Positions 1 through 44,406 of a DNA stretch of 44,406 bases are shown piece after piece. Origin of the DNA: Malikia sp. (GTDB lineage Bacteria > Pseudomonadota > Gammaproteobacteria > Burkholderiales > Burkholderiaceae_C). The notes under the pieces were generated by a model. The model saw nothing but the letters and a program-made list of their open reading frames with translations. It did not search any database and had not been told where the DNA came from. The translations under genes and the position numbers were made by a program. The stretch covers positions 1 through 44,406 of the forward strand of contig NZ_JAQTZS010000026.1 in NCBI RefSeq assembly GCF_028687635.1, written 5' to 3'. Numbering within the stretch: position 1 is the stretch's first letter; every line of letters starts with the position of its first letter.

Positions 1-2
1 GC

Positions 3-113
3 GACAACGACAGCAGCAACGTGAGCATACGCCGGCGCAAGATGCGCGCCGGCACCAGCCTCGACTACCGCCAGCAGATCCTGTTCGGTCAAATCTCGCC
101 AGACTCAACATAG
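3..113 (+). CDS. 3' end of an unidentified gene (partial)
   Basis: Reading from base 3, a frame stays open for 36 codons and stops at TAG 111-113. Most third positions are G or C, as in the neighbouring genes, so this is probably the C-terminus of a real protein entering from the left. The visible tail is basic (an RRRK run) and then mixed, ending FGQISPDST. I do not recognise a family. A roughly 90-nt AT-rich gap separates it from the response regulator, so it is probably not in the same operon. Confidence 0.5.
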   Translation, partial: DNDSSNVSIRRRKMRAGTSLDYRQQILFGQISPDST

Positions 114-174
114 CGCGATCGCCCTGGAATATGAGCGATAAATCTATTTTAAAAGGTAAACATATGATAAATTA

Positions 175-190
175 TTGAAAACAATTTCAA
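175..190. promoter_or_regulatory. perfect 16-bp inverted repeat, possible operator
   Basis: TTGAAA-ACAA-TTTCAA is a perfect 6+4+6 inverted repeat in an AT-rich stretch. It ends 13 nt before the ATG of the response regulator and just upstream of its AGAGGCG ribosome binding site. It could be a repressor operator or a hairpin near the start site. It resembles but does not match the FNR/CRP half-site pattern. The function is inferred from position only. Confidence 0.35.
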
Positions 191-203
191 GTCAGAGGCG
201 AAA

Positions 204-629
204 ATGGGTGAGATCAAGGCCAGTCCGGCGATAAATTCGAAGACTGCATTGGCCCGCCCACTCCAGATCCTGGTGGCCGATGACGATGCCCTCAATCTGA
301 GGGTGGCCGCGCGCCTGTTGAGAGAACAAGGCTGCAGCGGGGCGCTGGTCACCAGTGGCGACAAGGCCCTGCAGCTGATCGCCCAGCGGGAATTCGATCT
401 CATGCTGCTTGACATCAGCATGCCGCAGATGGATGGCGCACAGACCCTGCGGGCCTTGCGCGAGCGAGAGCGCCAAGACGGGCGCCACCTGCCAGTCGTC
501 ATGGTGTCGGGTTTCGAGGACCGGGCCACGGTCGAACGCTTCCTGGCTGCGGGTGCCGACGGTTTCCTGGTCAAGCCGCTGGCGGCCGACAGCCTGCGCG
601 CGGAGATCCGCCGGGTGACGAGGGGCTAG
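204..629 (+). CDS. single-domain response regulator (CheY-like receiver)
   Basis: This 141-residue protein is a receiver domain with no output domain. The acidic pocket is D26-D28, the phosphoacceptor is D70 in the LLLD segment, and the conserved switch residues are S102 (VSG) and K124 (VKP). About 20 residues precede the first beta strand. An AGAGGCG Shine-Dalgarno sequence lies about 6 nt before the ATG. The stop is 4 nt before the hybrid kinase, so the two are almost certainly co-transcribed. It probably receives phosphate from that kinase's Hpt domain, or acts on the flagellar or chemotaxis side given the MCP downstream. Stand-alone receivers often work by protein-protein contact, but the partner cannot be read from sequence. 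Confidence 0.9.
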   Translation: MGEIKASPAINSKTALARPLQILVADDDALNLRVAARLLREQGCSGALVTSGDKALQLIAQREFDLMLLDISMPQMDGAQTLRALRERERQDGRHLPVVMVSGFEDRATVERFLAAGADGFLVKPLAADSLRAEIRRVTRG

Positions 630-633
630 CGCC

Positions 634-3600
634 ATGCTGCTGTCCAAGAACCCAGCGCGCGACATGGAGCTGCTGCTGCACGCCATGAGCCGGCTGGCTC
701 TGGTGCTTGAAACCGACCATCGCGGCCGCATCCTGCGCACCAATGAGCGTTTTGAACAGCTCAGTGGCTTTCACGAGGCCAAGCTGCGCGGTCGGACCCC
801 GCGCAGTCTGCGCTCGGGCATCCATCCCCCCCTGTTCTGGAAGCAGCTCTGGCGCACCCTCGGCCAGGGGCGGACCTGGCAGGGCCAGATCTGCAACCGC
901 GCGCGGGACGGACGCTTCTACTGGATCGAGGTCATGGTGCTGCCCATCGCCACGGCGGACAAGCGGGTGGAGAAATACCTCTGCGTCGGCCACCATATCG
1001 CCAATTCGAGGCTGGATGTGGCCTCGATGGTTTCCAACCAGAACATGTTGATCCGTACCACCAGCATTGCCGGCGTGGGCGGCTGGTACCTCGATCTGCG
1101 GACCCAGCGCCTGTTCATGACGGATGCATGCCTGGGCATTTTTGGTCTGGAGCCCAGCAGTTGCAACGATGCCTGCGTCAACCAGGTGTATTTCGAGCCG
1201 CGCTCGCTGCCCGCGGCCCTGGTCGCGCTGGCAACGACCGTGAGCGTCGCCGGATCGACCGAACGGGTCGAGGAGTTCCGCCTGCCGTCGGGAGCCAAGC
1301 GCTTCATCCGGCTGCTGGGTGAACTCGACCTGCATGATGGCCAGCCCAGCCGCGTCATCGGCGCCGCGCAGGATATCACCGAGCAGGTCACTGCCCAGCG
1401 CGGCATCGAGGAAAGCCAGCGCATCCTGCGCTCGGCCATCGACGAGTTCGGCGAGGCCTTCGCGCTGTTCGATCCCCAGGAAAGGCTGGTGTTCTGCAAC
1501 GATCTCTATCGCGGCATCTACCGCATCCGCGACGACGAGGCCATGGTCGGCATGCGTTTCGAGGACATTCTCCAGATCGCCATCGAGCGGGGGGCCTTCC
1601 CCGGCGTCGATCGCCACGACCGCAGTTGGGCGGTCAAACGCCTGGAAGCGTTTCGCCGCCCCAGGTTCGAGCACAAGAAACAGTTGGCCGACGGTCGCTG
1701 GCTCAAGTCGATCGATCGCACCACGCCCGACCAGTTCCATGTGGGCTTTCGCATCGACATCACCGACATGCAGCGCGCGCTGGAAGCCACCGATGCCGCC
1801 TCGCGCAGCAAGAGCCAGTTCCTGGCCAACATGAGCCACGAAATCCGCACGCCCATGAATGCCGTCCTCGGCATGCTGGAGCTGTTGTCGCACACCGGCC
1901 TGAGCGCCAGGCAGGGCGACCTGGTGCAGAAGGCCAGCAATGCCGCTGGCTCGCTGCTCGGCATCCTGAACGACATCCTGGACTATTCCAAGGTCGAGGT
2001 GGGCAAGATGCAGCTCGACCTGGAGCCCTTCGTGCTCGACCACCTGCTGTGCGCCCTCTCGACCATCCTGTCGGGCACCATCGGCAGCAAGCCGGTGGAA
2101 CTGGTGTTCGACATCGATCCCGAGATCCCCGCCATGCTGATCGGCGATGCCCTGCGCCTCAAGCAGGCCCTGATCAACCTCTGCGGCAACGCGATCAAGT
2201 TCACCTCCGAGGGCGAGGTGGTGCTGGGCCTGAAGCTGCAGCGCCTTGACCGCGCCACGGCGCGCGTGGCCTTTTCGGTCCGTGACACCGGCATCGGCAT
2301 CACCCGCGAGCAGCAGCAGCGTATCTTCAGTGGCTTCTCGCAGGCCGATGCGGCCACGGCGCGCCTGTACGGCGGCACCGGACTGGGCCTGTCGATCAGC
2401 CAGCGACTGGTCGGCTTGATGGGCGGGCAGCTCACCGTGGACAGCGTCGTGGGCCAGGGCAGCACCTTCTCCTTCGAGATCGAGCTGCCGATCGCCAGAA
2501 AATGGCCGGCCCATCTGCCGCAGCGCACCGATGTGCGCATGAGCGGATTGAGCGTGTTGCTGGTCGAGGACAAGGCGCTGACGCGCGCGGCCGTGGCGCG
2601 CATGCTGGGCGGCCTGGGCTGGTCGGTCCAGGCGCTGTCGAGCGAGGCGGCCGCCCTGGCCTGGCTGGAGGCGAGCTTCGCCGATGGCAGCGCGCCCGAT
2701 GTCGTCCTGATGAATGCCGGCCTGCCGAGCGGCAGCCCGTTGCGCCAGCACTGCAACGACTGGCAGAGCCGGAAAACTTCGCAGCTGCTGCCGCCGATCC
2801 GGGTCAACATCACCTCGGCGCCGGTGGACCTGTTGCGCGATTGCGATGACATTTGGTGCGTGACCTTGGTCAAACCCCTCACGGCGGGCATGGTGTTCGA
2901 TGCTGTCGCGAGCCTGCGCCTCGGCGGCCCGACCCGTGGCCTGCCGGCCGTGTCGGCCCCCTCCTTGCGGCGTCTGGCCGGTCTGAGGCTGCTGCTGGTC
3001 GAGGACAACCTGATCAACCAGGAGATCGGACTGGAGGTGCTGCGGCGCGAAGGGGCGCAGGTCGATCTGGCCGAGAATGGACAGGAAGGCGTCGCCGCGG
3101 TCAACCAGGCCGAGACGGCCTACGATCTCGTGCTGATGGACATGCAGATGCCCAAGATGGATGGCCTGCTGGCGACCCAGGTCATACGCCGCAATCCGCG
3201 CCACCAGGCCTTGCCCATCCTGGCCATGACGGCCTATGCCATGCAGGAGGACCGCGATGCCTGTCTGGTCGCGGGCATGAACGGCCATGTCAGCAAGCCC
3301 TTGGACATCAACCATCTCGTGCGCACCATCCTGGAGCACACGGGACGGCTGGCATCGGCTGACTCCACCGCCGCCGGGGCCGCTGCCCCATCCACCCAGC
3401 CCGAACCGCCGGCGCAGGTGCTCGGCGCCGCGCAGGCCATCCGGCGGCTGGGTCATGACCCGGTTTTCTATGCTCGCCTGCTCGAGAGCTTTCCGCGTTC
3501 GGCGCGGGAACTGGCCAAGCGACTGCGGCTGCATGTGGCCCAAGGCGAAACCCGCGCCGCCGCCGCCTTGGCCCACCAGCTCAAGGGGGCAGCGGCCGCT

Positions 3601-4038
3601 GTCGGCGCCGAGCGCCTCGCCGCGGCCTGTGGCCAGTTCGAACAGCAGGCCAGGGCCTGGTCGGGCATGGCCCAGCCGACCGAGGCCACGCCCTGCGGGG
3701 TCACGAAGGCCTTGCTGCTGCACGCGATCGACGAAGCGCTGGAGCAGGTGCTTGCCGTGCAAGCCCAGTGGCAGCCGCCCGCCAGCGCCATGCCGCTCGC
3801 TGCCGAGTCGCCAGGGGATGCGCTGGCGACCCTCCAGTCCGATCTCGCGGCCTTGCTCGCGGCGCTGCGCGATGGCGAGATGGAGGTTTTCGAACGGTTC
3901 GAAGCCCTGTCCAGGCGCCATGGCCATGTCCCGGCAGCGACCTGGGAACCATTGCGACGGGCGATCGAGCAATTCGACCCGGATGCCGCAGAGCAAGCCG
4001 CCAGCGATTTCCTGGAAACAATTTCATCTGATATATAA
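634..4038 (+). CDS. soluble hybrid sensor histidine kinase: PAS-PAS-PAS-HisKA-HATPase-REC-REC-Hpt
   Basis: A 1134-residue phosphorelay kinase with no obvious membrane segment, so probably cytoplasmic. Three PAS-like domains occupy roughly residues 15-125, 135-255 and 262-380. The H-box MSHEIRTPMN places the phosphorylated histidine at H402. The N-box asparagine is N519 and the G1 box DTGIGI starts at D551, followed by a YGGTGLGL G2 box. The first receiver (about 640-760) reads LMNAGLPSG, with N694 where the phosphoacceptor Asp should be. The second (about 788-905) is intact, with D836 in LMDMQMP. An Hpt domain follows, with H981 in HQLKGA. About 80 further residues at the C-terminus are not assigned. 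It sits 4 nt after the response regulator and 10 nt before the chemoreceptor, which argues for one signalling operon. Confidence 0.93.
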   Translation: MLLSKNPARDMELLLHAMSRLALVLETDHRGRILRTNERFEQLSGFHEAKLRGRTPRSLRSGIHPPLFWKQLWRTLGQGRTWQGQICNRARDGRFYWIEVMVLPIATADKRVEKYLCVGHHIANSRLDVASMVSNQNMLIRTTSIAGVGGWYLDLRTQRLFMTDACLGIFGLEPSSCNDACVNQVYFEPRSLPAALVALATTVSVAGSTERVEEFRLPSGAKRFIRLLGELDLHDGQPSRVIGAAQDITEQVTAQRGIEESQRILRSAIDEFGEAFALFDPQERLVFCNDLYRGIYRIRDDEAMVGMRFEDILQIAIERGAFPGVDRHDRSWAVKRLEAFRRPRFEHKKQLADGRWLKSIDRTTPDQFHVGFRIDITDMQRALEATDAASRSKSQFLANMSHEIRTPMNAVLGMLELLSHTGLSARQGDLVQKASNAAGSLLGILNDILDYSKVEVGKMQLDLEPFVLDHLLCALSTILSGTIGSKPVELVFDIDPEIPAMLIGDALRLKQALINLCGNAIKFTSEGEVVLGLKLQRLDRATARVAFSVRDTGIGITREQQQRIFSGFSQADAATARLYGGTGLGLSISQRLVGLMGGQLTVDSVVGQGSTFSFEIELPIARKWPAHLPQRTDVRMSGLSVLLVEDKALTRAAVARMLGGLGWSVQALSSEAAALAWLEASFADGSAPDVVLMNAGLPSGSPLRQHCNDWQSRKTSQLLPPIRVNITSAPVDLLRDCDDIWCVTLVKPLTAGMVFDAVASLRLGGPTRGLPAVSAPSLRRLAGLRLLLVEDNLINQEIGLEVLRREGAQVDLAENGQEGVAAVNQAETAYDLVLMDMQMPKMDGLLATQVIRRNPRHQALPILAMTAYAMQEDRDACLVAGMNGHVSKPLDINHLVRTILEHTGRLASADSTAAGAAAPSTQPEPPAQVLGAAQAIRRLGHDPVFYARLLESFPRSARELAKRLRLHVAQGETRAAAALAHQLKGAAAAVGAERLAAACGQFEQQARAWSGMAQPTEATPCGVTKALLLHAIDEALEQVLAVQAQWQPPASAMPLAAESPGDALATLQSDLAALLAALRDGEMEVFERFEALSRRHGHVPAATWEPLRRAIEQFDPDAAEQAASDFLETISSDI

Positions 4039-4048
4039 CGCTTGACCC

Positions 4049-6139
4049 ATGCACATCAATCGGCCCGTCACTCTGAATTCCTACGATTTTCCAGCCGATT
4101 TGACGCTGATCTCAGTGACCGATCTCAAGGGTCGCATCACCTATTGCAACAGCAATTTCGTGGCCGTCAGCGGTTTCCCGAGCGAGGAGTTGCTGGGCCA
4201 GCCGCACAACATCGTGCGCCATCCCGACATGCCCGAGGAAGCCTTTCGCGACATGTGGCAGACGATTCAGGGCGATGGTCTGCCCTGGAGCGCGCTGGTC
4301 AAGAACCGCCGCAAGAATGGCGACCATTACTGGGTGCGTGCCAATGCCACCCCGGTGCGCGACGGCGATCGCATCGTCGGCTTCCTGTCGGTGCGCACCA
4401 AGCCCACGTCGCAAGAGATCCAGATCTTCGAGCGCCTGTACGCCACCATGCGCGCGGAGGCCGAAGCCGGCAGGTTGGTTCACGTGCTGCGCCATGGCGA
4501 GGTGCTGCGCAAGGACTGGGCCGGTGCCATCTCTCGCCTGTTGCACCCCACGCTCAAGGGCCAGTTGATCGGTTTGTCCCTGTGGTCGAGTGGGGTGCCG
4601 GTCGCAGCCGACCTGCTCGGCGCTTCCTGGTGGGTCGTTGTCCTGGCCGGACTGGTTTCGCTCTCGACCGCCGCCTATGGCACGCTGCGCCTGGCGATCG
4701 CGCCGCTCAAGGCCGTGATCGCCACCGCCAACATGATGGCCGCCGGCGATCTGACCCACCCCGTCAAGGTCAACGGCAAGGGCGAAATCGGGCAGTTGCA
4801 ACTGGCCTTGGCCCAGCTGACCGTCTCGGTGCGCACCGTCGTGCGCGATGTCCGCCACGAGGTGGCCAACCTGCGAGGGGGGGCCCAGGAAATCGCGGCT
4901 GGCGGCCAGGACATGTCCTCGCGCACCGAGTCGCAAGCCAGCAACCTGGAGCAGACCGCGGCCTCGATGGAGGAGATCAACGGGGCCATCAGGCATACCA
5001 CCCATCTGACTTCCGAGGGCGCTGCGGTGGCGCGCGAGACCAGCACCGTGGCCCGGCACAGCCAGCAGGCCGTGCTCAACGTGGCCGACACCATGAAGGA
5101 GATCGCCGAGTCTTCCCGCTCCATGGGTGAAATCGTGCATGTGATCGAGGGGGTGGCCTTCCAGACCAATATCCTGGCGCTCAACGCGGCCGTCGAAGCC
5201 GCGCGAGCCGGCGAGGAGGGCCGCGGCTTTGCCGTGGTGGCGCGCGAGGTGCGCGTGCTCGCGCAACGCGCCTCGAACGAGGCCAAGGCCATCCGGCAGT
5301 TGATCGAGGACTCCCGCGTCCGCATCGATGCCGGCAATCTGCGCGCCGCCGAGGCGCGCGGCCGGATGGATGAAGCCATGGCCTCGGTCCAGAAGGTGAC
5401 CACGGTGCTCGATGAAATCCACCACGCCACCCAGGAGCAATCGAATGGCGTGTCGCAGATCAGCACGGCCGTGATCCAGCTCGATTCGATCACCCAGCAG
5501 AATGCCGCGATGGCGGAGCAGTTCGCGGCCGGTTCCGCCTCGCTCCAGCACCAGGTCGAGAATGTCCACCGCACCATCCGCGTGTTCAAGCTGGTGGCAA
5601 GCGACACCACGCTGGCCGAAGTGGATGCGGTCGAGTTGCGCCAGCAGCAATGCCAGCCAGGCGCCGATGGCGTCGTTGCTCAGCTCGATTTCGACCGGGC
5701 CATCGAGTCCCATCACCAGTGGCGGGTCACCCTGCGCAATTCGATCGCGCGCAAGCTCAAGGTGGATGTCGACAGGTTGCGTCGCGACGATTGTTGCGAG
5801 CTGGGGCGATGGCTGCACGGCTCGGCCGGCCAGGGCTGGGGCTCGAACCCCGCCTTCACTCGGCTGCTGCAACATCACCGCGACTTCCATCAGGAGGCGG
5901 GCAGGATCGGCGACCTGATCAACCAGAGCCAGCTGCGCGAAGCCGAGAGGTTGGTCGGCCCCGGCCAACCTTTCAACAAGGCGGGCCTGCAGGTCGTCGC
6001 CGACATCGTGGCCTTGCGCCAAGCCGTCCAGGGCGGTGCGCGGTCTGTTGCCTCTGTTGCCCCGCTGCGGGCAGCGCGCCCGTCGGGGACGCCGGTCAGG
6101 GAGCCGGTGGCTGCCGAGGCCGATTGGGAAACCTTCTGA
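4049..6139 (+). CDS. Aer-like methyl-accepting chemotaxis protein with N-terminal PAS and C-terminal CZB zinc-binding domain
   Basis: A 696-residue chemoreceptor. An Aer-type PAS domain at about 15-125 includes PHNIVRHPDMP. Two hydrophobic stretches at about 170-215 form a membrane hairpin, so sensing is cytoplasmic rather than periplasmic. A HAMP segment follows at about 215-265. The signalling domain has its conserved hairpin tip at about 368-410 (FQTNILALNAAVEAARAGE). The C-terminus carries a CZB (chemoreceptor zinc-binding) domain: H555 of HxxW, C583 of CELGRWL, and H610 and H614 of HHRDFH are the expected Zn ligands. CZB domains in other proteins sense zinc or hypochlorite through the ligating cysteine; PAS domains of Aer type usually bind FAD and report redox state. 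The combination suggests energy or redox taxis. Confidence 0.93.
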   Translation: MHINRPVTLNSYDFPADLTLISVTDLKGRITYCNSNFVAVSGFPSEELLGQPHNIVRHPDMPEEAFRDMWQTIQGDGLPWSALVKNRRKNGDHYWVRANATPVRDGDRIVGFLSVRTKPTSQEIQIFERLYATMRAEAEAGRLVHVLRHGEVLRKDWAGAISRLLHPTLKGQLIGLSLWSSGVPVAADLLGASWWVVVLAGLVSLSTAAYGTLRLAIAPLKAVIATANMMAAGDLTHPVKVNGKGEIGQLQLALAQLTVSVRTVVRDVRHEVANLRGGAQEIAAGGQDMSSRTESQASNLEQTAASMEEINGAIRHTTHLTSEGAAVARETSTVARHSQQAVLNVADTMKEIAESSRSMGEIVHVIEGVAFQTNILALNAAVEAARAGEEGRGFAVVAREVRVLAQRASNEAKAIRQLIEDSRVRIDAGNLRAAEARGRMDEAMASVQKVTTVLDEIHHATQEQSNGVSQISTAVIQLDSITQQNAAMAEQFAAGSASLQHQVENVHRTIRVFKLVASDTTLAEVDAVELRQQQCQPGADGVVAQLDFDRAIESHHQWRVTLRNSIARKLKVDVDRLRRDDCCELGRWLHGSAGQGWGSNPAFTRLLQHHRDFHQEAGRIGDLINQSQLREAERLVGPGQPFNKAGLQVVADIVALRQAVQGGARSVASVAPLRAARPSGTPVREPVAAEADWETF

Positions 6140-6145
6140 CGCGGC

Positions 6146-6167
6146 GGGCCGCCTCGCGGTGCGGCCC
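6146..6167. terminator. possible bidirectional hairpin between convergent MCP and hisC
   Basis: GGGCCGC (6146-6152) pairs with GCGGCCC (6161-6167) across an 8-nt loop, in the 42-nt gap between two convergent genes. There is no good T-run on either side, so this is a weak terminator candidate. Confidence 0.35.
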
Positions 6168-6181
6168 CGCTCTTCCCGCGC

Positions 6182-7264
6182 TCAGTCGGCCAGCATCTCG
6201 CACAGCGCCTTGACCAGCTGCGCGCACTGTTCGTCGGTGCCGATCGTGATGCGCAGGAACTGGTCGATGCGCGCCTGCTTGAAGTGGCGCACCAGGATGG
6301 CGCGTGCGCGCAGCGCGGCGGCCAGTTCGGCGCCGTCGCGGTTCGGGTGACGCGCGAAGACGAAGTTGGCGCCCGAAGGCAGCACCTCGAAGCCGAGCTG
6401 CCGCAGCTGGGCGACCAGGGTCTCGCGGGTCGCGATCACCTGCTGGCAGCTGTGCTGGAAAAATCCCTCGTCCTCGACCGAGGCCACCGCGCCAGCCAGC
6501 GCGAGGCGGTCCAGCGGGTACGAGTTGAAGCTGTTCTTGACCCGTTCCAGGCCTTCGATCAGCTCCGGGTGGCCGATCGCATAACCCACGCGCAGGCCCG
6601 CCAGCGAGCGGCTCTTGGAGAAGGTGTGCACCACCAGCAGGTTGGGATACTCGTCTACCAGCGCGATCGCGCTCTCGCCGCCGAAGTCGACATAGGCCTC
6701 GTCGACCAGCACCACCGCGTCGGGGTTGGCGGCGACGATGCGCTCGACCGCGTCCAGCGCCAGCAGGCGCCCGGTCGGCGCGTTCGGGTTCGGGAAGATG
6801 ATCGCGCCGGCTTTCTGGCCCGGTCCGTCGCCCTGCGGCAGGTAGTCCTCGACCCGGATCGTGAAGTCATCCGCCAGCGGGATCTGCCGCTGCGCGACGC
6901 CGTAGAGGCCGCAATAGACCGGGTAGAAGCTGTAGCTGATGTCGGGGAACCAGAGCTCGCGCTCCTGCTTGAGCAGCGCCTGGAAGGCATGCGCCAGCAC
7001 CTCGTCCGAACCGTTGCCGACGAAGACCTGGTTCGGCTGCACGCCATGGCGGTGGGCCAGCGCGGTTTTCAGCGCGTCGGCGTTCGGGTCCGGATACAGG
7101 CGCAGGCTGTCGCCGGTCGCCGCGCGGATCGCCGCCAGCGCCTTCGGCGACGGGCCGTAGGGATGCTCGTTGGTGTTGAGCTTGACCAGGTTGTCGATCT
7201 TGGGCTGTTCGCCCGGCACGTAGGGGGTCAGGCCGTGTACGACGGCGCTCCAGTAGCGGCTCAT
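6182..7264 (-). CDS. hisC: histidinol-phosphate aminotransferase
   Basis: A PLP-dependent aminotransferase of 360 residues that converts imidazole-acetol phosphate to L-histidinol phosphate. The family landmarks are NPNAPTG (N161), D188 and Y191 near the cofactor ring, and the Schiff-base lysine K217 in [15 protein letters not shown] chose the ATG at 7264 ([12 protein letters not shown]) because the homologous part starts there; the frame stays open upstream as [10 protein letters not shown] but looks non-homologous. It is oriented away from hisB, whereas hisC usually precedes hisB on the same strand. hisG and hisD are not in the window. Confidence 0.95.
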
Positions 7265-7383
7265 GCGGTGATTCTGCGGTGGGGAATGGACCGGCCAGGA
7301 CGGTTGCCGGCAGGGGCAAAACGGGCTGACGATGGTATCATGGGTCCCATTTTCCCTACTGGGCGTCACGCCCTCCCAGCCCC

Positions 7384-7971
7384 ATGCGGCAAGCCGAAGT
7401 CACCCGCAACACCCTCGAAACCCGGATCAGCGTCCGCATCAATCTGGACGGCACCGGTCAAGCCAAGCTGAACACCGGCATCGGTTTCTTCGACCACATG
7501 CTGGACCAGATCGCGCGCCACGGCCTGATCGATCTCGATATCCAGTGCCAGGGCGACCTGCACATCGACGGCCACCACACGGTCGAGGATGTCGGCATCG
7601 CGCTGGGCCAGGCCTTCGCCCAGGCGGTCGGCGACAAGAAGGGCATCCGGCGCTACGGTCATGCCTATGTGCCGCTCGACGAGGCGCTCAGCCGCGTGGT
7701 GGTCGATTTCTCGGGTCGTCCGGGCCTGCACATGGATTGCAAGTTCAGCGCCGGCTCGATCGGTCAGCTCGACACCCAGCTGGTGTTCGAGTTCTTCCAG
7801 GGCTTCGTCAACCATGCCCTGGTGTCGCTGCATGTCGACAACCTCAAGGGTCACAACGCACACCACCAGTGCGAGACGATCTTCAAGGCCTTCGGCCGCA
7901 CCCTGCGTGCCGCGCTCGAACTCGACCCGCGCTCGGCCGGCGTGATTCCCTCGACCAAGGGCTCGCTCTGA
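7384..7971 (+). CDS. hisB: imidazoleglycerol-phosphate dehydratase
   Basis: A 195-residue monofunctional IGP dehydratase catalysing the step before HisC. The manganese-binding motifs are visible: [14 protein letters not shown] near residue 40, [10 protein letters not shown] near 65, and a C-terminal [15 protein letters not shown]. The length is normal and there is no fused phosphatase domain, unlike the enterobacterial bifunctional HisB. A small GGGCG-TCA-CGCCC hairpin sits at 7361-7373 just before the start, with no clear Shine-Dalgarno. It heads the plus-strand his run; the next his gene (hisH) is displaced 1.76 kb downstream by the IscB element. Confidence 0.97.
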
Positions 7972-8010
7972 TTTCCTTCGCCAGCGCTCCGGAACCGACA
8001 AGGTCAACCA

Positions 8011-8030
8011 CCCCGGCCTAAAGGCCGAGG
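8011..8030. repeat. left-end hairpin of the IscB element
   Basis: CCCCGGCCTAAAGGCCGAGG folds into a 9-position stem with one C/A mismatch and a two-base loop. It matches the right-end copy at 9694-9713 at 19 of 20 positions, differing only in the loop (AA versus GA). Both lie in the same orientation, as expected for subterminal palindromes of IS200/IS605-type ends. Confidence 0.75.
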
Positions 8031-8318
8031 CTTGCAAGGTTAACGCCTCGTCAGCCTGAGATTGACCAGACCGAGCACCGCAAGGTGCTTGCGTTGTGCA
8101 GAAGACAGTAAGACCCACCCTGGCGTGCTTCCTCAGCGCCGGGCTCTGGAAGTAGCCGCTGCAGACACGCTTCGGGTAAGCACGAAACGGGCGGCGACCG
8201 GCGCGTAAGCGCCACCTGCTGCACAACCTGGTCGAGGGGAGCCGGGTCGAAAGACCCGCGTCACCAGGCCCGTAAGGGCTGACAGCCGGAAAGACGGCAT
8301 TGTTTTATAGGAGCTGAC
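8011..8318 (+). ncRNA. putative omega-RNA (wRNA) guide scaffold for IscB
   Basis: This stretch upstream of iscB contains no plausible gene on either strand but is rich in hairpins. Clear ones are AGCACC-GCAA-GGTGCT (8074-8089), GGCGC-GTAA-GCGCC (8200-8213), CGGGTC-GAAA-GACCCG (8243-8258) and GCCC-GTAA-GGGC (8268-8279). All have GNRA tetraloops. CCTGGT (8227-8232) pairs with ACCAGG (8263-8268), enclosing the GAAA hairpin, although it shares base 8268 with the last hairpin. CGAGGC (8026-8031) can pair with GCCTCG (8045-8050). Position and arrangement match wRNAs of IscB loci: the scaffold lies upstream of the gene, ends at its ribosome binding site, and the guide is the 5'-flanking sequence. 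The segments CCTGAGA, CACCCTGG and a CCGG-rich middle also resemble, from memory, the characterised OgeuIscB wRNA. The exact ends are not determined. Confidence 0.75.
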
Positions 8319-9704
8319 TTGTCAGTGTATGTGTTGGACCGAAGCGGCAAGCCGCTGATGCCGTGTACCGAGAAGCGAGCCCGCTTGCTGCTCGAGCGCG
8401 GTCGGGCGCGGGTGCATCGGCTGGTGCCCTTCGTTATCCGGCTCGTGGACCGGCAAGTGACTGACTGCGCCTTGCAGCCGCTGCGCGTCAAGCTCGACCC
8501 AGGAAGCAAAGGCACAGGGCTGGCGCTGGTGCGCGACACCGAGCAGGTCGATGCCAACACGGGCGAGATTCAGCGTGGCGCGTCGGTGCTGAACCTGATG
8601 GAGCTGGTGCATCGGGGCCGGGAAATCTCCGAAGCACTGACTGCGCGCCGGCAGATGCGTCGCCGACGTCGCGGCGCCAATCTCCGCTACCGCGCGCCGG
8701 GCTTCCTCAACCGTAGACGCCATGCGGGTTGGCTCGCGCCTTCGCTGCAACACCGGGTCGATACGACAAGGGCTTGGGTGACACGGATACAGCGCTGGGC
8801 ACCCGTGGCGGCCTTGAGCTCGGAGCTGGTGCGCTTTGACACGCAGGCGCTGGACAACCCGGACATCGAAGGCGCGCAATACCAACAAGGCACGCTCGCG
8901 GGCTACGAGGTGCGCGAGTACCTGCTGGAGAAATGGGGCCGGCAGTGTGCCTACTGCGACGCCACCGGCGTGCCGCTGCAGGTCGAGCACATCCACCCCA
9001 AGGCGCGTGGCGGCACAAACCGCGTGAGCAACCTGACGCTGGCGTGCCAGGCTTGCAACGCGCGCAAGGGTGCCCTGCCGCTCGAAGTCTTCGTGACCGA
9101 CAAGGCCCGGCTGGCGCGCATTCAGGCTCAGCGCAAGCGTCCGCTCAAGGATGCTGCCGCGGTCAACAGCACCCGAAAAGTCTTGGTGGGGGCGCTGCAA
9201 GCGACGGGCTTGCCAGTCGAAACCGTGTCAGGTGGGCGCACGAAATACAACCGCATCCGGTTCAAAATCGAAAAAACGCATGCGCTCGATGCCGTGTGCG
9301 TGGGTGACGTGGATATCGTCACGGACTGGGACAAGCCGACGCTGGCCCTCAAATGCACCGGGCGCGGCAGCTACCAGCGCACGCGCCTGAACCAGTACGG
9401 CTTTCCGCGTGGCTACTTGATGCGCACCAAGCGCGTCAAGGGCTTTGCCACGGGTGACTTGGTGCGTGCCGAGATGCCTAAGGGCAAGAAGGTGGGCACG
9501 CACATAGGCCGTGTGGCGGTCCGCGCTAGCGGAAGCTTTAACATCCAGACCGGCACCGAGGTGGTGCAAGGTATTTCGCACCGCCACTGCCAGGTGCTGC
9601 AACGCGCCGATGGCTACGGCTACTTTCATCAACAGAACTTGACAAGAAAGGATGCGGGAGAGGGTCGTGCCAAGCGCACGACGCGCTCTGCCTCCCCGGC
9701 CTGA
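8319..9704 (+). CDS. iscB: RNA-guided endonuclease IscB (RuvC + HNH)
   Basis: A 461-residue member of the family ancestral to Cas9. The N-terminal PLMP/RRXRR region includes KPLMPC (residues 11-16) and [14 protein letters not shown]. RuvC-I has the catalytic D60 in LDPGSKGTG. An arginine-rich bridge-helix-like segment lies at 110-135 ([12 protein letters not shown]). RuvC-II contains E169 in ELVRFD. The HNH insertion at about 205-252 has zinc pairs C210/C213 and C243/C246 with the E223-H224 core in [11 protein letters not shown]. RuvC-III contains H321 and D324 in KTHALDAV. The C-terminus (about 345-440, [16 protein letters not shown]) matches the part expected to contact target DNA and wRNA. 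All catalytic positions look intact. It starts at TTG 8319 behind AGGAG (8309-8313); GTG 8325 is an alternative. The stop codon lies in the right-end hairpin. Confidence 0.92.
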
Positions 9705-9713
9705 AGGCCGAGG
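9694..9713. repeat. right-end hairpin of the IscB element
   Basis: CCCCGGCCTGAAGGCCGAGG is the second copy of the terminal hairpin. The iscB stop codon TGA (9702-9704) occupies the stem-loop apex, so coding region and transposon end overlap. It is followed by TTTCCCGCGCAATCTG and then the hisH ATG at 9730. Confidence 0.75.
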
Positions 9714-9729
9714 TTTCCCGCGCAATCTG

Positions 9730-10395
9730 ATGAACCGACAGACAGTGGCCGTGGTCGACTACGGCATGGGCAATCTGCGCTCCGTCGCACAGGCCGTCAT
9801 TCACGCCGCGACCGCGGTCGACCATGTGGACGTGGTCGTGACCTCCGACCCGCAGGCGGTGCGTGACGCGCACCGCGTCGTGCTGCCCGGCCAGGGCGCC
9901 ATGCCCGACTGCATGATGGAGCTCGAACGCTCCGGCCTGCGCGACGCCGTGCTTGAAGCCGCCGCCGCCAAGCCGCTGTTCGGCGTCTGCGTCGGCATGC
10001 AGATGCTGCTCGACCACAGCGAGGAAGGCCCGACCGACGGCCTGGGCCTGATCCCGGGCCGCGTGATCCGCTTCCAGCTCGACGGCCAGTACCAGCCCGA
10101 CGGCAGCCGCTTCAAGGTGCCGCAGATGGGCTGGAACCGCGTTTTCCACCAGCTCGGACGCGGCGACTCGCACCCGGTCTGGGCCGGCATCCCCGACGGC
10201 GCCTACTTCTATTTCGTGCACAGCTTCCACGCCCATCCGCAGCAGCTGGCGCACAGCGTCGGCGAAACCGACTACGGCAGCCGCTTCAGCTCGGCGGTGG
10301 CGCGCGACAATATCTTCGCGACCCAGTTCCACCCGGAGAAGAGTGCTGACCAGGGCCTCGCGCTCTATCGCAACTTCCTGCACTGGAATCCCTGA
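9730..10395 (+). CDS. hisH: imidazole glycerol phosphate synthase, glutaminase subunit
   Basis: A 221-residue class I glutamine amidotransferase that supplies ammonia to HisF. The nucleophile is C87 in GVCVGMQML, and the triad is completed by H201 and E203 in FHPEKS. The N-terminus [18 protein letters not shown] is typical, which fixes the ATG at 9730. The 16 nt before it belong to the IscB element's right end or its immediate flank and contain no Shine-Dalgarno sequence. The frame is open back to an ATG at 9652 inside iscB, which would add 26 residues of unrelated sequence. Translation may depend on coupling or on that upstream start. Confidence 0.96.
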
Positions 10396-10427
10396 TTTTT
10401 TTCGTCCCTTCTGAACTCGATACCGCC

Positions 10428-11168
10428 ATGCTACTGATCCCTGCCATCGACCTGAAAGACGGCCAATGCGTGCGCCTCAAACAAGGCGACATGGACCAAT
10501 CCACCGTGTTCGGCGAAGACCCCGCGGCCATGGCTCGCAACTGGGTAGCCAAGGGCGCGCGCCGCCTGCACCTGGTCGACCTCAACGGCGCCTTCGCCGG
10601 CCAGCCGCGCAACGGCAACGCGATCCGCTCCATCCTGAAGGAAGTCGGCAACGAGATCGACGTCCAGCTCGGCGGCGGCATCCGTGACCTCGACACCATC
10701 GAGCGCTACCTCGACGCCGGCCTGCGCTACGTCATCATCGGCACCGCCGCGGTCAAGAACCCGGGCTTCCTGCAGGACGCCTGCACCGCCTTCCCCGGCC
10801 ACATCATCGTCGGCCTCGATGCCAAGGATGGCAAGGTCGCGACCGACGGCTGGTCCAAGCTGACCGGCCACGAAGTCGCCGACCTCGGCAAGAAGTTCGA
10901 GGACTACGGCGTCGAATCCATCATCTACACCGACATCGGCCGCGACGGCATGCTGTCGGGCATCAACATCGAAGCCACCGTCAAGCTGGCGCAGGCGCTG
11001 ACCATTCCCGTGATCGCATCCGGCGGCCTGTCCAACCTCGACGACATCCGCAATCTGTGCGCGGTCGAGGACGAGGGCGTGCAGGGCGTGATCTGCGGCC
11101 GCTCGATCTACAGCGGCGACCTCGATTTCGCGGCCGGCCAGCAGCTGGCCGACGAACTGCGCGGCTGA
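10428..11168 (+). CDS. hisA: ProFAR isomerase (1-(5-phosphoribosyl)-5-[(5-phosphoribosylamino)methylideneamino]imidazole-4-carboxamide isomerase)
   Basis: A 246-residue TIM barrel catalysing the Amadori rearrangement of ProFAR to PRFAR. Visible landmarks are the catalytic D8 in PAIDLKDG, the phosphate loop LGGGIRD (81-87), a second conserved aspartate in VGLDAKDG (D131) and TDIGRDGM around 168-175. The length is standard. It follows hisH by 32 nt and precedes a mutarotase-like gene by 4 nt. Confidence 0.97.
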
Positions 11169-11172
11169 CGCC

Positions 11173-12021
11173 ATGAGCGCGCGCGCCACCCTGGTCCCCG
11201 AAACCCATGCCGGCCTGAACTGCTGGCGACTGGCCTTGCCGGGTGGCGACAACCTGCGGGTGGCCGAGCAGGGTGGCCATCTGCTGTCCTGGGTGGCGGG
11301 CGGGCGCGAGCGGTTGTTCCTGAGCCCGCGCAGCGCGCTCGACGGCAGCGCGCCGATCCGTGGCGGCGTGCCGGTCTGCTGGCCCCAGTTCAACCAGCGC
11401 GGCGATTTGCCCAAGCATGGCTTCGCGCGCCAGCTGCCCTGGCTGACCACCGCCTATGACCTCGGCTCTGATGCGGCCAGCCTGGAGCTCACGCTGTGCA
11501 GCAGCGAGCGCACGCGCTCGCTCTGGCCGCATGAGTTCGAGCTCACGCTGACCCTGCAGCTCCAGCCTGGCCGGCTGCGCCTGACGCTGGGCGCGCGCAA
11601 CACCGGCGCCCAGCCGCTGGCCTTCACCGGCGCGCTGCACAGCTACTTCGCCTGCGACGACGTCGCCCAGGTCTTGTTGTCCGGTCTGCAGGGCCGACCG
11701 GAATGGGACGCGCTGACCGATGGCCATGCCCAGGGTGGCGAGACGCTGCGCTTCGACTCCGAGTTCGACCGCGTCTATTCCGGCACGGCTGCTCCCATGC
11801 TGCTGCGGGAAGGCGCGCAGGGCTTGCGCATCAGCCAGAGCCCGTCCTGGTCCGACACCGTGGTCTGGAACCCGCATGTCGCCAAATGCGCCGCGCTGGC
11901 CGACATGGAGGCCGATGGCTGGCGCCGCATGCTTTGCGTCGAGGCGGCCCGGGTGTTCGAGCCCGTGGCGCTGGCGCCCGGCCAGCAGTGGCTGGGCTGG
12001 CAGCAGCTCGAACTCGCCTGA
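11173..12021 (+). CDS. D-hexose-6-phosphate mutarotase (YeaD-type aldose 1-epimerase)
   Basis: A 282-residue beta-sandwich epimerase of the YeaD type, expected to interconvert the anomers of hexose 6-phosphates. Characteristic pieces are [10 protein letters not shown] (64-73), [10 protein letters not shown] (81-90, with H82) and [10 protein letters not shown] (with H156). It starts 4 nt after hisA and ends 41 nt before hisF, on the same strand, so it is inserted within the histidine genes without being a known histidine enzyme. The family call is firm; the exact sugar phosphate is inferred. Confidence 0.88.
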
Positions 12022-12062
12022 GCGCGCCGGCGGCCGTGGCGCGGTGCTGCGACAATAGCGCC

Positions 12063-12863
12063 ATGCTTGCGAAACGAATCATCCCCTGCCTGGACGTGAC
12101 CGGCGGCCGCGTGGTCAAGGGCGTCAATTTCCTCGAACTGCGCGATGCCGGCGATCCGGTCGAGATCGCGGCCCGCTACAACGAGCAGGGCGCCGACGAA
12201 CTGACCTTCCTCGACATCACCGCCACCAGCGACGGCCGCGACCTGATCCTGCACATCATCGAGGCCGTCGCCTCCCAGGTCTTCATCCCCCTGACCGTGG
12301 GCGGCGGCGTGCGCGTCGTCGAGGACGTGCGGCGACTGCTCAACGCCGGCGCCGACAAGGTCAGCTTCAACTCGGCCGCGCTGGCCAACCCGCAGGTGAT
12401 CCGCGACGCCTCGGCCAAGTACGGCTCGCAGTGCATCGTGGTCGCGATCGACGCCAAGCGCCGCCGGCCGGAGGATGAACTGCGCCTGGCCCTTGATGGC
12501 CGGCCGGTCGGCCCGGGCTGGGACGTCTACAGCCACGGCGGGCGCAAGAACGTCGGCCTCGACGCCGTCGCCTGGGCGACCCAGATGGCCGACCATGGCG
12601 CCGGCGAGATCCTGCTGACCAGCATGGACCGCGACGGCACCAAGTCCGGCTTCGACCTGCAGCTCACGCGCGCGGTCAGCGACGCGATCCCGGTGCCGGT
12701 GATCGCCTCCGGCGGCGTCGGCAACCTCGACCATCTGGCCGACGGCGTGCAGCAGGGCGGCGCCGACGCGGTGCTGGCCGCCAGCATCTTCCATTACGGT
12801 GAATACACCATCGCCGAGGCCAAGCAGCGCATGGCCGCGCGCGGCATTCCGGTGCGCCTGTGA
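12063..12863 (+). CDS. hisF: imidazole glycerol phosphate synthase, cyclase subunit
   Basis: A 266-residue TIM barrel that uses ammonia from HisH to convert PRFAR to imidazole glycerol phosphate and AICAR. The two catalytic aspartates are D11 in [13 protein letters not shown] and D130 in VVAIDAKRR. The start [11 protein letters not shown] at 12063 is typical; the frame is open far upstream, but that stretch overlaps the mutarotase and is not homologous. GACAATAGCGCC immediately before the ATG resembles a -10 element and could give a leaderless transcript. The stop overlaps a GTG codon of the next frame. Confidence 0.97.
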
Positions 12864-12874
12864 GGAACGGCAGC

Positions 12875-13279
12875 ATGAATTGGCTCGACCAGATCAAGTG
12901 GGACGACAAGGGCCTGGTGCCCGTGATCGCGCAGGAACACGCCAGCGGCGACGTGCTGATGTTCGCCTGGATGAACCGCGAGGCGCTGCAAAAGACCGCC
13001 GAGCTGGGCCGCGCGGTCTACTTCAGCCGCTCGCGCAACAAGCTCTGGTTCAAGGGCGAGGAATCCGGCCATGTGCAGACCGTGCACGACATCCGGCTCG
13101 ACTGCGACAACGACGTGGTGCTGCTGAAGGTCACGCAGCAAGGCCATGAGCCCGGCATCGCCTGCCACACCGGCCGCCACAGCTGCTTCTACCAGCGCTA
13201 CCAGCCCGGCCAGGAAGGCAGCGGCGAATGGCATTGCGTCGACCCGGTGCTCAAAGACCCCGAAAGCATCTACCAATGA
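12875..13279 (+). CDS. hisI: phosphoribosyl-AMP cyclohydrolase
   Basis: A 134-residue hydrolase that opens the purine ring of PR-AMP in the third step of histidine synthesis. The Mg-binding aspartates are D76, D78 and D80 (DCDND), and the zinc cysteines are C97 and C104 (CHTGRHSC), with a further cysteine at C77. I start at ATG 12875, which has GAGGA (12862-12866) 8 nt upstream; a GTG at 12860 overlapping the hisF stop would add five residues. The 3' end overlaps hisE by 4 nt (ATGA), so the two are translationally coupled. HisI and HisE are separate proteins here. Confidence 0.96.
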
Positions 13280-13647
13280 CGAACTCCACCGACATCCTGG
13301 ACCGCCTCGCGGCGGTGATCGAATCGCGCAAGCCCGCCAACGGCGGCGACCCCGAGAAAAGCTATGTCGCGCGCCTGCTGCACAAGGGCCCCGACGCCTT
13401 CCTCAAGAAGGTGGCCGAGGAAGCCGGCGAGGCCGTCATGGCCGCCAAGGACCTGCAATATGGTGCCGGCGAGGCCAAGGCCCTGGTCGGCGAGGTGGCC
13501 GACCTCTGGTTCCACAGCATGATCGCGCTGGCGCATTTCGGCCTGAACCCGGCCGACGTGGTGGCCGAACTGGCACGCCGCGAGGGCCTCGGCGGCCTGG
13601 AAGAGAAAGCGCTGCGCAAGGCCAAGGCACGCGAGCAGGGCGAGTAA
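13276..13647 (+). CDS. hisE: phosphoribosyl-ATP pyrophosphatase
   Basis: A 123-residue all-alpha MazG-like pyrophosphatase converting PR-ATP to PR-AMP. The signature [12 protein letters not shown] with nearby acidic residues forms the Mg site, and [12 protein letters not shown] is the second helix of the fold. It overlaps hisI by 4 nt and is followed 26 nt later by a small membrane protein. Confidence 0.96.
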
Positions 13648-13673
13648 GCCAAGCCCAGCCCAGGGAGCATCGC

Positions 13674-14063
13674 ATGACCGACGACGACCGCAACGACCGC
13701 AACGAACGCCTGCGCAGCCTCGGCAACGTGGGGCTGATCAGCTACCTGCTGCACCTGATCGTCGCCGTCGGCGCCCTGATACCGGGCGGCCAGTGGGGAC
13801 CGACGCTGCTGTTCGTCGCGCTGGTGCTCGACTTCGTCAAGCGCGACGACGCGCGCGGCACCTGGCACGAAAGCCATTTCCGTTGGCGCATCCAAACCGT
13901 GCTCTGGGCCATGCTGGCCTATCTGCTGACATTGCCGCTCTGGTTCATCTTCATCTTCCCCGGCTGGCTGGCCTGGACCGCCATCTCGGCCTGGTTCCTG
14001 TATCGCATCATCAAGGGCATGTTCCGCCTGAACGCGGGTCAACCCATGGAGTTTCCTGAATGA
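13674..14063 (+). CDS. small DUF4870-like membrane protein
   Basis: A 129-residue protein with a hydrophilic, charged N-terminus (about 18 residues) and three to four hydrophobic stretches: about 21-39, 42-55, 80-97 and 98-117. The overall pattern, with LISYLLHLIVAVGALIPGG, resembles the DUF4870 family. A GGGAG Shine-Dalgarno (13663-13667) precedes the ATG. It overlaps the HIT gene by 4 nt. The function is unknown; its place between hisE and the HIT gene is, from memory, a common arrangement in Burkholderiales. Confidence 0.8.
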   Translation: MTDDDRNDRNERLRSLGNVGLISYLLHLIVAVGALIPGGQWGPTLLFVALVLDFVKRDDARGTWHESHFRWRIQTVLWAMLAYLLTLPLWFIFIFPGWLAWTAISAWFLYRIIKGMFRLNAGQPMEFPE

Positions 14064-14419
14064 ACGCTTCCCCCGACTGCATCTTCTGCAAGATCGTTGC
14101 CGGCCAGATCCCGAGCCGCAAGGTCTACGAGGACGATGATATCTACGCCTTCCACGACATCAGTCCCTGGGCACCGGTGCATTTCCTCGTGATCCCCAAG
14201 CTGCACATCCCCTCGATGGCGCAGGTCGCGGCCGAACACGAGCGCCTGCTGGGCCGCATGATGACGCTGGCGCCCCAGCTCGCGCTGGAGCAGGGCTGCA
14301 ACCCTTACCCGGCCGGCGGCTTCCGCATCATCGCCAACACCGGCGACGAGGGCGGCCAGGAGGTGCATCACCTGCACCTGCACGTGATCGGCGGCCCGCG
14401 TCCCTGGGCGCGCGGCTGA
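14060..14419 (+). CDS. HIT-family nucleotide hydrolase (HinT-like)
   Basis: A 119-residue histidine triad protein. The triad H104-L-H106-L-H108 followed by VI matches the HphiHphiHphiphi signature, and the N-terminal CIFCKIVAGQIPS is typical of HinT purine nucleoside phosphoramidases. The ATG overlaps the previous stop, so it belongs to the same operon. HIT genes frequently trail the his operon in betaproteobacteria; a direct role in histidine synthesis is not established. Confidence 0.93.
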   Translation: MNASPDCIFCKIVAGQIPSRKVYEDDDIYAFHDISPWAPVHFLVIPKLHIPSMAQVAAEHERLLGRMMTLAPQLALEQGCNPYPAGGFRIIANTGDEGGQEVHHLHLHVIGGPRPWARG

Positions 14420-14440
14420 CTTGATTTCAGTGGAAGGTCA

Positions 14441-14526
14441 CCCCATATGGGGATAATGAAGAATTGCCGTGTGTGAACCTATCGCGCGCGGCGTAATCCA
14501 AACCGATTGATGGGGACGCTGTCCCC
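14441..14526. promoter_or_regulatory. two perfect inverted repeats in the HIT-tatA gap
   Basis: The 124-nt gap before tatA holds CCCCATATGGGG (14441-14452), a perfect 12-bp palindrome, and GGGGAC-GCT-GTCCCC (14512-14526), a 6-bp stem ending 17 nt before the tatA ATG. Neither has a T-run, so they are not standard terminators. They could be an operator and an mRNA leader hairpin, respectively. This gap is the likely site of a separate tat promoter, but I see no convincing -35/-10 pair. Confidence 0.35.
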
Positions 14527-14543
14527 GCTCTGGAGTTCACACC

Positions 14544-14780
14544 ATGGGTAGTTTTTCCATCTGGCACTGGCTGATCGTGCTGCTGATCGTCGTCATGGTC
14601 TTCGGCACCAAGAAGCTCAAGAACATCGGTTCCGACCTCGGCGGCGCGGTCAAGGGCTTCAAGGACGGCATGAAGGACGGCGGCGCCACCGCTGACGACA
14701 AGCCGGCTTCCCAGGTCACGCAGAGCCAGCCTGCCACCGAAAAGACCACCATCGACGTCGAGGCCAAGACCAAGGGTTGA
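14544..14780 (+). CDS. tatA: Sec-independent protein translocase subunit TatA
   Basis: A 78-residue pore-forming subunit of the twin-arginine translocase. A single N-terminal transmembrane helix (about 4-20) is followed by the [14 protein letters not shown] hinge and amphipathic helix, then a soluble polar tail. A GGAG about 10 nt upstream serves as ribosome binding site. It heads tatABC. A likely client within this window is the Rieske protein PetA. Confidence 0.95.
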
Positions 14781-14801
14781 GCCTGAGTCGCTGAAGCCCA
14801 C

Positions 14802-15263
14802 ATGATCGATCTCGGCATATCCAAACTCGCGCTGATCGGCGCGGTGGCGTTGATCGTCATCGGCCCCGAGAAGCTGCCGCGCGTCGCGCGCATGGTCGGC
14901 ACCTTGCTCGGCAAGGCGCAGCGCTATGTCGCCGACGTCAAGGCCGAGGTCAACCGCTCGATGGAGCTCGACGAGCTCAAGAAGATGAAGGACAGCGTCA
15001 CCAGCGCCGCGCACGAGGTCGAGTCCTCGCTGCGCGATGTCGGCAGCGAGTTCGAGCGCAACCTGAGCGGCGCGGCCCCCGCGCCGGACGATCTCCCGTC
15101 CTTCGACCCCGTCTACCCGGCCTATCGTCACCCGAAGAAGAACTTCAGGCTCAAGCAGAAGGCCGTGCCGCAGTGGTACAAGGCCCGCCAGGGCGTGCGC
15201 AGCAAGGCGCAGTCCGGCGCGGCGCGGGTGGCGCGCTTTCGCCCCAAGTCCCGCTTCCAGTGA
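14802..15263 (+). CDS. tatB: Sec-independent protein translocase subunit TatB
   Basis: A 153-residue Tat receptor component. The N-terminal helix contains the conserved glutamate and GPEKLPR motif, followed by a long amphipathic region (about 25-100) and a basic, proline-containing tail. It forms the substrate-binding complex with TatC, encoded 11 nt downstream. The length fits the family. Confidence 0.95.
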
Positions 15264-15274
15264 CCCCCTGAGCC

Positions 15275-16069
15275 ATGTCAGACAAGCAAGAACAGGCCGA
15301 CGAACTCGCCGGCAGCGAACAGCCCTTTGTCCAGCACCTGATGGAGCTGCGCGACCGGCTGCTCTATTGCGTCTACGGCATAGCGGCCGCGATGGCGCTG
15401 CTCGCGCTCTGGCCCGGTCCCTCGGGGCTGATCGACCTGATCGCGGTGCCGATCCGGGCCCATATGCCGCCCGATGTCAAGCTGATCGCGGTCGGCGTCT
15501 TCACGCCCTTCTTCATTCCGCTCAAGGTGCTGATGATGGCCGGCCTGCTGCTGGCACTGCCCTGGGTCCTCTATCAGATCTGGGCCTTCATCGCCCCCGG
15601 CCTCTACAGCCATGAAAAGAAGTTCGCGCTGCCGCTGATCATCTTCGGCAGTCTGCTGGCCTATGTTGGCATCGCCTTCGTGCAGTTGTTCGTGCTCGAC
15701 AAGATGTTCGGCTTCATCCAGGGCTTCACGCCCGAGAGCGTCAACGCGACGCCCGACATCGCCTCCTATGTCGAGTCCATCCTGTCGCTCTACCTGGCCT
15801 TCGGCCTGGCGTTCCAGGTGCCCATCGTCGTGATGCTGCTGGTGCGCTTCGAGCTCGTCACGGTGGACCAGCTCAAGGCCTACCGTGGCTATTTCGTCGT
15901 CGGCGCCTTCGTCGTCGCGGCCATCCTGACGCCGCCCGACGTGATCTCGCAGCTCGCGCTCGCGGTGCCGATGTGCCTGCTGTACGAGATCGGCATCCTG
16001 GGCTCGCGCTGGTTCTCGCGCATCAGCCGCGCGCCCGATTCCGAGTCCGAGCAGACCAAGGCCGACTGA
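15275..16069 (+). CDS. tatC: Sec-independent protein translocase subunit TatC
   Basis: A 264-residue, six-helix membrane protein that recognises the twin-arginine signal. The N-terminal HLMELRDRLL motif is the conserved signal-binding segment. Later family positions include FIAPGLYSHEK after helix 2 and the AILTPPDVISQ segment near the C-terminus. It ends 2 nt before the stop of the convergent protease gene, leaving no room for a separate terminator. Confidence 0.97.
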   Translation: MSDKQEQADELAGSEQPFVQHLMELRDRLLYCVYGIAAAMALLALWPGPSGLIDLIAVPIRAHMPPDVKLIAVGVFTPFFIPLKVLMMAGLLLALPWVLYQIWAFIAPGLYSHEKKFALPLIIFGSLLAYVGIAFVQLFVLDKMFGFIQGFTPESVNATPDIASYVESILSLYLAFGLAFQVPIVVMLLVRFELVTVDQLKAYRGYFVVGAFVVAAILTPPDVISQLALAVPMCLLYEIGILGSRWFSRISRAPDSESEQTKAD

Positions 16070-16071
16070 GG

Positions 16072-17211
<1,140 letters not shown>

Positions 17212-17228
17212 GTCAAATCAAGATTGTT

Positions 17229-17242
17229 TTGATATGGATCAA
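17229..17242. promoter_or_regulatory. perfect FNR/Anr-type binding site
   Basis: TTGAT-ATGG-ATCAA matches the FNR consensus TTGAT-N4-ATCAA at all ten half-site positions. Its centre is about 70 nt before the DUF3149-like ATG. A TGAAAT at 17265-17270 is placed where a -10 would be for a class II activated promoter (site centred near -41). It is only 18 nt upstream of the divergent protease start, where it would more likely repress or be irrelevant. Confidence 0.65.
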
Positions 17243-17305
17243 CGAGGATCAACCCGGCTTGGGCTGAAATGACCCTTTGAATCCAAGGTTATTGACGGAG
17301 CCAAC

Positions 17306-17476
17306 ATGAAAGCAATTGTGGACCTTTTTTCGACCGACTATGGTCTGATGAGCATAGGAGTGATCCTGTTCGTGATCTTCATGTCGGTCTGGTTTTCACG
17401 TTTTTTCAAGCGCAAGATGAACGAGTCGTTGCAGGAGCAACAGCGGCTGCAGGTGGGTCAGCGCGCCAACCGCTGA
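17306..17476 (+). CDS. small single-pass membrane protein, DUF3149-like
   Basis: A 56-residue open frame starting MKAIVDLFSTDYGLMS, with one transmembrane helix (about 17-32) and a basic segment (FSRFFKRKMNE) that should face the cytoplasm. An ACGGAG ribosome binding site lies 5 nt before the ATG. The STDYGLMS start and size recall the DUF3149 family of small proteobacterial membrane proteins; that is from memory and not searched. The perfect FNR-type site upstream suggests oxygen-responsive expression. The function is unknown. Confidence 0.8.
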   Translation: MKAIVDLFSTDYGLMSIGVILFVIFMSVWFSRFFKRKMNESLQEQQRLQVGQRANR

Positions 17477-17481
17477 GCGCC

Positions 17482-17500
17482 CGCGCCCCTTGAGGGCGCG
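17482..17500. terminator. GC hairpin after the small membrane protein gene
   Basis: CGCGCCC (17482-17488) pairs perfectly with GGGCGCG (17494-17500) over a CTTGA loop, 5 nt after the preceding stop. There is no T-run, so termination is possible but not assured. Confidence 0.4.
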
Positions 17501-17550
17501 CCGCCCGCCAGGCTGTCACAATGGGGTTCGAGTCCAGCCACAGCCTGAAA

Positions 17551-18381
17551 ATGACCGCATCCTCCGAGCCCGTCGTTCCCTCACCCCTTGAGCCTGCCGC
17601 CCCGTCGGCATCCGTCGGCGGCTGCCGCCTGACCGAGCTGGTCGCCACCTGCGACCGCCTGTTGCAGCCGGCCCTGTTCAAGGACTACGGCCCCAACGGC
17701 CTGCAGGTCGAGGGCCGCGCCCACGTGCGCAAGCTCGTCAGCGGCGTGACCGCCAGCCGCGCGTTGATCGAGGCGGCGATCGCCGCCGAAGCCGATGCCA
17801 TCCTGGTGCATCACGGCCTGTTCTGGCGCGGCCAGGATGGCCGGGTGACTGGCTGGATGAAGCAGCGCCTCGCGCTGCTGCTGCGCCACGACATCAGCCT
17901 GATCGCCTACCACCTGCCGCTGGACGCGCATCCCGAACTCGGCAACAACGCGCAGCTCGGGCTCCAGCTCGGGTTCGCGCCGCTGGCCGACGCTGGCTGG
18001 GGGCGTTTCGGCGAGCAGCAGCTGGGCTTCCTGGGTGAGGTCGCCCCCTGCGGCGGGTCCGAGCTCGCCGCCCGCGTCGAGCTTGTGCTGGGGCGCCCGC
18101 CGACCCTGGTCGACCCTGGCACCCGGATCATCCGGCGCGTGGCCTGGTGCAGTGGCGGCGCGCAGGGCTATTTCGAGGCCGCGATCGCCGCCGGCGCCGA
18201 CGCCTTCCTGACCGGCGAGATCTCGGAGCCGCAGGCGCATCTGGCGCGCGAATGCGGCGTCGCCTTCCTGGCTTGCGGCCACCATGCCACCGAGCGCTAC
18301 GGCGCGCCCGCGCTGGGCGCGCGGCTGGCCCTGCAGCTCGGGCTGCAGCACGAATTCATCGAGATCGACAACCCCGCATGA
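17551..18381 (+). CDS. NIF3-like dinuclear metal-centre protein (YbgI/GTP cyclohydrolase I type 2 family)
   Basis: About 276 residues of the NIF3 fold, which forms a toroidal hexamer with a dinuclear metal site. Metal ligands are expected in LVHHGLFWR and YHLPLDAHPE, and in the late CGHHATERYG motif. The conserved part begins at LTELVATCDRLL, so the first 25 or so residues are poorly constrained; an in-frame ATG at 17521 would add ten residues. CACAAT at 17517-17522 resembles a -10 element and favours the 17551 start. It overlaps pdxA by 4 nt. The cellular substrate of this family is not settled. Confidence 0.9.
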   Translation: MTASSEPVVPSPLEPAAPSASVGGCRLTELVATCDRLLQPALFKDYGPNGLQVEGRAHVRKLVSGVTASRALIEAAIAAEADAILVHHGLFWRGQDGRVTGWMKQRLALLLRHDISLIAYHLPLDAHPELGNNAQLGLQLGFAPLADAGWGRFGEQQLGFLGEVAPCGGSELAARVELVLGRPPTLVDPGTRIIRRVAWCSGGAQGYFEAAIAAGADAFLTGEISEPQAHLARECGVAFLACGHHATERYGAPALGARLALQLGLQHEFIEIDNPA

Positions 18382-19412
18382 CGCAGCAGACCGCCAACAC
18401 CCTCACCGCACCGATCGCCATCACCATGGGCGACCCGGCCGGCATCGGCCCCGAAATCGTCGCGCAGGCCTTTCGCCTGCGGCCCGACTGGTCGCGGCGC
18501 TGCTTCGTGGTCGGCGACCTCGCCACCTTGCGCCGCGCGGCCGAAGTCACCGGCGGGTTGCTGCCGGTCGCGGTGATCGAGTCGCCGACCGACGTGCACG
18601 GCCTGCCGCCACGCTGCCTGCCGGTGCTGCCCGCGGTCCGGCTGGAGTCGCTGGCCGAATGGGGCCGGGTGGATGCCCGGGCCGGTCGCGCCGCCGCCGA
18701 CAGCATTGCCTGGGCCGCGCGCGCCGCGCTGCGCGGCGAGCTGGCTGCCGTCGTCACCGCGCCGATCCACAAGGAAGCGCTGGCGGCGGCCGGCGTGGAT
18801 CATCCCGGTCACACCGAATTCCTGCAGGCACTCGCGGCAGCGCATCTCGGCTGCGGCATCGCCCAGCTGCCGGTGCGCATGATGCTGTCGAACGATGAGT
18901 TGCGCACCGTGCTGGTCAGCATCCATGTCTCGTTGCGCGACGCGCTCGATGCCGTCACGACGGCCAATGTGCTGCGGACGCTGCGCATCACGGCCACCCA
19001 TCTGAAGCGCCAGCTCGGGCGCGCGCCGCGCATCGCGGTCGCGGGCCTGAATCCGCACGCGGGCGAGGGCGGGCTGTTCGGGCGCGAGGAGATCGAGCAG
19101 ATCGCCCCCGCCGTTGAGCAAGCCCGGGCCGAAGGACTGGATGTCAGCGGCCCGCATGCGCCCGACACCGTCTTCATGCGCGCGCGGCGCGGCGATTTCG
19201 ATGTCGTGATCGCGATGTACCACGATCAGGGTTTGATCCCGGTCAAGTACCTGGGCCTGGAGCATGGCGTCAACAGCACGCTGGGCCTGCCTTTCGTGCG
19301 CACCAGCCCCGACCACGGCACCGCCTTCGATCTGGCCGGCAGCGGCCGGGCCGACCCGTCCAGCCTGATCGCCGCGGTACGGGCCGCGATGGGTCTCAGC
19401 CCTTCTGCTTGA
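18378..19412 (+). CDS. pdxA: 4-hydroxythreonine-4-phosphate dehydrogenase
   Basis: A 344-residue NAD-dependent enzyme of the DXP-dependent pyridoxal phosphate pathway, producing the aminoacetone phosphate precursor used by PdxJ. The N-terminal signature [12 protein letters not shown], the metal-binding histidine region [23 protein letters not shown] and the C-terminal [13 protein letters not shown] are all present. It is translationally coupled to the upstream NIF3 gene (ATGA overlap). Its last 17 nt overlap the end of convergent mscL. Confidence 0.97.
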
Positions 19413-19830
19413 GGCTGTCGCGGATCTCGCGCAGCAGCAGCACGTCCTCCGGCGTGGGCGGCGCGGCGGGCGCCGGTGCCGGCTCGGCACGCTTGAGGCG
19501 GTTGATCTGCTTGATCATCAGGAAGATGGCGAAGGCCAGGATCACGAAGTTGAGCGCCACCGTGAGGAAGTTGCCGTAGGCGAACACCGGCACGCCAGCC
19601 TTCTTGAGCTCGGCCAAGGTCAGCAAAGTCCCGGGTGGCGGGTCCCCGAGCACGATGAACAGGTTGGAGAAGTCCAGTTTGCCGACCAGCCGGCCGACCA
19701 GCGGCATGATCAGGTCCTCGACCACCGAGCCGACGATCTTGCCGAAGGCGCCGCCGATGATCACGCCGACCGCCAGGTCGATCACATTGCCCTTGACGGC
19801 GAACTCGCGGAATTCCTTCATCATGCCCAT
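19396..19830 (-). CDS. mscL: large-conductance mechanosensitive channel MscL
   Basis: A 144-residue homopentameric osmotic safety valve. The N-terminal [23 protein letters not shown] amphipathic helix leads into TM1 with the pore-lining GAFGKIV. TM2 is at about 85-107 ([19 protein letters not shown]). The C-terminal bundle is preceded by an alanine/proline-rich linker. The 3' end overlaps pdxA tail-to-tail by 17 nt. Confidence 0.97.
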
Positions 19831-19888
19831 GATTGGCCTCCTTTTCTGTCAATTGAGGGTGCACAGGCCCATGGTATAAGGTTTTGCG

Positions 19889-19916
19889 TCGACCGGGGAG
19901 TGCGCTCCGGTACAAT
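19889..19916 (+). promoter_or_regulatory. candidate sigma-70 promoter of petABC
   Basis: TACAAT (19911-19916) matches the -10 consensus at 5 of 6 positions. TCGACC (19889-19894), 16 nt upstream, matches the -35 at 4 of 6. It lies in the divergent mscL-petA gap, about 66 nt before the petA start. Confidence 0.45.
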
Positions 19917-19982
19917 GCCATGTTGACCAGAGCTGGCGTTCCGGCCATCTCCCTTGTCCTTCCCCGTCATTGAAAGATCCCC

Positions 19983-20579
19983 ATGAGCGAAGCATCCGTC
20001 GACAACGGCCGCCGCACCTGGCTCATTACCTCGGGCGCCGTGGGCGCAGTGGGAGCCGCAGCCGTCGCCGTCCCCTTTGTGAGCAGTTTTCAGCCCTCCG
20101 AACGCGCCAAGGCCGCCGGTGCAGCCGTCCAGGTCGACATCTCGGCGATTCAGCCGGGGCAGAAGCTCATGGTCGAATGGCGCGGCAAGCCCGTGTGGAT
20201 CATGAAGCGCACGCCCGAGCAGCTTGCCTCGCTGGAAAAACTCGATAGCGAGGTGGTTGACCCCGAGTCCAAGCGCACCGCTTACCCGACGCCCGAGTAC
20301 GCCAGGAACCGTCACCGCTCGATCAAGCCCGAGGTCTTCGTCGGCATCGGCATCTGCACCCACCTGGGTTGCTCGCCGTCGGACAAGTTCCAGACCGGCG
20401 CCCAGCCCTCGCTGCCCGACAACTGGCAGGGCGGCTACCTGTGCCCCTGCCACGGTTCGACCTTCGACCTGGCCGGCCGCGTCTTCAAGAACAAGCCGGC
20501 TCCGGACAACCTCGAAGTGCCGCCGCACATGTACCTGTCCGACACCGTGCTCCTGATCGGTGAAGACAAGAAGGCCTGA
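19983..20579 (+). CDS. petA: ubiquinol-cytochrome c reductase, Rieske iron-sulfur subunit
   Basis: A 198-residue [2Fe-2S] protein of the cytochrome bc1 complex. Cluster ligands are C125 and H127 in CTHLGC and C154 and H157 in CPCHGS, with C130 and C156 forming the usual disulfide. The N-terminal GRRTWL (R10-R11) followed by a hydrophobic helix is a twin-arginine signal anchor, so it is a probable client of the TatABC system encoded at 14.5-16 kb. It starts the petABC operon; petB follows after 23 nt. Confidence 0.97.
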   Translation: MSEASVDNGRRTWLITSGAVGAVGAAAVAVPFVSSFQPSERAKAAGAAVQVDISAIQPGQKLMVEWRGKPVWIMKRTPEQLASLEKLDSEVVDPESKRTAYPTPEYARNRHRSIKPEVFVGIGICTHLGCSPSDKFQTGAQPSLPDNWQGGYLCPCHGSTFDLAGRVFKNKPAPDNLEVPPHMYLSDTVLLIGEDKKA

Positions 20580-20602
20580 GTCGAATCAAACAGAGGAACA
20601 TC

Positions 20603-22018
20603 ATGGCAGCTGAATTCAAGGAACTTCCGGCCAACGCCCCCACGGGCGAGAAGGTCGTCAACTGGTTCGAGAACCGCTTTCCCTCGGCATTTGCTGGCTA
20701 CAAGCAGCATCTGTCCGAGTACTACGCGCCCAAGAACTTCAATTTCTGGTATTTCTTCGGCTCGCTGGCACTGCTGGTGCTGGTGATCCAGATCGTGACC
20801 GGCATCTTCCTGGTCATGAACTACAAGCCGGACGCCAACCTGGCCTTCGCCTCCGTCGAGTACATCATGCGCGATGTGCCCTGGGGCTGGCTGATCCGCT
20901 ACATGCACTCGACCGGCGCTTCCGCCTTCTTCGTGGTGGTGTATCTGCACATGTACCGCGGCCTGATCTACGGCTCCTACCGCAAGCCGCGCGAACTGGT
21001 CTGGGTCTTCGGCTGCGCCATCTTCCTGGCGCTGATGGCGGAAGCCTTCATGGGCTACCTGCTGCCCTGGGGCCAGATGTCGTTCTGGGGTGCCCAGGTG
21101 ATCGTGAACCTGTTCGCCGCCGTGCCCTTCATCGGTCCGGACCTGGCGCTGCTGATCCGCGGCGACTTCGTGGTCGGTGATGCGACGCTGAACCGCTTCT
21201 TCAGCTTCCACGTGATCGCAGTGCCGCTGATCCTGCTGGGTCTGGTGGTCGCGCATATCCTGGCGCTGCACGATGTCGGCTCGAACAACCCCGACGGCAT
21301 CGAGATCAAGGGTCCGAAAGCGCCCAAGGACGCCCAGGGCCATCCGCTCGACGGCATTCCCTTCCACCCCTACTACTCGGTCCATGACCTGCTGGGCGTC
21401 GGCGTGTTCCTGATGGCCTTCTCGGCGATCATCTTCTTCGCGCCCGAGTTCGGTGGCTACTTCCTCGAGTACAACAACTTCATCCCGGCCGACCCGTTCA
21501 CGACCCCGCTGCACATCGCGCCGGTCTGGTACTTCACGCCGTTCTACTCGATGCTGCGTGCCATCACCAGTCAGATGATCTACGTGCTGATCGCCGTGGC
21601 CGTCATCGGTGCCCTGCTGGGCCTGGCCAAGGCCAAGGTCGGTGGCGCCGGCAAGGTGGCCATCCTGGCTGCCACCGCCGTCGTGATCGCCCTGCTGCTG
21701 TCGATCGATGCCAAGTTCTGGGGCGTCGTGGCCATGGGTGGTGCGGTCGTGATCATGTTCTTCCTGCCCTGGCTGGATTACAGCCCGGTCAACTCGATCC
21801 GCTATCGTCCGAGCTGGCACAAGCTGGTCTACGCCGTGTTCGTGATCAACTTCCTGATCCTGGGCTATCTGGGCGTGCAGCCGCCGTCCCCGGTCGGCGA
21901 GCGCGTCTCGCAGGTCGGCACCCTGCTGTACTTCGGCTTCTTCCTGCTGATGCCGTGGTGGAGCCGCCTGGGTACGCCCAAGCCGGTCCCGAGCCGCGTG
22001 ACCTTCAAGCCGCACTGA
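20603..22018 (+). CDS. petB: ubiquinol-cytochrome c reductase, cytochrome b subunit
   Basis: A 471-residue integral membrane protein. The two b hemes are held by H102/H203 and H116/H218 (HSTGAS, YLHMYRG, SFHVIAVP, AHILALH), with the characteristic 13- and 14-residue spacing. The Qo motif reads PVWY (307-310) rather than PEWY. The C-terminal half has additional helices and a longer tail than the mitochondrial protein. A good GAGGA ribosome binding site precedes the ATG. In Burkholderiales the gene is named petB or fbcB. Confidence 0.97.
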   Translation: MAAEFKELPANAPTGEKVVNWFENRFPSAFAGYKQHLSEYYAPKNFNFWYFFGSLALLVLVIQIVTGIFLVMNYKPDANLAFASVEYIMRDVPWGWLIRYMHSTGASAFFVVVYLHMYRGLIYGSYRKPRELVWVFGCAIFLALMAEAFMGYLLPWGQMSFWGAQVIVNLFAAVPFIGPDLALLIRGDFVVGDATLNRFFSFHVIAVPLILLGLVVAHILALHDVGSNNPDGIEIKGPKAPKDAQGHPLDGIPFHPYYSVHDLLGVGVFLMAFSAIIFFAPEFGGYFLEYNNFIPADPFTTPLHIAPVWYFTPFYSMLRAITSQMIYVLIAVAVIGALLGLAKAKVGGAGKVAILAATAVVIALLLSIDAKFWGVVAMGGAVVIMFFLPWLDYSPVNSIRYRPSWHKLVYAVFVINFLILGYLGVQPPSPVGERVSQVGTLLYFGFFLLMPWWSRLGTPKPVPSRVTFKPH

Positions 22019-22044
22019 GCCCAACCGCCTACAGGAGTTACAAG

Positions 22045-22794
22045 ATGAAAAAGTGGATTGTGGGCTGCGTGATGGCCCTGGGTCTGGCCGGTGGTGCGCT
22101 GGCCGCTGGCGCCGGCTTCCCGCTGGACAAGGCGCCCGACCTGAGCAAGAAGAGCGAGAAGGAATACCAGGCTGCGCTGCAGAATGGTGCCAAGCTCTTC
22201 GTCAACTACTGCCTGAACTGCCACTCGGCAGCCTTCATGCGCTTCAACCGCCTCAAGGACATCGGCCTGAGCGAGCAGCAGATCAAGGACAACCTGCTGT
22301 TCACGACCGACAAGGTCGGCGAGGTCATGAAGTCGACGATCAACCCGCGCCAGGCCAAGGAATGGTTCGGCGCCAACCCGCCCGACCTGACCTTGATCGC
22401 GCGCTCGCGCGCCAGCGCTGCCGGAACGGGTCCTGACTACCTCTACACCTACATGCGCACCTTCTACCGCGACGACACCCGTCCGACCGGCTGGAACAAC
22501 ATGGTCTTCCCGAACGTGGGCATGCCGCATGCGCTGTACGATTTGCAGGGCGAGCGCAAGCCGGTCCTCGACGAGCACCACAAGCTCACGGGCTGGGAGC
22601 AGGTCAAGCCCGGCAAGCTGAGCAACGAGGAATACGACAAGGCCATCGGTGATCTGGTGGCTTACCTGCAGTGGATGGCGGAGCCGGTGCAGCACAAGCG
22701 CACCCAGCTCGGCGTCTGGGTCCTGTTGTTCCTGGGTTTCTTCACTTTCGTGGCATGGCGCCTGAACAAAGCGTTCTGGAAAGACGTCAAGTAA
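22045..22794 (+). CDS. petC: ubiquinol-cytochrome c reductase, cytochrome c1 subunit
   Basis: A 249-residue membrane-anchored c-type cytochrome. The Sec-type signal (MKKWIVGCVMALGLAGGALA) is followed by the heme attachment site C56-x2-C59-H60. The methionine ligand is probably in MVFPNVGMPHALYD. One C-terminal anchor helix (QLGVWVLLFLGFFTFVAWRL) is followed by a basic tail. AGGAG lies 7 nt upstream of the ATG at 22045, which fixes the start; it begins 26 nt after petB. Confidence 0.97.
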   Translation: MKKWIVGCVMALGLAGGALAAGAGFPLDKAPDLSKKSEKEYQAALQNGAKLFVNYCLNCHSAAFMRFNRLKDIGLSEQQIKDNLLFTTDKVGEVMKSTINPRQAKEWFGANPPDLTLIARSRASAAGTGPDYLYTYMRTFYRDDTRPTGWNNMVFPNVGMPHALYDLQGERKPVLDEHHKLTGWEQVKPGKLSNEEYDKAIGDLVAYLQWMAEPVQHKRTQLGVWVLLFLGFFTFVAWRLNKAFWKDVK

Positions 22795-22830
22795 CCACCA
22801 TCTGGCCCATGGATTGGGCCGGATAGACCG

Positions 22831-22867
22831 CAGTGGCTGGCCGCTTCAGGCCCGCCACTGTTTTTTG
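22831..22867 (+). terminator. rho-independent terminator after petABC
   Basis: CAGTGGC (22831-22837) pairs with GCCACTG (22854-22860), with further inner GGCC/GGCC-type pairing possible, and is followed directly by TTTTTTG. It lies 36 nt after the petC stop and before sspA. Confidence 0.85.
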
Positions 22868-22891
22868 CTTTCTGATTGAGGAGTTTTCGCC

Positions 22892-23503
22892 ATGATGGTT
22901 TTGTACTCGGGCACCACCTGCCCTTACTCGCATCGCTGCCGTTTCGTGCTGTTCGAGAAAGGCATGGACTTCGAGATCCGCGACGTCGACCTCTACAACA
23001 AGCCCGAAGACATCGCGGTCATGAACCCCTACGGTCAGGTGCCCATCCTGGTCGAGCGCGACCTGATCCTGTACGAGTCGAACATCATCAACGAGTACAT
23101 CGACGAGCGTTTCCCGCACCCGCAGCTGATGCCCGGCGACCCGGTCGACCGCGCGCGCGTGCGCCTGTTCCTGCTCAACTTCGAGAAGGAGCTGTTCGCT
23201 CATGTGTCGGTGCTGGAGCAGCGTGGCGTCAAGGGCAACGAGAAGGCGGTCGAGAAGTCCAAGGCGCATATCCGCGACCGCCTGACCCAGCTCGCCCCGG
23301 TGTTCCTGAAGAACAAGTACATGCTGGGTGACAACTTCTCGATGCTCGACGTCGCGATCGCGCCGCTGCTGTGGCGTCTGGACCACTACGGCATCGAGCT
23401 CAGCAAGAACGCCGCGCCGCTGCTGAAATACGCCGAGCGCATCTTCTCGCGCCCGGCCTTCATCGAGGCGCTGACCCCGTCCGAGAAGGTGATGCGCAAG
23501 TAA
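22892..23503 (+). CDS. sspA: stringent starvation protein A (GST-fold, RNA polymerase-associated)
   Basis: A 203-residue glutathione S-transferase-fold protein. The thioredoxin-like N-terminal half starts MMVLYSGTTCPYSHRCRFVLFEKGM and contains the NPYGQVPILVERD cis-proline region; the helical C-terminal half contains LGDNFSMLDVAIAPLLWRLD. In E. coli SspA binds RNA polymerase and acts under starvation and acid stress. GAGGAG precedes the start, and a second ATG follows immediately. Co-location with sspB after petC is a conserved arrangement. Confidence 0.95.
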   Translation: MMVLYSGTTCPYSHRCRFVLFEKGMDFEIRDVDLYNKPEDIAVMNPYGQVPILVERDLILYESNIINEYIDERFPHPQLMPGDPVDRARVRLFLLNFEKELFAHVSVLEQRGVKGNEKAVEKSKAHIRDRLTQLAPVFLKNKYMLGDNFSMLDVAIAPLLWRLDHYGIELSKNAAPLLKYAERIFSRPAFIEALTPSEKVMRK

Positions 23504-23527
23504 GCGCTTGATTTCTGCCTGTACGCC

Positions 23528-23941
23528 ATGAACCACGACGACCTGCCTTCCACCCGGCCTTACCTGATCCGCGCCCTGCACGAGTGGTGCTGCGACAACG
23601 GTTTCACGCCCTATCTCGCCGTGGCGGTCGACGCCTCGGTGCAGGTGCCGCGCGAGTTTGTCAAGGACGGCGAGATCGTGCTCAACACCAGCTACGACGC
23701 GACCGGCAATCTGCATCTGGGCAACGACTACATCGAGTTCAAGGCCCGCTTCGGCGGCGTCGCGCGCGAGATCCGTGTTCCGGTCGACCATGTGCTGGCG
23801 ATCTATGCGCGAGAGAACGGGCAGGGCATGGCCTTCCCGCCGCCCGAGCGCGAGTCGGCGCAGGCCCAGTCCGAGCAGCAGCCTCCGGACGAGCCGCCAC
23901 CACCGGGCAGCGGTCGGCCGGCACTCAAGCGGGTGAAGTAG
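23528..23941 (+). CDS. sspB: ClpXP protease specificity-enhancing factor SspB
   Basis: A 137-residue adaptor that delivers ssrA-tagged peptides to ClpXP. The folded domain covers about 5-105 (STRPYLIRALHEWCCDNGFTP at its start). An acidic/Pro-rich linker follows, and the C-terminus ends PALKRVK, matching the ClpX-binding tail. It lies 24 nt after sspA. Its stop codon overlaps the -10 element of the following tRNA gene. Confidence 0.95.
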   Translation: MNHDDLPSTRPYLIRALHEWCCDNGFTPYLAVAVDASVQVPREFVKDGEIVLNTSYDATGNLHLGNDYIEFKARFGGVAREIRVPVDHVLAIYARENGQGMAFPPPERESAQAQSEQQPPDEPPPPGSGRPALKRVK

Positions 23942-23944
23942 AAT
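23939..23944 (+). promoter_or_regulatory. -10 element of the tRNA-Thr gene
   Basis: TAGAAT matches the -10 consensus at 5 of 6 positions and lies 9 nt before the tRNA's first base. It overlaps the sspB stop codon. No convincing -35 is seen inside sspB. Confidence 0.5.
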
Positions 23945-23953
23945 AACGCCGTA

Positions 23954-24029
23954 GCCGGTTTAGCTCAGTTGGTAGAGCACCCGCCTTGTAAGCGGTAGGT
24001 CGTCAGTTCGAGTCCGACAACCGGCACCA
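23954..24029 (+). tRNA. tRNA-Thr (anticodon UGU)
   Basis: The 76-nt cloverleaf includes an encoded CCA. The acceptor GCCGGTT (23954-23960) pairs with AACCGGC (24019-24025). The D arm is GCTCAGTTGGTAGAGC, the anticodon loop is CTTGTAA with anticodon TGT at 23987-23989, and the T arm contains GTTCGAGTC. The outermost anticodon-stem pair appears to be a C/U mismatch. It reads ACA, with wobble to ACG. Confidence 0.97.
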
Positions 24030-24037
24030 TACAGAAA

Positions 24038-24070
24038 GCCCGTCCAGGTGATCCACCTGACGGGCTTTTT
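24038..24070 (+). terminator. rho-independent terminator after tRNA-Thr
   Basis: GCCCGT (24038-24043) pairs with ACGGGC (24060-24065), and CAGGTG with CACCTG inside, with a single bulged C and an ATC loop. TTTTT follows directly. Confidence 0.9.
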
Positions 24071-24158
24071 CATGGTCGCATGAGAATGCACGGATAGTAC
24101 AAAAACTGAAGAGCAAAGAAAAAGCGATCCAGCGTGATGGGCGATTTATGCTATCGCT

Positions 24159-24782
24159 ATGGTCCAGCATCGAGCCCGTTCCGTCACGCCGCCAGCCTTG
24201 ATCGAGGTGCATGTCGAGCAGATCGAGCAGCTGTTCTACTCGATCGACCCCTCGCCCTTCCACGCGCGCGACCTCGATCCCCAGGCCGATGAATACATCG
24301 TCGCCTGCGCCCGCGAGCTGCCGCACGAGCTGCCACTGGCGCTGGTCGTTCATCTCGATTGCCCGCCGGAGCAGGAGATCCGGCTCGCGCAGGTCGAGGG
24401 CGCGATCCGCAGCCATTTTGCGGCCAGCGCACGGGTGACGCTGACCCAGTTGCGTGATCTGTTTCACCGTGGCCGCATCAGCCTGCTGATCGGGATGGCT
24501 TTCCTGTCGGTGTCGATCGCGCTCGGCGAGCTCAGCCAGAACTGGTTGCCGCGGGGCAGTCCGGGCAATATCGTGCGCGAGAGCCTGCTGATCGGCGGCT
24601 GGGTCGCGATGTGGCGGCCGATGGAGATCTTCCTGTACGACTGGTGGCCGGTGGCGGCCAGGATCCGGCTGCTGGACCGGCTGGCCGTCATGCCGACGCG
24701 CATCATTCAGCGACGGCACCGGGTTCCGGAGTCGTCCCGGCCGAGCGAACCGGGGCAGGGCTTCAGCGCACCCGTATCTTGA
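24159..24782 (+). CDS. conserved-looking hypothetical membrane protein with two C-terminal helices
   Basis: A 207-residue protein of unknown function. The soluble N-terminal half (about 10-100) contains DPSPFHARDLDPQADEYI and a CPPEQEI segment. Two hydrophobic stretches follow, about 107-127 (LLIGMAFLSVSIALGEL) and 138-165, the latter Trp-rich (GGWVAMWRPMEIFLYDWWPV). The C-terminal tail is basic and then polar. I recall similar unnamed proteins in other proteobacteria but cannot assign a family. It stands alone after the tRNA terminator, and its last 20 nt overlap the end of the convergent dciA-like gene. Confidence 0.75.
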   Translation: MVQHRARSVTPPALIEVHVEQIEQLFYSIDPSPFHARDLDPQADEYIVACARELPHELPLALVVHLDCPPEQEIRLAQVEGAIRSHFAASARVTLTQLRDLFHRGRISLLIGMAFLSVSIALGELSQNWLPRGSPGNIVRESLLIGGWVAMWRPMEIFLYDWWPVAARIRLLDRLAVMPTRIIQRRHRVPESSRPSEPGQGFSAPVS

Positions 24783-25065
24783 TGCGCAGCCGCGGCACGG
24801 CAAAGCCGCCGTTGCGCAGTGCCGCCAGCAAGGCGGGTGTGAGTTGCCTGAGCTTGGTGCCCACGGCCGGGTTGCCGACCAGCAGACACCAGGACTCCTC
24901 GTCGACCGGGCCGGCCTGGATCTGGGCGCGCAGCCCGGGCTGCAGCAGCGGGCTGATCAAGGCCAGCATCTGTTCGGACTGGCGGATGCGATCGACGACC
25001 CTGGCCAGTTCCGGGTGGGCCCGAAAGGCCTGCTGCAGACTGAAAAGACGGGGAGGGGTGACCAT
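24763..25065 (-). CDS. DciA/DUF721-like protein (putative replicative helicase operator)
   Basis: A 100-residue protein, somewhat short for the DUF721/DciA family. The central PLLQPGLRAQIQAGPVDEESWCLLV and NPAVGTKLRQLTPALLAAL segments fit the KH-like fold of DciA, which loads DnaB in bacteria lacking DnaC. Divergent placement beside secA supports the call, since DUF721 genes often neighbour secA in proteobacteria. The sequence similarity I can judge by eye is moderate. Confidence 0.7.
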   Translation of the reverse strand: MVTPPRLFSLQQAFRAHPELARVVDRIRQSEQMLALISPLLQPGLRAQIQAGPVDEESWCLLVGNPAVGTKLRQLTPALLAALRNGGFAVPRLRIKIRVR

Positions 25066-25238
25066 GTGCGTCCATTATCCGACAGCCTGGGCGGCGGCGC
25101 GTACCGAGACAAGCCAGGCCGCTAAAATGACACCAACACGGTATAAATCCGACCGCAGCCTGGTGCGTTTCCAGGCGGACCCGAATTCACAACCAGCCCT
25201 CGCCGGCAGTCTCCTGACGGGCGAGGAGCGATGTTCGT

Positions 25239-27992
25239 ATGCCCATCCAGTTCCTGACCAAAATCTTCGGCAGCCGCAATGACCGCCTGCTCAAAACCTA
25301 CCGCAAGACGGTGGCGCGCATCAATGGCCTGGAGGCGCAGTTCGAGAAGCTGACCGACGCCGAGCTGCAGGGCAAGACGGGCGAGTTCCGCCAGCGCCTG
25401 GCGCAGGGCGAGGAGCTCGACGCGCTGCTGCCCGAGGCCTTTGCCACCGTGCGCGAGGCCAGCAAGCGTGTCATGAAGATGCGCCATTTCGACGTCCAGC
25501 TGGTCGGCGGCCTCGCGCTGCACCACGGCAAGGTGGCCGAGATGCGCACAGGCGAGGGCAAGACGCTGACCGCGACGCTGGCGGTCTACCTCAACGCCCT
25601 GTCCGGCCAGGGCGTGCATGTGGTGACGGTCAATGACTACCTGGCCGGGCGCGATGCGCAGACCATGGGCAAGCTCTATAACTGGCTGGGCCTGTCGGTT
25701 GGTGTCAACCTGCCGCAGATGCCGCGCGAGGACAAGCAGCTCGCCTATCTGGCCGACATCACCTACGGCACCAACAACGAGTACGGTTTCGACTACCTGC
25801 GCGACAACATGGTCTACGAGGCGGCCGACCGGGTCCAGCGTCGGCTGAACTACGCCATCGTCGACGAGGTGGATTCGATCCTGATCGACGAGGCGCGCAC
25901 CCCGCTGATCATCAGCGGCCAGGCCGAGGACCACACCGCGATCTATCTGTCCATCCACCAGCTGGTGCCGCAACTGGTGCGCCAGGAAGGCGAGGAAGAC
26001 CCGCGCACCGGCGAGGGCGTGATCCAGCCGGGCGACTTCACGGTGGACGAGAAATCGCACCAGATCCACCTGACCGAGCAGGGCCATGAGAACGCCGAAC
26101 GCATCCTGGCGCAGGCTGGCCTGCTGGCCGAGGGCGCCTCGCTGTACGACCCGTCCAACATCGTGCTGATGCACAACCTGGTGACGGCGCTGAAGGCGCA
26201 GCATCTGTATCACCGCGACCAGCATTACGTGGTGCAGGATGGCGAGATCGTGATCGTCGACGAGTTCACCGGCCGCCTGATGTCGGGTCGGCGCTGGAGC
26301 GATGGTCTGCACCAGGCGGTCGAGGCCAAGGAGGGGGTGCCGATCCAGCCCGAGAACCAGACGCTGGCATCGATCACCTTCCAGAACTATTTCCGCCTCT
26401 ACGGCAAGCTGTCGGGCATGACCGGCACCGCCGACACCGAGGCCTACGAGTTCCAGGATATCTACGGCCTTGAGACCGTGGTGATCCCGCCGAACCGCCC
26501 GAGCCAGCGCAAGGATCAGCTCGACCGCGTCTACAAGACCACGCCCGAGAAGTACCGCGCCGCGATCGTCGATATCCGCGAATGCCACGAGCGCGGCCAG
26601 CCGGTGCTGGTCGGCACCTCGTCGATCGAGAACTCCGAGATCATCGCGGCCCTGCTGCAGCAGGAAGGCCTGCCGCACGAGGTGCTCAACGCCAAGCAGC
26701 ATGCGCGCGAGGCCGACATCATCCTGCAGGCGGGCCGTCCCGGCGCGATCACGATCGCGACCAACATGGCGGGCCGTGGCACCGACATCGTGCTGGGCGG
26801 CAACCTGGAGCGGCAGCTGGCCGCGATCGAGGCCGATGCCAGCCTGGACGAGGCCGCTCGTGCCCGGGCGACCGAGGCGGCGCGCGCGCAGTGGAAGGCC
26901 GACCATGAGCAGGTCAAGCAGCTCGGCGGCCTGCGCATCATCGCGACCGAGCGCCACGAGAGCCGTCGCATCGACAACCAGCTGCGTGGTCGCGCTGGCC
27001 GCCAGGGTGACCCGGGATCGAGCCGCTTCTACCTGAGCCTGGATGACTCGCTGATGCGCATCTTCGCGGGTGACCGCGTGCGCGCGATCATGGACAAGCT
27101 CAAGATGCCCGAAGGCGAGGCGATCGAGGCCGGCATCGTGACGCGCAGCATCGAAAGCGCGCAGCGCAAGGTCGAGGGCCGCAACTTCGACGTCCGCAAG
27201 CAGCTGCTGGAGTACGACGATGTGTCCAACGACCAGCGCAAGGTGATCTACCAGCAGCGCAACGACATCATCGACGCGCTGGACCTGAGCGCGCAGATCG
27301 CGTCGCTGCGCGAGGGCTGCATGACCGAGGTGGTGCGCGCCTTCGTGCCGGCCGAGAGCGTCGAGGAGCAATGGGACCTGGCCGGCCTGCAGCAGGTGCT
27401 GGCCGAGGACTGGGGCCTGCTGCTCGACCTGGCCGCGCTGGCGGCGGGCGCCGAGACCCTGAGCGACGACGACATCCTGCAGCATGTGCTGGCCGCCGCG
27501 AACGCATCCTACGAGGCCAAGGTGGCGCTGGTCGGCCGCGAGCAGATGGGCAACTTCGAGCGCGTCGTGCTGCTGCAGCATATCGACTCGAACTGGCGCG
27601 ATCACCTGAGCGCGCTCGACTACCTGCGCCAGGGCATCCACCTGCGCGGTTATGCGCAGAAGCAGCCCAAGCAGGAGTACAAGCGCGAGGCCTTCCTGCT
27701 GTTCGGCCTGCTGCTCGACAGCGTGCGCAACGAGGTCACGCGCCTGCTGATGAATGTCAAGATCCAGTCGCCCGAGCAGGTCAGCCAGGCGGCCGAGCAG
27801 CTCGAAACCCAGGCCGAGCATCTGAGCCATGTCACCTACAGCGCGCCCAACGAGAGCGGCGAGGCCGAGACCAGGCCCGATACCGGCCTGCTGAGCCAGC
27901 CGGACCAGCCGCTGCCGCGCGTGGGTCGCAACGATCCCTGCCCGTGCGGCAGCGGACAGCGCTACAAGCACTGCCATGGCAAGCTGAGCTGA
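25239..27992 (+). CDS. secA: preprotein translocase ATPase SecA
   Basis: A 917-residue motor of the Sec pathway. Walker A is MRTGEGKT (102-109), and the Walker B/DEAD-like box is D209-E210-V211-D212. The NBD2 helicase motifs [14 protein letters not shown] and [13 protein letters not shown] are present. The C-terminal zinc finger that contacts SecB and phospholipids has C901, C903, C912 and H913. The start [19 protein letters not shown] is standard; GAGGAG lies 10 nt upstream. No secM-like arrest gene precedes it. Candidate -10 hexamers TAAAAT (25123) and TATAAA (25142) lie in the gap shared with dciA. Confidence 0.98.
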
Positions 27993-28012
27993 TCTTCCGC
28001 TCGGAAAAGAAG

Positions 28013-28045
28013 AAGGCCGGAAACCTCTCGCGAGGCTCCGGCCTT
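28013..28045. terminator. bidirectional terminator between secA and the S8 protease
   Basis: AAGGCCGG (28013-28020) pairs with CCGGCCTT (28038-28045), enclosing an inner CCTC/GAGG stem with a TCGC loop. It lies between convergent genes, with GGCGTTTTC on the plus side and TTCTTCTTTTCC on the minus side. Its core shares a 13-nt identity with the terminator at 29730-29764. Confidence 0.75.
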
Positions 28046-28077
28046 GGCGTTTTCTGCCCGCTCGCTCGCTCAGTCGG

Positions 28078-29634
28078 TCAAGGCCTGCCGAGCACGATCT
28101 GCGTGGCCGAGTTCTGCGTGCCGTCGTAGCTCAGGTTGCTGCCCGACAGGTTCGTCACGCCGAAGGTCGATGTCGTCACCGTCGAATTCAGGCTGCCGCT
28201 GGTCAGCTTGCAGCTGCCCGTGCTGGCCGTCACGCAGCTCTTGGCGCCGCCGGGGTTGAAGCTGCCGTTGACCGTGACGTTGGCGACGGCCGCGCCCGTG
28301 GCCACATCGCGAACTGCCACGATGGCGCCTGCCGTCCAGCTGGTCTTGCTCTTGCTCGACGACGCGGTGATCGACTTGACCGCCACCACCTGCTTGGCCA
28401 CGCTGGTCGGCGCGCCCGTCGCCAGGGAATAGAGCAGCCGGTTCGGCGAGCCTGCCCCGATGGCGCCGAGCTGGTTGGCCGATGCATTCGCGAGCAGGAA
28501 GGCCGACACGTCCGTCGGGCGGGCATTCGGATTGGCCGCGAGCGCCAGCGCCGCGACGCCGGTGACATGAGGCGCCGCCATCGAGGTTCCGCTCAGGATC
28601 GCGGCCGCATTCGAGGCGGTGTACCAGGCGGAGCTGATGCTGCTGCCGGGGGCGAACAGGTCCAGGCAAGAGCCCCAGTTCGAGTAGGACGCCCGTTGGT
28701 CATTGCTGTCGGTGGCGCCCACGGTGAGCGCGGTCGGTTCGCTGGCAGGTGAGGTGGTGCAGGCATCGACGTTGCTGTTGCCGGCCGCGACGACCATGGT
28801 CACGCCCTTGCCCACCGCGCCCGCCACGGCTGAATTGACCGCGGTCGAAATGGCGCTCATGCCCAGCGACAGGTTGGCCACGGCAGGACGCAGGGGACTG
28901 GCCGCGACCCAGTTGATGCCGGCGATGACGCCGCTGGTGGTGCCGGATCCGGCGCAATCGAGGACCCGGACCGGAATCAGTGCCACGCCCTTGGCCACGC
29001 CGTAGACGGTGCCGCCAACGGTGCCCGCGACATGGGTGCCGTGGCCGTTGCAATCGCTGGTGTTGCTGGCGTTGATCGCACCGGTGCCGTCGGGCGCGAC
29101 GTTATAGCCCGGCCGGACCCGTCCCGTGAACTCTACATGGTCGGACCGCAGGCCGGTGTCGATGATGAAGGCGTTGACCCCCGCCCCCCGGTAGTTGTAG
29201 TGGTAGATGCCTTCCAGCGGCCGGGTGACTTGATCGATGCGGTCCAGCCCCCAGGTCGCCTGATTCTCGGCCTGGGGCAAGACCGCTTCGCGCAGCGCGA
29301 CCGTGCGATCCTGCTCGATGTAATCCACCTTGGGATTCTGCTTCAGCGCCTGCACGGCCGCGTCGGGCAGCGAGGCGGAAAAGCCCTTGATGGCGTGGGT
29401 GTAGACATGCTGGACCTGGCCGCCGTGCTGCTTGGCCAGCGCCAGGGCCTCCGCCGGCGCATCGGCGACCGTCTGCCGGAATACCACGATGTAGCGACCA
29501 ACAATCGGGCGCGACTGGCCGAAGGCCTTGGCCGGCAACTCGACCGGAGGCTGCGCCAGCGCAGCCGCTGGCTGCAGCAGACCGATGCAGGTCAGGCCCA
29601 AGGCGAGCGTGGTGGCGTTGAGAGCGGGGTGCAT
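28078..29634 (-). CDS. secreted subtilisin-like S8 family serine protease with I9 propeptide
   Basis: A 518-residue extracellular protease precursor. A signal peptide occupies about 1-27 (ALAQPP at the likely cleavage site). An inhibitor-I9 prodomain spans about 45-115 (RYIVVFRQ to VDYIEQDR). The peptidase triad is D159 (IIDTG), H198 (CNGHGTHVAGT) and S351 (LSGTSMAAPHVTG), with oxyanion N286 (AAGNSN). The last 100 or so residues (Ser/Thr-rich, ending TQIVLGRP) look like an Ig-like beta domain. I start at ATG 29634 because the signal peptide begins there. It is flanked by terminators on both sides, so it is a single-gene transcript. Confidence 0.93.
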   Translation of the reverse strand: MHPALNATTLALGLTCIGLLQPAAALAQPPVELPAKAFGQSRPIVGRYIVVFRQTVADAPAEALALAKQHGGQVQHVYTHAIKGFSASLPDAAVQALKQNPKVDYIEQDRTVALREAVLPQAENQATWGLDRIDQVTRPLEGIYHYNYRGAGVNAFIIDTGLRSDHVEFTGRVRPGYNVAPDGTGAINASNTSDCNGHGTHVAGTVGGTVYGVAKGVALIPVRVLDCAGSGTTSGVIAGINWVAASPLRPAVANLSLGMSAISTAVNSAVAGAVGKGVTMVVAAGNSNVDACTTSPASEPTALTVGATDSNDQRASYSNWGSCLDLFAPGSSISSAWYTASNAAAILSGTSMAAPHVTGVAALALAANPNARPTDVSAFLLANASANQLGAIGAGSPNRLLYSLATGAPTSVAKQVVAVKSITASSSKSKTSWTAGAIVAVRDVATGAAVANVTVNGSFNPGGAKSCVTASTGSCKLTSGSLNSTVTTSTFGVTNLSGSNLSYDGTQNSATQIVLGRP

Positions 29635-29729
29635 GCGATGGGGGCTTTGTTGGTGAACGTACGGTGAATTATCTGTCAATGTGCTTGCGATTGGAAGACG
29701 GCAGCAGCCTGGCTCGCTGGCGGAATGAA

Positions 29730-29764
29730 AAAAACCGCAGATCTCTCGCGAGGCTGCGGTTTTT
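29730..29764 (-). terminator. rho-independent terminator after sucCD
   Basis: On the plus strand AAAAACCGCAG (29730-29740) pairs with CTGCGGTTTTT (29754-29764). Read on the minus strand it follows sucD and ends in a T-run. The loop region CTCTCGCGAGGCT (29743-29755) is identical to one in the secA terminator. Confidence 0.9.
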
Positions 29765-29798
29765 TGCTGCCCCGGCGGGCGGGGTAGGGGGCCGGGAT

Positions 29799-30695
29799 TT
29801 ACTTCAGCAGGCTCTTGAGCAGGTGGCCCAGCTCGGACGGGTTGCGCGTCACGGTGAAGCCGCACTCTTCCATGATGGCGAGCTTGGCGTCAGCGGTGTC
29901 GGCGCCACCCGAGATCAGCGCGCCGGCGTGGCCCATGCGCTTGCCGGGAGGCGCGGTCACGCCAGCGATGAAGCCGACGATCGGCTTCTTCATGTTGGCC
30001 TTGCACCACATCGCGGCTTCGGCTTCGTCCGGGCCACCGATCTCGCCGATCATGATGACGGCATCGGTATCCGGATCGTCATTGAAGGCGCGCATCACGT
30101 CGATGTGCTTGAGACCGTTGATCGGGTCGCCACCGATGCCGACGGCCGAAGACTGGCCCAGGCCGACTTCGGTCAGCATGGCAACGGCTTCATAGGTCAG
30201 GGTGCCGGAGCGCGAGACGACGCCGATGCGTCCCTTGCGGTGGATGTGACCGGGCATGATGCCGATCTTGATCTCGTCGGGGGTGATCAGGCCGGGGCAG
30301 TTGGGGCCCAGCAGCAGGGTGCGCTTGCCACCGGCGGCTTCCTTGGCCTTCATGCGGTTGCGCACTTCGAGCATGTCCTTGACCGGGATGCCTTCGGTGA
30401 TGCAGATCGCCAGGTCCAGGTCGGCCTCGACGGCTTCCCAGATCGCGGCGGCGGCGCCTGCCGGCGGCACGTAGATCACGGAGACGGTCGCGCCGGTGTC
30501 GGCGGCGGCTTCCTTGACGGTGCCGTAGATCGGCACGTCGAGGATCTTCTCGCCGGCCTTCTTCGGGTTCACGCCGGCGACGAAGCAGTTCTTGCCGTTC
30601 GCGTACTCGATGCACTTCTCGGTGTGGAACTGACCGGTCTTGCCGGTGATGCCCTGGGTGATGACGCGGGTATCTTTATTGATGTAAATCGACAT
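29799..30695 (-). CDS. sucD: succinate-CoA ligase, ADP-forming, alpha subunit
   Basis: A 298-residue TCA-cycle enzyme subunit that binds CoA and carries the phosphohistidine. The CoA-binding GITGKTGQFHT is near residue 15, GPNCPGLITP near the middle, and the active-site histidine lies in RMGHAGALISGG (around residue 256). It follows sucC on the minus strand after a 65-nt gap containing a hairpin. Confidence 0.97.
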   Translation of the reverse strand: MSIYINKDTRVITQGITGKTGQFHTEKCIEYANGKNCFVAGVNPKKAGEKILDVPIYGTVKEAAADTGATVSVIYVPPAGAAAAIWEAVEADLDLAICITEGIPVKDMLEVRNRMKAKEAAGGKRTLLLGPNCPGLITPDEIKIGIMPGHIHRKGRIGVVSRSGTLTYEAVAMLTEVGLGQSSAVGIGGDPINGLKHIDVMRAFNDDPDTDAVIMIGEIGGPDEAEAAMWCKANMKKPIVGFIAGVTAPPGKRMGHAGALISGGADTADAKLAIMEECGFTVTRNPSELGHLLKSLLK

Positions 30696-30714
30696 GCGAG
30701 TTCCTAATCAGTTG

Positions 30715-30754
30715 GGGACAGAGCTTGCCCGCTTTGCGGGCTGCGGTCTGTCCC
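30715..30754. promoter_or_regulatory. nested inverted repeats between sucC and sucD
   Basis: GGGACAG (30715-30721) pairs with CTGTCCC (30748-30754), and inside it GCCCGC (30727-30732) pairs with GCGGGC (30736-30741) over a TTT loop. It occupies most of the 65-nt sucC-sucD gap. With no T-run on the minus strand, it may be an mRNA processing or stability element rather than a terminator. Confidence 0.45.
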
Positions 30755-30760
30755 GCAAAA

Positions 30761-31924
<1,164 letters not shown>

Positions 31925-32137
31925 GAATTGCTCTCAGTGGAGTCAGTCAACAAAACGTCCGGAGTGTGGGCACCTTGCCTTACGCCAGTCCAACACCGGC
32001 GACTCAATGCCTGCGGTCGAGGACGCAAGAAAACATAAATGTATCATGCTGCAATGATAGAAAGCGGACTGGAGGCGGACGTTTCGGCGCTTGCCGCGCC
32101 CGCCCATCCAATCGTAACTGCCACCAGGAGAATACAG

Positions 32138-33058
32138 ATGCATCAGGTTTTCATCGACGGCGAAGCCGGCACCACGGGCTTGCAGATCCGCGAACGGCTG
32201 GCCCAGATGCCGCAGATCGCCTTGCTCAGCATTGCCCCCGAGCGCCGCAAGGACCCGGCCGCCAAGCGCGAACTGATGGCGCGGGCCGATCTGGTGATCC
32301 TGTGCCTGCATGACGACGCCGCGCGCGAGTCGGTCGCGATGGTCGACTCGATCAAGGCCGAGGGTGGCAAGGCGCCGCGCATCATCGACGCCTCGACCGC
32401 GCACCGCGTGGCACCCGACTGGGTCTACGGTTTCCCCGAGCTCTGCGCCGGCCAGGCCGAGGCGGTGCGCGGCGCCGAGCGCGTCGCCAACCCGGGCTGC
32501 TACGCGACCGGCGCGATCGCGCTGCTGCGCCCGCTGATCGATGCCGGCCTGCTGTCGCCCGAGCACCCGGTCTGCCTGCCGAGCGTGAGCGGCTACACCG
32601 GCGGTGGCCGCCCCATGATCGAGGCCTACGAGGCCGGCACGGCGGCGCCGTTCGAGCTCTACGCGCTGGGCCTGGGCCACAAGCATGTTCCCGAGATCAT
32701 GGCCTGCACCGGCCTGACCCGGCGCCCGATCTTCGTGCCGGCGGTGGCCAACTTCGCCCAGGGCATGCTGGTCCAGCTGCCGCTGCACCTGGACCTGCTG
32801 CCGGGCAGCCCCAAGCTCGCCGACCTGCAGGCCGCGCTGGAGCGGCACTACGAGGGCAGCCACTGGGTCAACGTGCCGCCGGCGACCGAGGATGGCAAGC
32901 TCGACGCGGTCGCGCTGGCGGGCACCAATCACCTGGAGCTGCGCGTGTTCGGCAGCGACGCGCACCGCCATGCCGTGCTGGTCGCGCGGCTGGACAACCT
33001 GGGCAAGGGCGCCAGCGGCGCGGCGGTGCAGAACCTGCAGCTGATGCTGGGACTCTGA
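32138..33058 (+). CDS. argC: N-acetyl-gamma-glutamyl-phosphate reductase, short (type 2) form
   Basis: A 306-residue NADPH-dependent reductase of arginine biosynthesis. It has the [14 protein letters not shown] nucleotide-binding start and the nucleophile C121 in [12 protein letters not shown], with [12 protein letters not shown] further on. At about 306 residues it is the short ArgC form, not the roughly 345-residue type. I start at ATG 32138, which has CAGGAG 7 nt upstream; an upstream ATG at 32039 has no ribosome binding site. An imperfect ATCAT-N6-ATGAT repeat lies at 32043-32058 in the gap shared with sucC. Confidence 0.95.
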
Positions 33059-33117
33059 AGCGCCGGGCGGGCCATGTCCCGCCTGACCGAGGGGTTTGAC
33101 CAAGTTTAAGTATGCGG

Positions 33118-33133
33118 TAAGGGAAAACCCTTA
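33118..33133. promoter_or_regulatory. perfect 16-bp inverted repeat before the GNAT gene
   Basis: TAAGGG-AAAA-CCCTTA ends 10 nt before the ATG at 33144, in an AT-rich patch of an otherwise GC-rich region. It may be an operator, or a hairpin masking the ribosome binding site. Confidence 0.35.
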
Positions 33134-33143
33134 AATTAGGCCG

Positions 33144-33797
33144 ATGACTGATGCCGCACCTTCTTCCACGCCTGCGCGCGCCCTGATCCGCACCCTGGAT
33201 GCCGGCCATGTCCCGCTGATCGAGCAGCATCTGCTGGCGCTGCCCGATCGCGACCGCTACCTGCGCTTCGGCTATCCGGCCATCGACGAGCAGATCGGCC
33301 GCTACGTCGCCAAGCTGGATTTCGCGCGCGACGAGATGTTCGGCATCTTCGATGCCGATCTGCGGCTGGTCGCGGTCGCGCACCTGGCCTACCTGGACCA
33401 GGCGGGCCAGCAGCATCTGGCCGAGTTCGGTGTCAGCGTCGGTCCCGGCCTGCGCGGGCGCGGCTACGGCCAGCAGCTGTTCGAGCGCGCGGTGGTGCAT
33501 GCGCGCAACCACGGGGTCTCGCGCCTGATCATCCATGCGCTGAGCGAGAACGCCGCCATGCTCAGGATCGCGCGCAAGGCCGGCGCCACGGTCGTGCGCG
33601 ACGGCTCCGAGAGCGAGGCCTGCCTGGAGCTGCCGCCGGCCGACTTTGGCTCCCAGGTCGGCGAGCTGCTGGCCGAGGGGCTGGCGCGCACCGACTACCA
33701 CCTCAAGGCCGGCGTCAAGCAGGTGCGCGGCGTGATCGATCTGGTGCACGAGATCCGCGAAGGCGTGCGCGACGCGCGCGACCAGACCAGGCCCTGA
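33144..33797 (+). CDS. GNAT-family N-acetyltransferase
   Basis: A 217-residue protein with the GNAT fold. The acetyl-CoA pyrophosphate loop is visible as VGPGLRGRGYGQQLFERAV (about 100-118), preceded by the beta-4 strand LAEFGVSV and followed by LIIHALSENAAMLRIARKAGA. The N-terminal segment includes RYLRFGYPAID, which recalls the GNAT domains found in protein lysine acetyltransferases. The substrate is unknown. It lies between argC and corC with short gaps, so it could be part of either unit. Confidence 0.88.
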   Translation: MTDAAPSSTPARALIRTLDAGHVPLIEQHLLALPDRDRYLRFGYPAIDEQIGRYVAKLDFARDEMFGIFDADLRLVAVAHLAYLDQAGQQHLAEFGVSVGPGLRGRGYGQQLFERAVVHARNHGVSRLIIHALSENAAMLRIARKAGATVVRDGSESEACLELPPADFGSQVGELLAEGLARTDYHLKAGVKQVRGVIDLVHEIREGVRDARDQTRP

Positions 33798-33865
33798 GCA
33801 GCGCTGTCGCGCTGGCGTCAAACGCTTGGGGTATCCTTGCTGCTTCGCAACTACCCTGAGCTACA

Positions 33866-34732
33866 GTGGCTGAACCCCATCCCAGTCCGGCGCCGCACCG
33901 AGGCGTGCGGCATGAAGACAAGCGCGGCTTCCTGCAAAAGCTGGCCGAGTTCATCCATCCCGGACCCGACTCGAAGGACGAGCTGATCGAGACCCTGGCC
34001 GAGGCCGAGGACAACGACATCATCAATGCCGAGTCGCGCGTGATGCTGGAGGGGGTGATCCGGATCGCCGACATGAGCGCCGGCGACGTGATGGTGGCCG
34101 CGCCGCGCATGGACGGGCTCGATATCCAGGCCCCCTACGAGGAGCTGCTGCACCAGGTGATCGAGACCGCGCATTCGCGCTTTCCGGTCTACGAGGGCGA
34201 GCGCGAGAACATCATCGGCATCCTGCTGGCCAAGGATCTGCTCAAGCTGCAGCGCGCACCCGGGCTGAGTCTGCGCTCGCTGCTGCGCCCGGCCACCTTC
34301 GTGCCCGAGAGCAAGGGCCTCAACGACCTGCTGCGCGAATTCCGCGCCAACCGCAACCACCTGGCGATCGTGATCGACGAGTTCGGCCGCGTCGCCGGGC
34401 TGATCACGATCGAGGATGTGCTGGAGCAGATCGTCGGCGAGATCGAGGACGAGTTCGACGTCGAGGAAGACGAGGGCGACATCTTCGCGCTGGCCGATGG
34501 CACCTGGCGCGTCAGCGGCGACACGCCGGTCGAGCGCATCGCCGAATCCTTCGGCCTTGAGCTGGACGACGAGGACTTCGACACCATTGGCGGCCTGGTT
34601 TCGCACGCGCTGGGCCGGGTACCGCGCCGTGGCGAGCGCCATGAGTTGCAGGGGCTGGACTTCATGGTGCAGCACAGCAAGGGCGGGGCGGTCAAATGGT
34701 TCAAGGTCTCGCGCCTGCCGCACCAGCCTTGA
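33866..34732 (+). CDS. corC: CorC/YbeX-type CBS-pair protein (Mg/Co efflux or ribosome-associated)
   Basis: A 288-residue soluble protein. Two CBS domains (about 70-185) include RFPVYEGERENIIGILLAKD and HLAIVIDEFGRVAGLITIED, followed by an acidic linker and a CorC_HlyC domain (about 205-285). There is no DUF21 membrane domain, so it is of the YbeX type. It begins at GTG 33866; the ribosome binding site is weak. Its stop lies 7 nt before lnt, reproducing the ybeX-lnt pairing of E. coli, but ybeZ and ybeY are not here. Confidence 0.93.
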   Translation: MAEPHPSPAPHRGVRHEDKRGFLQKLAEFIHPGPDSKDELIETLAEAEDNDIINAESRVMLEGVIRIADMSAGDVMVAAPRMDGLDIQAPYEELLHQVIETAHSRFPVYEGERENIIGILLAKDLLKLQRAPGLSLRSLLRPATFVPESKGLNDLLREFRANRNHLAIVIDEFGRVAGLITIEDVLEQIVGEIEDEFDVEEDEGDIFALADGTWRVSGDTPVERIAESFGLELDDEDFDTIGGLVSHALGRVPRRGERHELQGLDFMVQHSKGGAVKWFKVSRLPHQP

Positions 34733-34739
34733 TCAAGGC

Positions 34740-36380
34740 GTGCGCCTGAACCCATCCCTCGCCTGGCGCGCCGCGCCGGCTGGCACCGGCCTGCTGCTGG
34801 CGGGCCTGCTGCAGGCCTGGTCGCTGGCCTGGCCCTTCGCTCTGCTTTGGCCGCAGGGCGAGCCGGTCGCCGGACTGCAGATCCTGTCGCTGGCGCTGCT
34901 GGTCCCGCTGTTGCATCGGGCTGCAACGGCACGCGCCGCCTTTTTCCGTGGCTGGATTTTTTCGACCGCCTGGCTGGCCGGGACCTTCTGGTGGCTGTTC
35001 GTCTCGATGCACACCTATGGCGGCCTGCCGGCGCCGCTGGCCGCGCTCGCCGTGCTGGCGCTGGCGGCGGCACTCGCGCTGTGCTACGCGCCGGCCGCCG
35101 GGTTGTACTGGCGCTGGCGCGCGGCCGGGTTGCGCTGGCGGCTGCCGGTCTTCGTGGCGCTTTGGACGCTGGCCGAGCTCGCGCGCGGCACGGTCTTCAC
35201 CGGCTTTCCCTGGGGGGCGGGCGGCTATGCGCAGGTCGACGCGCTGGCCCCGCTGGCGCCCTGGGTTGGCGTCCATGGCATGGGCGCGGTTTCGGCCGCG
35301 CTCGCGCTGCTGGCGGCCGAGGCCTGGCAGGCGCTGGCTGGCCGCTTTGGGTCAGCCGGCGCGCGGCGGCGCGGGGCATCGGTCGGTACCGTGCCGCTGG
35401 CCGGCGGCTTGGCCGGTGCGATTGGACTCGTGCTGCTGGCGTGGCCCGGCGTCGCGCAACACTGGGCTGGCTGGGTGCCGATCTGGACCCGCTCGACCGG
35501 CGTGATGTCGGTCGCGCTGCTGCAAGGCAATATCCCGCAGGATGAGAAATTCCAGCCCGGCAGCGGGGTGCCGCTGGCGCTGTCCTGGTACGGACAGCAG
35601 GCGCGGGCGGCGCTGGCGCGCGGTGACGCCCGGTTGGTCGTGGCGCCCGAGACGGCCATTCCCTTGTTGCCCCAGCAGCTGGGACCCGATTGGTGGCAGC
35701 CGCTGCTGCAGGCCGTGGCACGGGGCGGCGCGGCGCTGACGCTGGGGCTGCCGCTGGGCAGCGTCAAGCAGGGGTACACCAATTCGGCGCTGTCGTGGAC
35801 GCCGGAGGCGCGCGCGCCGCTGCGCTACGACAAGCAGCATCTGGTGCCGTTTGGCGAGTTCATCCCGACCGGATTCCGCTGGTTCACCGAGCTGATGCAC
35901 ATCCCGCTGGGCGACTTCAACCGGGGCGCGCCGGTGCAGCCGACGCTGGACTGGGCCGGGCAGCGCATCGCGCCCAATATCTGCTACGAGGACCTGTTTG
36001 GCGAGGAGCTCGCGCGCGGTTTCGTCGATCCGGCGCGGGCGCCGACCGTGCTGCTCAACCTCAGCAACATCGCCTGGTTCGGCGACACGGTGGCGATAGC
36101 CCAGCACCGCCAGATCTCGCGCCTGCGCGCGCTCGAGCTGCAGCGCCCGATGCTGCGTGCCACCAACACTGGCGCCACGGTGGCGATCGATCACCTGGGG
36201 CGCGTCACGCACGAGCTGCCGCGGCTGACGCGCGGCGTGCTGATGGCCGAAGTCGAGGGTCGCGCGGGCCTGACCCCTTACGCGCGCTGGGCCGGCCGCT
36301 TCGGCCTCTGGCCGCTGGCGCTGCTGTGTGTCTTCGCCTTGCTCGTGGCCTGGCGCCGCGGCGACCTGTCACGCCCGTAA
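34740..36380 (+). CDS. lnt: apolipoprotein N-acyltransferase
   Basis: A 546-residue inner-membrane enzyme that adds the third acyl chain to lipoproteins. Several hydrophobic helices occupy about 12-240. The nitrilase-like domain has the catalytic triad E304 (APETAIPLL), K365 ([11 protein letters not shown]) and C415 ([11 protein letters not shown]), and a final helix sits at the C-terminus. I start at GTG 34740 ([13 protein letters not shown]), immediately after corC, because the frame open further upstream overlaps corC and is not homologous. Confidence 0.95.
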
Positions 36381-36456
36381 AATGAACGATTCGTCAGATC
36401 TCGAAGCGGGATCTGGCCCGAATTCCCGGCGGATGACCGCCCCCCTAGGCAACGAC

Positions 36457-37362
36457 ATGCTGACCTTTCAACAAATCATCCTGAAACTGCAGGCCTACTG
36501 GGACGCCCAGGGCTGCGCGCTGCTGCAACCCTACGACATGGAAGTCGGCGCCGGCACCAGCCACACCGCGACCTTCCTGCGCGCGATCGGCCCCGAGCCC
36601 TGGAAAGCGGCCTATGTCCAGCCCAGCCGCCGGCCCAAGGACGGTCGCTATGGCGAGAACCCGAACCGCCTGCAGCATTACTACCAGTACCAGGTGGTGC
36701 TGAAGCCGGCACCGGCCAACATCCTGGAGCTGTACCTCGGCAGCCTGGAGGCGCTGGGTTTCGACCTGAAGAAGAACGACATCCGCTTCGTCGAGGACGA
36801 CTGGGAGAACCCGACCCTGGGCGCCTGGGGCCTGGGCTGGGAGGTCTGGCTCAACGGCATGGAGGTGACGCAGTTCACCTATTTCCAGCAGGTCGGCGGC
36901 ATCGACTGCAAGCCCGCCACCGGCGAGATCACCTATGGCCTGGAGCGGCTGGCCATGTACCTGCAGGGCGTCGACAACGTCTACAACCTGCAGTGGACCG
37001 ATACGCTGAAATACGGCGATGTCTACCACCAGAACGAGGTCGAGCAGTCGACCTACAACTTCGAGCATTCAGATGCCGATTTCCTGTTCACCGCCTTCAA
37101 CGCGCACGAGAAACAGGCCAAGTACCTGATGGAGCAGCAGCTTGCGCTGCCGGCCTACGAGCAGGTGCTGAAAGCGGCGCACAGCTTCAACCTGCTCGAC
37201 GCGCGTGGCGCGATCAGCGTGACCGAGCGCGCCGCCTACATCGGCCGCATCCGCAACCTGGCGCGCGCCGTGGCCCAGAGCTACTACGAGAGCCGCGAGC
37301 GGCTGGGCTTCCCGATGGCGCCGCGCGAGTGGGTGGCGCAGATGGATCGCAAGGCAGTCTGA
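36457..37362 (+). CDS. glyQ: glycyl-tRNA synthetase alpha subunit
   Basis: A 301-residue catalytic subunit of the bacterial alpha2beta2 glycyl-tRNA synthetase. The sequence is highly recognisable: [20 protein letters not shown] at the start, [30 protein letters not shown] and [17 protein letters not shown]. An in-frame ATG at 36433 would add eight residues; 36457 is preferred by homology. Its partner glyS should follow directly but is displaced 3.9 kb downstream by the restriction-modification gene, which starts 6 nt after the glyQ stop. Confidence 0.97.
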
Positions 37363-37368
37363 GCTCCG

Positions 37369-40300
37369 ATGGTCAACGCCACGATCCAGGAGCTGTTTGA
37401 TTCTCCCTGGCTGGACAACAGCCTGCTGGATCATGGTTTTCTGCGCCAGAAACAGCGCGAGCTGGCCGATCAGCCGCTGCCCGAGGGCCTGGTCGAATGG
37501 CTGGAGGGTCACTTTCAGCCGGCCCGGCTCGCCGCCGGCAACGAGTCCCAGCTTGAAACGAGCTTCATCGCCCCCTTGCTCCAGCAGCTGGGCTGGTTCA
37601 GCGTGCCGCAGCAGGTCTTCACCGTGCAGGGCAAGCAGGCCAAGCCCGACTGGTGCCTGCTGCTGCAGCCCGAGCAGACCCAGGCGCTGATCGAGCAGGC
37701 CAGTGCCGGCCATCGCCTGATAGCAGCCATCTGCGAAGCCAAGGCCTGGGGCAAGCCGCTCGATACCGGCAAGGCCAACAAGGACAATCCGCATCACCAG
37801 TTGCAGGATTACCTCAGCACCTTGCGCGTGCGGTTCGGTTTCCTGACCAATGGCCGGCGTTGGCGGGTCTACGACACCGACCAGATCAGCGCCAGGAAAT
37901 CGTTCATCGAGTTTGACCTCGAACGCCTGCTGGCGCTGACGGACCCGGGCCAGAGGCGGCAGGCGCTGGCGCTGTTCGTTTTTTTCCTGAGCCGCGAGAC
38001 TTATCTGCCGCCGGCCGAGGCCGGACAGTCCAGCGCGATCGAGCGCACCCTGGCCGAATCGGGCGAGTTCGCGCTGGCGGTGGAGGACAACCTCAAGGCG
38101 GTGATCTACGGCTACAGCGGCGAGGAGTCGCTGTTCGAGATCATGGGGCAGGCGATCCACCGCGCCAACGCCCGCCACAAGGTGGAGCTGGGCGCGGTCT
38201 ACGAGAACAGCGTGATCCTGCTGTTTCGCCTGCTGTTCGTGGTCTATTTCGAGGACAAGAACCGCGAGTTGCTGGCCAGGCACCCGTTCTATCCGCGATA
38301 CAGCCTGCAGTCGCTTTACCTGCGGCTGCGTCAGGCCGGCCCCGAGCGCGGCCAGCTGCACGACGGCGTGTTTGCCCTCAAGCAGCTGTTCGAGATGCTC
38401 GACCGTGGCGCCGAGGACATCGATATTCCGCTGTTCAATGGCGGCCTGTTCGACCCGGCGCGCGCGCCGCTGCTGCTGACGCCCAAGATCTTCGACAACG
38501 CCACCCTGCTGGCGATACTGGAAAAGCTCCTGTTCAGGACGCATCGCGGCAACACCCTGTTCGATACCCGGCGCGATTTCAAGAACATGAGCGTGACCCA
38601 TCTGGGTCGCATCTATGAAGGCCTGCTGGAATTCCGCTTCGAGCGCGCGCTCGAAACCGCGACCTACCTCGAATACGAAAGCCACGCGACGCGCGGCAAG
38701 AGCGTCGAGGCCTATTTCGACGCCTATGACGCCGCTGGCGTGCGCCAGCAAAAGGGTTTCAAGGCGTTGCGCGAGTTCAGCGTCAAGCAGGGCGATGTCT
38801 ACCTCAAGAGCGCCAACAACTCGCGCAAGACCAGCGCGAGCTACTACACGCCCGCGTCGCTGTCCGAGCGCCTGGTCAAGGCCGGCATCGACCAGGCGCT
38901 GGCCAGTGGTCGCGCGCTGGCCGAGCTCAGGATCCTGGACAACGCCTGCGGCAGTGGGCATTTCCTGGTGCAGGCGCTCGACTACCTGACCGACCTGGCG
39001 CTGCGCAGCCTGGAGGCCGACGCCGAGCTGGCGCGGCTGGTGCGGGACGAGCGCGGCAAGATCGCCGCCCAGCTCGCCGCGCTGAACCTGCCTTACGAGC
39101 CCGACGACGCGCAGATCCTCAAGCGGGTGCTGCTCAAGCGCTGCATCTATGGCGTCGATCTGAACCCGTTCGCGGTCGAGCTCGCGCGGCTGAGCCTGTG
39201 GATGGACAGCTTCATCTTCGGCACGCCACTGTCGTTCATCGAGCACCATGTCCAGCATGGCAACGCGCTGATCGGCGCGACGGTGCAGGACTTCATCGAC
39301 TACAACGCGAGCGAGTCGCGGCAGAACGATCTGTTCGTCGATGACCTGCGCGGGCGCTTCGACGAACTGCGCGGCGTGATGCAGGAGCTCGACGCGATGC
39401 GCGACACCACCCCGGCCGAGGTGGCGCAGAGCAAGCGGCTCTGGAAGAGCATCGAGCCCCGGCTGCGGTTGCTGGGCCGCGCCCTGGGTTTCATCTCGAC
39501 CCGGCGCGTGCTGCTGGCCGAGGGGGATGCGGCGGCGGTGCGGGCGCTCGACAAGACGCCGAACCTGCTCGATCAGCTGTTCGACGAGGACCGGCGGCGC
39601 GGGTCCAAGGTGTCGCAACAGATCCAGGACTGTGCCGATCGCTACCATTTCTTCCATTACGAAGTGGCGTTTCCCGAGGCCTTCGCCAGCGAGCGCCCGG
39701 GCTTCGACGTGATCGTCGGCAATCCGCCCTGGGACAAGACCAAGTTCAGCGACACCGATTTCTTCCCGCAGTACCACAGCAACTACCGCGGCCTGAAGAA
39801 CAGCGAGAAGGCGGCGGTGCAGCGCCGGCTGCTGGAAAGCCCGCATGTCGCCGCCGCCCAAGAACGGGCGCAGCGCGAGATGGAAGCGCTCAACGCCTGC
39901 TACAAGGCTTCCTTGCCGCTGAACCGGGGCTCGGGCGACGGCAACCTGTTCCGCTTCTTCGTCGAGCGCAACCTGGGCCTGCTGGCGCCGGGTGGCAGCC
40001 TGAACTATGTGTTGCCGAGCGCGCTGATGTTCGAGGAGGGCTCGCAGGCGCTGCGCCAGCATCTGCTGACGCATTGCCGGATGCCGTTCTTCCACGGCTT
40101 CGAGAACAATCGGGGCATCTTTCCCGAGGTGCATCGCAGCTACAAGTTCGCGCTGATGCAGGTGGTCAACGCGCCGCCGGTCGCGGACGCGGTGATCGAC
40201 ACTGCCTTCTATCTGCTCGACGCCGCCGAGCTCGACGATCCGGCGCGCCATGTGCCGTATCCGCTGGCCGTGCTCAAGACCCTGTCGCCCCGGCAATGGG

Positions 40301-41244
40301 CGCTGATGGAGCTGCGCGACGCGGCCGACCTGCCGCTGCTGGCCAAGTGCTACGCGGCCTTCCCGCCCCTGTCGGCCGACTGGCTCGACTTCCGCAGCGA
40401 ACTGCACATGACCAGCGACAAGGACCTGTTCCTTGAGAGCGCGCGTCCCGGCTGTCTGCCGTTGTATCAGGGCCGGATGATCTGGCAATACAGCCACCGC
40501 TACGCCGATCCTGAATACTGGCTTGATCCGGCCGCCTTCGACAAACGCCTGCAGAGCAAGGAACTGCACCGCATGGCGCAGGATCTCGGCCTGCCCAAGG
40601 CCCTGGCCTACGCGCATTCCGAGGCGATCCGCTACGACCGCGACTATGTGCGACTGGGGTTCCGCGAGATCGCGCGCGACACCGATGAGCGCACCCTGAT
40701 CTTCGCGTTGCTGCCCAGGCATGTCGGCGCCGGCAACAAGGTGCCGGTCAACGTCCCCAAGCGCTACCAGTACGCCGACGACGGCCAGGTGTGGGCGCAA
40801 GCCGTCTCGCCGCTGCGCCTGCTGTTCGCGCTGGCCTGGTTCAACAGCCTGACGGTGGACTGGATGGCGCGTTTCATGATCCAGATCACGGTCAACCAGA
40901 CCTACCTGTATCGCCTGCCGCTGCCGCAGCCCGACGACGAGACGATCCTGCAAGACCCCGACTACCGCGCGCTGGCGCGCAACGCGCTGCGGCTGACGCT
41001 GGCGGCGGGCTGGGACGACTTCGCCGCCGATCTGGCGCCGCAGCTGGCCGCGCTGGGCGTGACGCGCCAGGACATCCCCGCCACGCCCAAGGCGCGGGAC
41101 AAGCTGCGCGCCGACACCGACCGGCGCGTCGCGCGACGCTATGGCGTGAGTGACGCCGAATTCCAGCGCCTGCTGGGCAGCTTCAAGGGCATGGCCAGCA
41201 AGCGGCCCGAATACCTGACACTCCTGCAAGCGGCGGAGACTTGA
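37369..41244 (+). CDS. type IIG-like restriction-modification enzyme (PD-(D/E)XK nuclease plus N6-adenine methyltransferase)
   Basis: A 1291-residue single-chain restriction-modification candidate. The N-terminal nuclease-like domain contains D94 (KPDW), E123-A-K125 (ICEAKAW) and Q144 (HHQLQDYL), which fits a PD-ExK site. A helical connector spans about 200-480. The gamma-class methyltransferase has motif I at 524-532 (DNACGSGHF) and motif IV NPPW at 785-788 (VGNPPWDKTKF). The last 400 or so residues probably hold the target recognition domain. No separate specificity, methylase or restriction gene is nearby. It may restrict, or be a methyltransferase-centred phage defence protein; BREX PglX is an alternative relative but would have partners. 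It sits between glyQ and glyS on the same strand. Confidence 0.85.
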   Translation: MVNATIQELFDSPWLDNSLLDHGFLRQKQRELADQPLPEGLVEWLEGHFQPARLAAGNESQLETSFIAPLLQQLGWFSVPQQVFTVQGKQAKPDWCLLLQPEQTQALIEQASAGHRLIAAICEAKAWGKPLDTGKANKDNPHHQLQDYLSTLRVRFGFLTNGRRWRVYDTDQISARKSFIEFDLERLLALTDPGQRRQALALFVFFLSRETYLPPAEAGQSSAIERTLAESGEFALAVEDNLKAVIYGYSGEESLFEIMGQAIHRANARHKVELGAVYENSVILLFRLLFVVYFEDKNRELLARHPFYPRYSLQSLYLRLRQAGPERGQLHDGVFALKQLFEMLDRGAEDIDIPLFNGGLFDPARAPLLLTPKIFDNATLLAILEKLLFRTHRGNTLFDTRRDFKNMSVTHLGRIYEGLLEFRFERALETATYLEYESHATRGKSVEAYFDAYDAAGVRQQKGFKALREFSVKQGDVYLKSANNSRKTSASYYTPASLSERLVKAGIDQALASGRALAELRILDNACGSGHFLVQALDYLTDLALRSLEADAELARLVRDERGKIAAQLAALNLPYEPDDAQILKRVLLKRCIYGVDLNPFAVELARLSLWMDSFIFGTPLSFIEHHVQHGNALIGATVQDFIDYNASESRQNDLFVDDLRGRFDELRGVMQELDAMRDTTPAEVAQSKRLWKSIEPRLRLLGRALGFISTRRVLLAEGDAAAVRALDKTPNLLDQLFDEDRRRGSKVSQQIQDCADRYHFFHYEVAFPEAFASERPGFDVIVGNPPWDKTKFSDTDFFPQYHSNYRGLKNSEKAAVQRRLLESPHVAAAQERAQREMEALNACYKASLPLNRGSGDGNLFRFFVERNLGLLAPGGSLNYVLPSALMFEEGSQALRQHLLTHCRMPFFHGFENNRGIFPEVHRSYKFALMQVVNAPPVADAVIDTAFYLLDAAELDDPARHVPYPLAVLKTLSPRQWALMELRDAADLPLLAKCYAAFPPLSADWLDFRSELHMTSDKDLFLESARPGCLPLYQGRMIWQYSHRYADPEYWLDPAAFDKRLQSKELHRMAQDLGLPKALAYAHSEAIRYDRDYVRLGFREIARDTDERTLIFALLPRHVGAGNKVPVNVPKRYQYADDGQVWAQAVSPLRLLFALAWFNSLTVDWMARFMIQITVNQTYLYRLPLPQPDDETILQDPDYRALARNALRLTLAAGWDDFAADLAPQLAALGVTRQDIPATPKARDKLRADTDRRVARRYGVSDAEFQRLLGSFKGMASKRPEYLTLLQAAET

Positions 41245-41299
41245 GCCAGCCGGCCCCGCATCCGCGAAAATCCCATCTGAATACCTACAGCACAAGCAT

Positions 41300-43474
41300 A
41301 TGACTACCAAAAACCTGCTGGTGGAGCTCTTCGTCGAGGAACTGCCGCCCAAAGCGCTGAAGAAACTGGGCGATGCCTTCGCCGGTGTCCTGTTCGAGCA
41401 GCTCAAGGCCCAGGGCCTGGCTGGCGCCGACTCCGCCGTGACGCCTTTTGCCTCGCCGCGCCGCCTGGCGGCCCATGTCAGCCATGTCTGGCTGAAAGCC
41501 GAGGACAAGGCGGTGCAGCTCAAGCTGATGCCGGCCTCGGTCGGCCTGACGGCCGACGGCCAGGCCACGCCCGCGCTGCTGAAGAAGCTGGCCGCACTGG
41601 GCGCCGATCTGTCGGACCCGGCCGTCGCCGTGGCCCAGCTCAAGCGCCAGGGCGAAGGCAAGGCCGAGGCGCTTTATTACGACAGCCTGGTGAGCGGCGT
41701 GACGCTCGACATCGGCCTGCAGAAGGCGCTCGACGAGGCGATTGCCAAGCTGCCGATCCCCAAGGTGATGAGCTACCAGCTCGAAACCGACTGCGAGCTG
41801 CCGGGCTGGAGCAGCGTCAACTTCGTGCGCCCGGCGCACGGCCTGGTCGCGCTGCATGGCTCCACCGTGGTGCCGGTCAAGGCGCTCGGCCTGACGGCGG
41901 GCAACCAGACCCAGGGTCACCGCTTCGAGGCGGCGGTCTCGCCGGTGCTGATCGCCGAGGCCGACGGCTACGCCGAGACCCTGCTGCGCGACGGTTCGGT
42001 GTTCGCCAGCTTTGGCGACCGCCGCTTCGCCATCGTGCAGCAGCTGGCGCAGGCGGCCGAGAAGCTCGGCCCCGGCTACGAGGTGCTGATGGACGAGGCG
42101 CTGCTCGACGAGGTCACCGGCCTGGTAGAGCGCCCGAACGTGCTGACCTGCAGCTTCGAGGCCGAATTCCTTGAGGTGCCGCAGGAATGCCTGATCCTGA
42201 CCATGAAGGCCAACCAGAAGTATTTCCCGCTGGTCGATACCCATGGCAAGCTGACCAACCAGTTCCTGGTGGTGAGCAACATCAGCCCGACCGACGCCAG
42301 CGCCGTGATTCAGGGCAACGAGCGGGTGGTGCGCCCGCGCCTGGCCGACGCCAAGTTCTTCTTCGACCAGGACCGCAAGAAGACGCTGGAGTCGCGCGTC
42401 GAGGGCCTGGCCAAGGTGGTTTATCACAACAAGCTCGGCACCCAGGGCGAGCGCAGCGAGCGGGTGCGGGCCATCGCTCATGCCATCGTCAACCAGCTGC
42501 GGATGGCCACGCTGCCGTTCACGGTCGATGACAAGGACCATTTCGACCTGCTCGACCTCAAGGCGCAGCAGGCCGCGCGCCTGGCCAAGACCGACCTGCT
42601 GACCGACATGGTCGGCGAGTTCCCCGAGCTGCAGGGCATCATGGGCGGCTACTACGCGCGCCACGAAGGCCTGCGCGACGGCGTCGCGATCGCGATCGAG
42701 GACCATTACAAGCCGCGCTTCGCGGGCGACGCGCTGCCGCGCAACCACACCGGCCTGGTGCTGGCGCTGGCCGACAAGCTGGAGACGCTGATCGGCCTGT
42801 TCGGCATCGGCCAGCTGCCGACTGGCGACAAGGACCCGTTCGCGCTGCGCCGCCATGCGCTGGGCGTGATTCGCATCCTGGCCGAGAAGCAGCTGCCGCT
42901 CGACCTGCCCGAGCTGCTGAAGGCCGCGGCCCAGCCGTTTGGCGAACTGATCACCGACCCGAGCGCGGCGCTGCTCGACTTCATGCTGGACCGCCTGGCC
43001 GTGAACCTGCGCGAGCAGGGCTACAGCGCGCAGGAAGTCGATGCGGTGCTGGCGCTCAAGCCGGCCCGCCTGGGCGAGATCGCCCGTCGCCTGGCCGCCG
43101 TGCGCGCCTTCGCCGCGCTGGCCGAGGCGCCGGCGCTGGCTGCCGCCAACAAGCGGGTCGGCAACATCCTCAAGAAGGCCGAGGGCGAGGTCAAGGCCGA
43201 GGTCAAGCCTGAGCTGCTGCGGGAGGCGGCCGAATCCGCGCTGGCCGCCGCGCTGGCCGAGGTGGCACCGGCTGCAGAAAAAGCCTTCGAGCAGGGCGAC
43301 TACACCGCCAGCCTGCAGGCGCTCGCCGCGCTCAAGGCCCCGGTCGATACCTTCTTCGACCAGGTCATGGTCAATGCCGACGATCCGGCGCTCAAGGCCA
43401 ACCGCCTGGGCCTGCTGGCCCAGCTGCACCAGGCGATGAACCGGGTGGCCGACCTGTCGCGCCTGGCGGCCTGA
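41300..43474 (+). CDS. glyS: glycyl-tRNA synthetase beta subunit
   Basis: A 724-residue tRNA-binding subunit. The start TTKNLLVELFVEELPPKALK is canonical, as are SPRRLAAHV, FVRPAHGLVALHG, RPRLADAKFFFDQDRK and the ALADKLETLIGLFGIG segment. The C-terminal DALR-like anticodon-binding domain includes VMVNADDPALKANRLGLL. It is normally adjacent to glyQ. Its stop overlaps the gmhB start (TGATG). Confidence 0.97.
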   Translation: MTTKNLLVELFVEELPPKALKKLGDAFAGVLFEQLKAQGLAGADSAVTPFASPRRLAAHVSHVWLKAEDKAVQLKLMPASVGLTADGQATPALLKKLAALGADLSDPAVAVAQLKRQGEGKAEALYYDSLVSGVTLDIGLQKALDEAIAKLPIPKVMSYQLETDCELPGWSSVNFVRPAHGLVALHGSTVVPVKALGLTAGNQTQGHRFEAAVSPVLIAEADGYAETLLRDGSVFASFGDRRFAIVQQLAQAAEKLGPGYEVLMDEALLDEVTGLVERPNVLTCSFEAEFLEVPQECLILTMKANQKYFPLVDTHGKLTNQFLVVSNISPTDASAVIQGNERVVRPRLADAKFFFDQDRKKTLESRVEGLAKVVYHNKLGTQGERSERVRAIAHAIVNQLRMATLPFTVDDKDHFDLLDLKAQQAARLAKTDLLTDMVGEFPELQGIMGGYYARHEGLRDGVAIAIEDHYKPRFAGDALPRNHTGLVLALADKLETLIGLFGIGQLPTGDKDPFALRRHALGVIRILAEKQLPLDLPELLKAAAQPFGELITDPSAALLDFMLDRLAVNLREQGYSAQEVDAVLALKPARLGEIARRLAAVRAFAALAEAPALAAANKRVGNILKKAEGEVKAEVKPELLREAAESALAAALAEVAPAAEKAFEQGDYTASLQALAALKAPVDTFFDQVMVNADDPALKANRLGLLAQLHQAMNRVADLSRLAA

Positions 43475-44049
43475 TGCGCATGCCAGCCGTGACCAAGCTG
43501 GTCGTGATCGACCGCGATGGCATCCTGAGCCAGGACCCGGAAGCCTATGTCCGTGGCTCCGAGGACTGGCAGCCGATTCCGGGCGCGCTGGAGGCGGTGG
43601 CGCGGCTGAACCAGGCCGGTTGGCGGGTCGTGATCGCGACCAACCAGGTCGGCATCGGGCGCGGCCTGTTCGATGTCGCGAGCTTCAACGCCTTCAACGC
43701 GCGCATGCTCAAGTCGCTGGCCGAGGTCGGCGCGCGCGTCGACGCGATCTTCTTCTGCCCCCATGCGCCCGAGGACGAATGCGGCTGCCGCAAGCCCGCG
43801 CCCGGCCTCTTCATCGAGATCGGCCAGCGCTTTGGCGTGCCGCTGGGGCAGGTACTGGCCGCGGGCGATTCGGTGCGCGACGCGTTGGCCGCCGACGCCG
43901 CCGGTTGCCAGCCGCATCTGATCCTGAGCGGCCAGTCGGCGGCCTACCGCGAGGGGGGCCTGCCCGAAGGCCTGCCGCCCGGCACCCGCGTGCACCGCGA
44001 CCTGCAGGCTTTCGCCGACTGGGCGCTGGCGCACGAACCACAGACCTGA
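43474..44049 (+). CDS. gmhB: D-glycero-beta-D-manno-heptose 1,7-bisphosphate 7-phosphatase
   Basis: A 191-residue HAD-superfamily phosphatase of ADP-heptose synthesis for LPS inner core. The nucleophile and acid/base are D13 and D15 (VIDRDG). A zinc loop is formed by C95, H97, C103 and C105 (CPHAPEDECGCRKP), with the conserved lysine K107. It overlaps glyS upstream and the acyltransferase downstream by one or a few bases, so all three are translationally coupled. An internal ATG at 43480 could be the start. Confidence 0.94.
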   Translation: MRMPAVTKLVVIDRDGILSQDPEAYVRGSEDWQPIPGALEAVARLNQAGWRVVIATNQVGIGRGLFDVASFNAFNARMLKSLAEVGARVDAIFFCPHAPEDECGCRKPAPGLFIEIGQRFGVPLGQVLAAGDSVRDALAADAAGCQPHLILSGQSAAYREGGLPEGLPPGTRVHRDLQAFADWALAHEPQT

Positions 44050-44406
44050 TGATGATTTCTGCTCTCCGTTCCTTGCTGCACCTGCTGTTCATGGCCGTCA
44101 CGGTGATCCCGTGGAGCCTGGCGGTGGTGCTGGCCCGTCCCTTCGCCAGCAAGACCAGCATCTACTGGATGTGCCAGCGCTGGCTCAAGCTGTCGGTCGA
44201 CAGCGCGCGCTGGATCATCGGCATCCGCTACCAGGTCTTGGGCCGCGAGCACCTGCCCCAGGGCAGTTCGGACCCGGCCGTGCTGCTGGTCAAGCACCAG
44301 TCGACCTGGGAGACCTTCGCGATGCCGGCCATCATGCCGCACCCGCTGGCCTATGTGTTCAAGAAGGAGCTGCTGCGCGTGCCCTTCTTCGGCTGGGCCA
44401 TCGGCA
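44049..44406 (+). CDS. plsC: 1-acyl-sn-glycerol-3-phosphate acyltransferase (PlsC family), 3' truncated by window end
   Basis: The first 119 or so residues of a membrane-bound lysophosphatidate acyltransferase. An N-terminal hydrophobic helix (LLHLLFMAVTVIPWSLAVVL) precedes the acyltransferase domain. The catalytic motif reads H83-QSTW-E88, an HX4E version of the usual HX4D, followed by FKKELLRVPFFGW. The first of two tandem ATGs overlaps the gmhB stop. The rest lies beyond the window. Confidence 0.88.
   Translation, partial: MMISALRSLLHLLFMAVTVIPWSLAVVLARPFASKTSIYWMCQRWLKLSVDSARWIIGIRYQVLGREHLPQGSSDPAVLLVKHQSTWETFAMPAIMPHPLAYVFKKELLRVPFFGWAIG

What the first reader, a model, noticed from the sequence alone, without database searches (positions are those of the whole stretch)
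8011..9720. Intact IscB RNA-guided nuclease unit lodged inside the histidine operon
The gene encodes a full-length IscB with every recognisable RuvC and HNH catalytic position (D60, E169, H224, H321/D324). It is flanked by matching terminal hairpins and lies between hisB and hisH in the operon's orientation, with no transposase beside it. Seen directly: motifs, hairpins, gene order. From knowledge of the ISC/IscB family: such proteins are wRNA-guided DNA nucleases. Inference: this is an active, operon-driven solo IscB that could be retained by selection or maintained by homing.
Basis: partly seen in the sequence, partly recalled or inferred. Interest (0 to 1): 0.82.

Follow-up and report, generated by a model that had tools for sequence, protein, structure and literature searches.

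The report
Mobile IscB nuclease at start codons
A small mobile DNA element carrying a likely RNA-guided DNA cutter has landed exactly in front of the start codon of a histidine gene, and its sister copies in the same genome sit in front of other genes' start codons, which gives a testable idea of how such elements survive.

Summary
Window 8003-9729 is a complete, transposase-less HEARO/IscB (ISC-type, IS200/IS605 superfamily) element: omegaRNA (Rfam HEARO) plus an intact iscB, inserted between hisB and the ATGA that starts hisH. It is not unique: the genome carries seven, each with a HEARO RNA and each followed directly by the ATGA that opens a downstream gene (hisH, purM, trpF, CYTH, aldehyde dehydrogenase, TctC, BON). 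The four congeners held have the empty hisB-hisH site, and five of the other six sites are empty too. So this is a species-private mobile insertion, not an ancestral or domesticated his gene. IscB copies evolve under purifying selection (dN/dS 0.14-0.26). The presumed guide is the hisB-side flank; with ATGA as TAM it would recognise the empty site in congeners (15-16 of 16 bases). One element end resembles an end of the resident IS605 element, whose type of TnpA tracks IscB in the five genus genomes held, suggesting mobilisation in trans. Landing on co-directional start codons (30 of 44 scorable elements; 21% at control tetramers; weaker outside Proteobacteria) is the most interesting result; I read it as selection for host-driven transcription of the guide. 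Cleavage, expression and transposition were not tested.

The parts
7384..7971 (+). hisB, gene upstream of the insertion
   Evidence: NF002106 HisB 360.6 bits
7987..8002 (+). presumed 16-nt guide of the omegaRNA: host flank directly 5' of the element
   Evidence: position and length by analogy with IscB omegaRNAs (recalled, not tested); element boundary from 8 aligned copies and 4 empty sites
8003..9729 (+). whole HEARO/IscB element, 1727 bp, no target-site duplication
   Evidence: difference between window and empty junction in 4 of 4 congeners; same ends in 7 own copies and 1 congener copy
8003..8247 (+). HEARO RNA = omegaRNA scaffold
   Evidence: RF02033, 88.7 bits, model 1-211 of 211
8011..8030 (+). 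terminal hairpin at the omegaRNA end (loop TAAA)
   Evidence: sequence; consensus structure
8319..9704 (+). iscB, 461 aa, TTG start
9694..9713 (+). terminal hairpin at the iscB 3' end; resembles one end of the resident IS605 element
9730..9733 (+). ATGA: inferred target/TAM and start codon of hisH
   Evidence: same four bases follow 8 of 8 genus copies and stand at 23 of 23 empty junctions
9730..10395 (+). hisH, downstream gene, start codon preserved
   Evidence: TIGR01855 191.3 bits

Best explanation
This is a non-autonomous ISC-type (HEARO/IscB) element of the IS200/IS605 superfamily, inserted precisely before the ATGA of hisH in this species and not in the four congeners held. Shown: anatomy, precise insertion, empty sites, intact catalytic residues, purifying selection on IscB, seven copies at gene starts. 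Inferred: (1) it is moved by a Y1 TnpA acting in trans, most likely that of the resident IS605 element, one end of which is similar; (2) transcription of hisB reads into the element, so the omegaRNA carries the hisB-side flank as guide; (3) IscB uses ATGA as TAM and cuts the empty hisB-hisH site, after excision or on incoming DNA, so repair from a filled copy restores the element; (4) landing at a co-directional start codon leaves both neighbouring genes readable and ensures a host promoter for guide and nuclease, so insertions there are the ones that persist.
For: IscB and HEARO profile matches. Seven IscB and seven HEARO, one to one, in the genome. Empty site in 4/4 congeners for hisH and for purM, trpF, BON, CYTH (4/4 each), and for aldehyde dehydrogenase in the 3 congeners where the start was found; all 23 have ATGA at the junction. 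Downstream ATGA opens the gene in 8/8 genus copies. 30/44 scorable elements open an ORF of 100+ codons at that tetramer (26/36, a further 4/8), against 327/1550 other RTGA sites in the loci; annotated starts are 11/582 of all RTGA and 6/140 of those outside coding sequence in 11 plasmid loci. dN/dS 0.14-0.26. IS605 end against element end: 35/47 identical ungapped, 0/2000 shuffles as good. IS200-type TnpA full-length in G000 and G003, broken in G001, not found in G002 and G004; IscB likewise. Guide against empty hisH site 15-16/16 in 4 congeners; purM 16/16 in 4.
Against: No expression, cleavage or transposition data. The guide match to the orthologous empty site follows from the insertion itself and is not independent proof; for trpF, CYTH and ALDH the flank matches relatives poorly (2-13/16), for BON 13-16/16. 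The TnpA link rests on five genomes, one of them 84% complete; the IscB pieces in G001 are only 43-46% identical, so another lineage; and that IS605 sits at another target (TTGAT-like by eye). 14 of 44 scorable elements are not at an ORF of 100+ codons, and two more ends (L031, L037) are followed by ATGG, not RTGA. Copies are old relative to the host (dS up to 1.26 against 0.16-0.22 for hisH), so recent amplification from one copy is unlikely for most pairs; repeated transfer is possible. At the ALDH site the outer left flank lies 1.4-3.6 kb away in relatives, so that empty site rests on a short stretch.
Confidence: 0.68

Rival explanations
1. Plain tolerance: TnpA inserts at any NTGA/TCAT, insertions inside genes are lost, and start codons are simply harmless sites. 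No promoter capture and no benefit from IscB cutting is needed for the pattern.
For: Insertions leave both coding sequences nearly intact. Transposition by IS200/IS605 TnpA depends on a short target only (recalled). 14/44 elements are elsewhere.
Against: Among RTGA sites outside coding sequence in 11 plasmid loci only 6/140 are annotated starts, yet 8/8 genus copies are at gene starts. Purifying selection on IscB argues that the nuclease matters.
Confidence: 0.3
2. Homing-type spread: the element arrives at hisH by transfer from other bacteria and is copied into the empty site after IscB cuts it, without any transposase.
For: The flank guide matches the empty hisH and purM sites of four congeners with ATGA adjacent. 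Very patchy distribution, 3 of 200 genomes of the family sampled, own genome included.
Against: The seven copies sit at seven unrelated sites, which cutting and repair at matching sites cannot create. None of the four congeners held has the hisH insertion.
Confidence: 0.15
3. Domesticated his-operon gene: IscB or its RNA regulates or protects histidine synthesis.
For: Location inside the operon, same orientation.
Against: Absent from the site in 4/4 congeners; six sister copies at unrelated genes; catalytic residues intact.
Confidence: 0.03

Closest known systems
HEARO RNA / HEARO ORF elements (Weinberg et al. 2009, recalled; PMC9755519, section 9 and passages seen)
   Same: HEARO RNA directly upstream of an RuvC-HNH ORF, compact, only rarely near TnpA; insertion before ATGA/GTGA is, as I recall, described for HEARO
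   Different: Here seven copies in one genome, with empty sites in congeners, all at gene starts
ISC transposons with IscB (Kapitonov et al.; Altae-Tran et al.; recalled, not held)
   Same: IscB with omegaRNA, guide from the flank, IS200/IS605-type hairpin ends
   Different: No tnpA in the element
OMEGA IscB/IsrB nucleases with characterised TAMs (PMC9581776, PMC13180657, passages seen)
   Same: IsrB orthologues recognise NTG, NTGA/TTGA or NTGG TAMs, close to the ATGA inferred here
   Different: TAM of this IscB is inferred from insertion sites only; OrufIscB uses NTAAA
IS605 TnpA/TnpB elements and TnpB gene drive (PMC11870625, passages seen)
   Same: End hairpins alike; nuclease thought to favour filled over empty sites
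   Different: IscB in place of TnpB; TnpA separate; other target

Membership tests
IscB (RNA-guided endonuclease) | IscB profile over cut-off, RuvC and HNH residues | tested here: met
   NF040563 431.7 bits over 175; D60, E169, H224, H321, D324 conserved
IscB (RNA-guided endonuclease) | cognate omegaRNA upstream | tested here: met
   RF02033 at 8003-8247; 7 of 7 own copies have one, 6 of 7 over the gathering score
IscB (RNA-guided endonuclease) | RNA-guided cleavage next to a TAM | not testable with these tools
   needs a cleavage assay
ISC / IS200-IS605 superfamily element | subterminal hairpins, precise insertion next to a short fixed target, no target duplication | tested here: met
ISC / IS200-IS605 superfamily element | own Y1 transposase (autonomous member) | tested here: not met
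   no Y1_Tnp on the window's contig; two elsewhere in the genome
ISC / IS200-IS605 superfamily element | mobilised by a Y1 TnpA in trans | tested here: inconclusive
   similarity of one end and co-occurrence over five genomes; no excision assay
Domesticated host gene | conserved at the locus across relatives | tested here: not met
   empty site in 4/4 congeners

The most novel reading that the evidence does not exclude
HEARO/IscB elements use gene start codons as their niche: the ATGA/GTGA that serves as target and TAM doubles as a start codon, so a surviving insertion is placed just downstream of a host promoter and 5' UTR or operon gap. That host sequence becomes the guide, and both neighbouring genes stay readable. 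In ATGA stop/start overlaps (BON and trpF copies) the left hairpin loop supplies a new stop a few codons in.
Probability: 0.33. Interest if true: 0.68.

Novelty: new member of a known kind. Interest (0 to 1): 0.5.

Why it matters
Many IscB elements have no transposase beside them (PMC9755519, section 9), and how they move and why they keep an intact nuclease is, as far as I know, open. A genome with seven copies, empty sites in close relatives and a resident TnpA whose element has a similar end makes both questions directly testable. If the start-codon bias is selection for guide transcription, it explains how an element without an evident promoter keeps its guide RNA expressed, and predicts where active IscBs should be sought.

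Tried and rejected
Rejected: a his-specific role (six sister copies at unrelated genes; empty site in congeners). Rejected: a conserved N-terminal extension of the downstream protein. The right end is open in the downstream gene's frame ([16 protein letters not shown], one copy with S for G), but a start codon in that frame is not conserved among copies (by eye). Kept only as speculation: the left hairpin loop stop codon as a device for ATGA overlaps. 28 of 30 left ends have a stop within 36 bases in that frame against 13 and 8 in the other two, but the loop may well be conserved for TnpA or RNA reasons. Led nowhere: the empty site of the TctC copy (its left flank is a dispersed repeat); tblastn of the resident TnpA against all loci held hit only four loci, each fetched as a TnpA match, so no such TnpA lies in the few kb around the IscB loci; Pfam on the first 80 residues of HisH gave nothing, the whole HisH being recognised; papers by Weinberg, Kapitonov and Altae-Tran are not held. 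Literature: no held paper with IscB, 'start codons' and IS605 (0 papers); HEARO with integration and start codon gave one unrelated plant-virus review; IscB with 'start codon' and 'insertion' gave 12, of which I looked into one, where the term concerns gene models. This is not proof that the bias is unpublished.

The count went from 26/36 to 30/44; I left the odds as they were.

Full report
What is there. The ORF at 8319-9704 encodes a 461-residue IscB: NCBIfam NF040563 at 431.7 bits against a cut-off of 175, Pfam RRXRR and HNH, and IscB chains among 17 PDB sequences matched. In an alignment of 44 IscB sequences chosen from the loci held, D60 is kept in 43, E169 in 44, H224 in 43, H321 in 43 and D324 in 44. 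Directly upstream, 8003-8247 matches Rfam HEARO over its whole length at 88.7 bits, above the gathering score of 83. PMC9755519 (section 9 read) treats HEARO ORFs and IscB as one family and the HEARO RNA as the omegaRNA.

Boundaries. The seven copies in the genome (HEARO hits one to one, 7 of 7, six over the gathering score) begin GTCAA and end in a hairpin followed by CGYAAYYTG and then ATGA. In the window the element is 8003-9729; hisB ends at 7971 and hisH starts at 9730. hisH was found in 5 of 5 genus genomes held, and in the four congeners the junction reads CCGGAACCGACAAG directly followed by ATGAACCGACAG. The insertion is precise, without target duplication, and private to this genome among those held.

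Sister copies. The downstream genes are hisH, CYTH/CHAD, purM (AIR synthase), aldehyde dehydrogenase, TctC, a BON-domain protein and trpF, with an exonuclease/endonuclease-family gene for the single full-length copy in congener G003. In 8 of 8 the ATGA after the element opens that gene's frame. That it is the true start is inferred: the family matches begin at residues 4 to 58, and the relatives carry the same ATG. Empty sites were found for purM, trpF, BON and CYTH in 4 of 4 congeners and for the aldehyde dehydrogenase in 3; none for TctC, whose left flank is a dispersed repeat. All 23 junctions have ATGA. At trpF the flank next to ATGA differs from relatives by a few bases; at the aldehyde dehydrogenase the outer left flank lies 1.4-3.6 kb away in relatives, so that site is the weakest. 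The site of the G003 copy was not looked up in other genomes.

Wider sample. In one search I scored 36 elements: eight genus copies, 21 of the 41 named loci, and seven of the 11 plasmid regions fetched (L110, L111, L112 and L114 dropped because I could not recognise the end; the first, cut-off copy on L105, whose annotated next gene does start at the ATGA, also not counted). 26 of 36 open an ORF of 100 or more codons exactly at the tetramer (8/8, 14/21, 4/7), against 327 of 1550 other RTGA sites in the same loci. One of the 26 (L024) has ATGG in place of ATGA and shares its site with L026, so items are not all independent. One search went through the other 20 named loci: six had a scorable RTGA end (2 yes: L040, L053; 4 no: L039, L041, L042, L051), two ends are followed by ATGG instead (L031, L037), and twelve were cut off or without a recognisable end. 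It also scored the two copies of family member G042 (141 and 166 codons; one has an extra G before ATGA). Together 30 of 44, or 30 of 46 with L031 and L037. In loci of Bacillota and the like the share is lower (6 of 11: L028, L032, L034, L035, L036, L039, L040, L041, L042, L051, L053). In 11 plasmid loci only 11 of 582 RTGA sites, and 6 of 140 outside coding sequence, are annotated starts. ORF length is a rough proxy for a gene; of eight downstream proteins of this sample submitted to Pfam, five were recognised (VirB8, proton antiporter, 2Fe-2S thioredoxin, phosphoribosyltransferase, prephenate dehydrogenase) and three were not.

Selection and age. dN/dS is 0.14-0.26 for the 28 pairs of eight genus copies. 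dS is 0.12-0.20 among the TctC, BON and trpF copies, 0.25-0.47 among the hisH, CYTH and purM copies and about 0.8-1.26 between groups (the aldehyde-dehydrogenase copy being apart from both), while hisH of this genome and its congeners differs by dS 0.16-0.22. So the nuclease has been kept working, and most copies diverged before they reached their present sites. That fits movement of old lineages or repeated arrival rather than one recent burst. The aldehyde-dehydrogenase copy's omegaRNA is hisH-like over its first part and TctC-like in one 60-column window (0.39 against 0.88 identity), a possible recombinant. The G003 copy has lost part of its omegaRNA (1607 bp).

Mobility. The elements have no transposase. 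The genome has two Y1 proteins elsewhere: a TnpA of IS200/IS605 type and one nearer the REP-associated kind. The TnpA lies beside what reads as the start of a divergent tnpB (by eye). Its end hairpin resembles the iscB-side end of the elements, 35 of 47 bases ungapped, 0 of 2000 shuffles scoring as well (the two stretches were chosen by eye). In the genus, an IS200-type TnpA is full-length without stops in G000 and G003, broken in G001 and not found in G002 and G004. IscB follows the same pattern, though the G001 pieces are of another lineage, 43-46% identical. With five genomes this is suggestive only. In the family, 3 of 200 genomes sampled, own genome included, have an IscB at E 1e-60 or better.

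How it would work. In IscB systems the guide is the sequence just 5' of the omegaRNA (recalled); PMC9581776 (passages) gives NTGA-type TAMs for the related IsrB. Here the guide would be the hisB-side flank. The filled site lacks the TAM next to the target; the empty site has it. For hisH the 16 flank bases match the empty site of congeners at 16, 15, 15 and 15 positions, for purM at 16 in all four, for BON at 13-16, but for trpF, CYTH and the aldehyde dehydrogenase only at 2-13. The promoter scan found nothing in 7200-9900, but expected only 0.3 by chance; terminator-like sites were 3 against 1.8 expected. Expression from the host operon is plausible, not shown.

Verdict. It is a member of a known kind of element. 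The concentration on co-directional start codons is what deserves follow-up, since tolerance, promoter capture and targeting make different predictions for fresh insertions.

Noticed in passing
L004 (G000:C46:23999-25351, - strand): iscB has an open frame of 1026 codons and reads in frame into the downstream aldehyde dehydrogenase, so a fused protein is possible.
   Followed up: no
window 9652-10395: The hisH frame is open upstream into the element, so gene callers may start HisH at 9652 and add 26 residues encoded by the element's right end.
   Followed up: partly
L005 left flank (G000:C49:67441-67560): Left flank contains a dispersed, partly palindromic repeat of about 40 bases found in all five genus genomes, possibly REP sequences of the REP-associated transposase at C40.
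   Followed up: no
L104, L105 (first copy), L106: On Polaromonas and Cupriavidus plasmids the annotated iscB stop overlaps the next gene's start as TGATG, a possible translational coupling.
   Followed up: partly
L024 and L026: Two Paraburkholderia species carry the element at the same start codon of a phosphoribosyltransferase-like gene; one has ATGG in place of ATGA.
   Followed up: no
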